Under the pieces are notes generated by a model. That model searched no databases. It was not told the DNA's origin and saw nothing but the letters and a program-made list of their open reading frames with translations. The translations under genes were made by a program, and so were the position numbers. A stretch of 64,000 bases of DNA, taken from assembly GCA_024694365.1 (NCBI GenBank), contig JAILJX010000004.1:1-64000 (forward strand), given 5' to 3'. Source of the stretch: Kiritimatiellia bacterium (GTDB lineage: Bacteria; Verrucomicrobiota; Kiritimatiellia; RFP12; UBA1067). This document shows, piece by piece, positions 1-64,000 of the stretch. Position 1 is the stretch's first letter, and every line of letters starts with the position of its first letter.

Positions 1-963
1 CGGGGCGGGGCGATCCGCGAGCGGCTGGCGGCGGCGGCGACCGCGGCGCGCCGCGGCGCATACGTCGAGAGAGTGTTCATCCGCGCGCTCGTGGAGATAT
101 CGAGCGTATGCAAGAACGACTGCCTCTACTGCGGACTTCGCGCGTCGAACGCCTCGGCGCAGAGGTACAGGCTGAAGCCGGACGAAATAGCGGCCTGCGC
201 AGAGGAGGGATACGCCCTGGGCTTCCGGACGGTCGTTCTGCAGGGCGGGGAGGACCCCTTCTTCACCGACGCCATCGTCGAAGGCGTCATACGCGACATA
301 AAGAGCGCACATCCGGACATGGCCGTCACGCTGTCGCTTGGCGAGCGCGGACGGGACAGCTTCGCGAGGCTGAGGGAGGCCGGCGCCGACAGATACCTCC
401 TGAGGCACGAAACGGCGGACGCCGTCCACTACTCCCGCCTGCATCCGCCGTCGATGAGCTTCGCGAACAGGATGAAGTGCCTTGCGGACCTGAAGGAGCT
501 CGGCTACCAGACCGGCTGCGGCTTCATGGTTGGCAGCCCCCGGCAGACGCCCGGGACGATCGCCGAAGACATCGCCTTCATAGCGTCGTTCAGGCCGGAG
601 ATGTGCGGGATAGGGCCTTTCATCCCGCACCATGCGACGCCCTTCGCGAAAGAAAAGGCGGGGACGGTCGAGGCGACGTGCCTTCTTCTGAGCATCGTGA
701 GGCTTCTGCATCCGCACGTGCTGCTGCCCTCGACCACGGCGCTGGGGACGATAGATCCCGAGGGGCGGGAAAAAGGCATACGTGCGGGCGCGAACGTGGT
801 CATGCCCAACATCTCGCCTGCCGCGGCGAGAGGAAAGTACGAGATCTACGACAACAAGCTCTGCAGCGGGGCGGAGTCTGCGCAGATGCTAGACGAGCTC
901 AGGCGCCGCGTCGCGGCGGCCGGCTGCAGCATCGCCGTGGACCGCGGCGACTTCCGTCCGTGA
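1..963 (+). CDS. hydE: [FeFe]-hydrogenase maturation radical SAM protein HydE, 5' end outside window
   Basis: HydE is a radical SAM enzyme that helps build the diiron subcluster of the [FeFe]-hydrogenase H-cluster, together with HydF and HydG. The frame is open from base 1. A GTG at 73 could start it, but the codons before it still read like the HydE lead-in to the cluster loop, so the gene very probably begins left of the window. Seen: CKNDCLYCGLR (CxxxCxxC cluster motif, coding near 109-140), LQGGEDP, RHETAD, GFMVGSP and GIGPFIPH, all in HydE order. No hydF, hydG or hydrogenase is visible. The last 75 bases overlap the 3' end of the convergent RND gene. BioB, ThiH or MqnC are less likely because of the CGLR and GPFIPH signatures. 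Confidence 0.88.
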   Translation, partial: RGGAIRERLAAAATAARRGAYVERVFIRALVEISSVCKNDCLYCGLRASNASAQRYRLKPDEIAACAEEGYALGFRTVVLQGGEDPFFTDAIVEGVIRDIKSAHPDMAVTLSLGERGRDSFARLREAGADRYLLRHETADAVHYSRLHPPSMSFANRMKCLADLKELGYQTGCGFMVGSPRQTPGTIAEDIAFIASFRPEMCGIGPFIPHHATPFAKEKAGTVEATCLLLSIVRLLHPHVLLPSTTALGTIDPEGREKGIRAGANVVMPNISPAAARGKYEIYDNKLCSGAESAQMLDELRRRVAAAGCSIAVDRGDFRP

Positions 964-3900
964 GCGGCGGGCGAAAAGCGCCGAATAGAGCGCAGGGATG
1001 AAGTAGAGCGACACGAGCGACGAGAGGAGTATGCCGCCCACCGACCCTATGCCGATCGACTGGCGGAGCTCCGAGCCGAGCCCCCCGCCGAGAGCCATAG
1101 GCAGCATGCCGAAAAGAGCGGCGGCGCAGCTCATGAGGATGGGGCGGAACTTCGACCTGGTCGCCGCCGCGATGGCGTCGCGCCCCGCGAGCCCGCCGGC
1201 CTCCGCCTCGCCTATGCCGTCGACGAGCAGGATGGCCGCGTTCACCACGACGCCGACGAGCATGATGCCGGCGAGGAGTCCGAAGACGGAGAACTGCGTG
1301 CCGGCGATCCTCACGGCGGCGAACATCCCGAGGTAGGAGAAGGGAACGGTGAAGAGGATGACGAACGGCTTGGTCCAGCTCTCCATGATGGCGCAGAGGA
1401 GGAGGTAGGTGAGGATCACCGCGACCGCGCCGACAAGGCCGAACTCCTTGAACACCTCGTCCATGTACTCGGCTATGCCGCCGATCTTCACCTCGCATCC
1501 CGGAGGCAGCCTCCGGCCGATGGTGCCGAGGCCCTCCTCGAGAGTCGCGCCGAGGCCGTACCCGTGCGCGTTGTTGGCGTAGACGATGGCGTCGCGGCGC
1601 TTCTCGCGGCGGACGATCTGCACGGGCTGAAGGCTCTCCTTCGCGTCGGCCACGGCGCCGAGGGTGAACGGACGCCCCTCCGCGCCGGGGAAATTCAGCG
1701 CGTCTATCTGCCCGGCGCCGTCCTTCTGCGCAAAGCGCACCCTCACGTCGTAGCAGCGTCCGCCGGCGGTGAACGTCGCAGGAGTGAGGCCGGCGAACGA
1801 GGCGCGCAGAGTCATGCCAAGGGCGTCCGGCTTGACGCCGAGGTCGTTCAGCACGGCGCGGCGGGGATGTATCCTGATCTCCGGCCGGCCCGCCCTGACG
1901 CTCGTCGCGACGTCCTTGGCGCAGGGCGAGCGCTCGAGATCCTTGCCCGAGGCGAGGGCTACCGCGCCCACCTCGTCGAGAGAGTCGCCGAGAATGTGGA
2001 ATTCTGCGCTCTGCGAAGCGCCGCCGACGATAAGCGGCACGAGGGCGGTCGCGATGAGGTCCGGCTCCTTGGCGAGCTCCGCGCGGACCATCGCCAGCAG
2101 TTCGTGTATCGATTCGCTGCGCTCGCCCATCTTCCTCAGGCAGAGCGTAAGCTCGGCGAGGTGGGGTCCGCGCGAGACCTGCCCCAGCACGCCCTGGGTC
2201 TTGCCGACGGCGAGGGCGCTTCTTTCGACGACCTTTTCGCCGTGCGAATCGCGCAGCGCGAGGATGCGCTCGAGTATGGCGTTGGCCCTCGCGGCGGAAT
2301 GCTCGAGGGTGGAGTCTGCCGCGAACTCGAGCTTGACGCTCATTTCGCTCTGGTCCATGACCGGGACGAAGTCCACCTGCATCCCGGGGAGGACAAGCCT
2401 GAAGGCGAGAAGCGTCGCGGCCGCGGAGATCGCGACGGCGAGCCACGGGTGGGCGATCGCCGGGCGGACGCTCGCGGCGTAGAACCTCTCCATCGCGGAG
2501 TAGGCGATGCGCCACGGGGAGAGCAGAAACCTCAGCGCGACGTTCACCCGCTCGCCCCTGCCGGCGGTAAGGCAGGCGAGGATCGGCGTAAGCGTGAAGG
2601 AGACGAGAAGCGACGAGAACGTCGCCGCCGTCACCACTATCGAGAACGGCACGAAGAACTGTCCCGGGAGGGACTTCATGAACGCGACGGGGAGGAAGAC
2701 GACGATGTTGGTGAGGGCGCTCGCGGAGACGGCGAGCGCCACGCGGCCGGTGGCCGAGGCGACGAGGGACTTCAGCGCCGCCCTGTCGGCCGCGTCCGCG
2801 CCCTCCATCGCGCCCGCCACGCTCTCGAGCACAACGATGGAATTCGCCACGAGAACGCCCACGGAAATCCCGACCGCGCTCATGGTGACGAGGTTCATCG
2901 TGTAGCCGAAGAGCGAAAACGCGATGAGCGAGACCATGATCGTGACCGGGATGGAGACGAACGCCACGAGCGTCGTGCGCCAGTCGGCGAGGAACGCGAG
3001 AAGGATGACGCCCGTGAGGAGGATCCCCTGCCATATGGAGTCCATGCCGCCCGCGACGGTCGCATGGACGTAGTCGCCGTTGTCGCGGACCCAGTCCAGC
3101 CTCATGCCTTCGGGCAGCTCTCCGCACACGTCGCCGTAGACGCGCCGGACGCGGTCCACCACGGCGGCGGCGTTGGCCTCGCCCTTCTTCGTTATCTTCA
3201 TCAGCACGGCGGGGCGGCCGGCGTAGAACGCCAGGGACTCCCTCCTCTTCGTGCCCCAGCCGAACGATGCGACGTCGCCGAGGCGCACGCGCGCGCCGCC
3301 GGGAGGGCCGAGCTCTATCCCGCCGAGGTCCGCGGGCGAGGGAGCCTGCGCGTCGAACGTCACCGAAAGCTCGCGCTCGCCGTCGGTAAGCTGGCCCGAG
3401 GGTATCTTTATGTTGCCTTTGCCGACGGCCTGGACGACATGGGCGAGCGTGAGGCCGGAGGCCGCGAGCTTATCGCGGTCCACCTCCACGAGCACGTCGC
3501 GCTTCTCGCCGCCGATCAGCTCGACGGACGCTACGCCGGAAAGCGAGGAGAACCTGTCCTTGAGCCTGTCGTCGGCCCAGTCGTAGAGATCGTCGACCGG
3601 CGCGGACCCCGTAAGCGCGATGGTGACGACGCTGAGGGCGTTCACGTCGTATTTGAGGACCTCCGGCTCCTCGGCGCCGGGGGGGAGGTCGTTTTTGACG
3701 AGCGCAACCTTCTCGCGCACGTCGGTCGCCGCCTCGTCCACGTCGCGGCCAAGGTCGAACTCCAGCATGACCTGGCAGAAGTTGTTGGCGCACGTGGAGG
3801 TGACGTGCTTGAGTCCGTCGACCTGGGCGACGGCGTCCTCTATGCGCCGCGCGACGGCGCTCTCTATCTCGTCAGGGCTGGCGCCTGGGTATACGACCGA

Positions 3901-4041
3901 CACCGAGACGTAGGGGACGTCGACCTGGGGGACGAGATCCACGCCCGTCCCCCTGTAGGCTATCGCGCCGAAGATCATCAGCGCGATGAGGCCGACGCTC
4001 ATCGCTATCGGCCGCTTCAGGCTCGCATCGGAAAGAAACAT
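889..4041 (-). CDS. RND family efflux permease (inner membrane), altered proton-relay residues
   Basis: Inner-membrane pump of a tripartite efflux system, 1050 aa, normal length for the AcrB/SwrC superfamily. It starts with the usual first helix (LKRPIAMSV) followed by GVDLVPQVDVPYVSV, then the first periplasmic domain, helices 2-6 (from about residue 335), a second periplasmic loop and helices 7-12. TM4 reads GVLVANSIVVLES where the family has LVDDAIVVxEN (or LVDN in the SwrC-like clade), so both aspartate positions are Ala399-Asn400. TM10 reads GVVVNAAILLVD, with Asn at the Lys position, as in related clades. Start ATG lies 4 bases after the membrane fusion gene stop. Its 3' end overlaps hydE by 75 bases. 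Substrate cannot be told. Confidence 0.92.
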   Translation of the reverse strand: MFLSDASLKRPIAMSVGLIALMIFGAIAYRGTGVDLVPQVDVPYVSVSVVYPGASPDEIESAVARRIEDAVAQVDGLKHVTSTCANNFCQVMLEFDLGRDVDEAATDVREKVALVKNDLPPGAEEPEVLKYDVNALSVVTIALTGSAPVDDLYDWADDRLKDRFSSLSGVASVELIGGEKRDVLVEVDRDKLAASGLTLAHVVQAVGKGNIKIPSGQLTDGERELSVTFDAQAPSPADLGGIELGPPGGARVRLGDVASFGWGTKRRESLAFYAGRPAVLMKITKKGEANAAAVVDRVRRVYGDVCGELPEGMRLDWVRDNGDYVHATVAGGMDSIWQGILLTGVILLAFLADWRTTLVAFVSIPVTIMVSLIAFSLFGYTMNLVTMSAVGISVGVLVANSIVVLESVAGAMEGADAADRAALKSLVASATGRVALAVSASALTNIVVFLPVAFMKSLPGQFFVPFSIVVTAATFSSLLVSFTLTPILACLTAGRGERVNVALRFLLSPWRIAYSAMERFYAASVRPAIAHPWLAVAISAAATLLAFRLVLPGMQVDFVPVMDQSEMSVKLEFAADSTLEHSAARANAILERILALRDSHGEKVVERSALAVGKTQGVLGQVSRGPHLAELTLCLRKMGERSESIHELLAMVRAELAKEPDLIATALVPLIVGGASQSAEFHILGDSLDEVGAVALASGKDLERSPCAKDVATSVRAGRPEIRIHPRRAVLNDLGVKPDALGMTLRASFAGLTPATFTAGGRCYDVRVRFAQKDGAGQIDALNFPGAEGRPFTLGAVADAKESLQPVQIVRREKRRDAIVYANNAHGYGLGATLEEGLGTIGRRLPPGCEVKIGGIAEYMDEVFKEFGLVGAVAVILTYLLLCAIMESWTKPFVILFTVPFSYLGMFAAVRIAGTQFSVFGLLAGIMLVGVVVNAAILLVDGIGEAEAGGLAGRDAIAAATRSKFRPILMSCAAALFGMLPMALGGGLGSELRQSIGIGSVGGILLSSLVSLYFIPALYSALFARRSRTEVAAVHGDAAAGRRDAAPELV

Positions 4042-4045
4042 GGCG

Positions 4046-5152
4046 CTACTCCCCCGCTATCCTCACGCTGTCGCCCTCGTTCACGAGGAGCATCCCTTCT
4101 GCGATCACCTTCGCGCCCTCGGGCACGCCGCGGACCTCTCTCCAGCCATCCCGGGAAAGGCCGGCCTCCACCGCGACGGCCTTGACCGCGCCGTCTTCCA
4201 CAACGAAGACCGTCTCCCTCCCGCCGCGCAGGTTGACCGCGCGCACGGGCAGCGCGGGGCCGGTGCGGTCGCCGAGGACGACCTCGGCGTCGAGAAGCAT
4301 TCCGGGAGCGAGCGAGCCGTCGATGTCTATCACGGCGCGGACTTCGAAAGTCCGCGTGGCGGGGTTCACCGACGGCGACTTGTACGAGACGGCGAGGCTG
4401 CGTCCGCACGTCTCCACGGCCGTCTTGCCGACGGCGACGCGCGCGTAGTCTTCGGCGTTCAGGTCGAAGCATATCTCATGGACGGCCGGGTTGTCGAGCG
4501 CAAAGACGGGGGTGCCGGGTCCGGCGTAGTCGCCGGCCTCCTTGAGCTTCCTCTTCACCGTCCCCGCGAACGGAGCCGTCGCCGTGGAGTCCGCCAGGTT
4601 TTTCTTCGCGATCTCGAGGGCGGTCTCAGCCTTCGTTATGCGCGCGGCGGCCGCTTCGCAGGCGGCCTCGGAGCGCGCGAGCGCGACGGACGCCTTCTCG
4701 GCGGCGTCGCGCGTCACGGCGTTCTCCTCCGAGAGCCGCTTCATGCGATCCCCGTCGAGCCTCGCCTTCTCCATCGTCGCCTTCGCCTCCTTCTCGCTCG
4801 CCTTGGCAAGCCTCAAATCGTCCTCCGCGGCCCGGACGGCGTTCTCGAGATTGACGCGATCCACCTGGAAGAGGCGGGCGCCCTTTTCGACCGTGTCGCC
4901 TTCGTCCGCGAAAAGCGCGTCGATCGTCCCCGGAACCCTCGCCGAGACGAGCGCGCTCTCCTTCGCCCTGATCGAAGCCTGCACGCTTCTCGTTTCGCGG
5001 AAGCGCCTGGCGGGATCGACCCGGACGACCTTGACGAGCGGACGCCTCTCCTCGCTTTTCTCCGGACCTTCCGCGCCATCCCGGGCGCATCCGGCGAGAA
5101 CCGCCGCGGCGATCGCCAGCGCCTCAATCCTCATCATCGCGATCTTCCTCAT
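4046..5152 (-). CDS. RND efflux periplasmic adaptor (membrane fusion lipoprotein)
   Basis: HlyD/AcrA-type adaptor joining the RND pump to the outer membrane channel, 368 aa. The N-terminus carries a lipoprotein signal ending VLAGC (Cys at residue 22), so it is probably anchored in the inner membrane by lipid. Then come the biotinyl-lipoyl half motif (ARVPGTIDALFADEGDTVEKG), a long Ala/Lys/Glu-rich alpha hairpin (about residues 100-185), the second lipoyl half (ATAPFAGTVKRKLKEAG), and beta-barrel and membrane-proximal domains. It overlaps the upstream TolC gene by 29 bases and sits 4 bases before the pump gene, consistent with one transcript. Confidence 0.93.
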   Translation of the reverse strand: MRKIAMMRIEALAIAAAVLAGCARDGAEGPEKSEERRPLVKVVRVDPARRFRETRSVQASIRAKESALVSARVPGTIDALFADEGDTVEKGARLFQVDRVNLENAVRAAEDDLRLAKASEKEAKATMEKARLDGDRMKRLSEENAVTRDAAEKASVALARSEAACEAAAARITKAETALEIAKKNLADSTATAPFAGTVKRKLKEAGDYAGPGTPVFALDNPAVHEICFDLNAEDYARVAVGKTAVETCGRSLAVSYKSPSVNPATRTFEVRAVIDIDGSLAPGMLLDAEVVLGDRTGPALPVRAVNLRGGRETVFVVEDGAVKAVAVEAGLSRDGWREVRGVPEGAKVIAEGMLLVNEGDSVRIAGE

Positions 5153-6605
5153 TTTCCTTCTCCTCCGTTTCGAACAACCCGAGCCCGACGGCCTGCCTCA
5201 GCGCTATCTCCGCGAGCGCCGCCGCGTATTCGGCGGAAACGGCCCTCACTTCGGCCTCGTCCCTGACGGCGAGCTTGTCGAGGACCCGGTCCATGGTCTC
5301 CTGTCCGTCGTCGTGCCGCCTCTCGGCGTCGGCATGGTCCAGGGCCGCGGCCTCGCGCATCTTCCTCGCCGCCTTCACGCGCGCAGCCGTCTCCTTCCAG
5401 TTGCGCCACGCGTCCGCGACGGACGTGACGACAGCCAGCATCCTGTCCTCCTGCAGCCTGAACTCCGCCTCGCTCCTCGCCCTCGCCGCGCGGTAGGCCT
5501 GAACCGACCTGAAACCCTCGAACGCGGCCCACGTGCCGGCGAGTCCGCCCGTCCAGCCTTTGACCGAGAGGGATTCAGCCGAAAAGTCGCTGGCGCCGCC
5601 ACCGAGGACGATGTCGGGGAGAAAGCCGGCGAGCGCCTCGACGACCTGCGCCTTCCTCAGGTTCACCGTCTCGTCGCCCGCATACAGGTCCTTGCGCTGC
5701 AGCAGGCCCTGCCACACGAATTCGGCGACATCGGTCCTCTCGAGCTCTTCGCGCGAGACGCTGCGGGGCGCGCCGTTGGTGTCTACGAAAACCCACGGCT
5801 CGTCGAGGACGCCGAGGATCGAGTCCCCGTCTATGGCGTATTCGGCGAGCGGCCAGAAGGTGAGGATGGACGACAGGTCGCTCCGCGCCTTGCGGCTTTC
5901 GTCGAGCGCCTCGGCGTAGCCGAGCTCGTCCCCGGCGAGCCTGGCCTCGGCGCGGGCGCGCTCCGCGGGGATGGCGTACCCCTCGGCGGCGAGGCGTCCG
6001 ATCCTGTTGGTGAGCGCCTCGCCCGTGGCGATGTTGAGCCGGCGCGTTTCGGCCATCCTGGCGGAGACGGCGGCCTTGTAGAAGCACGCGGCGACCTGCA
6101 CGTCGAGAAGCTGGCGCGCGCGGTCGCGGACGAGATCGGAAATCCTCGTGCCGTACTGCGCCTCGGCGAACATGGTCCACGCCACGGGCGCGAAGACGGG
6201 CTGCGTCACGAGAAGCGCCGTCCCGTCATAGCGTCCGTCGCCGCCGCGCACGCGCAGGTACGGGGAAAGCGTCGCGTCGCCGTGGGCCCTGAAGCGTCCG
6301 TACGCAAGCTCCGCGTTGGGGAGAAACGCCGAGAACGCGCTCGCGCGCGTCACCCTCGAGAGCTCCCTCTCCAGCTCCTGGCGGGTAAGCTTGAGGGTCC
6401 GCCTGCGCGCCAGCGCGACCGCATCCTTCAGCGAGAGCGGCCCGGGATTGGCCGCGAAATGGTCCGCCGTCTCGGCGGCGAGGCGGGACCGGAAATCCTC
6501 CGATATCCGGGCGCGGTCCTGCACGGTCGTCCCGCATCCGGCGGCGAGAACTGCGGCCGCCATTAAACACGTGTTTAACGCCTTTGCGAAAAAACGTTCA
6601 CCCAT
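5124..6605 (-). CDS. TolC-family outer membrane efflux channel lipoprotein
   Basis: Outer membrane factor of the same efflux system, 493 aa, in the range of OprM/NodT-type lipoprotein channels. Lipobox LAAGC near residue 20-24. The body shows two repeats of long amphipathic Ala/Arg/Glu-rich helices typical of the OEP fold, the second starting near residue 290. The ATG at 6605 overlaps the tetR stop by 8 bases. A later ATG (residue 15) would leave a signal peptide without a charged n-region and is less likely. The 16-bp perfect palindrome at 6563-6578 lies inside codons 10-15. Confidence 0.9.
   Translation of the reverse strand: MGERFFAKALNTCLMAAAVLAAGCGTTVQDRARISEDFRSRLAAETADHFAANPGPLSLKDAVALARRRTLKLTRQELERELSRVTRASAFSAFLPNAELAYGRFRAHGDATLSPYLRVRGGDGRYDGTALLVTQPVFAPVAWTMFAEAQYGTRISDLVRDRARQLLDVQVAACFYKAAVSARMAETRRLNIATGEALTNRIGRLAAEGYAIPAERARAEARLAGDELGYAEALDESRKARSDLSSILTFWPLAEYAIDGDSILGVLDEPWVFVDTNGAPRSVSREELERTDVAEFVWQGLLQRKDLYAGDETVNLRKAQVVEALAGFLPDIVLGGGASDFSAESLSVKGWTGGLAGTWAAFEGFRSVQAYRAARARSEAEFRLQEDRMLAVVTSVADAWRNWKETAARVKAARKMREAAALDHADAERRHDDGQETMDRVLDKLAVRDEAEVRAVSAEYAAALAEIALRQAVGLGLFETEEKENEEDRDDED
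6563..6578. promoter_or_regulatory. Perfect 16-bp palindrome, second candidate TetR operator, inside tolC
   Basis: TTAAACACGTGTTTAA is a perfect palindrome. Its six-base arms TTAAAC/GTTTAA and four-base centre match the palindrome in front of tetR at 7217-7232. It lies within the first codons of the TolC gene, 654 bp centre to centre from the first site. Inferred role: a second binding site acting as roadblock or looping partner. Confidence 0.6.
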
Positions 6606-7212
6606 GGTATTTCAGCTCCCTGAATATGGAATCGAGCACGAAATCGCCGAATCTCCTCCCCCAGCGAAGGCGCGAAACGCCGCCGGGGCGGAAAACGTCC
6701 TGCCATTTGGAGTCGACTATGGCCACGGCGGAGAGCTGCGACCATATCGACGTCATCCAGAGAAGCGCCTCCTCCTCCGTGGCGGCCGCCATCGCAAGAA
6801 GGCGCTTCAGGCAGTTGAAGACGGGCATCGCGTAGCGCTCCTTGAGATACCCGTACATCGCCGACGGGCGCGTCACCTCCTGGCGGAACGCCCACACCGG
6901 ATCCTTCCCGCCCAAAGAGCGCTCGTGCATGGCCTTGCCGAAGCCGCGCACCCACTCCGTCACGGCGCGCCTCCATCCGGGCTCGTCCTTCACTCCAAAA
7001 TCAAGGGTTGAGAGGCGCGGACCTCCCGCCTTGGCGAAGATTCTGCGGATGCATTCCCCGTAGAGCTTCTCCTTCGTCTTGAAGTGGTAGTTCACCAGGG
7101 CGACGTTGACGCCGGCCTCGCGGCATATCTCCCGCACGGTCGTGCCGTCAAGCCCCTTCTCCGCGAAAAGCGCCGTCGCGGCCGAGACGATTCTGTCCTT
7201 GGTGTCTTCCAT
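6598..7212 (-). CDS. TetR/AcrR family transcriptional regulator of the efflux operon
   Basis: 204 aa repressor-type regulator. The N-terminal helix-turn-helix matches the TetR signature (AATALFAEKGLDGTTVREI, then NVALVNYHFKTKEKLY, residues about 10-55). The C-terminal ligand domain (GKDPVWAFRQEVTRPS) resembles the CecR/YbiH group, which often controls drug pumps. It is the first gene of tetR-tolC-MFP-RND and overlaps tolC by 8 bases, so it probably represses its own operon. The start ATG at 7212 is 14 bases from the -10 side of a palindromic operator. Inducer unknown. Confidence 0.9.
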   Translation of the reverse strand: MEDTKDRIVSAATALFAEKGLDGTTVREICREAGVNVALVNYHFKTKEKLYGECIRRIFAKAGGPRLSTLDFGVKDEPGWRRAVTEWVRGFGKAMHERSLGGKDPVWAFRQEVTRPSAMYGYLKERYAMPVFNCLKRLLAMAAATEEEALLWMTSIWSQLSAVAIVDSKWQDVFRPGGVSRLRWGRRFGDFVLDSIFRELKYHG

Positions 7213-7216
7213 GTCT

Positions 7217-7232
7217 TTAAACGTTTGTTTAA
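7217..7232. promoter_or_regulatory. Palindromic operator in front of tetR
   Basis: TTAAAC-GTTT-GTTTAA: six-base inverted arms around a four-base centre. It starts 5 bases upstream of the tetR ATG and abuts the -10 element, so a bound repressor would cover the transcription start. The same arms recur at 6563-6578. Confidence 0.7.
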
Positions 7233-7240
7233 TTCTACCA
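7232..7240 (-). promoter_or_regulatory. Extended -10 promoter of the tetR efflux operon
   Basis: Reads TGG-TAGAAT on the minus strand, 19 bases before the tetR ATG, so transcription should start about 12 bases before it, within the operator. No clear -35 is seen; a GC-rich hairpin occupies that place. Confidence 0.55.
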
Positions 7241-7243
7241 TAT

Positions 7244-7272
7244 CCTCCCCCTCCCGGTCAAGGGGGGAGGGG
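7244..7272 (-). terminator. GC-rich hairpin after the GH115-like gene
   Basis: CCCCTCCC at 7248-7255 can pair with GGGAGGGG at 7265-7272 (an alternative register is 7244-7251 with 7263-7270). It lies just past the GH115-like stop. No T-tract follows, so an intrinsic terminator is uncertain. Confidence 0.3.
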
Positions 7273-7275
7273 CGG

Positions 7276-9210
7276 TCAAAGGCGCGCTCCGGCGCGGTCG
7301 AGCACAACTCCGGGATCCTTGGCGAAGACGGAAAAACCCTTCGCCCCGGCGGGGACGGGGATTTCGGCCTCGATGAAATTGTCCTGCACGGCGACCTGCC
7401 TTCCCGCGTCGCGCTCGCCGAGATTGGAGTCGCTTTTCGGGACCGCGACGCATTCGGCCGGGCCACCGTCGAACGAGACGCGAACGCCGAGTCCGAGCCC
7501 GGGCCAAAGGGCGAAATCGGGCAGAAACCTCAAAACGAGAGTCTTCGCCCCGCCGGGAAGGCGGTAGTCCAGCCTCGCCCCTTCGCCGGCGCCGGGCTTC
7601 ACCGGAAGGAGAGCAAGCGCGCGGCCGGAGGTGCCGAGGCCGGGGACGCGAGTCCAGGCCCCTCCGCCGGCGGCGGCGCTAGAGCAAGGCTCGAGCCATT
7701 CGGGCTCCGGGACGTCGCGGCGGTATGCGGTGGCGGCGTACTCCCTGCGCGATGCGTATTCCGCGGACCCCTCGGGCGGCTCGTTCCACGGCCACTGCAT
7801 CTGCGACGACCAGCGGTTGTGCCGCGAGCCGATCCGCTTCGACTTTTTCTCCTCCAGCGTATCTATCCAGAAGCCGGACCACTTTCCGCCGTCGAGGGAG
7901 TCCCAGCGCGCGTAAAGCGGAGCGAGCGCTTCGCGAGCGGACTCTTTCGTCCATCCCTCCAGATGCACGAGCCCGGAGATGGCGAGGAACCGGGCCTGGA
8001 AGCCGACGGTCCTGAAAAAGGCGTCGCGCCTCTCCGCGGGGAGCGCCGCCTCGAGCGCGGCGTCTTCGGCGAGAAGCGCCCTGTAGCGCGCGGCGAGGGA
8101 CGCCTTCACCCCGCCGGGCAGGTTTTCAGTCCACTGCACGCACATGTGCTCGGGCTTTCTGATGAAACCGAGATTGAAGTACTCCATAAGATGGGAGAGG
8201 GCGCGGTCCTTCAGCGCGTCTTCCAAGCCGAGCTCGCTGCCGCACCACGCCGCGAGCGCCGCGGGCTGGGCGTCGGGTCCCCACGCATCGGGCCGCGCCG
8301 AGAAGCGTCCGAAGCAGTCGAGCAGCAGCTCGGCCTGGAAGACGTCGCCGGCGTTCACCATCCAGACGTCCCTCGCGCCGTTGTTCCACGCTTTCGCGCA
8401 AAGCTCGTACCACATGAACGCAGGCGGCACGGTGCACGTCTGCAGGTAGCCGTGCGGGAGGCCCCAGTAGGAGAGATGCCAGTATATGCCGCCGCCGTAC
8501 CCCTCGCACGCCGGCCCCCCGAGGCGCCTTATGTAGCCGTAATTGTCGTTCACCCACATTATAGTCGCGCCGGCGGGCACCTTCAGTCCGGCGTTGAATA
8601 TGGGCAGAACCTCCTTGTACGGACAGAACAGCATCGGCGCGCCGTCGGGCAGCATCTCCTTCTGCGCGGCGAAGACCTCCTCGAGGATGCGTTTCTTTTC
8701 TTCCGTGGATCTGCCGTCGGGCATTCTCGCGTCGTGTATGCCGCGCATGCCGATCGTCCAGAGGATCTCGCGCCCCTCGCCGCGGCGCACCCCTTCCCGC
8801 CAGTAGTCCTTGAGGAATGCTCTGTTCGACGTCCAGCTCCATTTGCCCTTGTCGGCCTCGGGCAGGTAGCAGTTGTTCCTGAGCATCGGCTCGCAGTGGC
8901 TCGTCCCGACGGCGATTCCGTACATGCCGGCGAGATCAAGATTCTCCGGACGCGACGAGAATTCGTAGCCGCCCTCGTGCATCGCGGGCCACAGCAGGTT
9001 GAGGCCTTTCGATTTCATCAGAGAGAAGACTTCCGCATACGCCCCGACGCCTATCTGCTCTTCGGCGCCGAAATGCTTCACGGCCCAAGGCCTGAGGCCC
9101 CAGTCCTCGTCGTTGATGAACAGCCCCCTGTACTTCACCCCTTCGCCGGACGAGGCGAGGGAGCAGAGGCAGACGGCAAAGGCGGCGGAGAATGCGCATG
9201 CGGCTTTCAT
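7276..9210 (-). CDS. Secreted GH115-like alpha-glucuronidase
   Basis: Probable glycoside hydrolase related to family 115, which removes (4-O-methyl)glucuronic acid from xylan side chains. 644 aa from the ATG at 9210; an upstream frame extension of 12 residues runs through the promoter and is rejected. A signal peptide (MKAACAFSAAFAVCLCSLASS) is followed at once by YRGLFINDEDWGLRPWA, the start of the GH115 TIM-barrel domain, then MLFCPYKEVLPIFNAG, WVNDNYGYIRRLGG, IYWHLSYWGLPHGYLQT and DVWMVNAGDVF. The usual N-terminal domain before the barrel is absent, so it is shorter than typical 800-1000 aa members. The last 150 residues look like a beta-sandwich. Single-gene unit with a leaderless-type promoter. 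Confidence 0.82.
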   Translation of the reverse strand: MKAACAFSAAFAVCLCSLASSGEGVKYRGLFINDEDWGLRPWAVKHFGAEEQIGVGAYAEVFSLMKSKGLNLLWPAMHEGGYEFSSRPENLDLAGMYGIAVGTSHCEPMLRNNCYLPEADKGKWSWTSNRAFLKDYWREGVRRGEGREILWTIGMRGIHDARMPDGRSTEEKKRILEEVFAAQKEMLPDGAPMLFCPYKEVLPIFNAGLKVPAGATIMWVNDNYGYIRRLGGPACEGYGGGIYWHLSYWGLPHGYLQTCTVPPAFMWYELCAKAWNNGARDVWMVNAGDVFQAELLLDCFGRFSARPDAWGPDAQPAALAAWCGSELGLEDALKDRALSHLMEYFNLGFIRKPEHMCVQWTENLPGGVKASLAARYRALLAEDAALEAALPAERRDAFFRTVGFQARFLAISGLVHLEGWTKESAREALAPLYARWDSLDGGKWSGFWIDTLEEKKSKRIGSRHNRWSSQMQWPWNEPPEGSAEYASRREYAATAYRRDVPEPEWLEPCSSAAAGGGAWTRVPGLGTSGRALALLPVKPGAGEGARLDYRLPGGAKTLVLRFLPDFALWPGLGLGVRVSFDGGPAECVAVPKSDSNLGERDAGRQVAVQDNFIEAEIPVPAGAKGFSVFAKDPGVVLDRAGARL

Positions 9211-9216
9211 GCCGCC

Positions 9217-9225
9217 ATTATACCA
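9217..9225 (-). promoter_or_regulatory. Extended -10 promoter of GH115-like gene, leaderless spacing
   Basis: TGG-TATAAT on the minus strand. The hexamer ends 6 bases before the ATG, so the start of transcription should fall on the A of the start codon. No convincing -35 and no ribosome binding site. Confidence 0.65.
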
Positions 9226-9264
9226 CAAGACTCCGCGGCGGCACACTACCCGTCAAGGGCATGC

Positions 9265-9927
9265 TCATTCATGTGGCTCGGCCTTCTTCCCCCTGCGGCT
9301 GCGCCCCTGCTCGCGGAGAATCTCCTTCGCCCTCGCCTTGAGGGTCGCGATCTCCTCTTCGATCTCCTTCAGCCGCGTCTCCTGGGCCTCGCTCTCGGGC
9401 ATTTTGTCCTTCATCAGCTTCCACGACCGGTAGCTCAGGTCGTACTCCTTGCCGAGGTTGCAGAAATTGGACGTCCCCAGGCGGTCCATAGCCTTGCATC
9501 CGCCCTCGTCGCCGCCGCCGTATCCGCCGCCGAAGCCGCGTCCGCCGCCGAAGACCCTGCCGCTCTGTCCGTAGCCGCGTCCGTTCTTGCCGGACTCCTC
9601 GGCGGGGCCGTTGCAGACGCCGTTCTCGACGATGCATTTGTGGAGCGGACATATGTACACCGGGTTGAGCGCGATGATTTTGCTCGAGCGGTATTTCTTG
9701 AACTCCTTCGACTTGGAGACTGCGACTATGTTGAACTGCGAGGTTCCGCATTTCTGCTTGTCGGAGAGACCCTCCTGCTTCGTCCCCCAGACGAATATCG
9801 GGTTCTTCTTGAGCTTGGAGGCCTCGCGGCTGAGCGCGCTTATCTTCTTGTTCACCTCCGTGACGGTTTCGGAAAACGCAGAGAGCGCGGCAAGCGCGAC
9901 TGCGGCGAAAAGGATGCATTTCTTCAT
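9265..9927 (-). CDS. Secreted protein with Gly-rich segment, function unknown
   Basis: I do not recognise this family. 220 aa from the ATG at 9927, chosen because MKKCILFAAVALAALSAFS is a clear signal peptide; an upstream ATG 8 codons earlier adds only MQKKGETA. The mature protein has a Lys/Ser-rich start, a conserved-looking block with FVWGTKQEG and NPVYICPLHKCIVENG (several Cys), a Gly/Arg-rich loop of about 30 residues (GGGRGFGGGYGGGDEGG) and a charged coiled-coil-like C-terminus (about residues 165-210). It is divergent from the thioredoxin-fold gene with facing promoters. A periplasmic or outer-surface role is only a guess. Confidence 0.6.
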   Translation of the reverse strand: MKKCILFAAVALAALSAFSETVTEVNKKISALSREASKLKKNPIFVWGTKQEGLSDKQKCGTSQFNIVAVSKSKEFKKYRSSKIIALNPVYICPLHKCIVENGVCNGPAEESGKNGRGYGQSGRVFGGGRGFGGGYGGGDEGGCKAMDRLGTSNFCNLGKEYDLSYRSWKLMKDKMPESEAQETRLKEIEEEIATLKARAKEILREQGRSRRGKKAEPHE

Positions 9928-9953
9928 GGCGGTTTCCCCTTTTTTTTGCAATC

Positions 9954-9982
9954 AGTATAGCATATATCCCCGGCATTGTAAA
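9954..9982 (-). promoter_or_regulatory. Promoter of the Gly-rich secreted protein
   Basis: TTTACA (9977-9982) and TGC-TATACT (-10 at 9954-9959) with a 17-base spacer on the minus strand. Faces the thioredoxin-gene promoter back to back. Confidence 0.65.
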
Positions 9983-9996
9983 GGACCGCCCTTTAC
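9978..9996. promoter_or_regulatory. Inverted repeat spanning both divergent -35 boxes
   Basis: GTAAAGG (9978-9984) and CCTTTAC (9990-9996) form a perfect inverted repeat with a 5-base centre. It overlaps the -35 boxes of both divergent genes, a good place for a shared regulator. Confidence 0.5.
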
Positions 9997-10020
9997 GGAC
10001 GCTCCGCAATATGGTAAAAT
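9992..10020 (+). promoter_or_regulatory. Promoter of the thioredoxin-fold gene
   Basis: TTTACG (9992-9997), 17-base spacer, TAAAAT (10015-10020) preceded by TGG. A leader of about 25 bases follows, with AAGGAG at 10042-10047 as ribosome binding site. Confidence 0.6.
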
Positions 10021-10051
10021 CTACGCATCACCCGACAAAACAAGGAGCCTC

Positions 10052-11041
10052 ATGAAGAAACTCGCACTCGCAATCTCCCTCTCGCTCGCCGCAACGATCT
10101 GCGCGGGCGCCATCGACGACACGTCCTGGAACAAGGGGCCGTCCGATCTCTGGTTCGTGAACTGGGACAAGGCCTCGGCCGAAGCGAAGAGGACGGGCAA
10201 ACCCCTTTTCGTCCTCAACACCGGCAGCGACTGGTGCCATTGGTGCATCAAGCTGAGAAAGGACGTCTTCGACCAGGAGGCGTTCAAGGCGTTTGCCGAA
10301 AAGAACCTCGTTCTCCTCTATCTCGACAACCCGCGCTTCACGCCGATCCCCGAAGACCAGAAAAACCACAACCGGCTGATCGTGCGCGCTCTCTCCTACG
10401 GCGGCGGCGTGCCGGCGGTAGGCATATACACCCACGACGGGAAGAAGTACGGAATGATCGGCGGAGGCGGAATAGGCGTAGAGCCCTATCTCGAGCGCGT
10501 CAAGAGTCTTCTCGCCAACACGCCCGAGGCCGTCGACGGACAGAGCGCACGCGCCCTCTTCTCGGACGGCTACGGCAGGCTCGCCGCAGAGGCCGCGGAG
10601 ATACAGGCGCGGCTCGCCCTCACGCCGAAAGAGGCGTTCAAGGCGAAGATCACCGGCGTCGCGATCTCCGGCAGCGGATACGAGAGCGACTACGTCTCGC
10701 TTGAATTCCTGCCGCCAGAAACACCCCTCGACGTACCCTTCGGCAAGCGCGTCGTGTTCCGCATCGAATACGACTTCCCCGCGGGCTTCGGGGCGAGGAT
10801 ATGGATGAAGCAGAACTGGCCCAAGGGGGAAGAGTCCAACGACTACTATCTGGCGACGAACGGCTCCAGCCTCTACCGCGGCAAGGGCATCGCTTTCGGA
10901 TTCCTCAACCTCCTCGACCGCGGCAAGCCCTGCACTCTCAGGTCTGTCGGCGTGAGCACGTTCTCGAGCCCGGCGCTCAGCGGCTTCCCCCACGGATGGG
11001 ACATCGGCGAGACAGCCGTCGAGATCAACTTCCGCAAATGA
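10052..11041 (+). CDS. Secreted thioredoxin-fold protein with CHWC active site
   Basis: 329 aa. The ATG at 10052 has AAGGAG 4 bases before it and begins a signal peptide (MKKLALAISLSLAATICAGA); a longer frame upstream lacks support. Residues about 30-170 are a thioredoxin-like domain: NWDKASAEAKRTGKPLFVL, then SDWCHWC with Cys62-His-Trp-Cys65 and the cis-Pro region GVPAVGIY. The WCHWC form is typical of thioredoxin_7/DUF255-like proteins rather than classical TrxA (CGPC). Residues 200-329 form an unrecognised, probably beta-rich domain. Likely acts on disulfides outside the cytoplasm. Convergent with the GH43-GH27 gene, 29 bases apart. Confidence 0.75.
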   Translation: MKKLALAISLSLAATICAGAIDDTSWNKGPSDLWFVNWDKASAEAKRTGKPLFVLNTGSDWCHWCIKLRKDVFDQEAFKAFAEKNLVLLYLDNPRFTPIPEDQKNHNRLIVRALSYGGGVPAVGIYTHDGKKYGMIGGGGIGVEPYLERVKSLLANTPEAVDGQSARALFSDGYGRLAAEAAEIQARLALTPKEAFKAKITGVAISGSGYESDYVSLEFLPPETPLDVPFGKRVVFRIEYDFPAGFGARIWMKQNWPKGEESNDYYLATNGSSLYRGKGIAFGFLNLLDRGKPCTLRSVGVSTFSSPALSGFPHGWDIGETAVEINFRK

Positions 11042-11070
11042 CCGGGCCCCGGCGGCGGGCGAAGCCGCGC

Positions 11071-13200
11071 TCAGATGCCGATGGCGACATCCACCTTGTG
11101 CGCGCGGCGGTCGAAGACGGCCGTCGCGGTGAAGCCGTCCGGCATGTCGACATGGATTTCCAGGATGTCTCCGGTGTGTCTGACGACTCTCGCGTTGCGT
11201 CCCGTCCTGTTGACGGCCAGAAGGAGAGGGTCGGTAAGAAGCGCCATCGTCCCTGGGTCGTCCTTGAGCGACGGCAGGTCGCTCCCGATCATGAGAGGCG
11301 AGCGGGCGAAGCACATGAGCGCCATCAGATAGCGCTGTTCGTCAGCCGAGAGGCGGCATTTTCTCATGCCGCCGTACCCCTTCACGCAGAGCGTCCCGAG
11401 CGGCAGCATGTCGCAGTCGGGCCATGCGCCGTCGGCATGGGGCTTCTGCAGCCAGCGTGCGGTGACGTCGGTCAAATGGTCCACCGCCCGCCAGTCGTCC
11501 CATAGATCGTTCACCATCCTCCACATGTTGGCGTTGGCGGCGACGTGTTCCGCCTCGGAGAGAGGCGTCTCGCCGGGGGAAGTCGAAAGCACGATCTTGC
11601 GTCCGCACCTGTCGATGGCCTTTCTCAGCATCTCCACTTCGTCCTTGCGGTAGATCGGGGCGGAGAGGTCGTCGCATTTTATGAAGTCGACCCCCCAGCT
11701 CGCGTAGAGCTCCATCATCGAGTCGTAGTACTCCTGCGCGCCCTTCTTGGCGGGGTCGGCCGTCAGGTTGTCCTTCAGCCATGCGCACTCGGGCCCGGGG
11801 CCTTTGACGATATCTGCGCATGTGACGCCCTCCATCCCTTTTACGGGGAGACGCCTCGCCGCGGCCTCCTTGGGGACGCCGCGCATTATGTGGATTCCGA
11901 ACTTGAGACCTTTGGAGTGGACGTAGTCGGCAAGCGGCTTGAAGCCTCTCCCGTATTTGAGGCGGGAGTCCTCCGAGGAGGGGAAGCGGTTCGGATCGGG
12001 GATGTAGCGCCCGTAGCCGTCGAGGGTGTAGACGGGGTCCTTCTGGTTGTAGTCCGCCCCGCGCTCGTTCTGGACGGTCCAGCGAATGTCGACGACGCAG
12101 TATTCGTAGCCGTGCTTGAGAAGATGCTCCGCCTGAAAGTCGGCGTTGGCCTTGTACGCGGCCTCGTCGACGAGGGGTCCGTAGCAGTCCCACGAATTCC
12201 ACCCCATCGGCGGCGCGCCCGCCCATCCGCGGAAGGCGGGGGTTTTCCCCGCGAGCCTGTCGACGATCTCCCTGTCCACCGCGAACGCGGTCCCGTGGCG
12301 CATGCCGGCGGGGAAGGACATCTCGCCCTGCGGCACCTCCTCCCACGTCCTGCCGCGGTCAAACGACCTCACCGCGCCGTAGCGGTGGTTGCGGTAGAAG
12401 TCGACGTAGACATACAGCGTGTCGCCGACGAACAGCGGACTCGGCCCCTCCACCCAATTTTGCGTTATCGGGTCCGAAACTTCCGCAGGGAAGCCATCCT
12501 TGAGACGCTTCGTCCGCGTGATGCGGATGTTCTTCTCCGCCGGAGTGTGGTTCTCGTTCTTGACGGCCATGATCCAGTCGCCGTTCTTTTCGTCGCGGAC
12601 GATCGCGGCGTCTATGGCGCTGAACCCGGGATCGAACCACAGGCGCGTCGGGGAGAACACATTGAAGTCCCTCGTCGTCGTGAGGTATATGCGGTGGTTG
12701 AGTCCGTTCTCCTTTTTGTCCATGCCGGGGATCGGCGAATGGCGGCCGGGGATCGTCGTCGCCCAGTATATGTAGAAGAGGTCCTCTTCGGCGCAGTACG
12801 TCACCTCGGGCGCCCACGCGTTGCGGGCCTCGCTCTCGCCGGCCATCACGGGGATGGCGCGCTGCGCGGACCAGTTCACGAGATCTTTGGAGCTGGCGTA
12901 TCCGATTATCCTGTCGTGCCAGCTAGAGGTCCAGACCATATGAAATGTGCCGTCGGGCCCCTGGCAGATCGACGGGTCGCGCATGAGCCTGTCCTTGCCG
13001 ATCTGCGGGACGAGGAGAGGCCTGTCGCCGTTCAGGGCGGTCCACTTCAGTCCGTCGTACGAGTATGCGAGATGCAGCCCCGCCGATTCGCCCGACCTCC
13101 CGCCGTGGCCGAAGTTGGAGAAGTACGAAAAGAGATATGCCTTTTCGGCATGGACGGAAAAAGAGAGCGCAGCCGCGGCGAGGAGGATCGGGTTTTTCAT
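11071..13200 (-). CDS. Secreted two-domain glycosidase: GH43-like N-terminus and GH27 alpha-galactosidase-like C-terminus
   Basis: 709 aa, start ATG 13200 with signal peptide MKNPILLAAAALSFSVHAEK. Residues about 20-310 are a five-bladed propeller of GH43/GH117 type: RDPSICQGPDG (Asp75), NAWAPEVTYC (Glu132), several repeated blades. Residues about 325-700 are a GH27-type barrel: GWNSWDCYG (333-341), HIMRGVPKEA, FIKCDD (probable nucleophile Asp510), WRMVNDLWDDW (acid region) and RSPLMIGSDL. Predicted to remove alpha-galactosyl or beta-arabinosyl groups together with another pentose or galactose linkage; exact substrates unknown. Frame continues 128 codons upstream over deoC and the promoter; that extension is rejected. 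Confidence 0.85.
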   Translation of the reverse strand: MKNPILLAAAALSFSVHAEKAYLFSYFSNFGHGGRSGESAGLHLAYSYDGLKWTALNGDRPLLVPQIGKDRLMRDPSICQGPDGTFHMVWTSSWHDRIIGYASSKDLVNWSAQRAIPVMAGESEARNAWAPEVTYCAEEDLFYIYWATTIPGRHSPIPGMDKKENGLNHRIYLTTTRDFNVFSPTRLWFDPGFSAIDAAIVRDEKNGDWIMAVKNENHTPAEKNIRITRTKRLKDGFPAEVSDPITQNWVEGPSPLFVGDTLYVYVDFYRNHRYGAVRSFDRGRTWEEVPQGEMSFPAGMRHGTAFAVDREIVDRLAGKTPAFRGWAGAPPMGWNSWDCYGPLVDEAAYKANADFQAEHLLKHGYEYCVVDIRWTVQNERGADYNQKDPVYTLDGYGRYIPDPNRFPSSEDSRLKYGRGFKPLADYVHSKGLKFGIHIMRGVPKEAAARRLPVKGMEGVTCADIVKGPGPECAWLKDNLTADPAKKGAQEYYDSMMELYASWGVDFIKCDDLSAPIYRKDEVEMLRKAIDRCGRKIVLSTSPGETPLSEAEHVAANANMWRMVNDLWDDWRAVDHLTDVTARWLQKPHADGAWPDCDMLPLGTLCVKGYGGMRKCRLSADEQRYLMALMCFARSPLMIGSDLPSLKDDPGTMALLTDPLLLAVNRTGRNARVVRHTGDILEIHVDMPDGFTATAVFDRRAHKVDVAIGI

Positions 13201-13206
13201 GGCGAC

Positions 13207-13215
13207 ATTATACCA
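13207..13215 (-). promoter_or_regulatory. Extended -10 promoter of GH43-GH27 gene, leaderless spacing
   Basis: TGG-TATAAT on the minus strand, ending 6 bases before the ATG, the same geometry as the GH115-like and GH53 genes. It lies in the 53-base gap after deoC. Confidence 0.65.
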
Positions 13216-13253
13216 AACTTTCGGCCGGGCGCGCCATCCCCCGATAGGGAGGG

Positions 13254-13910
13254 TCAGGAGGCCGCGATCGCGACGCCGCAGGAGCATCCGAGCCTGCTCG
13301 CCCCCGCCTCCACCATCGCGAGCGCCTGCTCGCGCGTCCTTATCCCGCCTGCGGCCTTTACGCCCATCTTCTCCCCGACGGCGCTGCGCATCAGCCGCAC
13401 GTCCGCGACTGTCGCGCCGCCCTTGCCGAATCCCGTCGACGTCTTGACGAAATCGAATCCGGCGGCGGACGCCATTCCGCACGCCTTCACCTTCTCTTCG
13501 TCCGTAAGGTTGCAGCATTCGATTATGAGCTTCGCGACGAACGGGCGGGCGCCGCTGCGGAGGGTCTTGACGATCGCGCCCCACGTCCGGCCCGCCCGCG
13601 CGGGGTCGTCCCTGAAGGCGCCGGCGTCAATCACGAAGTCGAGCTCCTCCGCACCGTCGTTCAGCGCGGCGTTGGCTTCAAAGAGGATGGTCTCGGGCTT
13701 GTTCTTTCCGAGCGGGAAGCCGACGACCGTGCATACCTTCACCCCGCTCCCCTCCAGAAGCTTTGCGCAGCGCTTCACCTCGCACGGGTGCACGCATACC
13801 GAGGCGAACCTGAATTCCCGCGCCTCGCGGCAGAGCTTCTCGATGTCGGCGGCCGTCGCGTCTGGCCTGAGGTTGGTGTGGTCGATGATGGAGGCGAGGT
13901 CTGCGTTCAT
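13254..13910 (-). CDS. deoC: Deoxyribose-phosphate aldolase
   Basis: Cytoplasmic class I aldolase that splits 2-deoxyribose 5-phosphate into glyceraldehyde 3-phosphate and acetaldehyde in deoxynucleoside breakdown. 218 aa, family length. Motifs: IDHTNLRPDAT, VCVHPCEV, VVGFPLGKN, ELDFVIDAGA, FVAKLIIECC (Schiff-base Lys137), DFVKTSTGF and VKAAGGIRT. Start ATG 13910 overlaps the stop of the radical SAM gene as ATGA and has GGAG upstream, so translation is coupled. Last gene of the KS-like operon; no deoA, deoB or deoD is nearby, so the link to nucleoside use is unclear. Confidence 0.95.
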   Translation of the reverse strand: MNADLASIIDHTNLRPDATAADIEKLCREAREFRFASVCVHPCEVKRCAKLLEGSGVKVCTVVGFPLGKNKPETILFEANAALNDGAEELDFVIDAGAFRDDPARAGRTWGAIVKTLRSGARPFVAKLIIECCNLTDEEKVKACGMASAAGFDFVKTSTGFGKGGATVADVRLMRSAVGEKMGVKAAGGIRTREQALAMVEAGASRLGCSCGVAIAAS

Positions 13911-14809
13911 TTCTGTTCTCCTTGAAGAAGTTCTGCGACGGGCATCTTTCTCCCGGCCCCGGGGACGTCCGCCACGAAGCGCGGCAGGGAGAGTCCGCCG
14001 ATTTTCCCGGCGCACTCCCTCTCCAGCGCCACGGCTTTTTCGAGCGGCACGCGAAAGCGCGAGATGCCGGCGACGGGGTCGCACTGAAAAACGTAATAGG
14101 GCCTTATGCGCGCCGCGCTCAGCGCGCGGAAAAGCCGCAGAAGCTCGCCGGCGGAGTCGTTGACGCCCCTGAGGAGAACGGTCTGGCAGCTTACGGGGAT
14201 TCCCGCGCCGACGAGCCTCGCCGCCGCCCTCTTCGCCTCCTCCGTGACTTCGTCGGCGCAGTTGAACTGTGTGTTGACCCAGACCTTCCCCGTCTTGCCG
14301 AGCCCCTGCGCGAGGCGGCGCGTCACGCGCGCGGGGTTGGTGCACGGGGCCCTCGTGCACACCCTGACGACGTCGACCTGATCGAGCGCGGCGAACGCCT
14401 CGACGAACCCGAACACGGCCGCGTCGGGCAGCGTGAGGATGTCGCCCCCCGAAAGAAGCACGTCCCTCACGTCAGGATGCGAGCGCACGTAGGCGATGCA
14501 CGCGTCGAGCTGAGCGCGCGTCCTGACGACTTCGGCGGACCCCAGCAGCCCCCTGCGGGTGCAGTGGCGGCAGTTCATGAAGCATCTGTCCGTAGTCATG
14601 ACGAGGACGCGGTCGGGGAAGCGCTGCTTGAGACCGTGGCACTTCGACGCGTGCGCAAGCTCGCCGAAGGGATCTGGTCCGTATCCGTCGTCGGTCCCGG
14701 CGTCGCGTCTGCCGGCCTCTCCGTCGTAGGCCTGCAGCGCGAAGCGCGGCGACGACGCCGCGAGCCTCCTCGAATACGCGCATACCTTCTCGGGAAATTC
14801 AGTTTTCAT
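13907..14809 (-). CDS. Lysine 2,3-aminomutase family radical SAM protein
   Basis: 300 aa. Radical SAM and PLP enzyme family that moves an amino group from alpha to beta carbon (KamA on free lysine, EpmB on lysine for EF-P). Seen: DPFGELAHASKCHGL, KQRFPDRVLVM, the cluster motif CFMNCRHC (Cys76, 80, 83), LSGGDILTL, and a C-terminal PGAGRKMPV where the family has PGGGGK with the PLP lysine. It is about 100 residues shorter than KamA, closer to EpmB, but no efp or epmA is here. Start ATG 14809 overlaps the preceding stop by 11 bases; an upstream ATG at 14848 is possible. ATGA overlap with deoC. Function in this operon unknown. Confidence 0.75.
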   Translation of the reverse strand: MKTEFPEKVCAYSRRLAASSPRFALQAYDGEAGRRDAGTDDGYGPDPFGELAHASKCHGLKQRFPDRVLVMTTDRCFMNCRHCTRRGLLGSAEVVRTRAQLDACIAYVRSHPDVRDVLLSGGDILTLPDAAVFGFVEAFAALDQVDVVRVCTRAPCTNPARVTRRLAQGLGKTGKVWVNTQFNCADEVTEEAKRAAARLVGAGIPVSCQTVLLRGVNDSAGELLRLFRALSAARIRPYYVFQCDPVAGISRFRVPLEKAVALERECAGKIGGLSLPRFVADVPGAGRKMPVAELLQGEQK

Positions 14810-17800
14810 TGAAAAGCGACGCCGGGATGAAGCAGAAGGCGAGCGCATGCTCCCTCATGGCCCTCGTCGCGACCGTGATGTCGCGTCCCCTGAAATTCTT
14901 GAATACCTCAACCCACGCGCCCGCGAGCCTCACCGTCATCCTGCCGGAGTCCTGCAGGTAGTCGGTCACCGTCATCTCCTTCGGCGGAAATCTTATGCCA
15001 GTGCCGAGCGCCTTCGACACTGCCTCCTTGGCGCACCAGAACCGTATTATCGCCTGCGCCGCGTTGGTCGTCTTCGCCGCGAGCGCAAGCTCCTCGGGGG
15101 TGAAGACGCCTGTCGCGAATTCCTCCGAAAGGTTGCGCGAGACCGATTCAACGTCAACCCCGACCTTCGCGTTCGCCGCGGCGAGCGCTATTACAAACTG
15201 CGAAGTGTGCGCGATGGCGACGTCTATCCTCGACTTCAGGTTGTCCCCCCACGCCCCTATCGCCTGCGGCTTCCCGTTCTCGTTCGGCCAGATCTGCACG
15301 TCGGCATAGCTCCACCTTGCCTGATGGTATTCGCTGAGGTAGCGCCTTACGGCCTCCTTGACGGCGATGCGGCCGAAAAGCCACTCCGTGCGCCGCGAGA
15401 CGGACCCTTTCATCTCCGCGAGCTCCTTGCGCTCGGGCGCGTTGAGCACGACCGAACTCAAGATCTTGAGCCACAGCTCCTCGTTGCGCTCGAACACGGG
15501 GTAGGGAACGCCCGATATCATCGCCGAGGCGACCTCCGTGCCGGGATCGCCGAACATCTCAGGGGAGAGGGCCTCCGAGACGAATTTCGTCGCCGGCTGC
15601 AGAACCATCTCGCAGAACTCCTTCGGCACGCGCTCGGTTATCTCCTCCCACCCGTACATCTCCATCACGACGCCGCCGTTGCCGTCGGTGACGGTCATGT
15701 CGCACAGATGCGAGCGCGGCGTGACGCCGGTAAGGCGCAGATAGCAGTTCAGCCTCGCCCCCTCCTTGGCGACGGGCCCCCTGAGCTCCAGCCTGCGGAA
15801 GCGGAACGGGAACGAGAACGCCCCGGAGAAGCGCTCGTGGCAGCGCCAGAGCTTGAATCCGCTCGTTATGTCGTGCAGCAGCAGCGGGTTCACCGCCCAG
15901 AGCGGCAGGCGCGTGAACGTGACGTTCCCCGCCAGAGGCGGAACCTCCACCTCATAGTTGAGCCCGTTCTCGGACCAATCCTCGGCGAAGACGATTCCCC
16001 TCAGGCGGCGGCCGGAGCCGAGCTTGAGCGGATATATGTCGCGTCCGGACCAGTGCACCGTGCGCGGGTGCACGAGCGGGTCCACGTTCGCCGGCCTCAC
16101 GGGGAGAGGCTCCCCCGCGAGAACGACGTTCGCCTCCATGAACGGCCATGTGAAGGCGCCGTCGGGGGAGTCGGTCCTGATCTGGACCTTGACGGCCGCC
16201 GTGCCGGGATCGTCGGGCGAGACCCTCTCCGCCCTGACCGCCAGCTTCAGCGAGCCGCGCCGAAACGGCACCTGCCTGCGGCAGGTGAAGTCCTCTATCC
16301 GGACTATGTGCCTGTTCGGGATCACCCTGAGCGCCGTCTCGGCCATTATCTCCACGGCGACGGGGATGGGCAGCATGACGAGTCCGCGCAGGTTCGGGTC
16401 GGAATACGAAAGCTGGCTCGCCCCGTAGGCGAAATCCCCTATGAACGGCGCGTCGGAGAGCCTGTATGTCTTGGCGAACGCGTATGACACGCCGGGGGAC
16501 TGCTCCGTTGGCGGGGCGTCGGATATGAGCGGGTCGGCCGAGCCGCTTTCAAACTGCAGACGAAACCCTTCCCTCGCCGCCTTCGCCGCCGCCCTCGCCG
16601 CGACCTTCGCGCCCCTGCCCTTCGGCTCCGCGAGATAGCTCGCGGCCGAGACGGGCCCGCCGAGGAGCGCCAGCTTCGGGAACGCGCGGGAGAGTTTCAT
16701 CTCGGAGTCTCTCCTCGTCTCCAGCGAGAGCGAAGAGTCGAAATCAAGCCGCCTCGGCCGCCTGCGCTGCATATGCGGCGCGAGGTCGAGATCAGCCCCG
16801 GCCGACGCCAGCTGCGCGAGGCCGTGGTGAAGCTGCAGCCGCCCGCTGCGGTGGATCGAATTGAGAGCGATCGCGGCGAACCGTCCGCCCTCGAGCGTCT
16901 CCTCTATCGCCGACGTCATCAGCCCCCTCGGGCCGACCTCCAGGAAGACCCTGTACCCCGCCGCATGCATCGCCTTCACGGTGTCGGCGAATCTCACGGG
17001 GTTCGCCCAGCGCTCGGCCATGTCGCTCCTGACGGCCCTGGGCTTAGGCGAAAGCGGAGCCGCCGCCGCGCACGACCAGACGACGCACACCGGTTCGAAC
17101 TTTATCCAGTTCGACGCGAACTTCTTCACCCCCGCGACGAGCGGCGCGCAGTCGGGCGTGTTGAACGGACGGTCCAGATCGAGCCGAAGCGTCCTTATCC
17201 CGGCGTTGGCGAAGGCTTTCATCGCCTCCTCCTCGTGCTCGGGCTTTATGGCGAACGTCTTCATCTTCGGCGAGAGGTCCGCCGTGAGCCGCGCAGCGCC
17301 GGGCGGCAAGGACTTCATGAGCCCCGCGAGATCCTCCCCGTGCCTGAGAAGCGCCGTCACCATGATTATCCGCGGCAGGCCTTCATGGTCGATAGCCTTC
17401 GATATCGTGCGGTATATCTCCCGCAGCGCCTTGACCGAATCCCCGCGCGAACGGCCGGCGCCCGCAGCGCCCGAGCTGAGCGCCGCGGCGAGATCGCCCC
17501 CGGCGCACCCGACGACGCCATCGGGCCTGAGCCCCGTCGCGGAGAGAAGGTTGGCGAGCGCCATCGACGCGACCGTGGTGGAGACGAACGCCTCGGCGTA
17601 GGCGCCCGAGCTGAATATGTCGGCGTCGTGCCTGTAGTAGGGCGCGGGCGGGAATATGAAGTTCGACGGTGTGAATTCGGGATCGTCCGCCATCGCCTCC
17701 TCGAGAGTGTCGAACGGCGCCCTGCATTCGGGGTACGTCACTATCAGGTCGCGAAGCATGTCGGGGTAGAACGAAAGCGCACCGGGGAAGACGAACGCCA

Positions 17801-18122
17801 GCTTGCCCCCGCCGTCGCCGGCGAGATGCTCGCGGCAGTAGTACGTCCCGCTCTTGTCCCTGAGCCGGGCCGCGCCCGACTCGATGCGCGAGCGGGCCGA
17901 GTCTAGCCTTGCCCTCAGATCGGCCGTGGAGGACGCCACGAACGCGACCCTCGCCCTGCCCTTCACCAGCGCGCACGTGTACGCGATGTCGAGAAGCGAG
18001 GCGTCGGGGACGCGATCGATGAACTTGACGATCCTCTGCAGCTCCTCCGCAAGCGCCGCGTCGTCCGCCGCGGAGACGACGACGAGCTCGGTGGGTCCGC
18101 CTCTGGACTGCTCCTCCGTCAT
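14799..18122 (-). CDS. Multidomain polyketide synthase-like protein: degenerate acyltransferase, degenerate dehydratase, intact PPTase
   Basis: 1107 aa from the ATG at 18122, which overlaps the KS-like stop as ATGA. Residues about 105-430 follow the acyltransferase fold (LAFVFPGALSFYPDM; GYRVFLEVGPRGLM), but the GHSxG elbow is GCAGG (Ser to Ala207, His to Cys206) and the second His site reads RPFNTP (Asn321). Residues about 545-830 follow a PKS double-hotdog dehydratase (LMLPIPVAVEIMAE-like helix, NPLLLHDITSGFKLW), but the HxxxGxxxxP His is not seen. Residues about 890-1107 are a Sfp/AcpS-type phosphopantetheinyl transferase with VGVDVE (987-992) and WCAKEAVSK (1029-1037), which look functional. 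No acyl carrier domain is present. Product unknown. Confidence 0.75.
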   Translation of the reverse strand: MTEEQSRGGPTELVVVSAADDAALAEELQRIVKFIDRVPDASLLDIAYTCALVKGRARVAFVASSTADLRARLDSARSRIESGAARLRDKSGTYYCREHLAGDGGGKLAFVFPGALSFYPDMLRDLIVTYPECRAPFDTLEEAMADDPEFTPSNFIFPPAPYYRHDADIFSSGAYAEAFVSTTVASMALANLLSATGLRPDGVVGCAGGDLAAALSSGAAGAGRSRGDSVKALREIYRTISKAIDHEGLPRIIMVTALLRHGEDLAGLMKSLPPGAARLTADLSPKMKTFAIKPEHEEEAMKAFANAGIRTLRLDLDRPFNTPDCAPLVAGVKKFASNWIKFEPVCVVWSCAAAAPLSPKPRAVRSDMAERWANPVRFADTVKAMHAAGYRVFLEVGPRGLMTSAIEETLEGGRFAAIALNSIHRSGRLQLHHGLAQLASAGADLDLAPHMQRRRPRRLDFDSSLSLETRRDSEMKLSRAFPKLALLGGPVSAASYLAEPKGRGAKVAARAAAKAAREGFRLQFESGSADPLISDAPPTEQSPGVSYAFAKTYRLSDAPFIGDFAYGASQLSYSDPNLRGLVMLPIPVAVEIMAETALRVIPNRHIVRIEDFTCRRQVPFRRGSLKLAVRAERVSPDDPGTAAVKVQIRTDSPDGAFTWPFMEANVVLAGEPLPVRPANVDPLVHPRTVHWSGRDIYPLKLGSGRRLRGIVFAEDWSENGLNYEVEVPPLAGNVTFTRLPLWAVNPLLLHDITSGFKLWRCHERFSGAFSFPFRFRRLELRGPVAKEGARLNCYLRLTGVTPRSHLCDMTVTDGNGGVVMEMYGWEEITERVPKEFCEMVLQPATKFVSEALSPEMFGDPGTEVASAMISGVPYPVFERNEELWLKILSSVVLNAPERKELAEMKGSVSRRTEWLFGRIAVKEAVRRYLSEYHQARWSYADVQIWPNENGKPQAIGAWGDNLKSRIDVAIAHTSQFVIALAAANAKVGVDVESVSRNLSEEFATGVFTPEELALAAKTTNAAQAIIRFWCAKEAVSKALGTGIRFPPKEMTVTDYLQDSGRMTVRLAGAWVEVFKNFRGRDITVATRAMREHALAFCFIPASLFNEN

Positions 18123-19522
18123 CTCGAGTCCTCCGGCTCCTCTTCGAGCAGGATCGCCGCCGCCCGGCCAGACCTGCTCGCCACGCCTATCGGGTTGCAC
18201 GGTATGAAATTCGACCCCAGAACGACAGCGCGTCGCGCCTGCGAGCGGTCGCCCACTATCCACGGCCTCGCCTCAGTCAGGAGATACGCGCTGGAGGCGA
18301 GATTGGCCATGCGCTCGGAGGGGTGCTCCGGCGCGACCTGCGGCGGGAGAACCCTCTTGCGAAGCGCGAGCGCCGCCTTCACGAGACCCGCCGCCATGCC
18401 CGTTCTCAGCGTGTGGCCGATGTTGCCTTTGACCGACCCCACGCCGACGAGCGCGCCACCCGGCCTGTGATCGCCCCAGAGCCTCTGTATCGCGTCGATC
18501 TCCCTGAGCTCCATGTCCCTTATTCCGCAGCCGTCGGCCTCGACGAGACCTACCGACGGCACGGGCGCGTCCGCCGCGTCGAGCGCCGCCGAGAGAATTC
18601 TCTGCGGCATGTGGTCCGGAGTGTGTCCTATCTCGACCGACCTTATCAGCGCGTATATCCTGTCCCTCGCCTTCAGCGCGTCTTCGCGCCTCTTGAGGAC
18701 GAAGAACGCCCCCCCTTCGCCGGGTATCGTCCCCGAGGCGTCCTCCGAGAAAGGCGCAAGGCCCGGGCGCATCGAGAATTCGACCTCCGCCGAAAGCCCC
18801 TCGAGATACGAACGGTTGAGCGGCGCGGTGACCGTTCCCGCGAGGGCGACGTCGCTCTTGCCGCTTCGGAGGTCCGCCATCGCGTCCATCACCGTCGCCG
18901 CTCCCGTGAGAAGCCCGGCGTCGGCAATCTCGGCCGTCCCCCAGAACGAGCACTCGCGCGCGATCCACGAAACGAACCTGTACCCGGAGCCAAGCAGAAA
19001 CGATGCGGCGTTCGGCTCGGGCAGAGACTCCTTGAGCTTCGTGCGCATCTCGTCCATGTACTCCTCTGGCGCGTTGGGGAGGAAGCGCCGCAATATCTCC
19101 ATCGTCTGGTCGAGATATGCCGTGTGCTGAAGCCAGTTGAGCGTCGAGGCGTTGAACGGCGGCGCGTAGCCCAGCCTTACCGAGCCTCGTATGGGGTCGC
19201 GGGAGTGGACGCGTATCGACGCGTCGGTGAGGGCGTCGAAGGCGAGCTGCGTCGCGAAATAGAGGTCTTGGTTCTCGCCGGCGTTGACCTGCCGCGGAAA
19301 GTGCTGCATCGACGAGACGCACGCATAGAGATCCCCGAGCTGCCCGAGCCTGACAGGATACGGCCTGTCGAAGAGGTTCTTCTGGCCCGGCGGTATCTCC
19401 GCCGCCGCCCCCGGCACGGTGAGCATGCTGCGCCTGGACATTATGGCGTCCCAGAATGCCGTCAGCGACGGACACCCCGCGAAGCGGCAGCTCATGCCCA
19501 CTATTGCTATCGGACTTTCCAT
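18119..19522 (-). CDS. Ketosynthase-like protein lacking the catalytic Cys (chain-length-factor-like)
   Basis: 467 aa with thiolase-fold KS landmarks throughout: IAIVGMSCRFAGCPSLTAFW at the start, DLRSGKSDVALAGTVTAP, GTIPGEGGAFFVLKR, VGSVKGNIGHTLRTGMAAG. Counting back from LRSG, the active-site Cys is Leu204 (ADAGLLTG where KS has DTACSSSL). The first catalytic His is Asp330 (EADGCG for EAHGTG). The second His (His370) and Lys365 remain. This pattern resembles chain-length factors or pseudo-KS subunits of type II or PUFA-type systems. A partner KS is not in the window. First gene of the operon; leaderless-type promoter. Confidence 0.78.
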   Translation of the reverse strand: MESPIAIVGMSCRFAGCPSLTAFWDAIMSRRSMLTVPGAAAEIPPGQKNLFDRPYPVRLGQLGDLYACVSSMQHFPRQVNAGENQDLYFATQLAFDALTDASIRVHSRDPIRGSVRLGYAPPFNASTLNWLQHTAYLDQTMEILRRFLPNAPEEYMDEMRTKLKESLPEPNAASFLLGSGYRFVSWIARECSFWGTAEIADAGLLTGAATVMDAMADLRSGKSDVALAGTVTAPLNRSYLEGLSAEVEFSMRPGLAPFSEDASGTIPGEGGAFFVLKRREDALKARDRIYALIRSVEIGHTPDHMPQRILSAALDAADAPVPSVGLVEADGCGIRDMELREIDAIQRLWGDHRPGGALVGVGSVKGNIGHTLRTGMAAGLVKAALALRKRVLPPQVAPEHPSERMANLASSAYLLTEARPWIVGDRSQARRAVVLGSNFIPCNPIGVASRSGRAAAILLEEEPEDSR

Positions 19523-19529
19523 TTCCCCT

Positions 19530-19538
19530 ATTTTACCA
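19530..19538 (-). promoter_or_regulatory. Extended -10 promoter of the KS-like operon, leaderless spacing
   Basis: TGG-TAAAAT on the minus strand, ending 7 bases before the ATG. The intervening AGGGGAA resembles a ribosome binding site but would lie upstream of the predicted transcript start. Confidence 0.55.
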
Positions 19539-19566
19539 TATTCCGCGCCTTTGCGCCATCGCGCCG

Positions 19567-20250
19567 CTACATGAGCCTGTACCCGCTGCGGCGGTGGCTC
19601 ACGAGAAGATTGCCCGCCTTGCCGAGCCTTTTCCTCAGCCGCGATATGTGCACGTAGAGCATGTTGTCCGAGCAGACGAACCCCTCCCCCCGGACGGCGG
19701 CTATTATCTCGTCGGCGCTGAAGAGGCGTCCGCGCTCCGACGCGAGAACCTTGAGTATGTCAGCCTCTGTGCGCGTGATCGATGTCGTGCGCCCTTTGCC
19801 GTCGGTGACGCAAAGCTTCGCGCAGTCCACGACCGACCGCCCCATCTCTATCGTCGGCCCGGGGGCGCCGCGCGCCGCGCAGAACGCTTCGTACCGCGCC
19901 GCCGCCCTCGCGACTCGGGCGAGGCGCTCCGCGTCGGACCCGGTCTTGAGCACGTAGTCGTCGCCGCCGATCTCCAGCCCCCTTTTCATGTCCTCCTCGC
20001 CGTCCAGCACCGTGTTGAAGACTATCGGGACGAATTCGTCGAGCTCCCTCATCCTCCTGCATACGGCGTATCCGTTCCCCCCGGGGAGCATCACGTCGAG
20101 CAGCACGACCCCCGGGCGCTTCGCCGTGAATTCGGCGATCGCCGCCGCGGCAGTCTTCGCGAGCCTCACCGAGTAGCCGGCATCCGCGAAAAGGCGCACG
20201 TACCGGTCTGCGAATATCCTCTCGTCCTCGACTATGAGAATGTCTGTCAT
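19567..20250 (-). CDS. OmpR/PhoB-family response regulator, orphan
   Basis: 227 aa. Receiver domain residues 1-115: acidic pocket VEDE (8-10), phosphoacceptor Asp52 in LLDVMLPGG, FNT (Thr80) and Lys102 in YVLKTG, where the usual Pro after Lys is Thr. C-terminal winged helix (about 130-227): TRTEADILKVL, NMLYVHISRLRKRLG, RRSGYRLM. No histidine kinase is in the window. It follows proA by 9 bases, so it is probably co-transcribed with it, and lies 44 bases before the KS-like operon, which it might control; that is inference from position only. Confidence 0.9.
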   Translation of the reverse strand: MTDILIVEDERIFADRYVRLFADAGYSVRLAKTAAAAIAEFTAKRPGVVLLDVMLPGGNGYAVCRRMRELDEFVPIVFNTVLDGEEDMKRGLEIGGDDYVLKTGSDAERLARVARAAARYEAFCAARGAPGPTIEMGRSVVDCAKLCVTDGKGRTTSITRTEADILKVLASERGRLFSADEIIAAVRGEGFVCSDNMLYVHISRLRKRLGKAGNLLVSHRRSGYRLM

Positions 20251-20259
20251 GCCCCGGCC

Positions 20260-21450
20260 CTACCTTCTCACCGCCCCGTCGCCGGCGATCGCGTACTTGT
20301 ATGTCGTGAGCTCCTCCAGCCCCATCGGGCCCCGCGCGTGCAGCTTGTCGGTCGATATCCCTATCTCCGCCCCCATGCCGAACTCCGCCCCGTCGGTGAA
20401 GCGTGTCGACGCGTTGTGGTAGACGCATGCCGAGTCGACATCCCTGAGAAACTCCGCCGCGCGCTCCGCGTCGCCGGTGACGATCGCGTCGCTGTGGTGG
20501 GAGCCGTTTTCGTTTATCCACTCTATCGCCGCGCGCCAGTCGGGGACCGTCGCGACGTTCAGGTCGAGCGAGAGGTATTCCACCCCCGCCCCGTCGCCGT
20601 GCAGCGTCACCCCGCGGTCGCGCGCCCACGCACGCACCATCGGCAGAAAAAGCGGCGCGAGCTTCTCGTGCACCAGCAGGCACTCCGCCGCGTTGCATGC
20701 GCCAGGACGCTGCACCTTGGCGTTGTCAAGTATCGACAGAGCCATCGCGAGATCGGCCCTGTCGTCGACGTAGATGTGGCACACGCCCCTGTAGTGCTTG
20801 AGAACCGGCACGAGCGCCGCCTCGCACATCGCCCGTATGAGCCTCTCCCCTCCGCGCGGTATCGCGACGTCGACAAGGCCCGTCGCCCTCACGAGCTCCG
20901 TCACGGCGTCGTGCCCGGGGATGCCGACGAACTGGACCGCCTCCCCCGCGGCGGCCCTCACGCATTCGGCGAGAGCCGCGTTGCTGCGGGCAGCCTCCCT
21001 CCCCCCGCGCAGGATCGTCGCGTTGCCCGTCTTGAGGCAAAGGGCCGCCGTGTCGACGAAGACGTTTGGCCTGCTTTCGAAAACCACGGCCACGACGCCG
21101 AACGGCTCGCGTATCTTCCTTATCTCTATCCCGGAGGGACGCCTCCTCGTCCACAAAACCTCCCCCACGGGATCGGGCAGCGACACTACGTGCCTCACCC
21201 CTTCGACCATCGCGTCGAATCTCGCGGACGTAAGCGTCAGCCTGTCGACCATCGCCGCCGAAAGCCCCGCCGCCCCGGCCGCGGCCACATCCTCCGCGTT
21301 CGCCGCCGCGATCTTTTCCCTGGCGGTCTCCAGGCCGTCCGCGACCGCGAGCAGCATCGCGTTCTTCTCCGCCGTCGATAGCCGCCTGAGGGCGGCCGCC
21401 GCCGCGCGCGCCTTTTTCGCCATGTCATGGATGTATTCTGCCGTATTCAT
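20260..21450 (-). CDS. proA: Gamma-glutamyl phosphate reductase (proline synthesis)
   Basis: Second step of proline synthesis: NADPH reduction of gamma-glutamyl phosphate to glutamate semialdehyde in the cytoplasm. 396 aa, slightly short of the usual 415. Motifs: PFGVVAVVFESRPNV, ILRGGREAARSN, VDVAIPRGG and the catalytic Cys in RPGACNAAECLLV; C-terminal GLEELTTYKY. No proB or proC nearby. Start ATG 21450 with -10 hexamer 7 bases upstream and no ribosome binding site. Likely co-transcribed with the response regulator. Confidence 0.96.
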   Translation of the reverse strand: MNTAEYIHDMAKKARAAAAALRRLSTAEKNAMLLAVADGLETAREKIAAANAEDVAAAGAAGLSAAMVDRLTLTSARFDAMVEGVRHVVSLPDPVGEVLWTRRRPSGIEIRKIREPFGVVAVVFESRPNVFVDTAALCLKTGNATILRGGREAARSNAALAECVRAAAGEAVQFVGIPGHDAVTELVRATGLVDVAIPRGGERLIRAMCEAALVPVLKHYRGVCHIYVDDRADLAMALSILDNAKVQRPGACNAAECLLVHEKLAPLFLPMVRAWARDRGVTLHGDGAGVEYLSLDLNVATVPDWRAAIEWINENGSHHSDAIVTGDAERAAEFLRDVDSACVYHNASTRFTDGAEFGMGAEIGISTDKLHARGPMGLEELTTYKYAIAGDGAVRR

Positions 21451-21457
21451 GCCTGCT

Positions 21458-21466
21458 ATTATATCA
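21458..21466 (-). promoter_or_regulatory. Extended -10 promoter of proA, leaderless spacing
   Basis: TGA-TATAAT on the minus strand; the hexamer ends 7 bases before the proA ATG. It overlaps the last codons of the helicase gene. Confidence 0.6.
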
Positions 21467-24385
21467 CAAGAGGTCCGCCGTTGCCAGCAGGCGCGTCTCT
21501 ATGCGAGCGGGGGGGATGCCGGCGAGACCCGAAAGCGCCTCGCGGTACGCCGCCATCTGCCCCGCGTACGCGGCCTCGAGCCTTGCGGCGAACTCTTCGC
21601 GCGTCTCGCCCCTTCGCCTCGAATTCGTTTTGAAATCGTATACGGCCGCACGCCTCTGCGCGCCTTCGCCCGTGAAGACCACCCTGTCGAACCGGCCCGA
21701 CGTCCAAACCCCGTTGCGGAAAATCTCGAAGCCCCTCTCGCGCCACAGCGCCGCATTCCCCGCGGGGGCGACGAACGCCGCGCGCCACGAGGGGTCCGCC
21801 AGGATCGCCGCCTCCAGCCCGTCCGCCGGCGAGGCAGGATCGATCCACCCCTTCACCGCGAGCCTTTCGTGCATCGCCGTGCCGCGCGCCATGGCGGCCT
21901 CGCGCGCGCCGTCCCCTTCGAAGAGCGACCCCGCGCTCGCACCTTCCGCGAAGCCCAGCGACGGCAGCCTTCTCGATATGCGCTCGCGTCTGCCGCGCGC
22001 AAACCCGCCCTCCTGCGGCGCCTCCGCGGTCCCCGCCGCCGCCCTCTCCCGCAGCGGGAACGCCAGATGCCACTCCCTGTCGCCCGATTCGTCCGCGAGC
22101 GCCGCGCAGACGAAATCGGAGAATCTCCACGACTCGCCCGTCTTCGTCTTCGGCGGGGGCTGCGCGACGACGGTGAGCGCAATCTTCGCCCGCGTCATCG
22201 CCACGTACCATGTGCAAAGCGCCTCCTGCTCCGCCCTGGTCTGGCGCTCGCGCGCCGCCTCCGCCAGCGCCGGCACCATGCCGGAGACCTTCTCCCCCGG
22301 GTCCGGGAGTATCCACCCCGGGCCGGTCAGCGGACCCTCCGCCGGCGTGTTTATCCCCTTCGGCTCGTAGAGCGGCAGCACGACCCAGTCGAATCCAAGC
22401 CCCTTCGAGCGGTGTATCGTCATAACCTTGATGCGCCCGGGTTCGGCTATGTTGCGCTTCTTTTTCGCCGCCAGAAACGGTATGAAATCCGAAAGCCTCG
22501 CGTCGGGCTTCCTCGAAAGCTCGAATCCGGAGGCCGCCCTGAGCAGATCGGTGAAGCGGCCCTCGGTGAAATCGCTCCACGTCTCCCGCGCCTCCGCAGG
22601 CAGCCTTGCGCGAAGCTCCCTGAATACGCGAACGATCCCACGCTCCGTGAACGCCTGCGCGGCGAGGGACGAAAGTTCCGCCGCCGGGGGGACCTCCTCC
22701 CCGAATCTCGCCGCCGCGAGCGGCGTCGTCCTGAAGTGCCTGTAGGCCCGGCTGTCCCCGGGGTGGTCGGCAAGGGCGACGAGGTCGAGGAATCCCTGCA
22801 GCGCGGGCGTGTCGGCTATCGCGCTCTCACCCTCCCATACGACTCCGTCAAGCCCCATCGCCCTCAGCTGCGCGGCGAGGAGCTCGCCCATGTCGTTCGT
22901 CCTCACAAGCACCGCCGTCGACATCCCCCGCCGCGCGGGATCGACCGCCGCGAGCGCGTTGAAGACGGGTCCGGCGAAATCCTCCTTCTTCCGCCCGGGC
23001 GCGATTATGCGCTGCACAAAACCGCCGAGCGACTCCCGCGCAGTCTCGTGCACGGGCGAGAACCAGCCCGGGAACGCGTCCTTCACCGGACCGTCCGCGA
23101 ACACGGCGTTCACCGCCGCCGTCACCGCCGGACCCGACCTCCACGTTTTCCTGAGCTCCTCCACCTCGTACGCCCCGCTGTCGCGCTCGCGCTCGAATAT
23201 CCCGACATCTCCGTTGCGCCAGCCGTATATCGCCTGCTTGCGGTCGCCCACGATGAACACGCTCCTCTCGCCGGCGGACTGTTTCGCCTCCTCCACGAGC
23301 GGACCGATCGCCGCCCACTGTTCGCGGCTTGTATCCTGGAATTCATCAAGCGCCCACGCCCTGATCCGCGCGTCCATCCTGTACTCGAGAGCCAGGCGGA
23401 CGTCGCCTGGCAGCTCCGCTATGAGCCTCGGCACGTCGGAAAAGACGAGCCTGCCCCTGCGCCTGACCTGCCTGTCGTACAGCTTCTCGTATTCCGCTAC
23501 AAGCGGCCTCACGCCTCTTGCTAGATCGAGCCTTCCTTTGACGGCCTGCAAGCACACCTCCGCCGCAGCAGCGCGTATGGCCGCCGCCGCCTCCCCCGCG
23601 AAGACGTAATGCTTGCGGCTGAAGTCCACCTCCACCGTCGCCCCCTTGAAGATGTCGCCCGACTCGAAAAACTTTTTCCCGATGCCCTTGAGTCCGTCCC
23701 AACCGCCCCGGAAAGAGCGCACCCACTGCGCGAATTCGGCAAGCTTCGCGTCGGCCGTCGCCTCGAGCCGCCTCGCCGCCTCCTCGAGCCCTGCGGCGCC
23801 GGTGAACTCCGGCGCCCCCTCCCCCCATATCGCGGACGGGTCGCCCCACGCGGACGCCTCGGGATGGGCCAGATACAGTTCGTGCCACTCTCCTATGAAC
23901 TTTCTGTACGCCTCGGAGAAACTCCTAACGTTCGCCCTGTTCATCGCGAGCGCGAACGCGTCCGCGAAAGTGCGGCGCGTAGATTCGTCGGTCCGGCGCA
24001 GTATCGAGAAAGATGTCCTCGCCCTCTCCACGCCGGCGGCGTAGTCATCCATGATCTCTATGTCGCCGGTGAGCCCAAGCTCAAGCGGAAAGCTCCTTAC
24101 TATCCTCATCAGAAAGCTGTCGAGAGTGCCTATCTGCGACAGGTGCTGGGTCGTTATAGCCTCCCTGAGCAGCATGGCGTCGGCGTGGTTCTTCTCCGCG
24201 CTTTCCGCGAGAAGCGAGACGAAGCGCCCGAAGATTTCCCCCGCCGCCGCGCGCGAGAAGGTAAGCGCCGTTATTTCGTGCGGTTTCAAACCCGCACGGA
24301 TGAGTTCTATGAGCCTCTTCGCCAGTTTCTGCGTCTTGCCGGTCCCGGCGGAGGCCTCTATGAGAAGATTGGTTGCCTGAGTCAT
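21464..24385 (-). CDS. RecB/AddA-type UvrD helicase with C-terminal nuclease domain
   Basis: 973 aa ATP-dependent helicase-nuclease for double-strand break processing. Walker A ASAGTGKT (residues 11-18) has the ASAG form typical of RecB/AddA. Motif II DEFQDTS (347-353), motif III GDRKQAIYGWR (380-390), motif V MTIHRSKGLGFDWVVLP, motif VI YVAMTRAK. The last 120 residues are a PD-(D/E)XK nuclease: MARGTAMHERL, FDRVVF, VYDFKTN (916-921), and QMAAYREAL. No AddB or RecC partner is in the window. Starts 8 bases after tRNA-Leu, so it may be read through from the tRNA promoter. Confidence 0.88.
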   Translation of the reverse strand: MTQATNLLIEASAGTGKTQKLAKRLIELIRAGLKPHEITALTFSRAAAGEIFGRFVSLLAESAEKNHADAMLLREAITTQHLSQIGTLDSFLMRIVRSFPLELGLTGDIEIMDDYAAGVERARTSFSILRRTDESTRRTFADAFALAMNRANVRSFSEAYRKFIGEWHELYLAHPEASAWGDPSAIWGEGAPEFTGAAGLEEAARRLEATADAKLAEFAQWVRSFRGGWDGLKGIGKKFFESGDIFKGATVEVDFSRKHYVFAGEAAAAIRAAAAEVCLQAVKGRLDLARGVRPLVAEYEKLYDRQVRRRGRLVFSDVPRLIAELPGDVRLALEYRMDARIRAWALDEFQDTSREQWAAIGPLVEEAKQSAGERSVFIVGDRKQAIYGWRNGDVGIFERERDSGAYEVEELRKTWRSGPAVTAAVNAVFADGPVKDAFPGWFSPVHETARESLGGFVQRIIAPGRKKEDFAGPVFNALAAVDPARRGMSTAVLVRTNDMGELLAAQLRAMGLDGVVWEGESAIADTPALQGFLDLVALADHPGDSRAYRHFRTTPLAAARFGEEVPPAAELSSLAAQAFTERGIVRVFRELRARLPAEARETWSDFTEGRFTDLLRAASGFELSRKPDARLSDFIPFLAAKKKRNIAEPGRIKVMTIHRSKGLGFDWVVLPLYEPKGINTPAEGPLTGPGWILPDPGEKVSGMVPALAEAARERQTRAEQEALCTWYVAMTRAKIALTVVAQPPPKTKTGESWRFSDFVCAALADESGDREWHLAFPLRERAAAGTAEAPQEGGFARGRRERISRRLPSLGFAEGASAGSLFEGDGAREAAMARGTAMHERLAVKGWIDPASPADGLEAAILADPSWRAAFVAPAGNAALWRERGFEIFRNGVWTSGRFDRVVFTGEGAQRRAAVYDFKTNSRRRGETREEFAARLEAAYAGQMAAYREALSGLAGIPPARIETRLLATADLL

Positions 24386-24392
24386 TTGAGCC

Positions 24393-24481
24393 TGGTGCCG
24401 GAGACGGGACTCGAACCCGTACGCCCTTTTACCGGGCTGCGGATTTTAAGTCCGCTGTGTCTGCCATTTCACCACTCCGGC
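24393..24481 (-). tRNA. tRNA-Leu (anticodon UAA)
   Basis: 89 bases including encoded CCA. Acceptor GCCGGAG pairs with CTCCGGC. D-arm TGGTGAAATGGCAGACA, anticodon arm GCGGACTTAAAATCCGC, variable arm with stem CCCGGTAAAAGGG, T-arm GGGTTCGAGTCCC. Class II tRNA with anticodon TAA. Confidence 0.97.
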
Positions 24482-24492
24482 CGTTCCGGAAT

Positions 24493-24501
24493 ATTATATC
24501 A
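24493..24501 (-). promoter_or_regulatory. Extended -10 promoter of tRNA-Leu
   Basis: TGA-TATAAT on the minus strand. The hexamer ends 11 bases before the tRNA 5' end, giving a leader of about 5 bases. Confidence 0.65.
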
Positions 24502-24532
24502 TATCTCAACCGTCGTTGCTTGCGCCACTTTG

Positions 24533-24551
24533 CTCCGCCCGCGGGGCGGAG
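24533..24551. other. Perfect GC hairpin in the gap between htpG and tRNA-Leu
   Basis: CTCCGCCC (24533-24540), loop GCG, GGGCGGAG (24544-24551). No T-tract on either side. It lies 134 bases past the htpG stop in the 203-base gap 24482-24684, where I see nothing else apart from the tRNA promoter. It may protect or end the htpG message. Confidence 0.4.
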
Positions 24552-24684
24552 GACGGAGAAATCGCCCAATCTGCACAGGGAATGCGGTTGCATCGAAACA
24601 GGTCGCGCGATGACAGGCAACACACGCCCGCCAACGCGCCCCGCACCGCGCCCCCGCGCCCAGCCGCTTCCGCGCGACACCCCG

Positions 24685-26574
24685 CTATTTCATCATCAAC
24701 GTCGCGACAAGCTTCGCAAACCTCGCACCATCCGGCACAGGCGAACCTTCCGCGACAAGCGCCGAGTCATACAGCATCGCTATCGCATCCGCCTGCGCAT
24801 CCCCCTCCAGCGCCGCGACCTTCTTCACCAGCGGATGCGCCGCATTAAGCTCCAGGATCCGCTTCTCGTCCGGCACCTCCTGGTGCATCGCGCGCATCAT
24901 CCGCACCATGTACGGCGACGGACCGTACTCGCGCGCAACAAGACAGCACGGCGAATCCGTAAGCCGCGTCGACACGCGCACATCCGAGACGTCCTTCTCA
25001 AGCTGCTTCTTCACGGCCTCCATGAACCCCTTCAGCTCCCCGGCCGCCTTCTCGTTCGCCTTCTTCTCCGCATCGCGCTCGGCGTCGCTGCCGAATTGGA
25101 CGTCGCCCTTGGCGACGTCGACGAACTTCTTCCCGTCGAAATCGCCGAGCGACGGCGCGAGATACTCGTCGACGGGATCGCAGAACAGCAGCACGTCGCA
25201 CCCGTGCTTGCGCGCAGCCTCGATCTGCGGAGCGGTCCGCGCGTCGCTCTCGCGCTCGGCGCAGATGTAGTAGATGTCGCTCTGGCCGGACGGCATGTCC
25301 TTCACGTAATCCTCGAGGAAGACGAGCTTGCCGGGATCCTGCCGCGCCGTCGGGTACTTCAAGAGCTTCTTTATCCTCTCCGCGTTTTCCCAGTCGTTGT
25401 GCACGCCCTCCTTGAGGACCGTCCCGAACGACTTGAAGAACCCGTCGTAGCGCTCGCCCTTCTTCTTCACATCCTCCAGAACGGACAGTATCTTCGACGT
25501 GACGGCGGCCTTTATCTTCGCGATGATAGCGTCGTCCTGCAGCATCTCGCGCGAAACGTTCAGCGGCAGGTCGCTCGAATCGACGACGCCTTTGACGAAC
25601 CTCAGCCACGGCGGCAGCAGCATCTCTATGTCGTCGCCGATGAAAACGTTCCTCACATACAGCGAGAGCCCCCTCTTCTGCTGGGGCATGTAAAGCTCCA
25701 TCGTCGGCTTGGAGGGGATGAAGAGAAGCGCCTTGAACTCGACCGCCCCCTCGCCCGAGAACGGAATCGTCTCGAACGGCGCCTCCCAGTCGCGCGTGAG
25801 GTGCTTGTAGAACTCGGCGTACTCCTCGTCCTTGACGTCCTTCTTCGGACGCTTCCACAACGCGACCATCGTGTTCATCGGCTTCGCTTCGCGCTCTTCG
25901 CGCCTCTTGCGCTCGTCATCCTTCTCGTCGGCCGGCGCGCCGACCGTCGCGTAGCGGATCGGGTAGGCGATGAAGTCGGAATACTTCTTCACGAGATCGG
26001 CGACGCGCCAGTAGTCGAGATACTCCTCCTGCCCTTCGCGGAAGTGCAGCATGATCGTAGTGCCGAACCCGTCGCGCACGGCGTCGGATACCGTGTAGCC
26101 GCCCGACATGTCGGACTCCCACATGAACGCGGCGTCCGTTCCGCGCTTCTTTGTGACGACTCTTACCCTGTCGGCGACCATGAACGCGGCGTAGAACCCG
26201 ACGCCGAACTGCCCGATGAGCTCGGGGAGGGCCTCGCCGCCCTTCTCCTTGAGGGCTTGGCGGAACGCCTTCGTGCCGGAGCTCGCGATCGTGCCGAGGT
26301 TCTTTTCCAGGTCCGCTTCGTCCATGCCGATGCCGTTGTCGGAGATCGACATCGTCTTGGCCGACTTGTCGACGGCGATTTCGATCGCCCAGTCGGGATT
26401 GTCGGAAAGGAGCTCCTTCTCGGTCAGGCCGAGGTATTTGGCGCGGTCGATTGCGTCGGACGCGTTAGACACCAGTTCGCGGAGGAATATCTCCTTTTTG
26501 GAATAGAGCGAATTTACCACGAGATCGAGCATTTCTGCGATCTCAGCCTTGAATTGACTAGTCTTTTTTTCCAT
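24685..26574 (-). CDS. htpG: Molecular chaperone HtpG (Hsp90 family)
   Basis: 629 aa ATP-dependent cytoplasmic chaperone. GHKL ATPase domain: FLRELVSNASDAIDR, SDNGIGM, GTIASSGTK, LIGQFGVGFYAAFM. Middle domain with RNVFIGDD, LPLNVSREMLQ; C-terminal dimer domain. The ATG at 26574 (MEKKTSQFKAEI) is chosen because it gives the family N-terminus; 22 codons of open frame upstream cross the promoter. A -10 element lies 10 bases before the ATG and no ribosome binding site is seen. Divergent from the GH53 gene. Confidence 0.97.
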   Translation of the reverse strand: MEKKTSQFKAEIAEMLDLVVNSLYSKKEIFLRELVSNASDAIDRAKYLGLTEKELLSDNPDWAIEIAVDKSAKTMSISDNGIGMDEADLEKNLGTIASSGTKAFRQALKEKGGEALPELIGQFGVGFYAAFMVADRVRVVTKKRGTDAAFMWESDMSGGYTVSDAVRDGFGTTIMLHFREGQEEYLDYWRVADLVKKYSDFIAYPIRYATVGAPADEKDDERKRREEREAKPMNTMVALWKRPKKDVKDEEYAEFYKHLTRDWEAPFETIPFSGEGAVEFKALLFIPSKPTMELYMPQQKRGLSLYVRNVFIGDDIEMLLPPWLRFVKGVVDSSDLPLNVSREMLQDDAIIAKIKAAVTSKILSVLEDVKKKGERYDGFFKSFGTVLKEGVHNDWENAERIKKLLKYPTARQDPGKLVFLEDYVKDMPSGQSDIYYICAERESDARTAPQIEAARKHGCDVLLFCDPVDEYLAPSLGDFDGKKFVDVAKGDVQFGSDAERDAEKKANEKAAGELKGFMEAVKKQLEKDVSDVRVSTRLTDSPCCLVAREYGPSPYMVRMMRAMHQEVPDEKRILELNAAHPLVKKVAALEGDAQADAIAMLYDSALVAEGSPVPDGARFAKLVATLMMK

Positions 26575-26584
26575 AGCGCGTGAT

Positions 26585-26593
26585 ATTATACCA
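26585..26593 (-). promoter_or_regulatory. Extended -10 promoter of htpG, very short leader
   Basis: TGG-TATAAT on the minus strand, hexamer ending 10 bases before the ATG, so a leader of about 3-4 bases. The surrounding GTTGTGGTATAAT mirrors the GH53 promoter across the divergent gap. No CIRCE-like repeat seen. Confidence 0.6.
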
Positions 26594-26641
26594 CAACTCG
26601 CCGCAAGGTGCGACACCCCGCGATATGCTGTCATCTTCATG

Positions 26642-26670
26642 TTGCCGCAAAGGAGCGGTTGTGGTACAAT
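26642..26670 (+). promoter_or_regulatory. Promoter of GH53 gene, leaderless spacing
   Basis: TTGCCG (26642-26647), 17-base spacer, TACAAT (26665-26670) preceded by TGG. The -10 ends 6 bases before the ATG (GGGGGG between). Confidence 0.65.
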
Positions 26671-26676
26671 GGGGGG

Positions 26677-27720
26677 ATGAAACTTTCCTCACTCCTGACG
26701 GCCGCCGCAATCGCATACGCCTCGCTTCATTGCGCGGCGGCGCCGGACTTCGCCAAAGGGGCGGACCTGAGCTGGACGACGGAGCTTGAAAGCCGCGGAT
26801 ACAGGTGGCGCAACGCGGCGGGCGTGGAGATGGAGTGCTTCGCGTTGATGAAATCCATCGGATTCAATGCGGTAAGGCTCAGGGTCTGGGTGGAACCCGA
26901 CGGCGGACGCAATTCAGGCGGGGACCTCCTGGAGAAGGCTCGCCGCGCCGCGAAACTGCAGCTGCCCGTGATGATCGATTTCCACTATTCCGGCACATGG
27001 GCGGACCCGGGCAAACAGTTCAAACCTGACGCCTGGCGAGAGCTCGGCCGCGACGCCCTCGCAAAAGCGGTGGGCATGCACACCGAATCGACGCTCGAGG
27101 CCGTGAAGTCGACGGGCGCGGACATAGCATGGGTGCAGATAGGAAACGAGACGAGGCCGGGACTTTTATGGGATGCGGACGCCTCGAAAAGCGGAGCTTT
27201 GAGGGATGTCGACAGGGACGGACGGCGCCTCGCGGCGAAAAACGCGGAGAACTTCGCGCTCTTTCTCAACGCAGGCGCGGGAGCGGTCCGAAAAGCATGC
27301 GCCAACGCGAAGATCATCGTGCACTGCGACCACGGGCACAAGTGGGGCGACCTTGAGGGGATGCTCGAGGCGGCCAGGGGAGTGGACTACGACATCTTCG
27401 GCGTGTCGCTGTATCCTGCAGGGGATTGGAGGGCGCAGATACGCGACTGCGCGGCCAACCTGGAGAGGATAAGGGAGGAATGCGGCAAGGACACTATGGT
27501 ATGCGAATTCGGGATGCCGACGCATCCGCTCGACGCCGCGCACGACGCGACAGAGGCGCTACTCCGGACGATGCGCAGAACGCACGGATGCCGCGGAGTC
27601 TTCTATTGGGAACCGGAGGCGTTCCCGCAACTAGGCTACAAAATGGGAGCATCGACACTGGACGGGAAAACCGCCACGCCGTCGCCCGCACTCGCACCCT
27701 TCGCGGCCGGCGGCGAGTGA
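26677..27720 (+). CDS. Secreted GH53 arabinogalactan endo-beta-1,4-galactanase
   Basis: 347 aa. Cuts beta-1,4-galactan of type I arabinogalactan (pectin side chains). Start ATG 26677 gives signal peptide MKLSSLLTAAAIAYASLHCAAA; 23 upstream codons of the frame cover the promoter. Clan A barrel motifs: KGADLSW, FNAVRLRVWVEP, MIDFHYSGTWADPGKQ, acid/base Glu158 in WVQIGNE, and nucleophile Glu277 in VCEFGMP; FYWEPEAF at the end. Family length is about 340-400, so it is complete. Fits with the other secreted hydrolases that share its promoter form. Confidence 0.95.
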   Translation: MKLSSLLTAAAIAYASLHCAAAPDFAKGADLSWTTELESRGYRWRNAAGVEMECFALMKSIGFNAVRLRVWVEPDGGRNSGGDLLEKARRAAKLQLPVMIDFHYSGTWADPGKQFKPDAWRELGRDALAKAVGMHTESTLEAVKSTGADIAWVQIGNETRPGLLWDADASKSGALRDVDRDGRRLAAKNAENFALFLNAGAGAVRKACANAKIIVHCDHGHKWGDLEGMLEAARGVDYDIFGVSLYPAGDWRAQIRDCAANLERIREECGKDTMVCEFGMPTHPLDAAHDATEALLRTMRRTHGCRGVFYWEPEAFPQLGYKMGASTLDGKTATPSPALAPFAAGGE

Positions 27721-27735
27721 CGGGCGGACAATCCT

Positions 27736-27829
27736 TGGCGGAGAGAGAGGGATTCGAACCCTCGGTACGGGAGTTAACCCGTACGGCGATTTAGCAAACC
27801 GCTGCCTTCAGCCACTCGGCCATCTCTCC
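27736..27829 (-). tRNA. tRNA-Ser (anticodon GCU)
   Basis: 94 bases including encoded CCA. Acceptor GGAGAGA with TCTCTCC, D-arm GGCCGAGTGGCTGAAGGC, anticodon loop TTTGCTAAA, long variable arm CCGTACGGGTTAACTCCCGTACCG, T-arm GGGTTCGAATCCC. Confidence 0.97.
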
Positions 27830-27839
27830 AAATCGACGC

Positions 27840-27874
27840 AAAAGGCGGTCGATCGCAAATAGCAACCAACCGCC
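27840..27874 (-). terminator. Hairpin with T-run between nagA and tRNA-Ser
   Basis: On the minus strand GGCGGTTG pairs with CGACCGCC (8 pairs, one G-T), 15-base loop, followed by TTTT. It would end the nagA message, but it also sits between the only visible tRNA promoter and the tRNA. Confidence 0.45.
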
Positions 27875-27895
27875 TATTCTGCGAAAACAACTGAT

Positions 27896-27904
27896 ATTAT
27901 ATCA
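27896..27904 (-). promoter_or_regulatory. Extended -10 promoter for tRNA-Ser made from the nagA stop codon
   Basis: TGA-TATAAT on the minus strand, where TGA is the nagA stop codon (27902-27904). Predicted leader of about 60 bases before the tRNA, containing the hairpin at 27840-27874. Confidence 0.45.
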
Positions 27905-29059
27905 AATCTTCTGCTCGCCGTCAACGAAGACGGCTGACGGCTTCCAACTCCTGGGATTGATCACCACGAGGTCGGCCGTGTAGCCCTTCTCGACCTTGCC
28001 GAGCGTATCGCCCCAGCCGAGCTCGATGGCCTGATTCCAGGCGGTCGTGCGGACGAGATCCTTGAGCGGAAGGCCGGTGACGTCATGCACGTTCTTCAGG
28101 CCCATTCCCATCCACAGCGTGGAACCGGCAAGATTTCCGCCCTCGACGAGACGCGCCTCGCCGTTCTTGAGGAGGACCTTGAGTCCACCCATCTCGAACG
28201 CGTAGCCGTCCTTGCAGTGGGAGCAGCGGAGCGAGTCGGTGATCATCTGAATGTGCACGAGGCTGCGGCGCGTGAAGATGAGATTCAGCATGTCGGGGCA
28301 GAGATGGATCTTGTCGCAGATCACCTCGGTGTTGAGATCCTCGACGAGGAAGCCCGCGCCGACCATGCCGATTTCGCGGTGGTGGAGCGGAGTCATCTGG
28401 TTGCAGAAGTGCGTCATGTGCCTGAGGCCGTACTTGTAGGCCTTCTTGAGATCGGCGAACTTCGCGCCGGTGTGTCCGCAGCTCGGGACGACCCCCATCT
28501 TGATGCAGTCCTTGGCGAACTTGTCGCCGCCTTCGGCCTCGACGGCGTAGGAGATCAGCTTGACCGGGAAGACCTTGGCGATCTCCTTGACCTCCTTGAT
28601 GTCGGGCTTGCGGACGTATTTGGGGTTCTGCGCGCCGCAGCACTTGATGTTGATGAACGGTCCCTCGAGATGGATGGCGGGGACCTTGGCGTAGGGCATT
28701 CCCGCATCCGAGTAGGCCTTAGCGTTCTTGGCGGCGACGAGAAGCTCTTCGTGCGAGACGGTAAGCGTCGTGGGCAGAACCGTGGTCACGCCCTCGGCGA
28801 GTTTCGCTTCGGCGAGCTTGAAGACGGACTGGGGATCGGGGTCGCAGAAGTCGAAGGTAAGCGAGCCGTGGGTATGGACGTCGATGAAACCGGGCATCAC
28901 ATACTGGCCCTTCACGTCCACCACGGTGTCGCCTGGCTTTGCGGCCGGGGCCTTCTTGCCGACGGACTTTATCTTCGTTCCCTCAAGAACGATTGCGGCG
29001 TTTTCGATGTCCACGTCGGGAGAGATGACATGGGCGTTGATGATGATCGTCTTCTGCAT
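27902..29059 (-). CDS. nagA: N-acetylglucosamine-6-phosphate deacetylase
   Basis: Removes acetate from GlcNAc-6-phosphate in the cytoplasm, feeding amino sugars from cell wall recycling or mucin into glycolysis. 385 aa, family length. Amidohydrolase motifs: DVHTHG (His62, His64), HLEGPF metal Glu, GHTGA, HMTHFCNQM, catalytic Asp in MITDSL, and AGSTLWMG. Start ATG 29059 has a strong GAGGAGGT ribosome binding site (29066-29073) and a proper leader, unlike the leaderless genes around it. nagB is not in the window. Monocistronic, with a hairpin after the stop. Confidence 0.95.
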   Translation of the reverse strand: MQKTIIINAHVISPDVDIENAAIVLEGTKIKSVGKKAPAAKPGDTVVDVKGQYVMPGFIDVHTHGSLTFDFCDPDPQSVFKLAEAKLAEGVTTVLPTTLTVSHEELLVAAKNAKAYSDAGMPYAKVPAIHLEGPFINIKCCGAQNPKYVRKPDIKEVKEIAKVFPVKLISYAVEAEGGDKFAKDCIKMGVVPSCGHTGAKFADLKKAYKYGLRHMTHFCNQMTPLHHREIGMVGAGFLVEDLNTEVICDKIHLCPDMLNLIFTRRSLVHIQMITDSLRCSHCKDGYAFEMGGLKVLLKNGEARLVEGGNLAGSTLWMGMGLKNVHDVTGLPLKDLVRTTAWNQAIELGWGDTLGKVEKGYTADLVVINPRSWKPSAVFVDGEQKI

Positions 29060-29090
29060 GGTTTGACCTCCTCGGTTGATTGTTTGCGCT

Positions 29091-29099
29091 ATTATACCA
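29091..29099 (-). promoter_or_regulatory. Extended -10 promoter of nagA
   Basis: TGG-TATAAT on the minus strand, 31 bases before the ATG, giving a leader of about 25 bases with a strong ribosome binding site. Confidence 0.6.
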
Positions 29100-29125
29100 T
29101 ATTTCTCGAAATTGCGGGAGCATCT

Positions 29126-30667
29126 TCAGCTGCGCCGGAGGCGGACACGTCCGCCGAGGAGCGCGACCGAGACGAAGTATGCGGCCATGCCGGAGGCGAT
29201 CATGGCCGCAAGCGACGCGATGGCCGGCAATGACGCGAGGCGCGGACGGAGCAGGCATATTGCGCACGCCATCGCTGCGCTGGCGGCGGCGCTGCGCAGA
29301 AGCGGCAGCGTGCAGGCGGAGAGCCCGAGAGGACCGTTGCGCCTCTTGGCGAAAGCTGCCAGCAAGACGCACCCCGCCGCGGCGCAGACGACGGTCGATG
29401 CGGCAAGGCCCACGTGCCGCCATTCCTCGGGCAGCAGCGCAACGGCGAGGATGTTGAGAAAGGCGTTGAGCGCGACCGTGGCGAGAGATACCCTGAGAGG
29501 GGTTTTCATGTCGTTCTGGGCCTGGAACCACGGGACGAGGAGTTTCTGAAAGCCGAAGAAGCAGAGTCCTCCCGCATACACGGCGAGCGCGCGAGAGACG
29601 CGGACGGTCGCGGCGGCGTCAAACTCGCCTCCCTCGTATACGGCCGCGACGGTCTCTTGCGCAAGGAAGGCGAGACCGACGGCCGCGGGGACCATGACAA
29701 AGAGAAGAGAGTTGACGCTCCTCGCCAGGGCCGCGCGCGCGGAGTCCATGTCGCCCTTGGCGAAAAGTCCGGAGAACGTCGGCAGCAGCACGGTGCCGAA
29801 AGCGACGCCAATCACGCCGAGCGGCAGATCCATAAGACGCTCGGCATACCCTATGACGCCCGCCGCCCACGGAGCGGCCATCTGCCCGAGCACCTGGTCG
29901 AGCATGTAGTTGACCTGCACTGCGCCGGCGCCGAGGGCCGCGACGCCGAGGTTTCGCCAGACGAGCCGCAATTTCTCCGAACCCCATCCCGAGAATGTCG
30001 GCAGCGGCGAAACGCCGGCCCTCGCGACGGCGGCGAGCATGAACGCGAGCTGCACGAAGCCGCCGGCGAGAATGGCCGCGGCGACGAAACGAATCCTCGA
30101 CTCGACGGAGATCGAGGGAAAGAAAAGCAGGATCCCCAGGGCCGAAATCCATATGCAGTTGAGGAGCGCCGGCATGAAGCTGGAAGCCTTGAATTTTCCG
30201 AGCGCGTTGAGAATCCCCATTCCGAAAGCGGCGCCGCATATGGCGAGCATGTAGGGGAGAAGAATGGCGACGAGGGAAAGGGCGAGGCGCGTTCTGGGGG
30301 AGAAGCCGAAGCGTCCGGCGCAGGCGGAGGCGCCGAGCACGCCGGCCAGAGAAAAGGCGACGGCGGCGCCGAGCACAAGCATGACCGTCGTCATCACCGC
30401 GCGCGCCAGCTTCGCTGCCTTCTCGACGCCCCCCCTCTCGACCTCGCCGCGGAACACCGGCACGAACGCCGCGGTAAGGGCGCCTTCGCCGAAAAGCTTT
30501 CTGGCCATGTTGGGTATCGCAAAGGCGAGGGTGAAGGCGCTCTGCGCAACGCCGGCGCCTATGAGACGCGACTGCATCATCTCGCGGACGAGTCCCAGGA
30601 CGCGCGAGAGGGACGTGAACGCGCCTACCGTGAAAGTGTTCCGCAGTATGGATCCCGCACGGGCCAT
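29126..30667 (-). CDS. murJ: Lipid II flippase MurJ (MviN)
   Basis: 513 aa polytopic inner membrane protein that flips lipid II for peptidoglycan synthesis. About 14 hydrophobic helices. MOP-superfamily MurJ landmarks: SRVLGLVREMM near residue 20, AFAIPNMARKLFGEGAL, AFVPVFRGE, ADLPLGV-like LMDLPLGVIGVAFGTVLLP and the C-terminal helices. One base after the lpxK stop, so it is in the lptD-lpxK-murJ transcript. Confidence 0.95.
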   Translation of the reverse strand: MARAGSILRNTFTVGAFTSLSRVLGLVREMMQSRLIGAGVAQSAFTLAFAIPNMARKLFGEGALTAAFVPVFRGEVERGGVEKAAKLARAVMTTVMLVLGAAVAFSLAGVLGASACAGRFGFSPRTRLALSLVAILLPYMLAICGAAFGMGILNALGKFKASSFMPALLNCIWISALGILLFFPSISVESRIRFVAAAILAGGFVQLAFMLAAVARAGVSPLPTFSGWGSEKLRLVWRNLGVAALGAGAVQVNYMLDQVLGQMAAPWAAGVIGYAERLMDLPLGVIGVAFGTVLLPTFSGLFAKGDMDSARAALARSVNSLLFVMVPAAVGLAFLAQETVAAVYEGGEFDAAATVRVSRALAVYAGGLCFFGFQKLLVPWFQAQNDMKTPLRVSLATVALNAFLNILAVALLPEEWRHVGLAASTVVCAAAGCVLLAAFAKRRNGPLGLSACTLPLLRSAAASAAMACAICLLRPRLASLPAIASLAAMIASGMAAYFVSVALLGGRVRLRRS

Positions 30668-30668
30668 G

Positions 30669-31841
30669 TCACGTTGTCCTGTGGCAGATCCTGTTTACGA
30701 TGCCGGTGAAATTCTCCCTGCCCTTGAGAATCTCGATGGATATCCTGAGATACAGGCAACGCACGGGAGAAGTCTCGAAGCGCGGAAAACGGACTGCGTC
30801 CTTCTCCGTGGTGACGAGCGCGTCCGCCCCCATGTCGGCGCTGCGGTTGAGGGCATAGAGGATTTCCGAGGAATCGTACCGGTGGTGGTCGGCATAGCGT
30901 TCGCACCAGACGACCTTGGAGCCGAGACGCCGAAGGGAATTCTCGAACCCCTTGGGCGAGGCGATTCCGGAAAGAGTGCAGCACGTCTTCCCTTGAAGCC
31001 AGGAGAGGGGGAATTCCTCGCGGCTCCACACGTCCTTGAGGACCTTGGGGGCGTGGTTGCATTCGACAATCTCGGCGTGCTTGTTGTAGCGGCGGATGTC
31101 GGCGATCACTCCGGACCTGTCGCCGCGGCATTTGGTCAGGAAGATTATGTCGGCTCTCTTAAGATGCCTCACAGGCTCGCGGAGAATGCCGCGCGGCAGC
31201 ATGCGCCCGTTGCCGAACGGATTGCTCGAGTCGACCAGAACGACCTCGACGGAGTGCTTGAGCTTCTGGTACTGGAAGCCGTCGTCAAGGATAAGGGTGT
31301 CGCATCCGAGACGCTTTATGGCGTAGCGTCCGGCCTTGACGCGATCGCGGTCCACGACGACGGCCACGCCGGGGAGGTTGGAGGCGAGCATGTAGGGCTC
31401 GTCGCCGCCGACCGCGGAATCGAGCAGGACGCGTCGGCCGTCGGAGACGACAAGCGGGGGCGAAACGACCTGCATTAAGATGCGGCGCCACCACGGCGCC
31501 TCCTTTCTGCGGTAGCCGCGCGACAGAATGGCGACCTTGCGGCCCTCTGCGGCGAGAGTGCGCGCGAAAATCTCGGTCACGGGAGTCTTGCCGGTTCCGC
31601 CGGCGGTGACATTGCCGATTGATATGACCTGGATGCCGAGAGGATAGCGGCGGAGAAAACCGGTTCGGTAGAGGAAGTACCTGATCGCCACGGCCGTCGC
31701 GAAGATGCCGCTTATCAACGCCAACAGGGCGAGAAGCACCCGGATGCCGAAAGGCTGGTCCTGGTCGGCCCCCTTCTCCTGGATCAGCTTGACGAGATAG
31801 CTCTCGAGGCGCTCTATCCTGCTGGGCTTGGCTTTGCGCAT
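30669..31841 (-). CDS. lpxK: Tetraacyldisaccharide 4'-kinase LpxK (lipid A synthesis)
   Basis: 390 aa from the ATG at 31841, chosen because it is 5 bases after the lptD stop; an open extension of 57 codons overlaps lptD and is rejected. A membrane helix at about residues 35-55 anchors it. P-loop in GNVTAGGTGKTPV, SRGYRRK, VGDEP-like GGDEPYMLA, LDDGFQYQ, and REPVRHLKRAD are LpxK hallmarks. Adds the 4'-phosphate to the lipid A disaccharide at the inner membrane. Shows that the organism makes LPS. Confidence 0.93.
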   Translation of the reverse strand: MRKAKPSRIERLESYLVKLIQEKGADQDQPFGIRVLLALLALISGIFATAVAIRYFLYRTGFLRRYPLGIQVISIGNVTAGGTGKTPVTEIFARTLAAEGRKVAILSRGYRRKEAPWWRRILMQVVSPPLVVSDGRRVLLDSAVGGDEPYMLASNLPGVAVVVDRDRVKAGRYAIKRLGCDTLILDDGFQYQKLKHSVEVVLVDSSNPFGNGRMLPRGILREPVRHLKRADIIFLTKCRGDRSGVIADIRRYNKHAEIVECNHAPKVLKDVWSREEFPLSWLQGKTCCTLSGIASPKGFENSLRRLGSKVVWCERYADHHRYDSSEILYALNRSADMGADALVTTEKDAVRFPRFETSPVRCLYLRISIEILKGRENFTGIVNRICHRTT

Positions 31842-31846
31842 CAGCG

Positions 31847-34075
31847 TCAATCTCCGAACATCGTGCCCGCGGACGGACCGAACGCCCTGAGATAGACGCC
31901 GAAGGAGACGCGCCAATCGTCGTCGCGCTCGCTCCAGTCTATCCTCTTGTAGCCGTTCTCGTATGAGACGCAGAATCTGAAACCGAGACAGTCGGTGCGG
32001 AAATCCAGCCATGTGCCGATCTCATCGAGTTCATTCTCGCGGAGATCCCAGCTGACGTACGGTCCCCACGCGATGGCGTCGCATATCTCGTGCTCAAATG
32101 CGACCCGGGCGTACGAGAACTTCGCCCAGTTAAAGTCCTCGTTGCGCTCCAGCTCGGGATCGAACGGGGTGGAGGAGTAGTCCCACCACCTGTGATCGCG
32201 CGAATTCCACGATATTTCGGATTTTAAGTCCTTGGACAGCGTATGTGCGTACGAGACGTCCGCATACGAAAGAGTGTCGTTCTCGCCGTCCCACTCGGCT
32301 CTCGCGCGCAGCGAGGAGGTGTCGGATATGAACCATCTCGCCCTCGCGCCGGGATTCACGACAGGCTTGCCGTCGCGGCCGTAATTCGGATTCTCAGGGT
32401 CCCTGGCGAGCCTGTGGTAGCGTCCGCCCCCGGTCCACGACGTATCGTTGAACTGCACGGCGGCATAGACGTCGAAATCGAAGAAGGTCCTCATTCCGCC
32501 CTTCGACGCCATGCGGTAGGCAGTGCGCCAGCCAGGGGTGATGCCGAAATATGAATAGGGGAGATTGCGGCTGCGGCCGGCGAACTGGTCGAGCCAGTCG
32601 GCGCTAGAGTCGATCGAGTCGAAGATGTATGGCCGGGCACCTTTGCGCAGGCCCGAGTACTGCGCCTCCTGCACGATGAAGTCGAGATAGGGCTCTATCA
32701 CATGCTCGGCCGAGGAGTCGAGCCACGGGACACACTTTGCGACGCCTCTGGCGGAGAGCGTGGCGCCGCCCTCGACGATCGTGCGCAAGACGTCGTCGTC
32801 CATGCTTCTGGCATGGCGAGTCCCGTCGAGAGTCTCCACGCCCGAATCGCTCCACCATGTGCCGCGCAGGCCAGCGCGCGGAACGACGGAGACGACGTCC
32901 GCGACTCTGAACGGCAACGTGAGGCGGTGGTAGGTGTCGGCGCGGAAAGCCTGGTAGTTCGCCCATACGCCGGGATCGTACCTGTATGGAAGAGTCGTGG
33001 ATTTGCGTCCGTGCAAGGCATAGTCGCGCTCAAGCCAGCCGAGACGCGTGGACGACTCGTAATTGACCGGCAGGGAGAAAAGAGGCTGGGGCATGGCGTC
33101 AAACCATATTTCGGGAAGGCGGGCTGTGCCGCCGTAGAAATCGTTAAGCGGACCAGAAACGCCGGCGCCCATCGCAAACGCGAGCTCGCGGTGCTCGTAG
33201 GCGAGCTCATTGCGGGCGGCATCCGGATAGCGGTTGCCAAGGCCGAACAGTCCGTCCTTGAGGAAATCCGACTTGAAGTGGGAATCGCTGAAGTACGATG
33301 CGCGCGCGCGTATCGTATCGCGCTCTGTCGGGCTCATCCGGTGCTCGAACATGAGAGCGTAGCGCTCGTCCGGAACGGTGCTGCCCCAGTTGCCGTAGTG
33401 GCGCTTGGTGTTCCAGCGCCTGTCATAGCGGTCTGCATCCTCGTCCCAGGCATGGTAGACCTTGAATTTGCCTTTGCCGAAATCGGCAAGATTCCATCTT
33501 ATGCTCTGCCCGAGAGCCACACCGTTTTTGGATCTTAAGTCGAGTCTCGTCCCGCCGGCGAGCCCCCAATCGCCCTCCTCCATCGTGCCCGCGAGCCGAT
33601 AGACGTACTTGCTGAGGAGATACGCGCCCCAGCGGCTGGTGTAGCCGGGCATCACCCGAACGCCGTAGTCGGTGTTGAGCGGCTGCCACCAATAGGGAGA
33701 CCAGGCGACAGGCATGCCGAAAAGCTTGAGCCATACGTCGCGCGCGACGACCTCGGAGTCGCCCTCGGTCATGTCAATCCTAACGGATCCCTCAAGGCAC
33801 CAGCACTCGTGGCCCGGAGCGTTTGTGCACGTAGTCACCACGGTTCCGTCGCCGAAGGAATAGACGCTCCCAACCTTCGACACGCCGCTCGATCTCAGCG
33901 CGAACGGCTCCATCGTCGCCTCGACTTTGCCGGTCGCGACAAGCACGCCCGTGACGTTGTCCGCCGCCATGCGGCTTGCCGAGACTTTCATCTCGGCGCC
34001 GCGCGCGCACATGGCGCCGGCGACCGTGCCTGCCGCCAGGCAAAACAGGGCCTTCATTGTTCTATTGTTTCGCAT
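31847..34075 (-). CDS. lptD: LPS assembly outer membrane protein LptD (OstA)
   Basis: 742 aa. Signal peptide near MKALFCLAAGTVAGAMCARG, N-terminal OstA-type jelly roll (SASRMAADNVTGVLVATGKVEAT, residues about 30-130), then a large beta-barrel rich in alternating Tyr/Trp strands such as WSPYWWQPLN. Places LPS into the outer leaflet with LptE. The ATG at 34075 (MRNNRT) has the -10 element 7 bases upstream; an internal ATG (residue 7) is the alternative. Heads lptD-lpxK-murJ. Confidence 0.88.
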   Translation of the reverse strand: MRNNRTMKALFCLAAGTVAGAMCARGAEMKVSASRMAADNVTGVLVATGKVEATMEPFALRSSGVSKVGSVYSFGDGTVVTTCTNAPGHECWCLEGSVRIDMTEGDSEVVARDVWLKLFGMPVAWSPYWWQPLNTDYGVRVMPGYTSRWGAYLLSKYVYRLAGTMEEGDWGLAGGTRLDLRSKNGVALGQSIRWNLADFGKGKFKVYHAWDEDADRYDRRWNTKRHYGNWGSTVPDERYALMFEHRMSPTERDTIRARASYFSDSHFKSDFLKDGLFGLGNRYPDAARNELAYEHRELAFAMGAGVSGPLNDFYGGTARLPEIWFDAMPQPLFSLPVNYESSTRLGWLERDYALHGRKSTTLPYRYDPGVWANYQAFRADTYHRLTLPFRVADVVSVVPRAGLRGTWWSDSGVETLDGTRHARSMDDDVLRTIVEGGATLSARGVAKCVPWLDSSAEHVIEPYLDFIVQEAQYSGLRKGARPYIFDSIDSSADWLDQFAGRSRNLPYSYFGITPGWRTAYRMASKGGMRTFFDFDVYAAVQFNDTSWTGGGRYHRLARDPENPNYGRDGKPVVNPGARARWFISDTSSLRARAEWDGENDTLSYADVSYAHTLSKDLKSEISWNSRDHRWWDYSSTPFDPELERNEDFNWAKFSYARVAFEHEICDAIAWGPYVSWDLRENELDEIGTWLDFRTDCLGFRFCVSYENGYKRIDWSERDDDWRVSFGVYLRAFGPSAGTMFGD

Positions 34076-34082
34076 ATCGCAT

Positions 34083-34091
34083 ATTATAGCA
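34083..34091 (-). promoter_or_regulatory. Extended -10 promoter of lptD, leaderless spacing
   Basis: TGC-TATAAT on the minus strand, hexamer ending 7 bases before the lptD ATG at 34075. It lies in the 20-base gap after the ABC-F stop. Confidence 0.6.
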
Positions 34092-34095
34092 CATA

Positions 34096-35817
34096 TTATC
34101 CGTTCTCCGCCACACCGGAGGAGCGGTCCTCGAGTTCGGTCCAGCGCTCAAGCGCCACGTCGAGCTCGGTCTCGGCTGCCGGCAACCTTTTCGCAAAGGC
34201 CGCCGCCTTAGCTGGATCGGCGCGGTAGATGGACGGATCGGAGAGAGCCGAGCGGATTCCCGCCAGCTCCGCCTCGAGCGCCTCGATGCGCCCGGGGAGC
34301 GAGGCAAGCTCGCGCTGCTCGTTGTAGGAAAGCTTGCGGCGGCGACCTTCCGTCTCCGGCGGAGAGATGCGCGGCGGCGCAGCGCTCCGCGGAGGCTCCT
34401 GCCTGGCGGCGGCGGCTTTCGCGCCCCTCATCCGCTCAAAGTCGGCGTATCCGCCCGGACACGAAGAAATCCTGCCGTCTCCCTCAAGGATCAGCGTGGA
34501 TGTAACGACATTGTCGAGAAACTCCCTGTCGTGGGAGACGAGAAGCAGAGTTCCGGAGTAGGCGAGAAGCTGCTCCTCCAGGAGCTCGAGAGTCTCGATG
34601 TCGAGATCGTTTGTCGGCTCGTCCATTACGAGAAGGTTCGTCGGCTTCAGAAACAGCTTCGCAAGCATGAGCCGGGCCCTTTCGCCGCCGGAAAGCGCCT
34701 TCACGGGAGTGCGCGCGCGTTCGGAGGAGAAAAGGAAGTCGGCAAGGTACGAAAAGACGTGTTTCTTCACCCCGCCGACGACGACCTCGTCGCGGTCGGA
34801 TGCGATGTTCTCGGCGACGGTGAGTTCTGGCTTCATCTCGCTTCTGAGCTGATCGAAAAACGCGAGCTCGACATTCGTGCCGATGGTGACGGATCCGGAA
34901 TCGGGTTTGAGTCGCCCAGCGAGAAGATTCAGGAGCGTCGTCTTCCCGGCGCCGTTCGCCCCCAGGATGCCGATCCTCTCTCCGCGGAGGATGTCGGCCG
35001 TGAAATCCTTCACTATGGCCTTGTCGCCCCACGAATATGACAGACCCTCCACCTTCAAGACCCTCACGCCGCCTGGCGCGGCGGTGTCAAGCTTCATGGC
35101 GACAGAGCCGGAAGAGGCGCGGCGGGCGGCAAACTCCTCGCGCAGCTTCATGAGAGCGGCGACCCTGCCTTCGTTGCGCGTGGTTCTCGCCTTTACGCCG
35201 CGCCGTATCCACGCCTCCTCCTGGGCAAGCCTTCTGGACTTTCTTTCCCAATACACCGCCTCGTCCGCAACAAGTTCCGATTTGCGCTTGACGAAAGTCG
35301 TGTAGTCGCACTCCCACCCGGAGAGGCAGCCGCGGTCCAGATCGAAAATCTTCGCCGCGACGCGCCTCAAAAAGCGCCGATCGTGGGTCACTATGATCAC
35401 GGCCGTCTCGCGCGCCCTTCGCAGCATCCCCTCCAGCCAGTCGATCGCTGCAGTGTCAAGATGATTGGTCGGCTCGTCCAGAAGCAGAATGTCGGGACGG
35501 GCCAACAGCGCGTCCTCAAGGATCTTGCGGCGTCGGCCGCCCCCGGAAAGCGCATTGAACGCATCGTCGCCGGGGCGGTCGGCCGGCACGGCCTGGGTTA
35601 CGTACAGCGTCTTGAGCGAAGGCGCGCGGACGATTTCGCCGGAATCGGGCTCGAGTTCGCCTGATATGACCTTGAGGAGAGTGGACTTCCCTTCTCCATT
35701 CCTTCCCGTAAGAGCGGCCCTGAGTCCACGAGAGACGGAGAGCGAAACGTTCTCGAGGACCGGCGGTCCGCCGAACGCGAGCGAGACGTCTTTCAGCGAC
35801 AAGAGAAAACCGCTCAT
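34096..35817 (-). CDS. ABC-F protein, Uup-like, first ATPase domain shortened
   Basis: 573 aa, two ATPase domains and no membrane segments, so a ribosome-associated ABC-F type ATPase. Domain 1: Walker A GRNGEGKST, signature LSGGGRRR, Walker B LLLDEPTNHLD. Only about 15 residues separate the Q-loop (YVTQ) from the signature, where most ABC-F proteins have about 80-90, so the helical subdomain is missing. Domain 2 is normal: GANGAGKTT, LSGGERARL, DEPTNDLD. C-terminal coiled coil (about 490-560) as in Uup. Start ATG 35817 overlaps luxS as ATGA; the longer frame covers luxS and is rejected. Confidence 0.88.
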   Translation of the reverse strand: MSGFLLSLKDVSLAFGGPPVLENVSLSVSRGLRAALTGRNGEGKSTLLKVISGELEPDSGEIVRAPSLKTLYVTQAVPADRPGDDAFNALSGGGRRRKILEDALLARPDILLLDEPTNHLDTAAIDWLEGMLRRARETAVIIVTHDRRFLRRVAAKIFDLDRGCLSGWECDYTTFVKRKSELVADEAVYWERKSRRLAQEEAWIRRGVKARTTRNEGRVAALMKLREEFAARRASSGSVAMKLDTAAPGGVRVLKVEGLSYSWGDKAIVKDFTADILRGERIGILGANGAGKTTLLNLLAGRLKPDSGSVTIGTNVELAFFDQLRSEMKPELTVAENIASDRDEVVVGGVKKHVFSYLADFLFSSERARTPVKALSGGERARLMLAKLFLKPTNLLVMDEPTNDLDIETLELLEEQLLAYSGTLLLVSHDREFLDNVVTSTLILEGDGRISSCPGGYADFERMRGAKAAAARQEPPRSAAPPRISPPETEGRRRKLSYNEQRELASLPGRIEALEAELAGIRSALSDPSIYRADPAKAAAFAKRLPAAETELDVALERWTELEDRSSGVAENG

Positions 35818-36284
35818 TGCGGATATCCGAAACAGGGGTTTTCCTCGAGAACCTTCACGTACCGCGCCGCCTCCCACTTCGCCATCGCGAGGTCGTGGAG
35901 GATGGCGTTGCCGCACTCGCGCGGACGCGCGCCCGGAACGGGACCTTCCCACGACACGACGCTTTTGAATGCGCGGATCAAAAGCGGCGCGATCTCTTCG
36001 GGCGATGGACGGCCCTTCACAAGAAGGTAGTTGCCAGTAAGGCAGCCCATGGGGCCCCAGTAAACGATGCGGTCCTTCCACTCCGGATCGTTGCGCAGGA
36101 ATGTCGCAACGAGGTGCTCTAACGTATGCAGTGCGTTAGGGTGGACGGCCGGCTCGCGGTTGGGGCGCTTCATGCGAATGTCGAAGGTGGTGACGAAGTC
36201 CTCCCCGACGGCATCCACGCGAGAAACGTAGACGCCCGGAAGAAGCTTCATGTGATCGATGGCGAAGCTCGGTATCAGATCCAT
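35814..36284 (-). CDS. luxS: S-ribosylhomocysteine lyase LuxS
   Basis: 156 aa metal enzyme that splits S-ribosylhomocysteine into homocysteine and DPD, the precursor of autoinducer-2. Motifs: IPSFAIDHMKL, metal site HTLEHL, YWGPMGC, and RECGN with the third metal ligand. Start ATG 36284 has GAGGGA upstream; a GTG at 36299 overlapping the rng stop as GTGA is the alternative. Sits between rng and the ABC-F gene. Whether it signals or only recycles methyl donors cannot be told. Confidence 0.95.
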   Translation of the reverse strand: MDLIPSFAIDHMKLLPGVYVSRVDAVGEDFVTTFDIRMKRPNREPAVHPNALHTLEHLVATFLRNDPEWKDRIVYWGPMGCLTGNYLLVKGRPSPEEIAPLLIRAFKSVVSWEGPVPGARPRECGNAILHDLAMAKWEAARYVKVLEENPCFGYPQ

Positions 36285-36295
36285 TGATGCGTCCC

Positions 36296-37891
36296 TCACA
36301 TCTGGGAGTAGAGAACCTGCGACGTCGCCGCATCGAGAATCGAGAACGACTCGGGATGGCGGTGGAGCTCGGAGACGAACGTGAGGCGCGTATCGAAATC
36401 CTTCTGGAGCTTGGCGAGAAGCTCGGAGTCTTCCGTCCTGAGGCGCTGCATGACCTGAGGAGCGATGACGATCTTTGGCTCGAACGGTTTTTTGTCCGCG
36501 GCCGCCTTGCGCAGAAGCGAAGTAAGCCGGCGCTGGATCTCTATCGACACGGCCATGGGGCTCTTGACGACGCCGTGCCCTTGGCAGTAGGGGCAGCTCG
36601 ACGTCAGCATCGATAGGATCGATCTGTCCTGGCGCTGGCGCGACATCTCGAGAAGGCCGAGTTCGCTGATCTCCAGAACGTTGGTCCTGGCGCGGTCCCG
36701 CTTGAGGGCGTCTTTGAGCGCGCGGTAGACCTGCTTCTGGTGCTTGCGGGACTTCATGTCTATGAGGTCGAGGACGACAAGGCCGCCGATGTTCCTGAGC
36801 CTGAGCTGGCGCGCGACCTCTTCAACGGCCTCCAGATTGACCTCGAGAATCGCATCCTCCTGGGAGCCTTTGCCCTTGTAATGGCCGGTGTTGACGTCGA
36901 CTGCGATAAGCGCCTCGGTCTCGTCGATCACGAGGTATCCGCCCGATTTCAGCGGCACCTGGCGGGCGAAGGCGTCGTGAAGCTGACGCTCGAGACCGTA
37001 ATGCTCGAAAATGTTGACGTCGCCGTCGTAGCGGCGGATCTTTGACTTGGCGCGGCGGGAGATGCGGCCGGTGACCTCGCGCATCTGTTCGTAGCTTGCA
37101 GCGTCGTCGATGATTATGGAATCCACGTCCTCCGTGAGCCAATCGCGGACAACCCGCTCGCAGAGATCCGGTTCCTGGAAAATGCAGCAAGGCGTGCGGA
37201 GATTCTTCGTGTTGGCCTGCATTTCGTTCCATACAGAAAGAAGACCGCGAAGGTCGCGTGCAAAAGCGCGCGCGCTGGCGCCCTGCCCGACGGTTCGCAC
37301 CACGAGGCCTACATTGTCAGGGAGCGGGAGCTTGTCGAGGATCTTCTTGAGGCGCTGACGCTCTTTCGCGTCGCCTATCTTCTTTGAAACGCCCCGCAAA
37401 GTCGCGCCGTGCGAATCCTTGGCGCCCGGCATCATCACAAGATACCGGCCGGGGATCGAAAGGTTGGCGACGACGCGCGGACCCTTTGTCGATATGGGCC
37501 CCTTGGTGACCTGCACGATGATTTCGCTTCCCGGGGGGAAGCGCTTGGCGATTTCGGCGTCGGACAGTCGGTTAGTTTTGCGTCCACCCTTGCCGCGCGG
37601 CTCGTCATCGTCGTCGAGAAGCGCATCTGCGTCAGGAGTCATGTCCCAGTAGTGGAGGAATGCGTTTTTCTTCAGTCCTATATCAACGAACGCGGCCTGG
37701 AGATCGTTCTCCAGATTCTGCACGCGCCCCTTGAAGACGCTCCCGACGAGGCGTTCCGCCTCTGGATGCTCGACCATGAATTCCTCGAGCCTGCCGTTTT
37801 CGATGACGGCGACGCGGGTCTCCAGTTTTTCCACATTGACTATTATCTCGCGCTTCGTCTTGGAGCGCCTGAGCCATCCGAACAGATTCAT
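36296..37891 (-). CDS. rng: Ribonuclease E/G family endoribonuclease
   Basis: 531 aa, RNase G-like size without the long RNase E tail. S1 domain near residues 40-130 (GSVFKGRVQNLENDLQAAFV), catalytic aspartates in AVDVNTG and VVLDLIDMK, Zn-link SCPYCQGHG. Cuts single-stranded AU-rich RNA; role in mRNA decay and rRNA processing. Start ATG 37891 is 2 bases after the rodA stop; the longer frame overlaps rodA. Linkage to mre genes is also known from E. coli (mreBCD-yhdE-rng). Confidence 0.93.
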   Translation of the reverse strand: MNLFGWLRRSKTKREIIVNVEKLETRVAVIENGRLEEFMVEHPEAERLVGSVFKGRVQNLENDLQAAFVDIGLKKNAFLHYWDMTPDADALLDDDDEPRGKGGRKTNRLSDAEIAKRFPPGSEIIVQVTKGPISTKGPRVVANLSIPGRYLVMMPGAKDSHGATLRGVSKKIGDAKERQRLKKILDKLPLPDNVGLVVRTVGQGASARAFARDLRGLLSVWNEMQANTKNLRTPCCIFQEPDLCERVVRDWLTEDVDSIIIDDAASYEQMREVTGRISRRAKSKIRRYDGDVNIFEHYGLERQLHDAFARQVPLKSGGYLVIDETEALIAVDVNTGHYKGKGSQEDAILEVNLEAVEEVARQLRLRNIGGLVVLDLIDMKSRKHQKQVYRALKDALKRDRARTNVLEISELGLLEMSRQRQDRSILSMLTSSCPYCQGHGVVKSPMAVSIEIQRRLTSLLRKAAADKKPFEPKIVIAPQVMQRLRTEDSELLAKLQKDFDTRLTFVSELHRHPESFSILDAATSQVLYSQM

Positions 37892-37893
37892 TT

Positions 37894-39075
37894 CTATGAT
37901 TCCTCTCTGTGTAACGCCACGCTTTGTACCAGACCGAGGCAGCACATAACCGTGACGAGAAATGTGCGGCCAAGTGACAGAAACGGAAGCGGCAGTCCGG
38001 TTATGGGGACCAGGCCGATGGACATGCCGATATTGATGTATACATGGGCGAAGACGAGCGTGACGACGCCGAGAACCAGGAGGCGGCCGCGTCCATCCGA
38101 TGCCGAGAAGAGAGTGAAGAGGGTCGACACGCAGAGAATGCCGTAAAGCGCAAGAAGAAAGAGCGAGCCTTTCACATACCCCATCTCTTCGGCCCACACG
38201 CAGAAAATGAAGTCGTTCATGCTTACTTTCGGCGGGAGCGTCCGTTCACGTATGGCCCCGCCGCGCCCCCAGCCCGCGCCGTCGATGCCGCCGGCCGCTA
38301 TCGTTTTTTTCGCCTGGGCGAGATTGTAGCCGTCACCCTGGCTGTCTTCGGAGGGAAAGAGGAACGTCTTCACGCGGGCAACCTGGTGATCCTCCAGCGG
38401 AGTGTATTTGAGTATGGCTTCACGCCGCGCCGGAGGCGTTCCCGGACGCTCCGCCTCGTAGACTGCGCCGAGAACGGCGGTCGCCGCCACGGCGCCGCCG
38501 GCCAGAAGAAGCACCATCCCCTTGCGCCACACGCCGGCCGCCAAAAGCATGACCGTCACGGCAGGAAGGAGGGTAAGGGCGGTCCCTAGATCGGGCTCAA
38601 GCAGTATGAGACCGCACGGAACTGCCACAATCGCACAGGCAACGAGAAATCCGCGAAAGCGGAATTGCCCCGCGAACTGCTCGCCCTCCTGTCCATACAG
38701 ATGCGCCAGGCATGCGATAACGGCGAATTTCGCGGTCTCGCTCGGCTGGAAAAACCACAGCCACCGTCTCCCGCCGAACTGCTCGGAGCCGCAGAGAAGG
38801 ACAAGGGCGAGAAAGGCGAGAGCGACGCCGTACGCGGGGTAGGCCGTCCAGTCCAGGATTTTCCTGTAGTCAGAGAATGCCAATGCGAAATAGCAGACGA
38901 GACCGACGGCGGAAGTCCCGAGCATGACCTTCCATTTCCCCGCCATGGAGGCGGCGGCCGGATCCATTTCAGCGCGTGCGGCGCCGGCCGACGCCAGGAC
39001 GGAGGCGCCGACCGCGACAAGGGCGATCATCGACAAAAACGAAATCCAGTTGAACTCTCGGATGAAGCGGCGCAT
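37894..39075 (-). CDS. rodA: Rod-shape SEDS glycosyltransferase RodA
   Basis: 393 aa polytopic membrane protein that polymerises lipid II with PBP2. Start ATG 39075 overlaps the mrdA stop (TGATG). About 10 helices. SEDS motifs: QPSETAKFAV, LEPDLGTAL with the essential Asp, and the C-terminal GLPLPFLSLGRTFL, which differs from the usual PFxSYGGS. A FtsW role is less likely because it sits directly after PBP2 in the mre operon. Confidence 0.9.
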   Translation of the reverse strand: MRRFIREFNWISFLSMIALVAVGASVLASAGAARAEMDPAAASMAGKWKVMLGTSAVGLVCYFALAFSDYRKILDWTAYPAYGVALAFLALVLLCGSEQFGGRRWLWFFQPSETAKFAVIACLAHLYGQEGEQFAGQFRFRGFLVACAIVAVPCGLILLEPDLGTALTLLPAVTVMLLAAGVWRKGMVLLLAGGAVAATAVLGAVYEAERPGTPPARREAILKYTPLEDHQVARVKTFLFPSEDSQGDGYNLAQAKKTIAAGGIDGAGWGRGGAIRERTLPPKVSMNDFIFCVWAEEMGYVKGSLFLLALYGILCVSTLFTLFSASDGRGRLLVLGVVTLVFAHVYINIGMSIGLVPITGLPLPFLSLGRTFLVTVMCCLGLVQSVALHREES

Positions 39076-40871
39076 CACAGAGGCACCTCCCCGTAGAACG
39101 ACTTGAGGATTTCGCAGACTTTCGGCGCGGCCGTTCCGCCGCCGGATTCGCCGTTCTCGACAAGAAGCGCGAGCGCGACAGGCGATCGTCCCCGCGAAGT
39201 TCCGGTCGGTTCCGCATAGGCGATAAACCATGTATTCTTGCGCCTGCGCGCGCCTTCTCCGACTTCCGCCGTGCCGGTCTTACCGATGATGCGCGCGTCC
39301 ACACCCTTGCCTGCGAGGCGGCCCGTGCCGTCCGCCACGACGCGTCTCATCCCTTCGCGCACGACATCGAGATCCCGGCGCCGGAAATCCAGCGGGAAGG
39401 CGCGCGACGGCATGTCGAAATTGAAGTGAGGGGTCACAAGGCGTCCAGTGCCGAGCGCGCCCGCAACGCAAGCAAGCTGAAGCGGCGTCACCAGAAGCAT
39501 TCCCTGTCCGAGCGACATCTGGGCGAGATCGCCCGGATACCACTTGGTTCCATATCTTGCCAGCTTCCACTCTTCGTCCGGCACGACGCCAGGGGCGTCA
39601 GTCGGGAAATCCACGCCGGTGCGCTCGCCGAGCCCGAATTTGCGGGCGGCGGTCATGACTGCGTTAGTTCCGGCCTTTTGTCCGAGATTGCAGAAAAACG
39701 GATTGCAGCTGTCGCGCAAAGCGTGGATGACGTTCTCCGGGCCGTGGCCCCACGTGCGGCCGCAGCGTATGCGCATCCCGCCGAGTTCGTAGGCGCCCGA
39801 GCAGAGATACGTACTTTCCCTGGGCCATCCGGATTCAAGCCCCGCAAGTGCGGTGACGGGCTTGAAGGTGGAACCGGGGGGGTACGTGCCTGCGGTCGCG
39901 CGGTTGAGGAGAGGTTTGGCCGGATCGTTCCTCAGACGGTCGTACACCGCCGAGGTCAGTACGGGCACGAAGTCGTTCAAATCGTACGAAGGGGCGCTCG
40001 CGCACGCAAGGATTGCTCCGTCTCTCGGATCTATGGCGACGCATGCGCCCAGGCATCCGTCTAGCTGAGCCTCGACCGCGCGCTGCAGCGGAATGTCCAA
40101 TGTCAGCCGGAGATCGCATCCCGGCCCGGCCGGAACAAGCGTCTCGCGCGAGATGGTGCGCCCGCGAACATCGACCGTGAGGCGATCTTCGCCGGGTACG
40201 CTGCGCAGATAGCTGTCGTATTGATACTCCATCCCTTCGCGTCCGCGCAGCTCCTTTTCCCTGTAGCTTACACGCCTGCTGTCGGCGGCGGGCGGCACGT
40301 CGTCGCGCCGGACGCTCCCGATGACATGGGCGGCGAGAGATCCGCACGGATAGCGCCTTTCCGATTCCGGCCTGCAGACGAAACCCTGGTGTTCACACGA
40401 ATGTTCGCAGAAACGCGCCAGCTCCTCCTCGGAAAGATTGCGCCAAACGTCTACAGGCTTCACCTGGTCGCGCTTAAGCTGCGCGGAAAAGTAGGCAAGT
40501 GCATCTTCGCCAGACCCGCAAAGCGAAGGCCTGCCGATCACCGGCTCCAGCGCGAAGACGGCCGCGACCATGTTGGCTTCGACGGTTTCACCGGACTTTT
40601 TCGGACGGAACGCGCCGGGATCGGCCTTCACTACCAGCGACAGGACGTTCTCGGCGAGCGGAGATCCGTTTCTGTCGAGAATCCTTCCGCGCAGGCCGCC
40701 GGTGCGCACTACCCTTGAGTAGCGTCGCGGCTGCCGCTCGCTGGCAAGCCCAACCGACTCGCCCAGCTTTCCGGGCTGAAGGCGCACCGCCAAAAGCATG
40801 AAGCCTATAAGCATGAATGCGCTCATGAGGCAGAAAGAGACGTAAAGTCCGACGCGAAAATCATTTTTCAT
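39075..40871 (-). CDS. mrdA: Penicillin-binding protein 2 (rod-shape transpeptidase)
   Basis: 598 aa. One N-terminal membrane helix (residues about 8-30), PBP dimerisation domain with RGRILDRNG, then the transpeptidase domain: SxxK as STFK (Ser334), SxN as SCN, and KTG as GKTGTAE. Cross-links side-wall peptidoglycan with RodA. Start ATG 40871 overlaps mreD by 11 bases; 16 codons of open frame upstream are rejected. Confidence 0.94.
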   Translation of the reverse strand: MKNDFRVGLYVSFCLMSAFMLIGFMLLAVRLQPGKLGESVGLASERQPRRYSRVVRTGGLRGRILDRNGSPLAENVLSLVVKADPGAFRPKKSGETVEANMVAAVFALEPVIGRPSLCGSGEDALAYFSAQLKRDQVKPVDVWRNLSEEELARFCEHSCEHQGFVCRPESERRYPCGSLAAHVIGSVRRDDVPPAADSRRVSYREKELRGREGMEYQYDSYLRSVPGEDRLTVDVRGRTISRETLVPAGPGCDLRLTLDIPLQRAVEAQLDGCLGACVAIDPRDGAILACASAPSYDLNDFVPVLTSAVYDRLRNDPAKPLLNRATAGTYPPGSTFKPVTALAGLESGWPRESTYLCSGAYELGGMRIRCGRTWGHGPENVIHALRDSCNPFFCNLGQKAGTNAVMTAARKFGLGERTGVDFPTDAPGVVPDEEWKLARYGTKWYPGDLAQMSLGQGMLLVTPLQLACVAGALGTGRLVTPHFNFDMPSRAFPLDFRRRDLDVVREGMRRVVADGTGRLAGKGVDARIIGKTGTAEVGEGARRRKNTWFIAYAEPTGTSRGRSPVALALLVENGESGGGTAAPKVCEILKSFYGEVPL

Positions 40872-41319
40872 CGACCGCCGCCTTTCCGTCAACCCATGAC
40901 AGGACCAGATGCACCGCAAGAAGCGTCGCAGCCCCTACCGGTAGCGCCGCGAACATTCTCGCGAATATGTTCCCCGGCAGGTCCTGTCCGAGCCATATCC
41001 AAAGCCATAACTGATATACCACGTACGCCGGAGCGGCGCAGGCCAGCGGGAGCTTGAATCCGCGCATCAGCGCCGCAACTGCGGCGAAAAACGCTATGCT
41101 CACCGCATACGGCAGGGCGCACAGGGCATCTTCCGCAGCACCTGCCGCAAGAGCGAACAGCATTCCGGCAACAGGGGCGCGCCTTACGGCGAAATATGCC
41201 GATGCGGAAAGCAGAACCGGAATTCCGACCGAAAGCAACCTCGGCAAAAGCTCCTCCGCCGCCCCGCCGACGGCAAGGGTGAAAAAAGCGATCGCAAGCT
41301 GGATGAAATCCCTTTTCAC
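40861..41319 (-). CDS. mreD: Rod shape-determining protein MreD
   Basis: 152 aa, almost wholly hydrophobic with about five membrane helices, as expected for MreD. Identification leans on order (mreC before, PBP2 after) and size because sequence is poorly conserved. ATGA overlap with mreC and 11-base overlap with mrdA. Confidence 0.82.
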   Translation of the reverse strand: MKRDFIQLAIAFFTLAVGGAAEELLPRLLSVGIPVLLSASAYFAVRRAPVAGMLFALAAGAAEDALCALPYAVSIAFFAAVAALMRGFKLPLACAAPAYVVYQLWLWIWLGQDLPGNIFARMFAALPVGAATLLAVHLVLSWVDGKAAVDEK

Positions 41320-42137
41320 TTTATCATGCGGATGAATACGTCTTCAAGGAGAGACATGTCGACAGCGGTGCGAAGCCTGCCCTCGAGCTCCAGCGCAGCT
41401 CCATCGGCCGCGCCGTTCCCGCCTCTGGCGCCATTAGGCGCGGAGAAACCTTCGAAAAACCCCACGGTTATGCCGTCCGGGAACACCCCGCCCATGCCCG
41501 AGGTCTCAAGCATGGCTCCGGCATCGATTTTGCTTCCGGCCCTGACATGCTTCAGCGCAAGGGAAGAGTCGGATTCGCCGTTTGCGATGCCGTATACGGC
41601 GGGACGGGAACCGGATACGCGGCAGGACACCTGCAATGTCGGATCTGTCACGAGGAGTACATCGGCGGTATGGGGAGTCACGGAGACGACCCGGCCGACA
41701 AGCCCCGACGGAACCGCAACCGCAGCGCCGGCCTCCACTCCGTCGAAAGACCCCTTTGCAATGCGTATCGTGTTGCGGGCGGTCGCCGCTCCGCCGCCGG
41801 ATGACAGCACTTCGGCTGCCTCCCACATCCCTGGTTCGCGGGCGGCGAATCTCAAATCGCGGCGCATGCGGTCGTTATCCGCCGCAAGCCTTTCGTTGTC
41901 ATGCCTGACCATTTCCAGCGCCGCCACATCGCGCCTGAGCCGGACGTTCTCCGCGGCCGCCTCCACACCATGCCAAAGACCATGCCAGCGTGATGCGATT
42001 TTGCGGACGAAAGAGGACTTCGCGTTCTCCACGGGCCATGCGGCCTCGACCGGCGCCGCACGGAAAAAGGCGACAACCAAAACTCCGAGCACCGCCGCGG
42101 CGATGACCGTCACTGTCGATTTAGCATTCTGCCTCAC
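41316..42137 (-). CDS. mreC: Rod shape-determining protein MreC
   Basis: 273 aa bitopic protein: membrane helix at residues about 10-28, coiled coil near 55-100 (LRRDVAALEMVRHDNERLA), then the beta-domain with GLVGRVVSVTPHTADVLLVTDP, the MreC core motif. Scaffold between MreB and PBP2/RodA. 39 bases after mreB. Confidence 0.93.
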   Translation of the reverse strand: MRQNAKSTVTVIAAAVLGVLVVAFFRAAPVEAAWPVENAKSSFVRKIASRWHGLWHGVEAAAENVRLRRDVAALEMVRHDNERLAADNDRMRRDLRFAAREPGMWEAAEVLSSGGGAATARNTIRIAKGSFDGVEAGAAVAVPSGLVGRVVSVTPHTADVLLVTDPTLQVSCRVSGSRPAVYGIANGESDSSLALKHVRAGSKIDAGAMLETSGMGGVFPDGITVGFFEGFSAPNGARGGNGAADGAALELEGRLRTAVDMSLLEDVFIRMIK

Positions 42138-42176
42138 TGCCGCAAATCCCTTTCCGCGGGATTTGCCTCGGACGCC

Positions 42177-43220
42177 TTACCCTTCGCGTTTGTTCTTCGC
42201 GAGGAAATCAAGCTCGTTCATCACGACGCCTGTGCCTTCCGCGACGGCTGAGAGCGGATCGTCCGCTATCGTCACGGGAAGCCCCGTCTGCGCCGCCAAA
42301 AGCCTGTCAAGACCGCGAAGCTGCGAGCTCCCGCCCGACAGCACAAGCCCGCGGTCAACAAGGTCCGCCGCCAACTCCGGTTCGCATTTGTCCAGCGTGG
42401 ATCTCACTGCATCCACGATTTGACTCACCGGATCCTTCAGAGCGTCCCTGATTTCCTCCGAGGTTATCGTAAGTGTCTTCGGCAACCCCGCCACAATGTC
42501 TCTGCCTCTGATTTCAAGTTTCTTCTCCTCATCCATCGGATAAGCGCTGCCGATTTCGATTTTTATCCATTCGGCCATGCGCTCGCCGATGAGGAGATTG
42601 TATACCCGCTGCACGTATTTCATGATGCACTCGTCCATGGCATCGCCGCCCGCCGCGCGGGCGGAATAGCTGTGCACGATGCCGGCGAGCGATATGATCG
42701 CCACTTCACACGTACCGCCGCCGATGTCCACTATCATCGAGCCGGCCGGTTCGGAGACGGGCAACCCGACCCCGATCGCAGCCGCCATCGGCTCTTCGAT
42801 CAAAAACACCTTGCCCGCCCCGGCCTGATGCGCCGCATCCTCCACCGCGCGCTTCTCAACCTCCGTGATGCCGCTTGGCACCGCTATCACCATCCTCGGG
42901 CGCGCAGCCTTCATGTTGGACCATATGTGACGCGGGCGCACTTTGTTTATGAAGTAGGCTATCATCGCCTCCGTAATGTCAAAATCGGCTATGACGCCAG
43001 ACTTCATCGGGCGGATGGCGACGATATTGCCTGGCGTGCGGCCAAGCATCCGCCTCGCCTCTTCGCCGACCGCAAGCACCCTTTTGGACCCGGCCTGTAT
43101 CGCGACTACGGAAGGCTCGCGCAAAACGATGCCGCGATCCTTGGCGTAGACAAGCGAGTTCGCCGTGCCAAGATCGATGCCGATATCCATCGAGAAGAGA
43201 GACTTTAGTTTTCCGAACAT
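42177..43220 (-). CDS. mreB: Rod shape-determining actin MreB
   Basis: 347 aa bacterial actin. Phosphate-1 DIGIDLGTANSLVY, phosphate-2 and connect regions SMIVDIGGGTCEVAIISL, adenosine loop VLSGGSSQLRGL. Forms membrane-bound filaments guiding wall synthesis. Head of the eight-gene operon mreB-mreC-mreD-mrdA-rodA-rng-luxS-ABC-F, with a near-consensus promoter. Confidence 0.97.
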   Translation of the reverse strand: MFGKLKSLFSMDIGIDLGTANSLVYAKDRGIVLREPSVVAIQAGSKRVLAVGEEARRMLGRTPGNIVAIRPMKSGVIADFDITEAMIAYFINKVRPRHIWSNMKAARPRMVIAVPSGITEVEKRAVEDAAHQAGAGKVFLIEEPMAAAIGVGLPVSEPAGSMIVDIGGGTCEVAIISLAGIVHSYSARAAGGDAMDECIMKYVQRVYNLLIGERMAEWIKIEIGSAYPMDEEKKLEIRGRDIVAGLPKTLTITSEEIRDALKDPVSQIVDAVRSTLDKCEPELAADLVDRGLVLSGGSSQLRGLDRLLAAQTGLPVTIADDPLSAVAEGTGVVMNELDFLAKNKREG

Positions 43221-43254
43221 GTCCGCGTACTTTCCGTTTTTTCAGTTTGGTGAT

Positions 43255-43283
43255 ATTTTATGCGATTTTAGCCGAATTGTCAA
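43255..43283 (-). promoter_or_regulatory. Promoter of the mreB operon
   Basis: TTGACA (43278-43283), 17-base spacer, TAAAAT (43255-43260) on the minus strand. The best -35 in the window. It overlaps the lysC stop codon. Leader of about 28 bases before mreB. Confidence 0.75.
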
Positions 43284-44638
43284 CCGAAGAAAGCCGAATA
43301 AAGCGCGCGCACCGCCTTGTCCCTGTCTTGCTGACGGATGGCCAGCATAAAGCTTACTTCGCTCGACCCCTGATTGACCATCGACATCGAGACGCCGACA
43401 GACGCAAGCGCAAGGCAGGCTTTTGCGAGCATTCCTGGCGTATAGCACATGCCCTCGCCCACAACCATTATTATGGATATGTCCCTTTCTACGGAAACGT
43501 AGTCGGGCTTGAGCTCGCGCTGTATCGCCTGGATGACCTTGCGCTCCTTATCCTTGGGGAGAACCTTCCCCTTCACGACTATGCACTGCGAATCGACGCC
43601 CGAAGGCATATGCTCGTATGCAATGCCCTCGTTCTCAAGGACCTGCAGAAGCCGGCGGCCGAAGCCGACCTCACGGTTCATGAGATACTTCTCCACAACG
43701 ATGTTGCAGAAGTCGTCCGCGCTCGCGATCCCGACGACCGTCCCCGGAACCACGCGGCGCGACTGCTGAATCATCGTGCCGGGCTCGCCGGGATGGTTCG
43801 TGTTGCGTATGTTGATCGGAATGCGCGCGCGCACGGCGGGAATGACGGCTTCGTCCGCAAAAACCCCAAAACCGGCGTACGCGAGCTCGCGCATTTCGCG
43901 GTACGTCATGGTTGGAATGCCCTCGGAGACTTCGGGTACGATTCTTGGATCGACAGGATACACCGAATCGACATCGGTGAAATTTTCGTATACGTCCGCG
44001 CACACGGCCGCCGCCAGTATGGAGCCCGTGATGTCGCTCCCGCCGCGCGGAAATGTCGCGACCTTGCTGTCCTTGGTGTATCCGAAAAAGCCAGGATAGA
44101 TCACTATTCCGTCAAAATTCGAAAAAGCGCGGGAAAGGGTTGAATAGCTGGACGGGTCGAGCGTCGCATCTCCGAAGGGTCCGGTCAAGACCATGCCGGT
44201 GTCCCTGGGGCTTGCGTAGCGCGCCTTGCGTCCACGCGCGACAAACGCGACGGCCACCAGTTTCGCGTTGTTGTCCTCGCCCGAAGCTTTCATGAGATCC
44301 ATGAACTCGGCGGGCTCCAGCGACGACACCTTGGCGAGGCGGTCCATAAGGTCCATCTCGATAGTGCGGACGATTTCCCCGCCGAGCTTTAGAGAGTCGG
44401 CGATTTCGGCGTAGCGCTCCACCACGGCGCCGAACTGGCGGTCGGTATTCTCCCCTTTCAGCGCCGTCTCGGCAAGCTCTATCAGAAGATCGGTCACCTT
44501 CGTGTCGCCGGAGTGGCGTTTGCCGGGAGCGGAAACCACGACAAGACGTCGTGCTGGGTCTGCAAGAACTATGTCTATGACCTTGTTCAGCTGCGCAGCG
44601 TTCGCAAGAGAACTTCCGCCGAATTTGCAAACTTTCAT
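43280..44638 (-). CDS. lysC: Aspartate kinase
   Basis: 452 aa monofunctional aspartokinase, first step to lysine, threonine and methionine. N-terminal [10 protein letters not shown], substrate loop [15 protein letters not shown] site [26 protein letters not shown], followed by two ACT domains (about 310-450) that would bind end-product inhibitors, with [13 protein letters not shown]. 9 bases after hom, with AGGAG upstream; same transcript. Confidence 0.95.
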
Positions 44639-44647
44639 GTCGTCTCC

Positions 44648-45943
44648 TTACAGTACGCGAAGCGCCACGGGTTCCGCGCCGATGACGCCGGTCGCCTTTA
44701 TTTCGGCGATTGCGGTCATAAGATCGTTCGTTCTGGCCTTGTGGGTCAGGACGACCACGGGCACAGGCTGATTTCCGACCGAACCGGCCTTCTGCGAGGC
44801 GGCGTCCAGCGAAACGCCATGTCCGCCGAGAATGGACGCGATCGTGCCGAATGCCCCCGCCTTGTCGGCAACGAGAAACCGAATATAGAATTTCGACGAG
44901 ATTTCGCCCGCAGCGCGAAGCTTGACGGCTCCCTCGGCATAATCCGGCACGCCTCTTTCGTAGCGCGTCTCGCCATGGGCGATGTTTCTTGCGATGTCTC
45001 CAATGTCTCCGATGACGGTGGATGCCGTCGGTGCACGACCGGCGCCGCGTCCGTAGTACATCGTATAGTCGCTCATGTCGCCCTTGACCATCACGGCGTT
45101 GAACGCGTCGTTCACGCTCGAGAGCATATGGCTGAACGGAACAAGGGTCGGATGAACCCCGACCTCCACCTCGTCGCCCTGGCGGGTGACCGTCGCGAGA
45201 AGCTTGATCCTGTATCCGAAGTCTGCCGCATACCTTACGTCTTCGCCCGCAAGATTGCGTATGCCCTCCACCTGCACATCCGAGACGGCAGGCTGAAATC
45301 CGAACGCCAACGCCGCAAGAATGCACGCCTTGTGTGCAGTGTCGAAACCGTCTATGTCAAGAGAGGGGTTCGCTTCGGCGTAACCAAGCTTCTGCGCGTC
45401 CTTGAGGACCGCATCGAAAGGAAGACCCTCGTTCTCCATCCTCGTAAGGATGTAATTGCAAGTCCCGTTCAGGATTCCGTGGATCGATTCTATGGAATTG
45501 CCGGCGAGCCCCTCGCGAAGAACCCTGATGATCGGGATCCCACCGCCGACCGAGGCGCCGAAATATATGTCGACACCATTTGCCCTGGCCGTGTCGAATA
45601 TCTCTTTTCCGTGTTCGGCCAGCAGTTTCTTGTTGGCGGTAACGACGCATTTCTTCGCATTGAGCGCATCAAGCACGAATTTCTTGGCGATCCCGGTCCC
45701 GCCGATCGTCTCGACAACGATCGAAATCGCAGGGTCGGCTATGACGGCCGGCGCATCCGTCGTGAGAACGTCTGCCGGCACTTTGATGCCGCGGTCCGTC
45801 GTGATGTCAAGATCCGCAATCTTCTTGAGGGCGATGTCCACGCCGAGCCGCTTCGACATGACCTCGCGGTGGGAGAGGAGTCCGTCCGCGACGCCTGCGC
45901 CAACGGTGCCGAACCCGAGAATGCCTACTCCGATCTGTTTCAT
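44648..45943 (-). CDS. hom: Homoserine dehydrogenase
   Basis: 431 aa. Reduces aspartate semialdehyde to homoserine. Rossmann start [50 protein letters not shown], and a C-terminal ACT domain (about 350-430) for feedback control. Works with lysC directly downstream; asd is not in the window. 58 bases after tRNA-Ser(UGA). Confidence 0.96.
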
Positions 45944-46001
45944 TTATCCGTACGCTTCTTTCTCTTCGTTTCGTTTCTTCGTTATCTTCCCCCGCACACC
46001 A

Positions 46002-46089
46002 TGGCGGAGAGGGAGGGATTCGAACCCCCGGACCCTTTCGGGTCAACGGTTTTCAAGACCGCCGCGATCGACCGCTCCGCCACCTCTCC
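46002..46089 (-). tRNA. tRNA-Ser (anticodon UGA)
   Basis: 88 bases including encoded CCA. Acceptor GGAGAGG with CCTCTCC, D-arm GGCGGAGCGGTCGATCGC, anticodon loop CTTGAAA, variable arm GACCCGAAAGGGTC, T-arm GGGTTCGAATCCC. Lies 20 bases after recA with no promoter seen in between, so it is likely processed from the recA-hom-lysC transcript or has a promoter inside recA. Confidence 0.97.
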
Positions 46090-46109
46090 GCTTCTTGAAA
46101 TCCATGTTC

Positions 46110-47147
46110 CTATTTCTTCTTGGCGAGCGCCGGATTCACCGGCGTGGTTTTGACGAGCTCGACGATCTTGGCCGTGACTTCGGGATTCGCCTTGAGATAT
46201 TCGATCGTCGCGAGCGATCCCTGCGCAAGCTGCTCGTCACCGAACGAAAGCCAACTGCCTCGCTTCTCGACGATTCCCCGCGAAAGCGCCGCATCGAGCA
46301 CCGATCCCTCGTAGGATATGCCGCAGGTGTAGAGTATGTCGAACTCCGCTTCGGTGAAGGGAGGCGCGACCTTGTTTTTCACGACTTTTACGCGCGTACG
46401 GTTTCCGACGACCTGTCCGGACGTATTTTTGATCGCCCCGATCCTCTGAACCTGCAGACGCACGGAAGCGTAGAACTTGAGGGCCTTGCCGCCGGGGGTC
46501 GTCTCGGGATTGCCGAACATGACGCCTATCTTCTCGCGGACCTGGTTCGTGAAGATGCAGAGAGTCTTCGTCTGGGCGAGAACGCTCGTAAGCTTGCGCA
46601 TCGCCTGGGACATGAGACGGGCCTGCAGGCCCATGTGGCTGTCGCCCATGTTGCCGTCTATCTCCGCCTGCGGAGTGAGCGCGGCGACGGAATCGACGAC
46701 GATGACGTCAAGCGCGCCCGACTTGCACAGCTGCTCGCATATTGTAAGCGCCTCTTCTCCGCTGTTCGGCTGGGAGACGATCAGATTCTCCAGGTCCACG
46801 CCGATCTTCTTCGCGTAGCCGGGATCCAGAGCATGTTCCGCATCGATGAACGCAGCGGTTCCTCCGGCCTTCTGCGCGTTGGCGACCACATGAAGCGCAA
46901 GTGTCGTCTTTCCGGACGATTCCTGCCCGTAACACTCGACCACTCGACCGCGCGGGAGACCGCCCACGCCAAGAGCCATGTCCAGTGAAAGCGCTCCTGT
47001 GGAGATGACCGGTATGTCCTCGATCTCTCTGTCGCCGAGGCGCATGATCGACATTTCGCCGAACTCTTTGCGGATCTGGCTCATGACCGCATCGAGAGCG
47101 GTGTTGCCGGTTGTCGTCTTCTTGGGTTCTTTTGTTTCTTTTGCCAT
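46110..47147 (-). CDS. recA: Recombinase RecA
   Basis: 345 aa ATPase that forms filaments on single-stranded DNA for recombination and repair. Walker [10 protein letters not shown], Walker [10 protein letters not shown], loop L1 near [15 protein letters not shown], loop L2 region [21 protein letters not shown]. Short C-terminus ending ALAKKK. I see no LexA-type palindrome in the 54 bases before it. Confidence 0.98.
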
Positions 47148-47201
47148 GGTTGGATTTCAGATGATGATCGTTTCGGTGTTTGTCCAGTTACCGTCGCGCC
47201 G

Positions 47202-49376
47202 TCAATAGGCATCGGTTCCGATTGCGCGCCAAAAACGCTGCGCAGTATCTCCGGGAACGGTGAAAGAAATCTCTCCGCTTGCCGTCGGCGTCTGCGGCTC
47301 CCCGGCTTGAGTCCATTTCTGGAGATCGACAGAGAGATCGTCAGAGGCATAGAGCGTATACGTGCACCCCGCCGCTGCAGGCGCGATCGTCAGAAGCCAT
47401 GCGCCGTCATCGTTCTCTTCGATTGCCGTGAAAGCGAAAGGTCCGCAAACATCCGCAACGACGGACGGATCGACGGACGGGTCCCATATGAGAGTCTTGC
47501 CGTCAACCTCCCCTGCTGCGCCTGTCGAGTCATGGATGTATCTAGCGGCGCTCTGAACAGCGGCTGCGCCGGAAAGCGTCGTGGCACCGAAAGTGTTGGT
47601 GTCCGCAAGAATGCCCTCCATGAAGCCGATCTGCGCGTTGCCCGTCAAGGCCCCGGTGAGCGTATGAGAACTGAGATCATGCACGGTCAAGTTGGATCTT
47701 GCCCGGTTCGACGCGAACACGTCCGCAGTCGTATTGTCCCAAATCATGCACTCGCCGCCCTTCACCTCTATCTCGGCCTGATTGCCGATGTAAATGCCGC
47801 CGAAGCCGGCGCCTGTGGCGCGGCAGCCGCAGATTCGACCGCCGTTCATGACGGCCTTGGCCCCCGCCGTTTCAGACCCGGCCACAACGACGCCGCCCGC
47901 GGCCAGAGAATTGCCGTATTTGCGGTTGAAGGAGTTCATGCAATAGAAGATCGAGGCGTTGCCGTTCATGGTGAAAGTCCCTCCCCATACGGTGACTGGC
48001 GCGACGAAGGCGGAGCCGCGTCCGTACACGTAGCAGACTTCCGAATCGGCATCAAGCGTAAGAGAGCCGCCTTTTACGTTCAAGAACCTGCCGACGCCGC
48101 CGGTGAGCGTCACGTTTGTGACGGCAAGAGAATGCGCACCGACATCAATGAGCGCAGTTCCATCGGCAGGCCGCGTCACAGCGAACCTGTTGGTTGTTAC
48201 GTCCACTAACGTGACATTGGAGGCGAGCGACACGGAGTTGGTGAATTCCACGCTCTTGAGAAGAGTAATCGTCGCCGTGCCGTTCGTAGCAGCGCCAAAG
48301 CCATCCTCCAGCGTTGCGTAGTATTTCGTACCGTCGCCATTGGCGAGCATCACGGCGGCGGCGGATTTGCCTACAGGCTGAGGTCCCGCAGGCGTATCCT
48401 CCGAATCCTCTTCTTTCCATACAAGGGAGAGCCCGCTGACGGAAGCAAGGAGAGATCCGTCGGAATTGTTGACGAAAGCGGCAAGCGTCGCCTCATCGGC
48501 GCTTGCGCCGTCAGCGAGCGCGGCAAAGGCATCGCCGACGTTGGGAGAATCCGCAACAGCGACGCCTATGGAGTCCTCGCCGCCAGAAAGCGCCCCCGCC
48601 ACGGTAAGCGAACCGCCGGAGGCGACACATATGTCGTCTGCCACACTGGCGGAAGAAGCCGAACCATGGTTGGCCTTGTTGCCGTTCGCAACGGCGGCTC
48701 CGGAAATGCGAACCTCTGCATTCGACGAAACGTACACGGCGCCGCCGTATCCGGCGACAAAGCAATTGGTTATCGAGCCGCCCGCGAACTCAAACATCGA
48801 GCCGGAATCAAGCCACACGGCCCCGCCGCACGTCTTTACGTTCGTCGAATTCTGCTGGGAGGCCTGCCTGCAGCCGGATATCGAAGCTCCATCTTCCATG
48901 GAGATGGAACCACCCGCGGCAACGCGGAACGCGCAACCGAATCTGACCCCGTCCGTGTTGCTGTTCAATCCCATCTTGGTTATGGAAAAGCCATTCTCGA
49001 GTTCAACTGACGAGCCGGATTCCACAATGACGAACGGCGTTGTGCGTATACCAAAGGGAGACGAAGAAAACGTTATATTCGAGAAAACAAGCGTCGCACC
49101 GCCGGACACCGTCAGCGATCCGCCATTTCCAATCAAAACAGAATCGCCACAGATTTCCATGCCGTTGGTGATGGTGAAGGACGAGGAGATCGTATCGTCA
49201 CCGATGACCGCGACTGTGGAACTGTTCGTTAGTGCCGTCGCCGCCGCGAGCGCCTCGTCAAGCGTGTTGTATCGCTTTGCGTCACCGTTGCTTGTCACCC
49301 ATGCGGACGCAAAAAGCGACCCGCAGGCGAGCGCCGCGAGGACGAACAAAGATAGTTTGTCGGTTTTCATCTGCAT
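47202..49376 (-). CDS. Secreted protein with two parallel-beta-type modules, function unknown
   Basis: 724 aa, signal peptide near KLSLFVLAALACGSLFASA. Gly/Ser/Thr/Asn-rich repeats such as GGAVYVSSNAEVRISG and GNGGSLTVSGGATL are typical of right-handed beta-helix adhesins and autotransporter passengers. Two internal modules begin alike: NGDAKRYNTLDEALAAAT (about residue 30) and NGDGTKYYATLEDGFGAAT (about 345). The C-terminus (TYTLYASDDLSVDLQKWT, then FWRAIGTDAY) is short and not a beta-barrel, so it is not a classical autotransporter. Probably exported to the surface; substrate or partner unknown. Start ATG at 49376, or two codons later. Confidence 0.7.
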   Translation of the reverse strand: MQMKTDKLSLFVLAALACGSLFASAWVTSNGDAKRYNTLDEALAAATALTNSSTVAVIGDDTISSSFTITNGMEICGDSVLIGNGGSLTVSGGATLVFSNITFSSSPFGIRTTPFVIVESGSSVELENGFSITKMGLNSNTDGVRFGCAFRVAAGGSISMEDGASISGCRQASQQNSTNVKTCGGAVWLDSGSMFEFAGGSITNCFVAGYGGAVYVSSNAEVRISGAAVANGNKANHGSASSASVADDICVASGGSLTVAGALSGGEDSIGVAVADSPNVGDAFAALADGASADEATLAAFVNNSDGSLLASVSGLSLVWKEEDSEDTPAGPQPVGKSAAAVMLANGDGTKYYATLEDGFGAATNGTATITLLKSVEFTNSVSLASNVTLVDVTTNRFAVTRPADGTALIDVGAHSLAVTNVTLTGGVGRFLNVKGGSLTLDADSEVCYVYGRGSAFVAPVTVWGGTFTMNGNASIFYCMNSFNRKYGNSLAAGGVVVAGSETAGAKAVMNGGRICGCRATGAGFGGIYIGNQAEIEVKGGECMIWDNTTADVFASNRARSNLTVHDLSSHTLTGALTGNAQIGFMEGILADTNTFGATTLSGAAAVQSAARYIHDSTGAAGEVDGKTLIWDPSVDPSVVADVCGPFAFTAIEENDDGAWLLTIAPAAAGCTYTLYASDDLSVDLQKWTQAGEPQTPTASGEISFTVPGDTAQRFWRAIGTDAY

Positions 49377-49397
49377 GAACCTAGTTTTGCGACATAT

Positions 49398-49426
49398 ATC
49401 TTATCATTTCTGCGCCGAAAATACAA
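49398..49426 (-). promoter_or_regulatory. Promoter of the 724-aa secreted protein
   Basis: TTGTAT (49421-49426), 17-base spacer, TGA-TAAGAT (-10 at 49398-49403) on the minus strand, about 21 bases before the ATG. No clear ribosome binding site. Confidence 0.6.
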
Positions 49427-49439
49427 CGGAAAACGGAAG

Positions 49440-52217
49440 TCAGATGAAACGTCCGGTCACGGATTCCCGGCAAGCCTTTACCTTGTCAACCGGGCCTTCC
49501 ACAACGAGCTCCCCACCGGAGGAACCGCCGCCCGGACCCAAGTCGATTATCCAATCGGCAGAGCGGATTACGTCTAGATTATGCTCTATGACGACAACCG
49601 TATTGCCCTGCTCGCGAAGCTTCAGAAGGAGCTTCATGAGTTTCGCCACATCGTCGAAATGAAGGCCGGTTGTGGGCTCGTCAAGAAGATAAAGCGTCCG
49701 CCCGGTGGCGCGGCGGGAAAGCTCGGTGGCAAGCTTTATGCGCTGGGCCTCGCCCCCTGAAAGAGTAGTCGCGGATTGTCCGAGCGCTATATATCCCAGG
49801 CCGACATCAAGAAGCGTCTTCAGTTTGCGGGCAAGAGACGGAACTTTCGCGAAAAATTCACATGCTTCGGCTACGGTCATCGCCAATACGTCCGCAATCG
49901 TCTTCCCGCCGTACGTCACCTCCAACGTCTCGGAATTGAAGCGCTTGCCGCCGCACTGCTCGCAAGTCACGTATACATCCGGCAGGAAACTCATTTCAAG
50001 TTTTCTCAGTCCATCTCCGCCGCAAACCTCGCAACGCCCGCCCTTCACATTGAACGAAAAACGGCCTGGAGTATATCCTCTTGCCTTTGCAGCCTCTGTT
50101 TTTGCGAAAAGATCGCGGATGTCCGAAAAAAATCCCACATATGTCGCAGGATTGGAGCGCGGAGTCCGGCCAATGGGAGACTGATCGATTTCTATTACCT
50201 TGTCGAAATTCTCCACTCCGGAAAGCTTGCGATACTTGCCGGGAAGCGCCTTGGCTCGATAAAAGTGCCTCATGAGGGCCCTTTTGAGCGTTTCATCGAC
50301 AAGAGTGGACTTGCCAGAACCGGAAACGCCGGTAACCACGGTGAAGGATCCTACGGGAATATGCACCGTTATGTTCTTTAGATTATGCTCGGTGCATCCG
50401 GAGAGAGTTATGCTGTTCCGCCGCGAGGGTGGCTCGGCGCCTGAACGGTCCGCCACGACGCTTTTACGTCCCGTCAGATAGTCGGCTGTGAGCGACCTCG
50501 CCTTCAAGAGACCTTTAAAGTCGCCTTGATACATGACCTTTCCGCCTTCGCGACCTGCACCGGGTCCGAGATCGACGATCCAATCGGCAGCACGCATCAT
50601 CTCTTCATCGTGCTCGACTATGACAACCGTGTTTCCGCGGTCGCGCAGCCCCTTCAAAGTCGAAATGAGCCGCTCATTGTCTCTCGGATGAAGGCCTATA
50701 GTAGGCTCGTCCAAGACATAAAGAACGCCGGTGAGTCCGCTGCCTATCTGTGTCGCAAGGCGGATCCGTTGCATTTCTCCGCCCGAAAGCGTCGCGCTGG
50801 CGCGGTCAAGGGTGAGGTAATCCAGCCCCACATCTACCAGGAACTTCAACCGCTTGACTATCTCGCCGCGGATATCCTTGAGACCGGGAATATCCTCGAG
50901 ACTCTTGAAGAAGGCGAGAGACTCGGTGACGGGCATGGACATCACCTCCACTATGGTCTTTCCGGCAACTGTCGCCGCACGCGATTCAGGTCTTAGCCTG
51001 GCGCCATGGCAGTCCGGACAGACTCGGAAGTTCTGGTAGGCCTCGTACTTTGCCCTAGTTTCATCGTCCGGAGCCTCTTCCATCTTCCGCTTCAAGGCGG
51101 CCAACACACCCTCGAAAGGACGATCGACACGTCGCCAGCTAAGAACCAGGTCGTCCTTGAAACCGTGCATCAAGCCTTTTCTGAACGCTGCGGGGAGCTT
51201 GCAGTAAGGGGTCGAAAGGTCTACATTGTTCTGCCTGGCAATCTCGGACAGCAGTTCCTTGTGATAGAGTATGGCCATCTGCCCGCCGATGCGACGCCAC
51301 GGATGTATGGACTCCTCAAGCGGAAGGGTTTTGTCGGGAACGACAAGGTCCTCGTCGAAATAATACAGTTGCCCGAGTCCTGCACATGCAGGACAGGCCC
51401 CGAATGGCGAGTTGAAGGAAAAGGAACGCGGCCTGAGCTCGTCGAAGGACAGTCCGCAGTCGGGACACGCATTCAATTCCGAAAACACTGTCGTGCGGGT
51501 ATCTTCCGCAGACAAGAACGCAACCTCCATCAATCCGTGCCCGGTTTTCAGCGCAAGCTCCACAGAGTCGGTAAGGCGGGTGCGGTCGCCGGGGAGAACT
51601 ATGCGATCAACCACCACGTCTATGTTGTGAGCCTTCTTCTTGTCCAGATCTGGAAGCTCATCAATGGGATACGAGACAGAGTCTATCCTTACGCGAGCGA
51701 ATCCGTTTCTTTTGAGCGCGGCAAGCGTCTCCTCGTGCCGGCCCTTCTTGCCTTTGACGACAGGCGCATAGAGTATGGCCTTGCCGGACTCCCTTGCGAG
51801 CGCGTCGACTATCTGCTCGGCGCTCTGGCGCGTCACGGGTTTGCCGCATTTCGGACAATGCGGCGTCGCAGCCGATCCCCACAGGATTCTCAGATAGTCG
51901 TGTATCTCGGTGACCGTTGCGACAATCGAACGCGGATTGCCGCTGGTCGTATGCTGTTCGATCGATATTGCAGGAGAGAGGCCCTCGATCTTCTCGACAT
52001 CGGGCTTTTCAAGCCTGTCTAGGAACTGTCGCGCATATGCGCTGAGACTCTCCACATACCTGCGCTGCCCCTCTGCATAAAGCGTGTCGAATGCGAGCGA
52101 GGATTTTCCGCTGCCGGAAAGGCCGGTGACCACAGTCAGAGAGTTGCGCGGAATCCTTACGTCAATGCCCCGCAGATTGTGCATGCGGGCGTTAGTGATG
52201 ATGATGTCGCTGTTCAT
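49440..52217 (-). CDS. uvrA: Excinuclease ABC subunit A
   Basis: 925 aa damage-recognition ATPase of nucleotide excision repair. Two ABC domains: first Walker [10 protein letters not shown], signature [11 protein letters not shown]; second [29 protein letters not shown]. Zinc modules [14 protein letters not shown]...CPAC, CEVCGG and CEQCGG. Start ATG 52217 gives the family N-terminus ([16 protein letters not shown]) and is 4 bases after the giant surface gene stop, so it is the last gene of that operon. Confidence 0.97.
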
Positions 52218-52221
52218 GAAA

Positions 52222-55200
52222 TCATTCGTCGACCGAAACAATCTCCAGTGCCGCTCCGGTCCATCGCAGCACAACCTCGGCTGAATAGCCGTCCGGCAAT
52301 TTCCCGGTCTTCGGCGCGAAGTATATGCGCACCGTTGCATAAAACGAGCCGGAAGCGTCCGGCGCGGAGACAGGGCACAGAACGGTCTGGCAGGAAGCCG
52401 TCACACGCTTGCCCGACGATGTGAGCACGCCCTTGGCCGTGACATTCCCGTTGGATTTCACCTTGAGCGTCACGGTATCGCCGGCGATGCCGTATGGTAA
52501 GTAGGCGGGCGATTCAACTTTGGCGATGGATTTAACGTACGTTTTCCACGGTTCGGTTTTCCAGACATTTCTCCTTGCAGAAAAAACGTCATTGGTCGCA
52601 ATTGCGCCCATACCGTCTTCCAGGACGGCAAGAGGCCAATACTCAGCCGCTCCGCCTGAGGGTTTTGCCGCAAGCACGGCACGGAAAACAGGACTCTCGC
52701 CATCGGTGCAACCGGAGAACGACGCCGCCTTCAGAGTACATTTCTTACCGCCTCCCTGCCACTTTCCAGTAATGCGTCCTGTCTTTGTTACACTAAGCGA
52801 GACTATGCCGCCCTCGCCGCCACCGGCGAATTTTCCGACCACCCATTCGGGAAGCGCCTTCACCAGGAAAGGAAGCGTGAATACAGATGTCGCGCCGTTC
52901 CTCTTGGCTGTCAAGATTGCCACGAATGCGCCAGCTTTCCGCGGCGAACCGGCTATCGCGTAACCGCCGGATGTCGCGGTCAGCTTGAGCCCGCCGGGAA
53001 GCCCCTTCGCCTTAAGAGCCTCGCCGTCCTGCAAATCGATCGCAAACGAGCATGGAATCGCCTGCCGGAGAATGGCAACCCCATCCTCATCGGCAATATC
53101 ACCGTCAAAGGAAACGGAACAGAACGGAACAGGATCGGACGGTTCCTCCCCTTCTGCGTTCAACACCCGCAGATCAAGAGATACGAGCGATTGTTCACCT
53201 CCCTCTTTCACAACAAGCCACGCGCGACGTGAAATGCCATCCATCGTCTCTTTAGGTGTTCCGGCAACAGTCCACACACCATTTACCTTCTTCACCCTCA
53301 ACCCTTTTGCAAGACCATATGCTTTGATTCTCGCAGATGCGGAAACGTCCGCACCAAGACTGGAGAGCGTAGCGGTGAACTTGACGCCCAGGACCGCATC
53401 AGTGAAATCAATCACAGGTTCGGGCTCGGGTTCCGGTTCGGGCTCGGGTTCCGGTTCAGGCTCTGTCGCAACAATCGTCACAAGAAGCGCATGGACAAAT
53501 TCCCTCCCATCATACAGCATCGCCTTATAAAGGATTTCATACTCCCCAGCATCTACATAAGACGGCGGTGTCGATATCCATGTCAGACCTCCGTCTTCAG
53601 AGAAAACGACTCCTCCGCCATTTGCGGAAAGCGAAGCGAATACCGCGGAGATCGCATTGGCGGAAGGTCCATGCGCGTCACCGTCACAATCGACCTTGAC
53701 ATCGAAGAATGATGTCGCGCCAACTGCCGTCTCGTCAAGGATCGGTTCCGCATCGCCGTCGGGGCCGAACGCCGAAACAATCGTCATATCCGCCGTGAGG
53801 GCATCCGTCAACTCCTCGTAATTCTCCACATCGCCCGAGAATATCGCCGTAACGGCATGCACGCCCGGCTCTGCGCATCCATTGCCGTCGTACGTCACGG
53901 CGACCCCATCGGGCAACACTCCTCCGACATAGATGGATTTGGGTGTCCCGTCTTCAATGAATACAGCGCCGGAAAACCACACGCCGCTCAAATCGTACAC
54001 GGCCTTGTCCACGGACCATTCAATTTTCCGGCTGGCTCCTTCGTAGCCATCCGCCCAGACAGCGCCGTCAAGGAGCGTAGCCACCGCCTCGTAATCTCCG
54101 GCCCCTGTCGCAACGCCGCCAGTGACCATGCACCCCGCGACCGCAACCACGCCCGTCTTTGCGGTCCCGTCATAAACCTGGTTGTCGAACACATGCCAAT
54201 AGGCCGGATTTGCGGCAGGCTTTCCGTCAATCTGCGAAGTACCTCCCCCCGAACCGGAACAGGACTCCGCAACCGTCCACCGGATCTCGCGAGCCGTCTC
54301 GGTAGAGTCTCCGCTCCTCCATGCAAAACCTTCCGCCAACTTCAATACGGCCGTGTATGTTCCAGGCTCCGTCGCCACGCCTCCGGATATCACGCGGCAT
54401 CCCGACACGGCCACTACGCCCTCCTTTTCCGAACCATCGAACACGGGCGAGCGGACGGCATAAAGCGCATACATAGTCCCTGTTTCCGTTTCGTCGGGCA
54501 CCACGGACCACTTCACCTCGCGAGTCGCATCTTCCGCACCGTCGGGCCATTCGAAGCCATCCAGAAGCGCAAGCGTCGCAACATGCTCTCCGGACTCCAC
54601 AGCTGCCGCACCGGACACGACCTTGCAGCCCGCTATCGCAACCACCCCGGTGTGCATGTTCCCATCATATCTGCAGTCGCGGACTGCATACAGCGCTGGC
54701 TCGCTGGCGGCATCAGGCGCCGCGGGGGTCCATGTCACATCATCAAGCCACACGTATGCATTCTTCAGTCCCACCCAATAAAATGTCGTCTCCCCCACGG
54801 ACAAGACATCGTGCGAAACCGTACTCCACTCCGTTATGACGCCCGCTGTCGTGTTCGTCTCCGTCAGGTATACTTTGCCAAGCGAGTTCGTATATTCCGT
54901 GACGGCCACTACGTTTGTCGAATAGAGAAGCCGTTCAACGGCCACATCGGGGGAATCCGATGTCGTGAATGCGCATACTGTGTCTTCTGCGGCAGGCTCT
55001 ACGGCCGCGTTTTTGCCCGCAAGCCAACTGAACGATAGGGTTCCTGGCCCTTCAACCTTACCGGCAAGAACAGCTGTCTTGCCCAAAACGGACGGCATGT
55101 CATACGACACAAGCGCGTTTATCCCGGGCATCTGCAGACACTCCGGAGCGGAGAGATTCGTCCCCGTCTCCACAGTCCAGCAATTTGTGGATATCAATTC

Positions 55201-57465
55201 AAAATTCGCACCCACGGCCGCTGAAAGTTCGCCATAATCGGTCGTATCCTCCACTTTGGACCACACGGCATAGAGAACGGTCCAATCCGCCGCTCCAATG
55301 CCGGACACCTCCGCACCGTCGATAAACGCCGCCTCTTCCGCGCTCGAATCGGCGGCCCATCCTTTGAATTCCCATCCAGTACGCGAAAACGCGCATGTCG
55401 AGAGCTTCGCGGCGACCCCGTTGGTGACCGTCTGCATCGACATCGTCCCCAATCCGCCATTGGCGCAGAAGTAGATATCGCACGTCTCGGGCTCCTCGAC
55501 CGGCGGATTCGCCTTCCACACCGCATACAAAACGACATAGTCTGCGGCCGTCAGATTTTCGACATCCGCACCGTCGGAGAATTCCGGTTCCGCCGCATCA
55601 GGATTGCGCGCCCATCCACTGAACGAATATCTGTCGCGCACGAGCATCCCCGTCGCCGACGGAAGACGCACCGTCTCGCCGTAAGCGGTGCGCGCCGGCT
55701 CCACCCATCCGGCGCCGCCATTCGAGTCAAACAGTATTTCATATGCGACAGGCACCCATGTCGCAAAAAGCTTCACAGTCGTTCCGCTCGCTACCAACCC
55801 CTGCGTCCGCGCCCCGTCGGCATACGATGCTGCAGATGAGGCATTCGTCGCCCAACCGGCAAAAAGATATCCGGTTCGCGTAAAACCATTGGCCGGAAGA
55901 TACAGCACATCACTTGCATTCGCCGCTACAGCCTGCATGTATCCCGAACCGCCGTTCGAGTCGAATTCAAGAATGCCGCGCTCGTCTATTGCGCTCCATA
56001 CAGCATAAAGAGCGCGCCATCCCATAGGCGCGGGATCGACCACCGTCTGCCCGTCCGCATAGACGATCCCGCCGGACCCGGCATAAGGATCATCCGACCA
56101 TCCAAGAAACGTCCGAGACACCATGTTGGTCTCATACGCAACCGACATGGCGCCGTCCGCAAAGTTCGTCACGGCCGTCACCGACAGCACCACGTCATAT
56201 CTGAACGTGTTGGTTCGAAGTGCAGACGGCTCGCCGTCTTTGAATATCTGCGGATCCATGGCCCCCTCTGCCCCATTCGGCAGGAAATACACCGTGCCGG
56301 ACGCAGGCGCGGGATCCGGAATGTCAGGCGAATCGAATCTGTTCGTCGTTACATCCGTTGCAAGACCGAACCTTGCACGATATATTGCGTTGGAAACCGC
56401 CGCCACCTCCCTCATCTCCTCCTTTGAGCCGTCGCTCCAGCCCAAAAACACGCAACCTTCCGCAGCGGATGCCGCAAACGGCAGCGTATCGCCATATTCG
56501 GCAGAAACCGTTCCAGACGGAGAAACCTCACCGAAAACGGGATTTGCGCTTTCGACTGTCAAACCATACGTCTGCGGAATCCAATACGCATAAAGCGTCG
56601 GAGGCGGACTGTCCGGCACGACATCCCCGTCGCAGACTTCGACCCCGCCTGATATCGACGTGTACCATCCGCCGAAATCGTAGTGCTCTCGTTCCGGAAC
56701 AGGCAACTCGTATATATCGCCGGTTCTTACAGTCACGGACTCCGAGGAAGCACTTCCGCCGTTCGCATCGAGCAATACGGTGGCGGATCCTTTCCCCCAT
56801 ACCGCGTAAAGGACGACACCGTCCAAAGTCGCTGCAAGATCATGCCCTGTAACCTTGTCTCCCGCAAGAAATGACGGCGCGGCCGCAGATGCGTCCGTCG
56901 ACCATCCGAGGAAGTCCCGTCCCGCCCGCGACCAGTCCTTCGACGCCAACGTCACTTCGTCTGGATAGAGGAACGATCCATCCGACAGCCTTTCACCCGA
57001 TCCGTCATTCTTGTCATAGGACAGGTTGTATCTAAGCCACGAAAAGCATGGTGCAAGAACCATATACGTATCGAACCCGGAGAGGCCTCCATTCTGCGGT
57101 ATGGACACGGAGCTTCCGCTCCATTCCCCATAAATCTTCGATTCCGAAACAAGATTCTGCACTATCCACGCCGTGCTCGTCGTACGCGCCCGCGCCAATA
57201 TCCACTTCTCAAGCACATATCCTTCCGGAACTCTGATGTTCGCATACTCCAGATCGTTCGTAGCGGTGTCCTCGCGCCCATACACGCCCATGGGCGAGAC
57301 AACCTGCTTGTTTTCATCGGAAATGACGCATAGAGCGCCGTTTGTATAGCAACACTGAAGAATCCCTTCACTCGTTTTCTGCCCCGTATAGACATAAGAC
57401 GTCACTGCCGCGCACAACATCGCCGGCAATGCGGACAAAAACTGAAAAAGAAGGCATTTCTTCAT
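52222..57465 (-). CDS. Giant secreted InlB-repeat multidomain surface protein
   Basis: 1747 aa. Signal peptide MKKCLLFQFLSALPAMLCAA. Residues about 145-740 hold about seven Listeria-Bacteroides (InlB B-repeat, Flg_new) modules, each with FxGW and ending LYAVW, such as YSFSGWARNPDAAEPEF. Then a beta-sandwich (GPGTLSFSWLAGKNA, about 820), three or four YDG modules (about 925-1200: RYDGNMHTGVVAIAGCKV, VFDGSEKEGVVAVSGCRV, VYDGTAKTGVVAVAGCMV), an (EP)8 spacer (about 1333-1350), and putative Ig-like units with GLPGGLKL and IAGSP. No LPXTG, barrel or PEP-type sorting signal recognised. Likely an adhesin or S-layer-like protein; how it is anchored is unknown. 8 bases after rho, 4 before uvrA. Confidence 0.82.
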   Translation of the reverse strand: MKKCLLFQFLSALPAMLCAAVTSYVYTGQKTSEGILQCCYTNGALCVISDENKQVVSPMGVYGREDTATNDLEYANIRVPEGYVLEKWILARARTTSTAWIVQNLVSESKIYGEWSGSSVSIPQNGGLSGFDTYMVLAPCFSWLRYNLSYDKNDGSGERLSDGSFLYPDEVTLASKDWSRAGRDFLGWSTDASAAAPSFLAGDKVTGHDLAATLDGVVLYAVWGKGSATVLLDANGGSASSESVTVRTGDIYELPVPEREHYDFGGWYTSISGGVEVCDGDVVPDSPPPTLYAYWIPQTYGLTVESANPVFGEVSPSGTVSAEYGDTLPFAASAAEGCVFLGWSDGSKEEMREVAAVSNAIYRARFGLATDVTTNRFDSPDIPDPAPASGTVYFLPNGAEGAMDPQIFKDGEPSALRTNTFRYDVVLSVTAVTNFADGAMSVAYETNMVSRTFLGWSDDPYAGSGGIVYADGQTVVDPAPMGWRALYAVWSAIDERGILEFDSNGGSGYMQAVAANASDVLYLPANGFTRTGYLFAGWATNASSAASYADGARTQGLVASGTTVKLFATWVPVAYEILFDSNGGAGWVEPARTAYGETVRLPSATGMLVRDRYSFSGWARNPDAAEPEFSDGADVENLTAADYVVLYAVWKANPPVEEPETCDIYFCANGGLGTMSMQTVTNGVAAKLSTCAFSRTGWEFKGWAADSSAEEAAFIDGAEVSGIGAADWTVLYAVWSKVEDTTDYGELSAAVGANFELISTNCWTVETGTNLSAPECLQMPGINALVSYDMPSVLGKTAVLAGKVEGPGTLSFSWLAGKNAAVEPAAEDTVCAFTTSDSPDVAVERLLYSTNVVAVTEYTNSLGKVYLTETNTTAGVITEWSTVSHDVLSVGETTFYWVGLKNAYVWLDDVTWTPAAPDAASEPALYAVRDCRYDGNMHTGVVAIAGCKVVSGAAAVESGEHVATLALLDGFEWPDGAEDATREVKWSVVPDETETGTMYALYAVRSPVFDGSEKEGVVAVSGCRVISGGVATEPGTYTAVLKLAEGFAWRSGDSTETAREIRWTVAESCSGSGGGTSQIDGKPAANPAYWHVFDNQVYDGTAKTGVVAVAGCMVTGGVATGAGDYEAVATLLDGAVWADGYEGASRKIEWSVDKAVYDLSGVWFSGAVFIEDGTPKSIYVGGVLPDGVAVTYDGNGCAEPGVHAVTAIFSGDVENYEELTDALTADMTIVSAFGPDGDAEPILDETAVGATSFFDVKVDCDGDAHGPSANAISAVFASLSANGGGVVFSEDGGLTWISTPPSYVDAGEYEILYKAMLYDGREFVHALLVTIVATEPEPEPEPEPEPEPEPVIDFTDAVLGVKFTATLSSLGADVSASARIKAYGLAKGLRVKKVNGVWTVAGTPKETMDGISRRAWLVVKEGGEQSLVSLDLRVLNAEGEEPSDPVPFCSVSFDGDIADEDGVAILRQAIPCSFAIDLQDGEALKAKGLPGGLKLTATSGGYAIAGSPRKAGAFVAILTAKRNGATSVFTLPFLVKALPEWVVGKFAGGGEGGIVSLSVTKTGRITGKWQGGGKKCTLKAASFSGCTDGESPVFRAVLAAKPSGGAAEYWPLAVLEDGMGAIATNDVFSARRNVWKTEPWKTYVKSIAKVESPAYLPYGIAGDTVTLKVKSNGNVTAKGVLTSSGKRVTASCQTVLCPVSAPDASGSFYATVRIYFAPKTGKLPDGYSAEVVLRWTGAALEIVSVDE
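53417..53463. repeat. 18-bp tandem repeat coding for the (EP)n spacer
   Basis: Units 53417-53434 and 53435-53452 are identical (GGTTCGGGCTCGGGTTCC) and a third, partial unit has one change. Each unit is 6 codons (Glu-Pro three times), so copy changes would keep the frame. Confidence 0.9.
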
Positions 57466-57473
57466 TTTTCACC

Positions 57474-59030
57474 TCACAATTTGGACAAATCTAGCGCAAG
57501 CAGGAATTCGGGATTGGACTTCGTCTTGCGAATGGAATTGAGTACGCTTTTCATCGCCGACTCGGGGCCCGCCGGAGCGAGGATGCGCCTGAGGCCCCAT
57601 GTCTTCTCGAGTTCGACCGGATCGAGAAGGAGATCCTCCTTGCGCGTCCCGGATTTCTCAATGTCCATCGCCGGGAAAATGCGCTTGTCGGCAAGTCCGC
57701 GGTCAAGGACGATCTCCATGTTGCCCGTTCCCTTGAATTCTTCGAAAATGACTTCATCCATTCTCGATCCGGTGTCGACAAGGCCAGTGGCTATTATCGT
57801 AAGCGATCCTCCGCCTTCGATATTGCGGGCCGCACCAAAGAAGCGCTTCGGACGGTGCAGCGCAAGCGCGTCAACACCGCCGGTGAGAATCTTGCCCGAA
57901 TGCGGCTGGACCGTATTGTAGGCCCGCGCCATTCGGGTGATCGAATCAAGGAGGATTATCACATCACGACCGTTCTCGACCTGACGCTTTGACATCTCGA
58001 TGACCATCTCGGCCACGTTCACATGATGCTGAGGCTCTTCGTCGAACGTAGAGGAGAGGACCATCGCCTTCGTGTTGCGCTGCATGTCGGTAACTTCTTC
58101 GGGCCGCTCGTCTATGAGCAGTATTATAAGCATCGCATCAGGGTGATTGGCCGTGATGGCGTTGGCCATCTTCTGCAGCAGTACGGTCTTTCCCACCCTG
58201 GGAGGCGCGATGATGAGACCTCTCTGACCGAAACCGATGGGTGTGAAAATGTCGATTATCCTCGTCGAGAACTCTGAAGGAGACGTTTCGAGAACGATTC
58301 GCCTTGTGGGGAATGTAGGAGTAAGATTTTCAAAATGCACGACACGCGCTGCGACCGACGGCTCTTTGCCATTGACGGTCTGCACATTCCCAAGGCAGAA
58401 GAACCTGTCCCGATCGCGCGGATCGCGAATCGGTCCCTCGATTATGTCGCCCGTCCTGAGAGCATGCCGCCTGATCTGCTGCTGCGTGACGAATACGTCC
58501 TCGGGGCATGCCAGGAAGTTGTTTTTCGCCGAGCGGAGAAAACCGTGGCCCTCGCGGACAATTTCAAGACATCCCGAAGCAAGTACGGCGCCTCCATCAG
58601 CCAAGTACGAGCGAATCGCCGCAAAAATCAGCTCATGCTTTCTGTAGCTGCCAAGTTCCTCGGGGTCGGCCCCCGGCATCATGCTGTCGACAATCTGCGG
58701 TGCGGGCCACGTCTGTATGTCCTGCAGACGGTATTCGGGAAGATCGGGATTTCTGCGCGGGTTCTGCGCCTGATCGGCAGGCTGCACGGCAGGTTCGGTC
58801 GGCAACGGCGCGTTCAGAAGCGGATTCACGGACTCCGACCCATCCGAACCGCGAATCGGAGATGAGTTCGGCTTCGACGGACGCGACCCGCGGTTGAATT
58901 TGTGATATTGGCGCTTCATCCCCCCGCTCTGCTTTTGCGGGACACCGCCGCCGGCTGCCGCCGCAGGATTCTGAGCCGCAGGCGGCTGCGCTTTCATGCT
59001 CTGTGCGAAAACATCAAGTTCTTCTGCCAT
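57474..59030 (-). CDS. rho: Transcription termination factor Rho
   Basis: 518 aa hexameric RNA helicase that ends transcription. It has an N-terminal extension of about 110 residues rich in Pro, Gln, Asn and Gly before the Rho N domain (RKHELIFAAIRSYL). RNA-binding OSB-fold region (LEIVREGHGFLR), Walker A IAPPRVGKT, Walker B IILLDSITRMARA, Q-loop and R-loop GGVDALALHRPKRFFGAARN. Start ATG 59030 overlaps coaE by 17 bases. GC-rich genomes often depend on Rho, which fits the lack of clear intrinsic terminators here. Confidence 0.97.
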   Translation of the reverse strand: MAEELDVFAQSMKAQPPAAQNPAAAAGGGVPQKQSGGMKRQYHKFNRGSRPSKPNSSPIRGSDGSESVNPLLNAPLPTEPAVQPADQAQNPRRNPDLPEYRLQDIQTWPAPQIVDSMMPGADPEELGSYRKHELIFAAIRSYLADGGAVLASGCLEIVREGHGFLRSAKNNFLACPEDVFVTQQQIRRHALRTGDIIEGPIRDPRDRDRFFCLGNVQTVNGKEPSVAARVVHFENLTPTFPTRRIVLETSPSEFSTRIIDIFTPIGFGQRGLIIAPPRVGKTVLLQKMANAITANHPDAMLIILLIDERPEEVTDMQRNTKAMVLSSTFDEEPQHHVNVAEMVIEMSKRQVENGRDVIILLDSITRMARAYNTVQPHSGKILTGGVDALALHRPKRFFGAARNIEGGGSLTIIATGLVDTGSRMDEVIFEEFKGTGNMEIVLDRGLADKRIFPAMDIEKSGTRKEDLLLDPVELEKTWGLRRILAPAGPESAMKSVLNSIRKTKSNPEFLLALDLSKL

Positions 59031-59553
59031 TTCTTATCTCCTTGAGCCAGTCGGCAAATGCCTGAGCCTTCATCCGAAGCTCTTCGGCCGTGCCGTCGTT
59101 TTGGATTATGTATTGGGATCTGGCGGCTTTTTCGCACACAGGCATCTGTGCAGCCAACCGCGCCTCGGCGTCTTCGCGCGAGTACCCTCTCGTCGCGACC
59201 ATGCGGGCTATCTGGTTTTCCCTTTTGGAGGCGACGCAACATATTATATCATATTTCCCGTCCCAATGCACCTCGAACAGAAGAGGAATCACACTGAGTC
59301 GAATCGATCCCTCCGCGGCGCCATCCTCCCATGCCTCCAATCGACTGCGAACAAGCGGATGTATCCTCGCTTCGAGCGCTTTCCTTGCAGCCTTGTCGCC
59401 GAATATCACAGATGCGATCCGCCGACGCTCTTCGGCAGGAATCAGTTCATGCACGATGTCGTCCGCATCGAGCGTCTCTATGCCGAAGGAGTTGAGATAA
59501 GAAGACAGGAGGGATTTGCCGCAGGCAATCCCCCCTGTTAGCGCTATCTTCAT
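59014..59553 (-). CDS. coaE: Dephospho-CoA kinase
   Basis: 179 aa, last step of coenzyme A synthesis. P-loop ALTGGIACGKS, LDADDIVHEL, HPLVRSRLE, VIPLLFEV. Slightly short of the usual 195-205. 8 bases after the secretin stop and overlapping rho, so co-transcribed with both. Confidence 0.93.
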   Translation of the reverse strand: MKIALTGGIACGKSLLSSYLNSFGIETLDADDIVHELIPAEERRRIASVIFGDKAARKALEARIHPLVRSRLEAWEDGAAEGSIRLSVIPLLFEVHWDGKYDIICCVASKRENQIARMVATRGYSREDAEARLAAQMPVCEKAARSQYIIQNDGTAEELRMKAQAFADWLKEIRNGRRT

Positions 59554-59561
59554 GGCGCCTG

Positions 59562-62500
59562 TCAGGACTCGGAATCGGGGGCGGGCTTCACCTCACCCTC
59601 CTTGACGTCCGCATCGCGGGACTTGAGCTCGCGACCCTGCGTATCGACGAGACGCGTTGTCACGAAAATGAGCAGGTTGCGCTTGACCGTCTGTTCGGAG
59701 TGGCTGCGGAAAAGCCTGCCGATAAACGGAAGATCGCCAAGGAACGGAACCTTGTCATCCATCGCCTTGCGCTGCTCCGTTATCAACCCGCCCATGACGA
59801 TGGTCGCACCCGGATAGACCGAAAGCTTGGAATTCACGGAACGGACGTGGAAGAACGGCTGCTCCATCGGAGCGTCATAGTAGGTTATGTTCTCGGAAGA
59901 GTTCTGCGTGAGGCTGCTCAAAGCATCGGACGCCGCATTGACCGCCGTCTCCGCGAATGCGGCGCGGACAGTATCGGAAAGGCCTGTGCCGAGCGTGTTG
60001 AGAACCTCGGCAAGTCCGCCAAGAATGTCGCCGATGCCCTCGAAGCTTTCGAGCGAGCTGTTGCCGGTGAACGGAATGCGCATACCATAGTTCTTCCAGG
60101 TAGGCTCGTCCACAACCTGGGTGTTGAGCTCAAGATCGATGAGGTTGCCGTCGTCGGTGAGCGTCGGAGTGACATCGAGAATCACGCCAACCTCACGCAT
60201 TGTGAACGACTGAGGTTCCACAACCGCAAGAATCGCAGACTGGCTGCTCGAATTGTTTCCGCCGCCAGACTGGCTCGACTGGAGCTGGACATCGTAGTCG
60301 GTGGGATATATGTACTCCGTCACGACCTTCATGACAGCCTCCTCACCAGATTTCGTGAGCACCTTCGGCGCGGAGAGAAGGTCCGTGTCGCTGCGCTGCG
60401 AGAGCATGTGAAGAATCATGGAAAGATCCGCGCCGCCCAGGAATGCATTGAGCCTCATGAACTGGTCGTTGGTCGAATAGCCTTCTCCGGATATGTGATT
60501 GGAGAGAGTGGACAAGTACCGCTGGCCGGTCGTCATATCGGCCTGCCCGCCGATCGCGCTGATGCCGATATTGCGATGCGATCCCGTACCGCGCACCCAG
60601 CTTGCGCCCTGCGAAGAAGCATATGTTTTCGCAGCCGTCGTAGCCGCAACCGACGCCGATGTCGCCGTTACGCCGCCGACCGTCGTGCTGCCGCTGGTCG
60701 CGCCCGTTTCCGCCGCCGAAGACGAGGAGCCGGTCGACTTGTCAAAGACACCATTCCTGAGTCCAAGCGCACGGCTTACATGCGAACCGAGATTGAGCGA
60801 ATAATCGCTGTTGAGAATCCATTCGAATCCCAGAGAGTTCAAGTCTTCCTGGCAAACCTCGACAAATCTCGTCTCGATCTCGATCAGCTTGGGATCGGCG
60901 TTCATTTCTGTGAGGGCCTGCTCAAGCTCGGCCAGGTTCTCGTATGTATTCCTGACGCGGAGCTTGCCGATCGTCTTGATGTACATGATAGACGATCCCT
61001 CGGGCCACTTTACGCCCAACAGCTCGAAGAAGGCCTTCCAATCCTTCTCCTGGCTTTCTTCGCCGTCGTCATTGGAGGATGCCGCGGCCCGGGCGCCGCC
61101 GAAACCGCTCGACTGCATCTCCTTCATCGTGTCGGAAGCCTCCGTCATACGGTCCATGAAGGAAGACAGCACGGGATAGCTGCGGGTAACCATTTCGTCG
61201 ATGGACATGTTCTTGTGCATGACCATCACTATCTGCCCCTGCACCTTGAACTTGTAGTCGACCGATTCGCACACAAGCTTGAGGGCTTCGTAGAAAGAAA
61301 TGTCGCTCGCGGTGATCATGGGAATCACCGGCACTCCATCCTGGCCGCCGGCGTCTTCTTCAGCCTCCTCCATGAATCCGCCTTCTTCGTCGTCAGCGGG
61401 ACGCGCCGCCGCCCGGAGCGTCTCGGGCGTCTTGAGGACAAAGTTGAATCCACGCTGCTCAAACGGAAGCTCGGGGCTGTCGAAGTCCTTTGATGCCGAG
61501 CGGAAATACTCGACCGCATCAATGATCGTCGCCGGGGGCTTGAACGATATCGCCGGAAGGCGCATATCCTTCATGCGCTTGATTATCGACTGCTCCTGCG
61601 CCCGCTCCGGATCTGTGGACGCCACGGGGTCGACGCGCGTACCGCCGTTCTTCACGTCTTCGACCTCTCTCGCGTTGATCGCATAGATCGGTCTCCAGGC
61701 CCTGTCCACATCGGCTATCATACCCTCGCGGGTGGAATCGAATTCACTCTGGAGAATCGTCTGACGCTTGCGCTGAATCTGACGCCGCAGACGGATGGCC
61801 TCCTGATTGTAGGGGTCTGTAACAAGCACGAGACCGCACTCGTCATCAGCCTTGTCAAGCTGGCGCTGTGAAAAATACTGTTGCGCCCGCTTGAGGTGCT
61901 GATTGTTCTTCATCCTCATCGACTTGTAATCGGGATCGTTGCGCACATGGCGAATCTCGGTGATGCCCGTCTTGTTGGCATCAGGATCGCCCTCCGCCTC
62001 CCACGTCGCTTTCTGGCGGCGGGCCTTGGGGTGGCGGTGTTCAATCGCCTTTTGTATAAGCTTGAGGGCCCGCTCGCGGCGTCCGAGAGCGTATTCCTGC
62101 ATAGCCGCCTGATAGAGGCCGACGGCAATGCCATGCTCGAACTCAGTACGGAGCGCTTGCGTCTTTGGGCCAGCCTTGAGAAGCTTCAGTGCAAGCGCAT
62201 AGTGGCGAGCGCTTTCAAGATATTCCTCCGACGCAAGGCAACGCAACGCCTCCGTGCGCTCACGCTCCGCCTGATCGTTCAGCGATTCTATCCTTATTCT
62301 CTCCGTCGCGCCGATCGTATCGAGAAGGGCCGCCTCTTCCGACGTAAGCTTGGGGGACGTCCGCTTTGCCGCCGACGCCGGGCTCCCCGCAACGCCATCG
62401 GCAGCGGAAGCGTCCGCCGGCTCTGCACCATCGGGCGAAACTACGCCGTCGTCAGTCTCGGAGTCTTCCTCCGAGTCTTCGCCGGCATCGGCTTCAGGTG

Positions 62501-63182
62501 CATCATCGGACTCTCCCCGGGTCGGACCGCCGACATCAGGATTGCCTGCATCGTCTTCCCCTGCTTCAGGTTCAGGCGAGGTTGAGTCCAACTCTGCTAT
62601 GAGGTTCAATGCATCGACTGCAGGTTCATCTTTGGCCGAATCGCCAAAATCGGGGATGCCCGCATCCTCGTCCTCGGTTTTACCCTCCACCGAGGCCGCA
62701 GGCTCTCCGTCTTCCTGATCGGCCTGCTCATCTTCAGCTGCATCCGCAGCATCACCGGAATCTGCGACGACGCCATCGGAACCATCGTCTGCGACAATCT
62801 CATCGGTATCGTCGTCCGCAGACGAGTCACTTATGCCAGGATCCGCAGAAACATCGGCCGCAGGCACCTCGTCTGCGCCCGAAGCATCTTCTTCTCCGCC
62901 ATCAATCGCATCATCCGTCTCGCCAACGCCAGCAGGCTCCTCGTCCACATCTGGAATGCCTTCTTCCCCATCGCTGGACACGTCCTCGGCATCCGCCTCA
63001 GGTGCGTCTTCTCCGATGGTATCGCCCAAACCATCGTCAAAATCGGGCAACTCTTCCAAAGAATCGCCGTTCATATCGCGCTCAAGATCGTCATAATCGT
63101 CCTGCTGCGCGATGACATTGTGACCTATCGCGACGAATGCGGCCGTCGCGGTTATGGCAACCCAATTTCTCAAGTTCGTCAT
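59562..63182 (-). CDS. Secretin of a pilus-like system (Amuc_1098-like) with acidic N-terminal region
   Basis: 1206 aa outer membrane channel. Signal peptide VAITATAAFVAIGHNVIAQ. Residues about 28-275 are extremely rich in Asp, Glu, Ala and Gly. About 280-400 is helical with TPR-like repeats (YLESARHYALALKLLK; YQAAMQEYALGRRERALKLI). About 540-700 resemble STN/secretin N domains. The secretin domain (about 860-1190) has GVILDVTPTLTDDG, YPGATIVMGGLITEQ and VPFLGDLPFIGRLFR. Domain order matches the Amuc_1098 family of Akkermansia. Start ATG 63182 is preferred; a GTG three codons earlier is too close to GGGAG. Confidence 0.85.
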   Translation of the reverse strand: MTNLRNWVAITATAAFVAIGHNVIAQQDDYDDLERDMNGDSLEELPDFDDGLGDTIGEDAPEADAEDVSSDGEEGIPDVDEEPAGVGETDDAIDGGEEDASGADEVPAADVSADPGISDSSADDDTDEIVADDGSDGVVADSGDAADAAEDEQADQEDGEPAASVEGKTEDEDAGIPDFGDSAKDEPAVDALNLIAELDSTSPEPEAGEDDAGNPDVGGPTRGESDDAPEADAGEDSEEDSETDDGVVSPDGAEPADASAADGVAGSPASAAKRTSPKLTSEEAALLDTIGATERIRIESLNDQAERERTEALRCLASEEYLESARHYALALKLLKAGPKTQALRTEFEHGIAVGLYQAAMQEYALGRRERALKLIQKAIEHRHPKARRQKATWEAEGDPDANKTGITEIRHVRNDPDYKSMRMKNNQHLKRAQQYFSQRQLDKADDECGLVLVTDPYNQEAIRLRRQIQRKRQTILQSEFDSTREGMIADVDRAWRPIYAINAREVEDVKNGGTRVDPVASTDPERAQEQSIIKRMKDMRLPAISFKPPATIIDAVEYFRSASKDFDSPELPFEQRGFNFVLKTPETLRAAARPADDEEGGFMEEAEEDAGGQDGVPVIPMITASDISFYEALKLVCESVDYKFKVQGQIVMVMHKNMSIDEMVTRSYPVLSSFMDRMTEASDTMKEMQSSGFGGARAAASSNDDGEESQEKDWKAFFELLGVKWPEGSSIMYIKTIGKLRVRNTYENLAELEQALTEMNADPKLIEIETRFVEVCQEDLNSLGFEWILNSDYSLNLGSHVSRALGLRNGVFDKSTGSSSSAAETGATSGSTTVGGVTATSASVAATTAAKTYASSQGASWVRGTGSHRNIGISAIGGQADMTTGQRYLSTLSNHISGEGYSTNDQFMRLNAFLGGADLSMILHMLSQRSDTDLLSAPKVLTKSGEEAVMKVVTEYIYPTDYDVQLQSSQSGGGNNSSSQSAILAVVEPQSFTMREVGVILDVTPTLTDDGNLIDLELNTQVVDEPTWKNYGMRIPFTGNSSLESFEGIGDILGGLAEVLNTLGTGLSDTVRAAFAETAVNAASDALSSLTQNSSENITYYDAPMEQPFFHVRSVNSKLSVYPGATIVMGGLITEQRKAMDDKVPFLGDLPFIGRLFRSHSEQTVKRNLLIFVTTRLVDTQGRELKSRDADVKEGEVKPAPDSES

Positions 63183-63213
63183 AAGATACACTGCTCCCTT
63201 GATTTTAAGTTGT

Positions 63214-63242
63214 ATTATAGACTATTTTCCGTCACTGTTCAA
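63214..63242 (-). promoter_or_regulatory. Promoter of the secretin-coaE-rho-surface protein-uvrA operon
   Basis: TTGAAC (63237-63242), 17-base spacer, TATAAT (63214-63219) on the minus strand. It overlaps the stop of the upstream pilus-like gene. Leader of about 25 bases with GGGAG. Confidence 0.6.
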
Positions 63243-64000
63243 GTGCTATGATTGTACGTTTTTCTCCAGAAGAGACACTCTCGACCGTCACCTGGAAGTT
63301 GTCTCCGTCGAGTTTTTCTATCTTCTCGACCTTGTATTTATTGCCGTTTATCTCAAATTCACCGCCATCGACTACCGGGAATTCCTGTGTACCCTTGGAT
63401 GCGATGCGGTCGAAGACAACCGTGGCCTTGAGTTCCAGCGGCGGCGCCTTCGAACCCTCCACGAGAGTCACCTCCTTGCCGTCCGACATTCTGACGACTA
63501 CGACCTTCCGTTCCATCCTTTTGGTCTTCTGGGCACTCCCTTTCGCCTTGCTTTCCACTTCCTGCTGGTGGTATGTCTTGACGGCAAAACCGGTTGTTTC
63601 CTCCGAGCTTCTGCCCATATACGAGTAAAGCCCCTTGATTTCCGAACTTCCGGTCTTGTCCACGACCACGTCCATTCCGTTCGGGAACTTCTTCCGCAGT
63701 TCCTTCGCCGCTTCGCTGTTCGTGAACTTGAACTGCACCTTGTTGTCGCCGGCAGGCGTCCTATAGAGCCACTTGCTGAACACGAATGGCATATCAACCT
63801 TGTTGAGCGTCTGGCTGAGCTTGAGGTCCTCAAGATAGTCCGGGTGCGATTTCCCGTCTTTCGGATTGGTCCCGGCCTGGAACTCCTCAAGATTGGTGAA
63901 GCCATCATCGTCTGGATCAAGATCGGCATCGGACGAATCGAGCGGATTGAAGCCGTACTTATTTTCCCAATCGTCCGGCATGCCGTCGCTGTCATGGTCT
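63232..64000 (-). CDS. Amuc_1099-like pilus-system protein, 5' end outside window
   Basis: The frame is open to base 64000, so only the C-terminal 256 residues are seen. It carries a calcium-type DxDSDGMPDDWE motif followed by NPLDSSDADLDPDDDGFTNLEEFQAGTNP, the thrombospondin-3-like signature common in Verrucomicrobiota, then a region with QFKFTNSEAAKELRKKF and VTLVEGSKAPPLELKATVVF. Position directly before the secretin matches Amuc_1099 next to Amuc_1098. The ATG at 63979-63981 is internal because the motif runs through it. Probably periplasmic or envelope-bound. Confidence 0.7.
   Translation of the reverse strand, partial: DHDSDGMPDDWENKYGFNPLDSSDADLDPDDDGFTNLEEFQAGTNPKDGKSHPDYLEDLKLSQTLNKVDMPFVFSKWLYRTPAGDNKVQFKFTNSEAAKELRKKFPNGMDVVVDKTGSSEIKGLYSYMGRSSEETTGFAVKTYHQQEVESKAKGSAQKTKRMERKVVVVRMSDGKEVTLVEGSKAPPLELKATVVFDRIASKGTQEFPVVDGGEFEINGNKYKVEKIEKLDGDNFQVTVESVSSGEKRTIIALEQ

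Follow-up and report, generated by a model that had tools for sequence, protein, structure and literature searches.

Paired candidate TetR operators, at the promoter and in the first pump gene, in efflux operons of Kiritimatiellae

Introduction

Pumps controlled by TetR-type repressors are usually described as having one operator region that governs the regulator and the pump together (PMC12421961); the sources cited here by PMC number are represented by the parts available, and the comparisons drawn from them apply to those parts. The operators of Tn10 TetR are two tet sites that lie 11 bp apart at promoters (PMC9210681, PMC9736018), and the TetR-family gene for CecR (YbiH) of Escherichia coli shares an operon with the ybhGFSR pump (PMC7190983). 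The PsrA-type operator of Pseudomonas is a palindrome, C/GAAAC-N2-4-GTTTG/C, at the regulator's own promoter, and a relative from Stenotrophomonas has two inverted repeats at its own promoter (PMC13104628).

Roadblocks set up by TetR-family proteins at exporter operons are already known (PMC9210681, PMC5787919). AtsR of Corynebacterium glutamicum, a TetR-type regulator that controls an operon with an exporter of the RND superfamily, has a 12-bp palindrome at +93 to +105 and likely acts as a roadblock. RolR, also TetR-type, is described as a roadblock repressor whose operator spans +66 to +94 and +40 to +68 (PMC9210681). RifQ of Amycolatopsis mediterranei, also of the TetR family, binds downstream of the transcription start of the rifamycin exporter gene rifP and is said to form a roadblock (PMC5787919). 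C.Kpn2I binds within coding DNA, where it stalls the polymerase and limits its own gene (PMC6237814), and an intragenic roadblock by CodY is cited in PMC4760761. Intragenic binding of a TetR-type protein can also be silent: the TetR-like PA3973 has 308 targets, the majority of them within coding sequence, where its binding changes expression little or not at all (PMC9736018).

Here we analyse a stretch of 64,000 nucleotides, hereafter the window, from a Kiritimatiellia bacterium (GenBank assembly GCA_024694365.1, contig JAILJX010000004.1), in which a tetR gene precedes an RND efflux operon and a pair of matching palindromes is found, one at the core promoter and one inside the first pump gene. 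The locus resembles those of AtsR and RolR in its TetR-type repressor and in the roadblock reading, but these have one site each, that of AtsR lying upstream of the first gene (PMC9210681). At the RifQ locus the exporter gene comes first and has a long leader, and the available part of the report mentions no pair of promoter and coding sites (PMC5787919). The window sites have the core AAAC-N4-GTTT in common with the PsrA-type operator, but the base before AAAC is T rather than C or G, and the second full site in the first structural gene is a feature of the window, unlike the PsrA-type arrangement as described (PMC13104628). CecR goes with an ABC pump, and its available description mentions no internal operator, whereas the window has an RND pump and an internal site (PMC7190983). 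The tandem of Tn10 resembles the tandem sites that we find in sister operons, whereas the second site of the window arrangement is about 650-720 bp off, in coding DNA (PMC9210681, PMC9736018). C.Kpn2I and CodY are unrelated to TetR, and a block at the window site would leave the regulator gene untouched and limit the gene after it (PMC6237814, PMC4760761). The original prediction called internal operators of this kind unusual for TetR pumps; in the sources available this holds for a site within coding sequence, but TetR-family roadblocks downstream of the transcription start had been published for AtsR and RifQ. A literature search of incomplete coverage returned, in the parts of the sources available, no TetR operator in the first pump gene that has a promoter copy and is conserved across genera. 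What appears to be new is that a site at the promoter has a partner inside the first pump gene, past the regulator gene, and that more than one genus shares this pairing.

Results

All genes of the operon lie on the minus strand. The gene tetR (6598..7212) encodes a presumed repressor of 204 aa with a TetR_N helix-turn-helix domain (Pfam PF00440, E 2.9e-16; 59.4 bits against a cut-off of 24), which is presumed to be dimeric. Its closest match among solved chains, from a four-sequence TetR profile, was CecR (9i1x, E 1.6e-16), and it scored below the NCBIfam equivalog cut-offs for RefZ (57.8 against 180), Vibrio PsrA (50.1 against 300) and CecR (41 against 365). Behind it stand consecutive genes for a complete RND tripartite efflux system, namely a tolC-type outer-membrane lipoprotein of the OEP family (5124..6605; PF02321, E 7.2e-22; lipoprotein signal recognised by eye), an RND periplasmic adaptor (4046..5152; TIGR01730, 165.5 bits against a cut-off of 94.9) and an RND permease (889..4041; PF00873, E 7.4e-198). 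A plus-strand radical-SAM-like open reading frame (73-963), which looks HydE-like by eye, meets the 3' end of the permease gene in a tail-to-tail overlap of about 75 bp (889-963).

The genes tetR and tolC overlap by 8 bp, and a likely ribosome-binding site for tolC, AGGGAG (6616..6621, minus strand), lies within the 3' end of tetR. We take ATG 6605 as the tolC start because of this upstream AGGGAG and because it yields a full lipoprotein signal, as judged by eye. A later start at ATG 6564-6566, which would place the internal palindrome upstream of the gene, was rejected, since no ribosome-binding site is visible for it and the signal peptide would shrink to 10 uncharged residues.

The promoter scan of 6400-7400 found a single sigma-70-like promoter, TTGACC-18-TAGAAT, with its -35 hexamer at 7256..7261 and its -10 hexamer at 7232..7237, both on the minus strand. 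The candidate operator 1, TTAAAC-N4-GTTTAA at 7217..7232 (TTAAACGTTTGTTTAA on the plus strand), shares one base with this promoter, the last of the -10 box. The prediction had placed this palindrome over the tetR transcription start, and the contact with the -10 box agrees with that, the start itself being predicted rather than mapped. The candidate operator 2 lies 654 bp away at 6563..6578 (TTAAACACGTGTTTAA on the plus strand). Both 16-mers are free of mismatches, as the prediction had stated, and the second does fall within tolC codons: it occupies +28 to +43 of the gene, 19 nt past the tetR stop, and spans the codons L-N-T-C-L(-M) of the signal peptide MGERFFAKALNTCLMAAAVLAAGC. Since the two genes overlap and leave no spacer, operator 2 falls within signal-peptide codons. 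TTA accounts for two of the 213 leucine codons of the operon, and both are within the internal site.

When up to 2 mismatches were allowed, these two places were the only ones in the window; 100 shuffles averaged 0.22 places, and no shuffle contained two. The genome that contains the window (2,461,998 bases in 129 contigs, 85% complete) holds the exact motif at these two places, with no further place at 1 mismatch and no exact match of the reversed control; at up to 2 mismatches there are 14 motif places against 27 of the control, the remaining 12 all having 2 mismatches. The scattered random copies that would have spoken against the prediction were thus absent from the 2.46-Mb assembly, both as exact matches and at 1 mismatch.

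Searching the genome_contigs collection with an RND alignment gave 10 loci, six of them in Kiritimatiellae MAGs from the digestive tract of goat, sheep and roe deer and the other four in uncultured Verrucomicrobia or uncultured bacteria. The set of operons with paired sites was assembled from a TetR search of 96 relatives and from motif scans. It comprises five tetR-pump operons in which the promoter and the first pump gene each have a copy, that of the window (G000) and those of G040, G009, G102 and G047, which span two genera of one Kiritimatiellae family, G102 belonging to the other genus. The TetR of G040 is 66% identical to that of the window; the promoter site of this operon reads TTAAACATGTGTTTAA, and the internal site, which as in the window follows the tetR stop by 19 nt, reads TTAAACAAATGTTTAA. 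The more distant TetR proteins of G009 (33-35% identity) and G047 (39-41%), together with that of G102 (85% identical to G009 TetR), go with GTAAAC-N4-GTTTAC at both the promoter and the internal place. Within each of the five operons the arms of the two sites are identical and the N4 differs, the outer base being T in G000 and G040 and G in G009, G102 and G047. The internal site follows the tetR stop by 19, 19, 46, 46 and 47 nt, the two sites are 654, 668, 711, 710 and 717 bp apart, and the internal palindrome starts at codon position 1 in two of the loci and at position 2 in three. At the promoter, the candidate operator starts on or beside the -10 hexamer in the window and in the four relatives, whose hexamers read TACAAT (G040), TATACT (G009), TATTCT (G102) and TACAAT (G047).

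In G047 the search for tolC gave no match, at the threshold applied, in the interval from tetR to the adaptor gene or in the rest of the genome. Its internal site lies in the adaptor signal peptide at an offset of +41, which equals the tolC offset in G009 and G102, as if tolC had been lost through a deletion that retained its leader. At about 4900-5000 of this locus (L051) the adaptor carries a tolC-like leader that has no lipobox cysteine.

The motif KTAAAC-N4-GTTTAM occurs at 13 places in 61 genomes of the genus, eight of which form four pairs, all in tetR-pump operons, against 15 places for the reversed control. Across 161 genomes of the order, for which places and pairs were read by eye from the listed rows, there are 64 places with five pairs closer than 1 kb, all in tetR-pump operons, against 56 places and no pair below 1 kb for the reversed control. 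With A or C as the outer base, the palindrome occurs at 34 places in these genomes and forms one pair (G103:C26, 32 bp apart). As 64 compares with 56 and 13 with 15, the motif itself is not enriched, but its pairing behind tetR is. Given the encoded peptide and the codon usage, the probability of the exact arms is 8e-6 in G000, 3e-5 in G040, 3e-4 in G009, 2e-3 in G102 and 2e-4 in G047, the usage being taken from the same genes including the site itself (from 695 codons in G102) and the values for G000 and G040, and for G009 and G102, not being independent of one another.

Separately from the paired sites, we observed that CTAAACGAAAGTTTAG or its complement is repeated on several contigs of the same-genus genomes G012, G096, G036, G055, G018 and G097, the copies often lying close to where contigs end and resembling the terminus of a repeat or mobile element.

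The base outside the core was compared with the recognition helix of TetR. After removal of rows with an identical 150-nt end or with fewer than 100 aa, 79 TetR loci were left, of which 45 have a recognisable promoter site and enter the comparison; the 34 without a site by the pattern include the imperfect tandem sites of L005 and L052. At the position of Tyr42 of the window TetR, Tyr goes with an outer T..A in 10/10 loci; of the 35 loci with Arg there, 31 have G..C and four carry the G on a single half. This link between helix and base is in part a reflection of shared ancestry, as many of the Arg loci are one paralog group with GTAATC-type sites. In each operon with paired sites the internal and the promoter site fit the TetR encoded between them, since they have the same outer base. 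The prediction of twin TetR operators gains from these comparisons, in that four relatives carry the same pair with sites that match within each operon and the outer base follows the helix, and we regard both palindromes as candidate operators on these grounds. A large TetR paralog group of the same family (L008, L012, L014, L015, L024, L026, L028-L030, L135 and others) has a single upstream GTAATC-N4-GATTAC; its member in the window's own genome (G000:C27, L135) has a profile match that contains one TAA.

A second copy no more than 400 bp behind tetR is present in five of the 45 loci, which are the five described above, and in none of the other 40, two of which (L025 and L121) end just behind tetR. 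Among the 14 pump operons of the family, which are the loci tested for pump genes and a subset of the TetR matches, nine have no internal site, so that it is not required. Four of these have tandem promoter sites 13 bp apart (G004, G131, G139 and G145). A weaker second half-site, again at 13 bp, makes G115 (7 and 7 of 8 core bases) and G135 (8 and 6 of 8) possible tandems as well, and the pump operons of G124, G125 and G112 have one site each. An internal site and a tandem pair do not occur together in any of the 14. On contig C90 of G004, at about 20.9-32.9 kb (L038, L050), tetR-tolC and adaptor-RND are about 6 kb apart.

A TetR-profile search of 387 genomes of the phylum (E <= 1e-45) added three TetR loci from outside the family, in other families of the class: L131 (G179), L132 (G212) and L133 (G503). 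These have two half-sites resembling AAAC-N4-GTTT at the promoter, 13, 13 and 17 bp apart, and no internal site. In the TetR tree (27 rows) the operons with paired sites fall into two well-supported groups, G000 with G040, and G009, G102 and G047 together with members that have no such pair. L059 (G124:C30) groups with G047; it lacks an internal site, and the piece retrieved around it gave no pump match. When the tandem rows alone serve as the comparison, with 15 rows ungrouped, the starred branches require at least two changes.

Discussion

The internal site is probably an auxiliary TetR operator that acts as a roadblock, sparing tetR and blocking the pump, as judged from sequence and placement. 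The TetR encoded at 6598-7212 would bind two copies of one 16-bp operator. At operator 1, which abuts the -10 box, it would stop initiation at the single promoter seen for tetR-tolC-adaptor-RND, in classical autorepression, and at operator 2 the repressor would most likely halt a polymerase that had slipped past operator 1, so that tetR would be copied and the pump genes would not. The supply of repressor would be topped up in this way while the pump stayed tightly off, and a ligand would release both operators at once. Binding by the window TetR, blocking of the polymerase and uncoupling of repressor from pump are what we infer from the arrangement, in which the internal site lies downstream of the promoter in transcribed DNA, co-transcription being assumed from the gene overlap. 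The distance of 19 nt by which the site follows the tetR stop in the window and in G040 is about the length of DNA that a polymerase covers ahead of its active site.

The main rival to a roadblock is looping, which we consider unlikely: TetR dimers on the two sites, 654-717 bp apart, would touch, and the DNA loop would strengthen repression of the promoter. The lac operon has an auxiliary operator, O2, in lacZ, some hundred bp from the promoter site, and loops through LacI, which is a tetramer; it is like the window in having a second operator copy in the first structural gene, but the window TetR is presumed to be dimeric. A loop would suit the identical paired sites and their similar spacing in five operons. 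At 10.5 bp per turn, however, these spacings amount to 62.3, 63.6, 67.7, 67.6 and 68.3 turns and so have no shared helical phase, which should itself be of little weight at such distances, and a loop site need not adjoin the tetR stop, yet the internal site does in all five. The location directly behind this stop favours a roadblock over a loop, as far as an argument from placement goes. The same placement bears on the very unlikely reading of the internal site as a passive decoy, an extra sink for TetR that would make the response more graded and would have no direct effect on transcription. If the promoter site is bound, an internal site with identical arms should be bound as well, and for PA3973 many sites within coding sequence leave expression unchanged or nearly so (PMC9736018), but a sink could sit anywhere, which leaves the constant position past the tetR stop, in the transcribed path, unaccounted for. 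Independent control of the pump would also be explained by a second promoter in the 3' end of tetR, overlapped by the internal site and driving the pump genes alone. We hold this to be improbable. A -10-like hexamer, CATACT, does stand shortly before the internal site of G102, and its 4/6 matches equal those at that operon's own promoter, but no sigma-70-like promoter was found at the internal site in the window, and in the five operons the internal sites have -10 matches of 2, 3, 2, 4 and 3 of 6 and -35 matches of 3, 1, 2, 2 and 3, against 5, 5, 5, 4 and 5 and 5, 5, 3, 3 and 5 at the promoter sites.

Two further explanations were considered. The palindrome could on paper form an mRNA hairpin near the tolC start with a 6-bp stem and a 4-nt loop, but the minimum-energy fold of 101 nt around this start does not contain it and is no more stable than shuffles (z 0.48, 138 of 200 shuffles being as good), and matching arms are also present in the promoter copy, of which only a part should be transcribed; we find such a role scarcely credible. 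Chance or peptide constraint, without any function, is in our view highly improbable. It would agree with the absence of the internal site from nine of the 14 pump operons and with a motif that by itself is not enriched over its control, but it is opposed by the confinement of the five close pairs to tetR-pump operons when the reversed control has none (161 genomes), by the differing frames and peptides, and by the link of the outer base to the recognition helix. A chance origin was rejected on the own-genome count and on the pair counts against the controls.

The reading frames and the distances from the tetR stop differ between the two groups of operons with paired sites, which suggests that the internal site was gained separately in each, although one old gain followed by losses also fits the tree. 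Taken as a whole, and with a roadblock as the preferred reading of the internal site, we tentatively propose a recurrent arrangement of Kiritimatiellae efflux operons, in which a second TetR operator may have moved from the promoter to the signal-peptide codons of the first pump gene, directly past the tetR stop, so that one promoter could have two outputs, the repressor made and the pump blocked. At least two TetR lineages with different operator specificities may have reached this arrangement independently, and in G047 the operator may have gone along with the leader when tolC was lost.

If an operator is conserved behind tetR within the pump gene, repressor and pump would be under separate control from a single promoter, and signal-peptide codons would serve as regulatory space. 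The rule that relates Tyr or Arg in the recognition helix to the outer base of the operator is directly testable and would help to predict TetR sites in uncultured bacteria.
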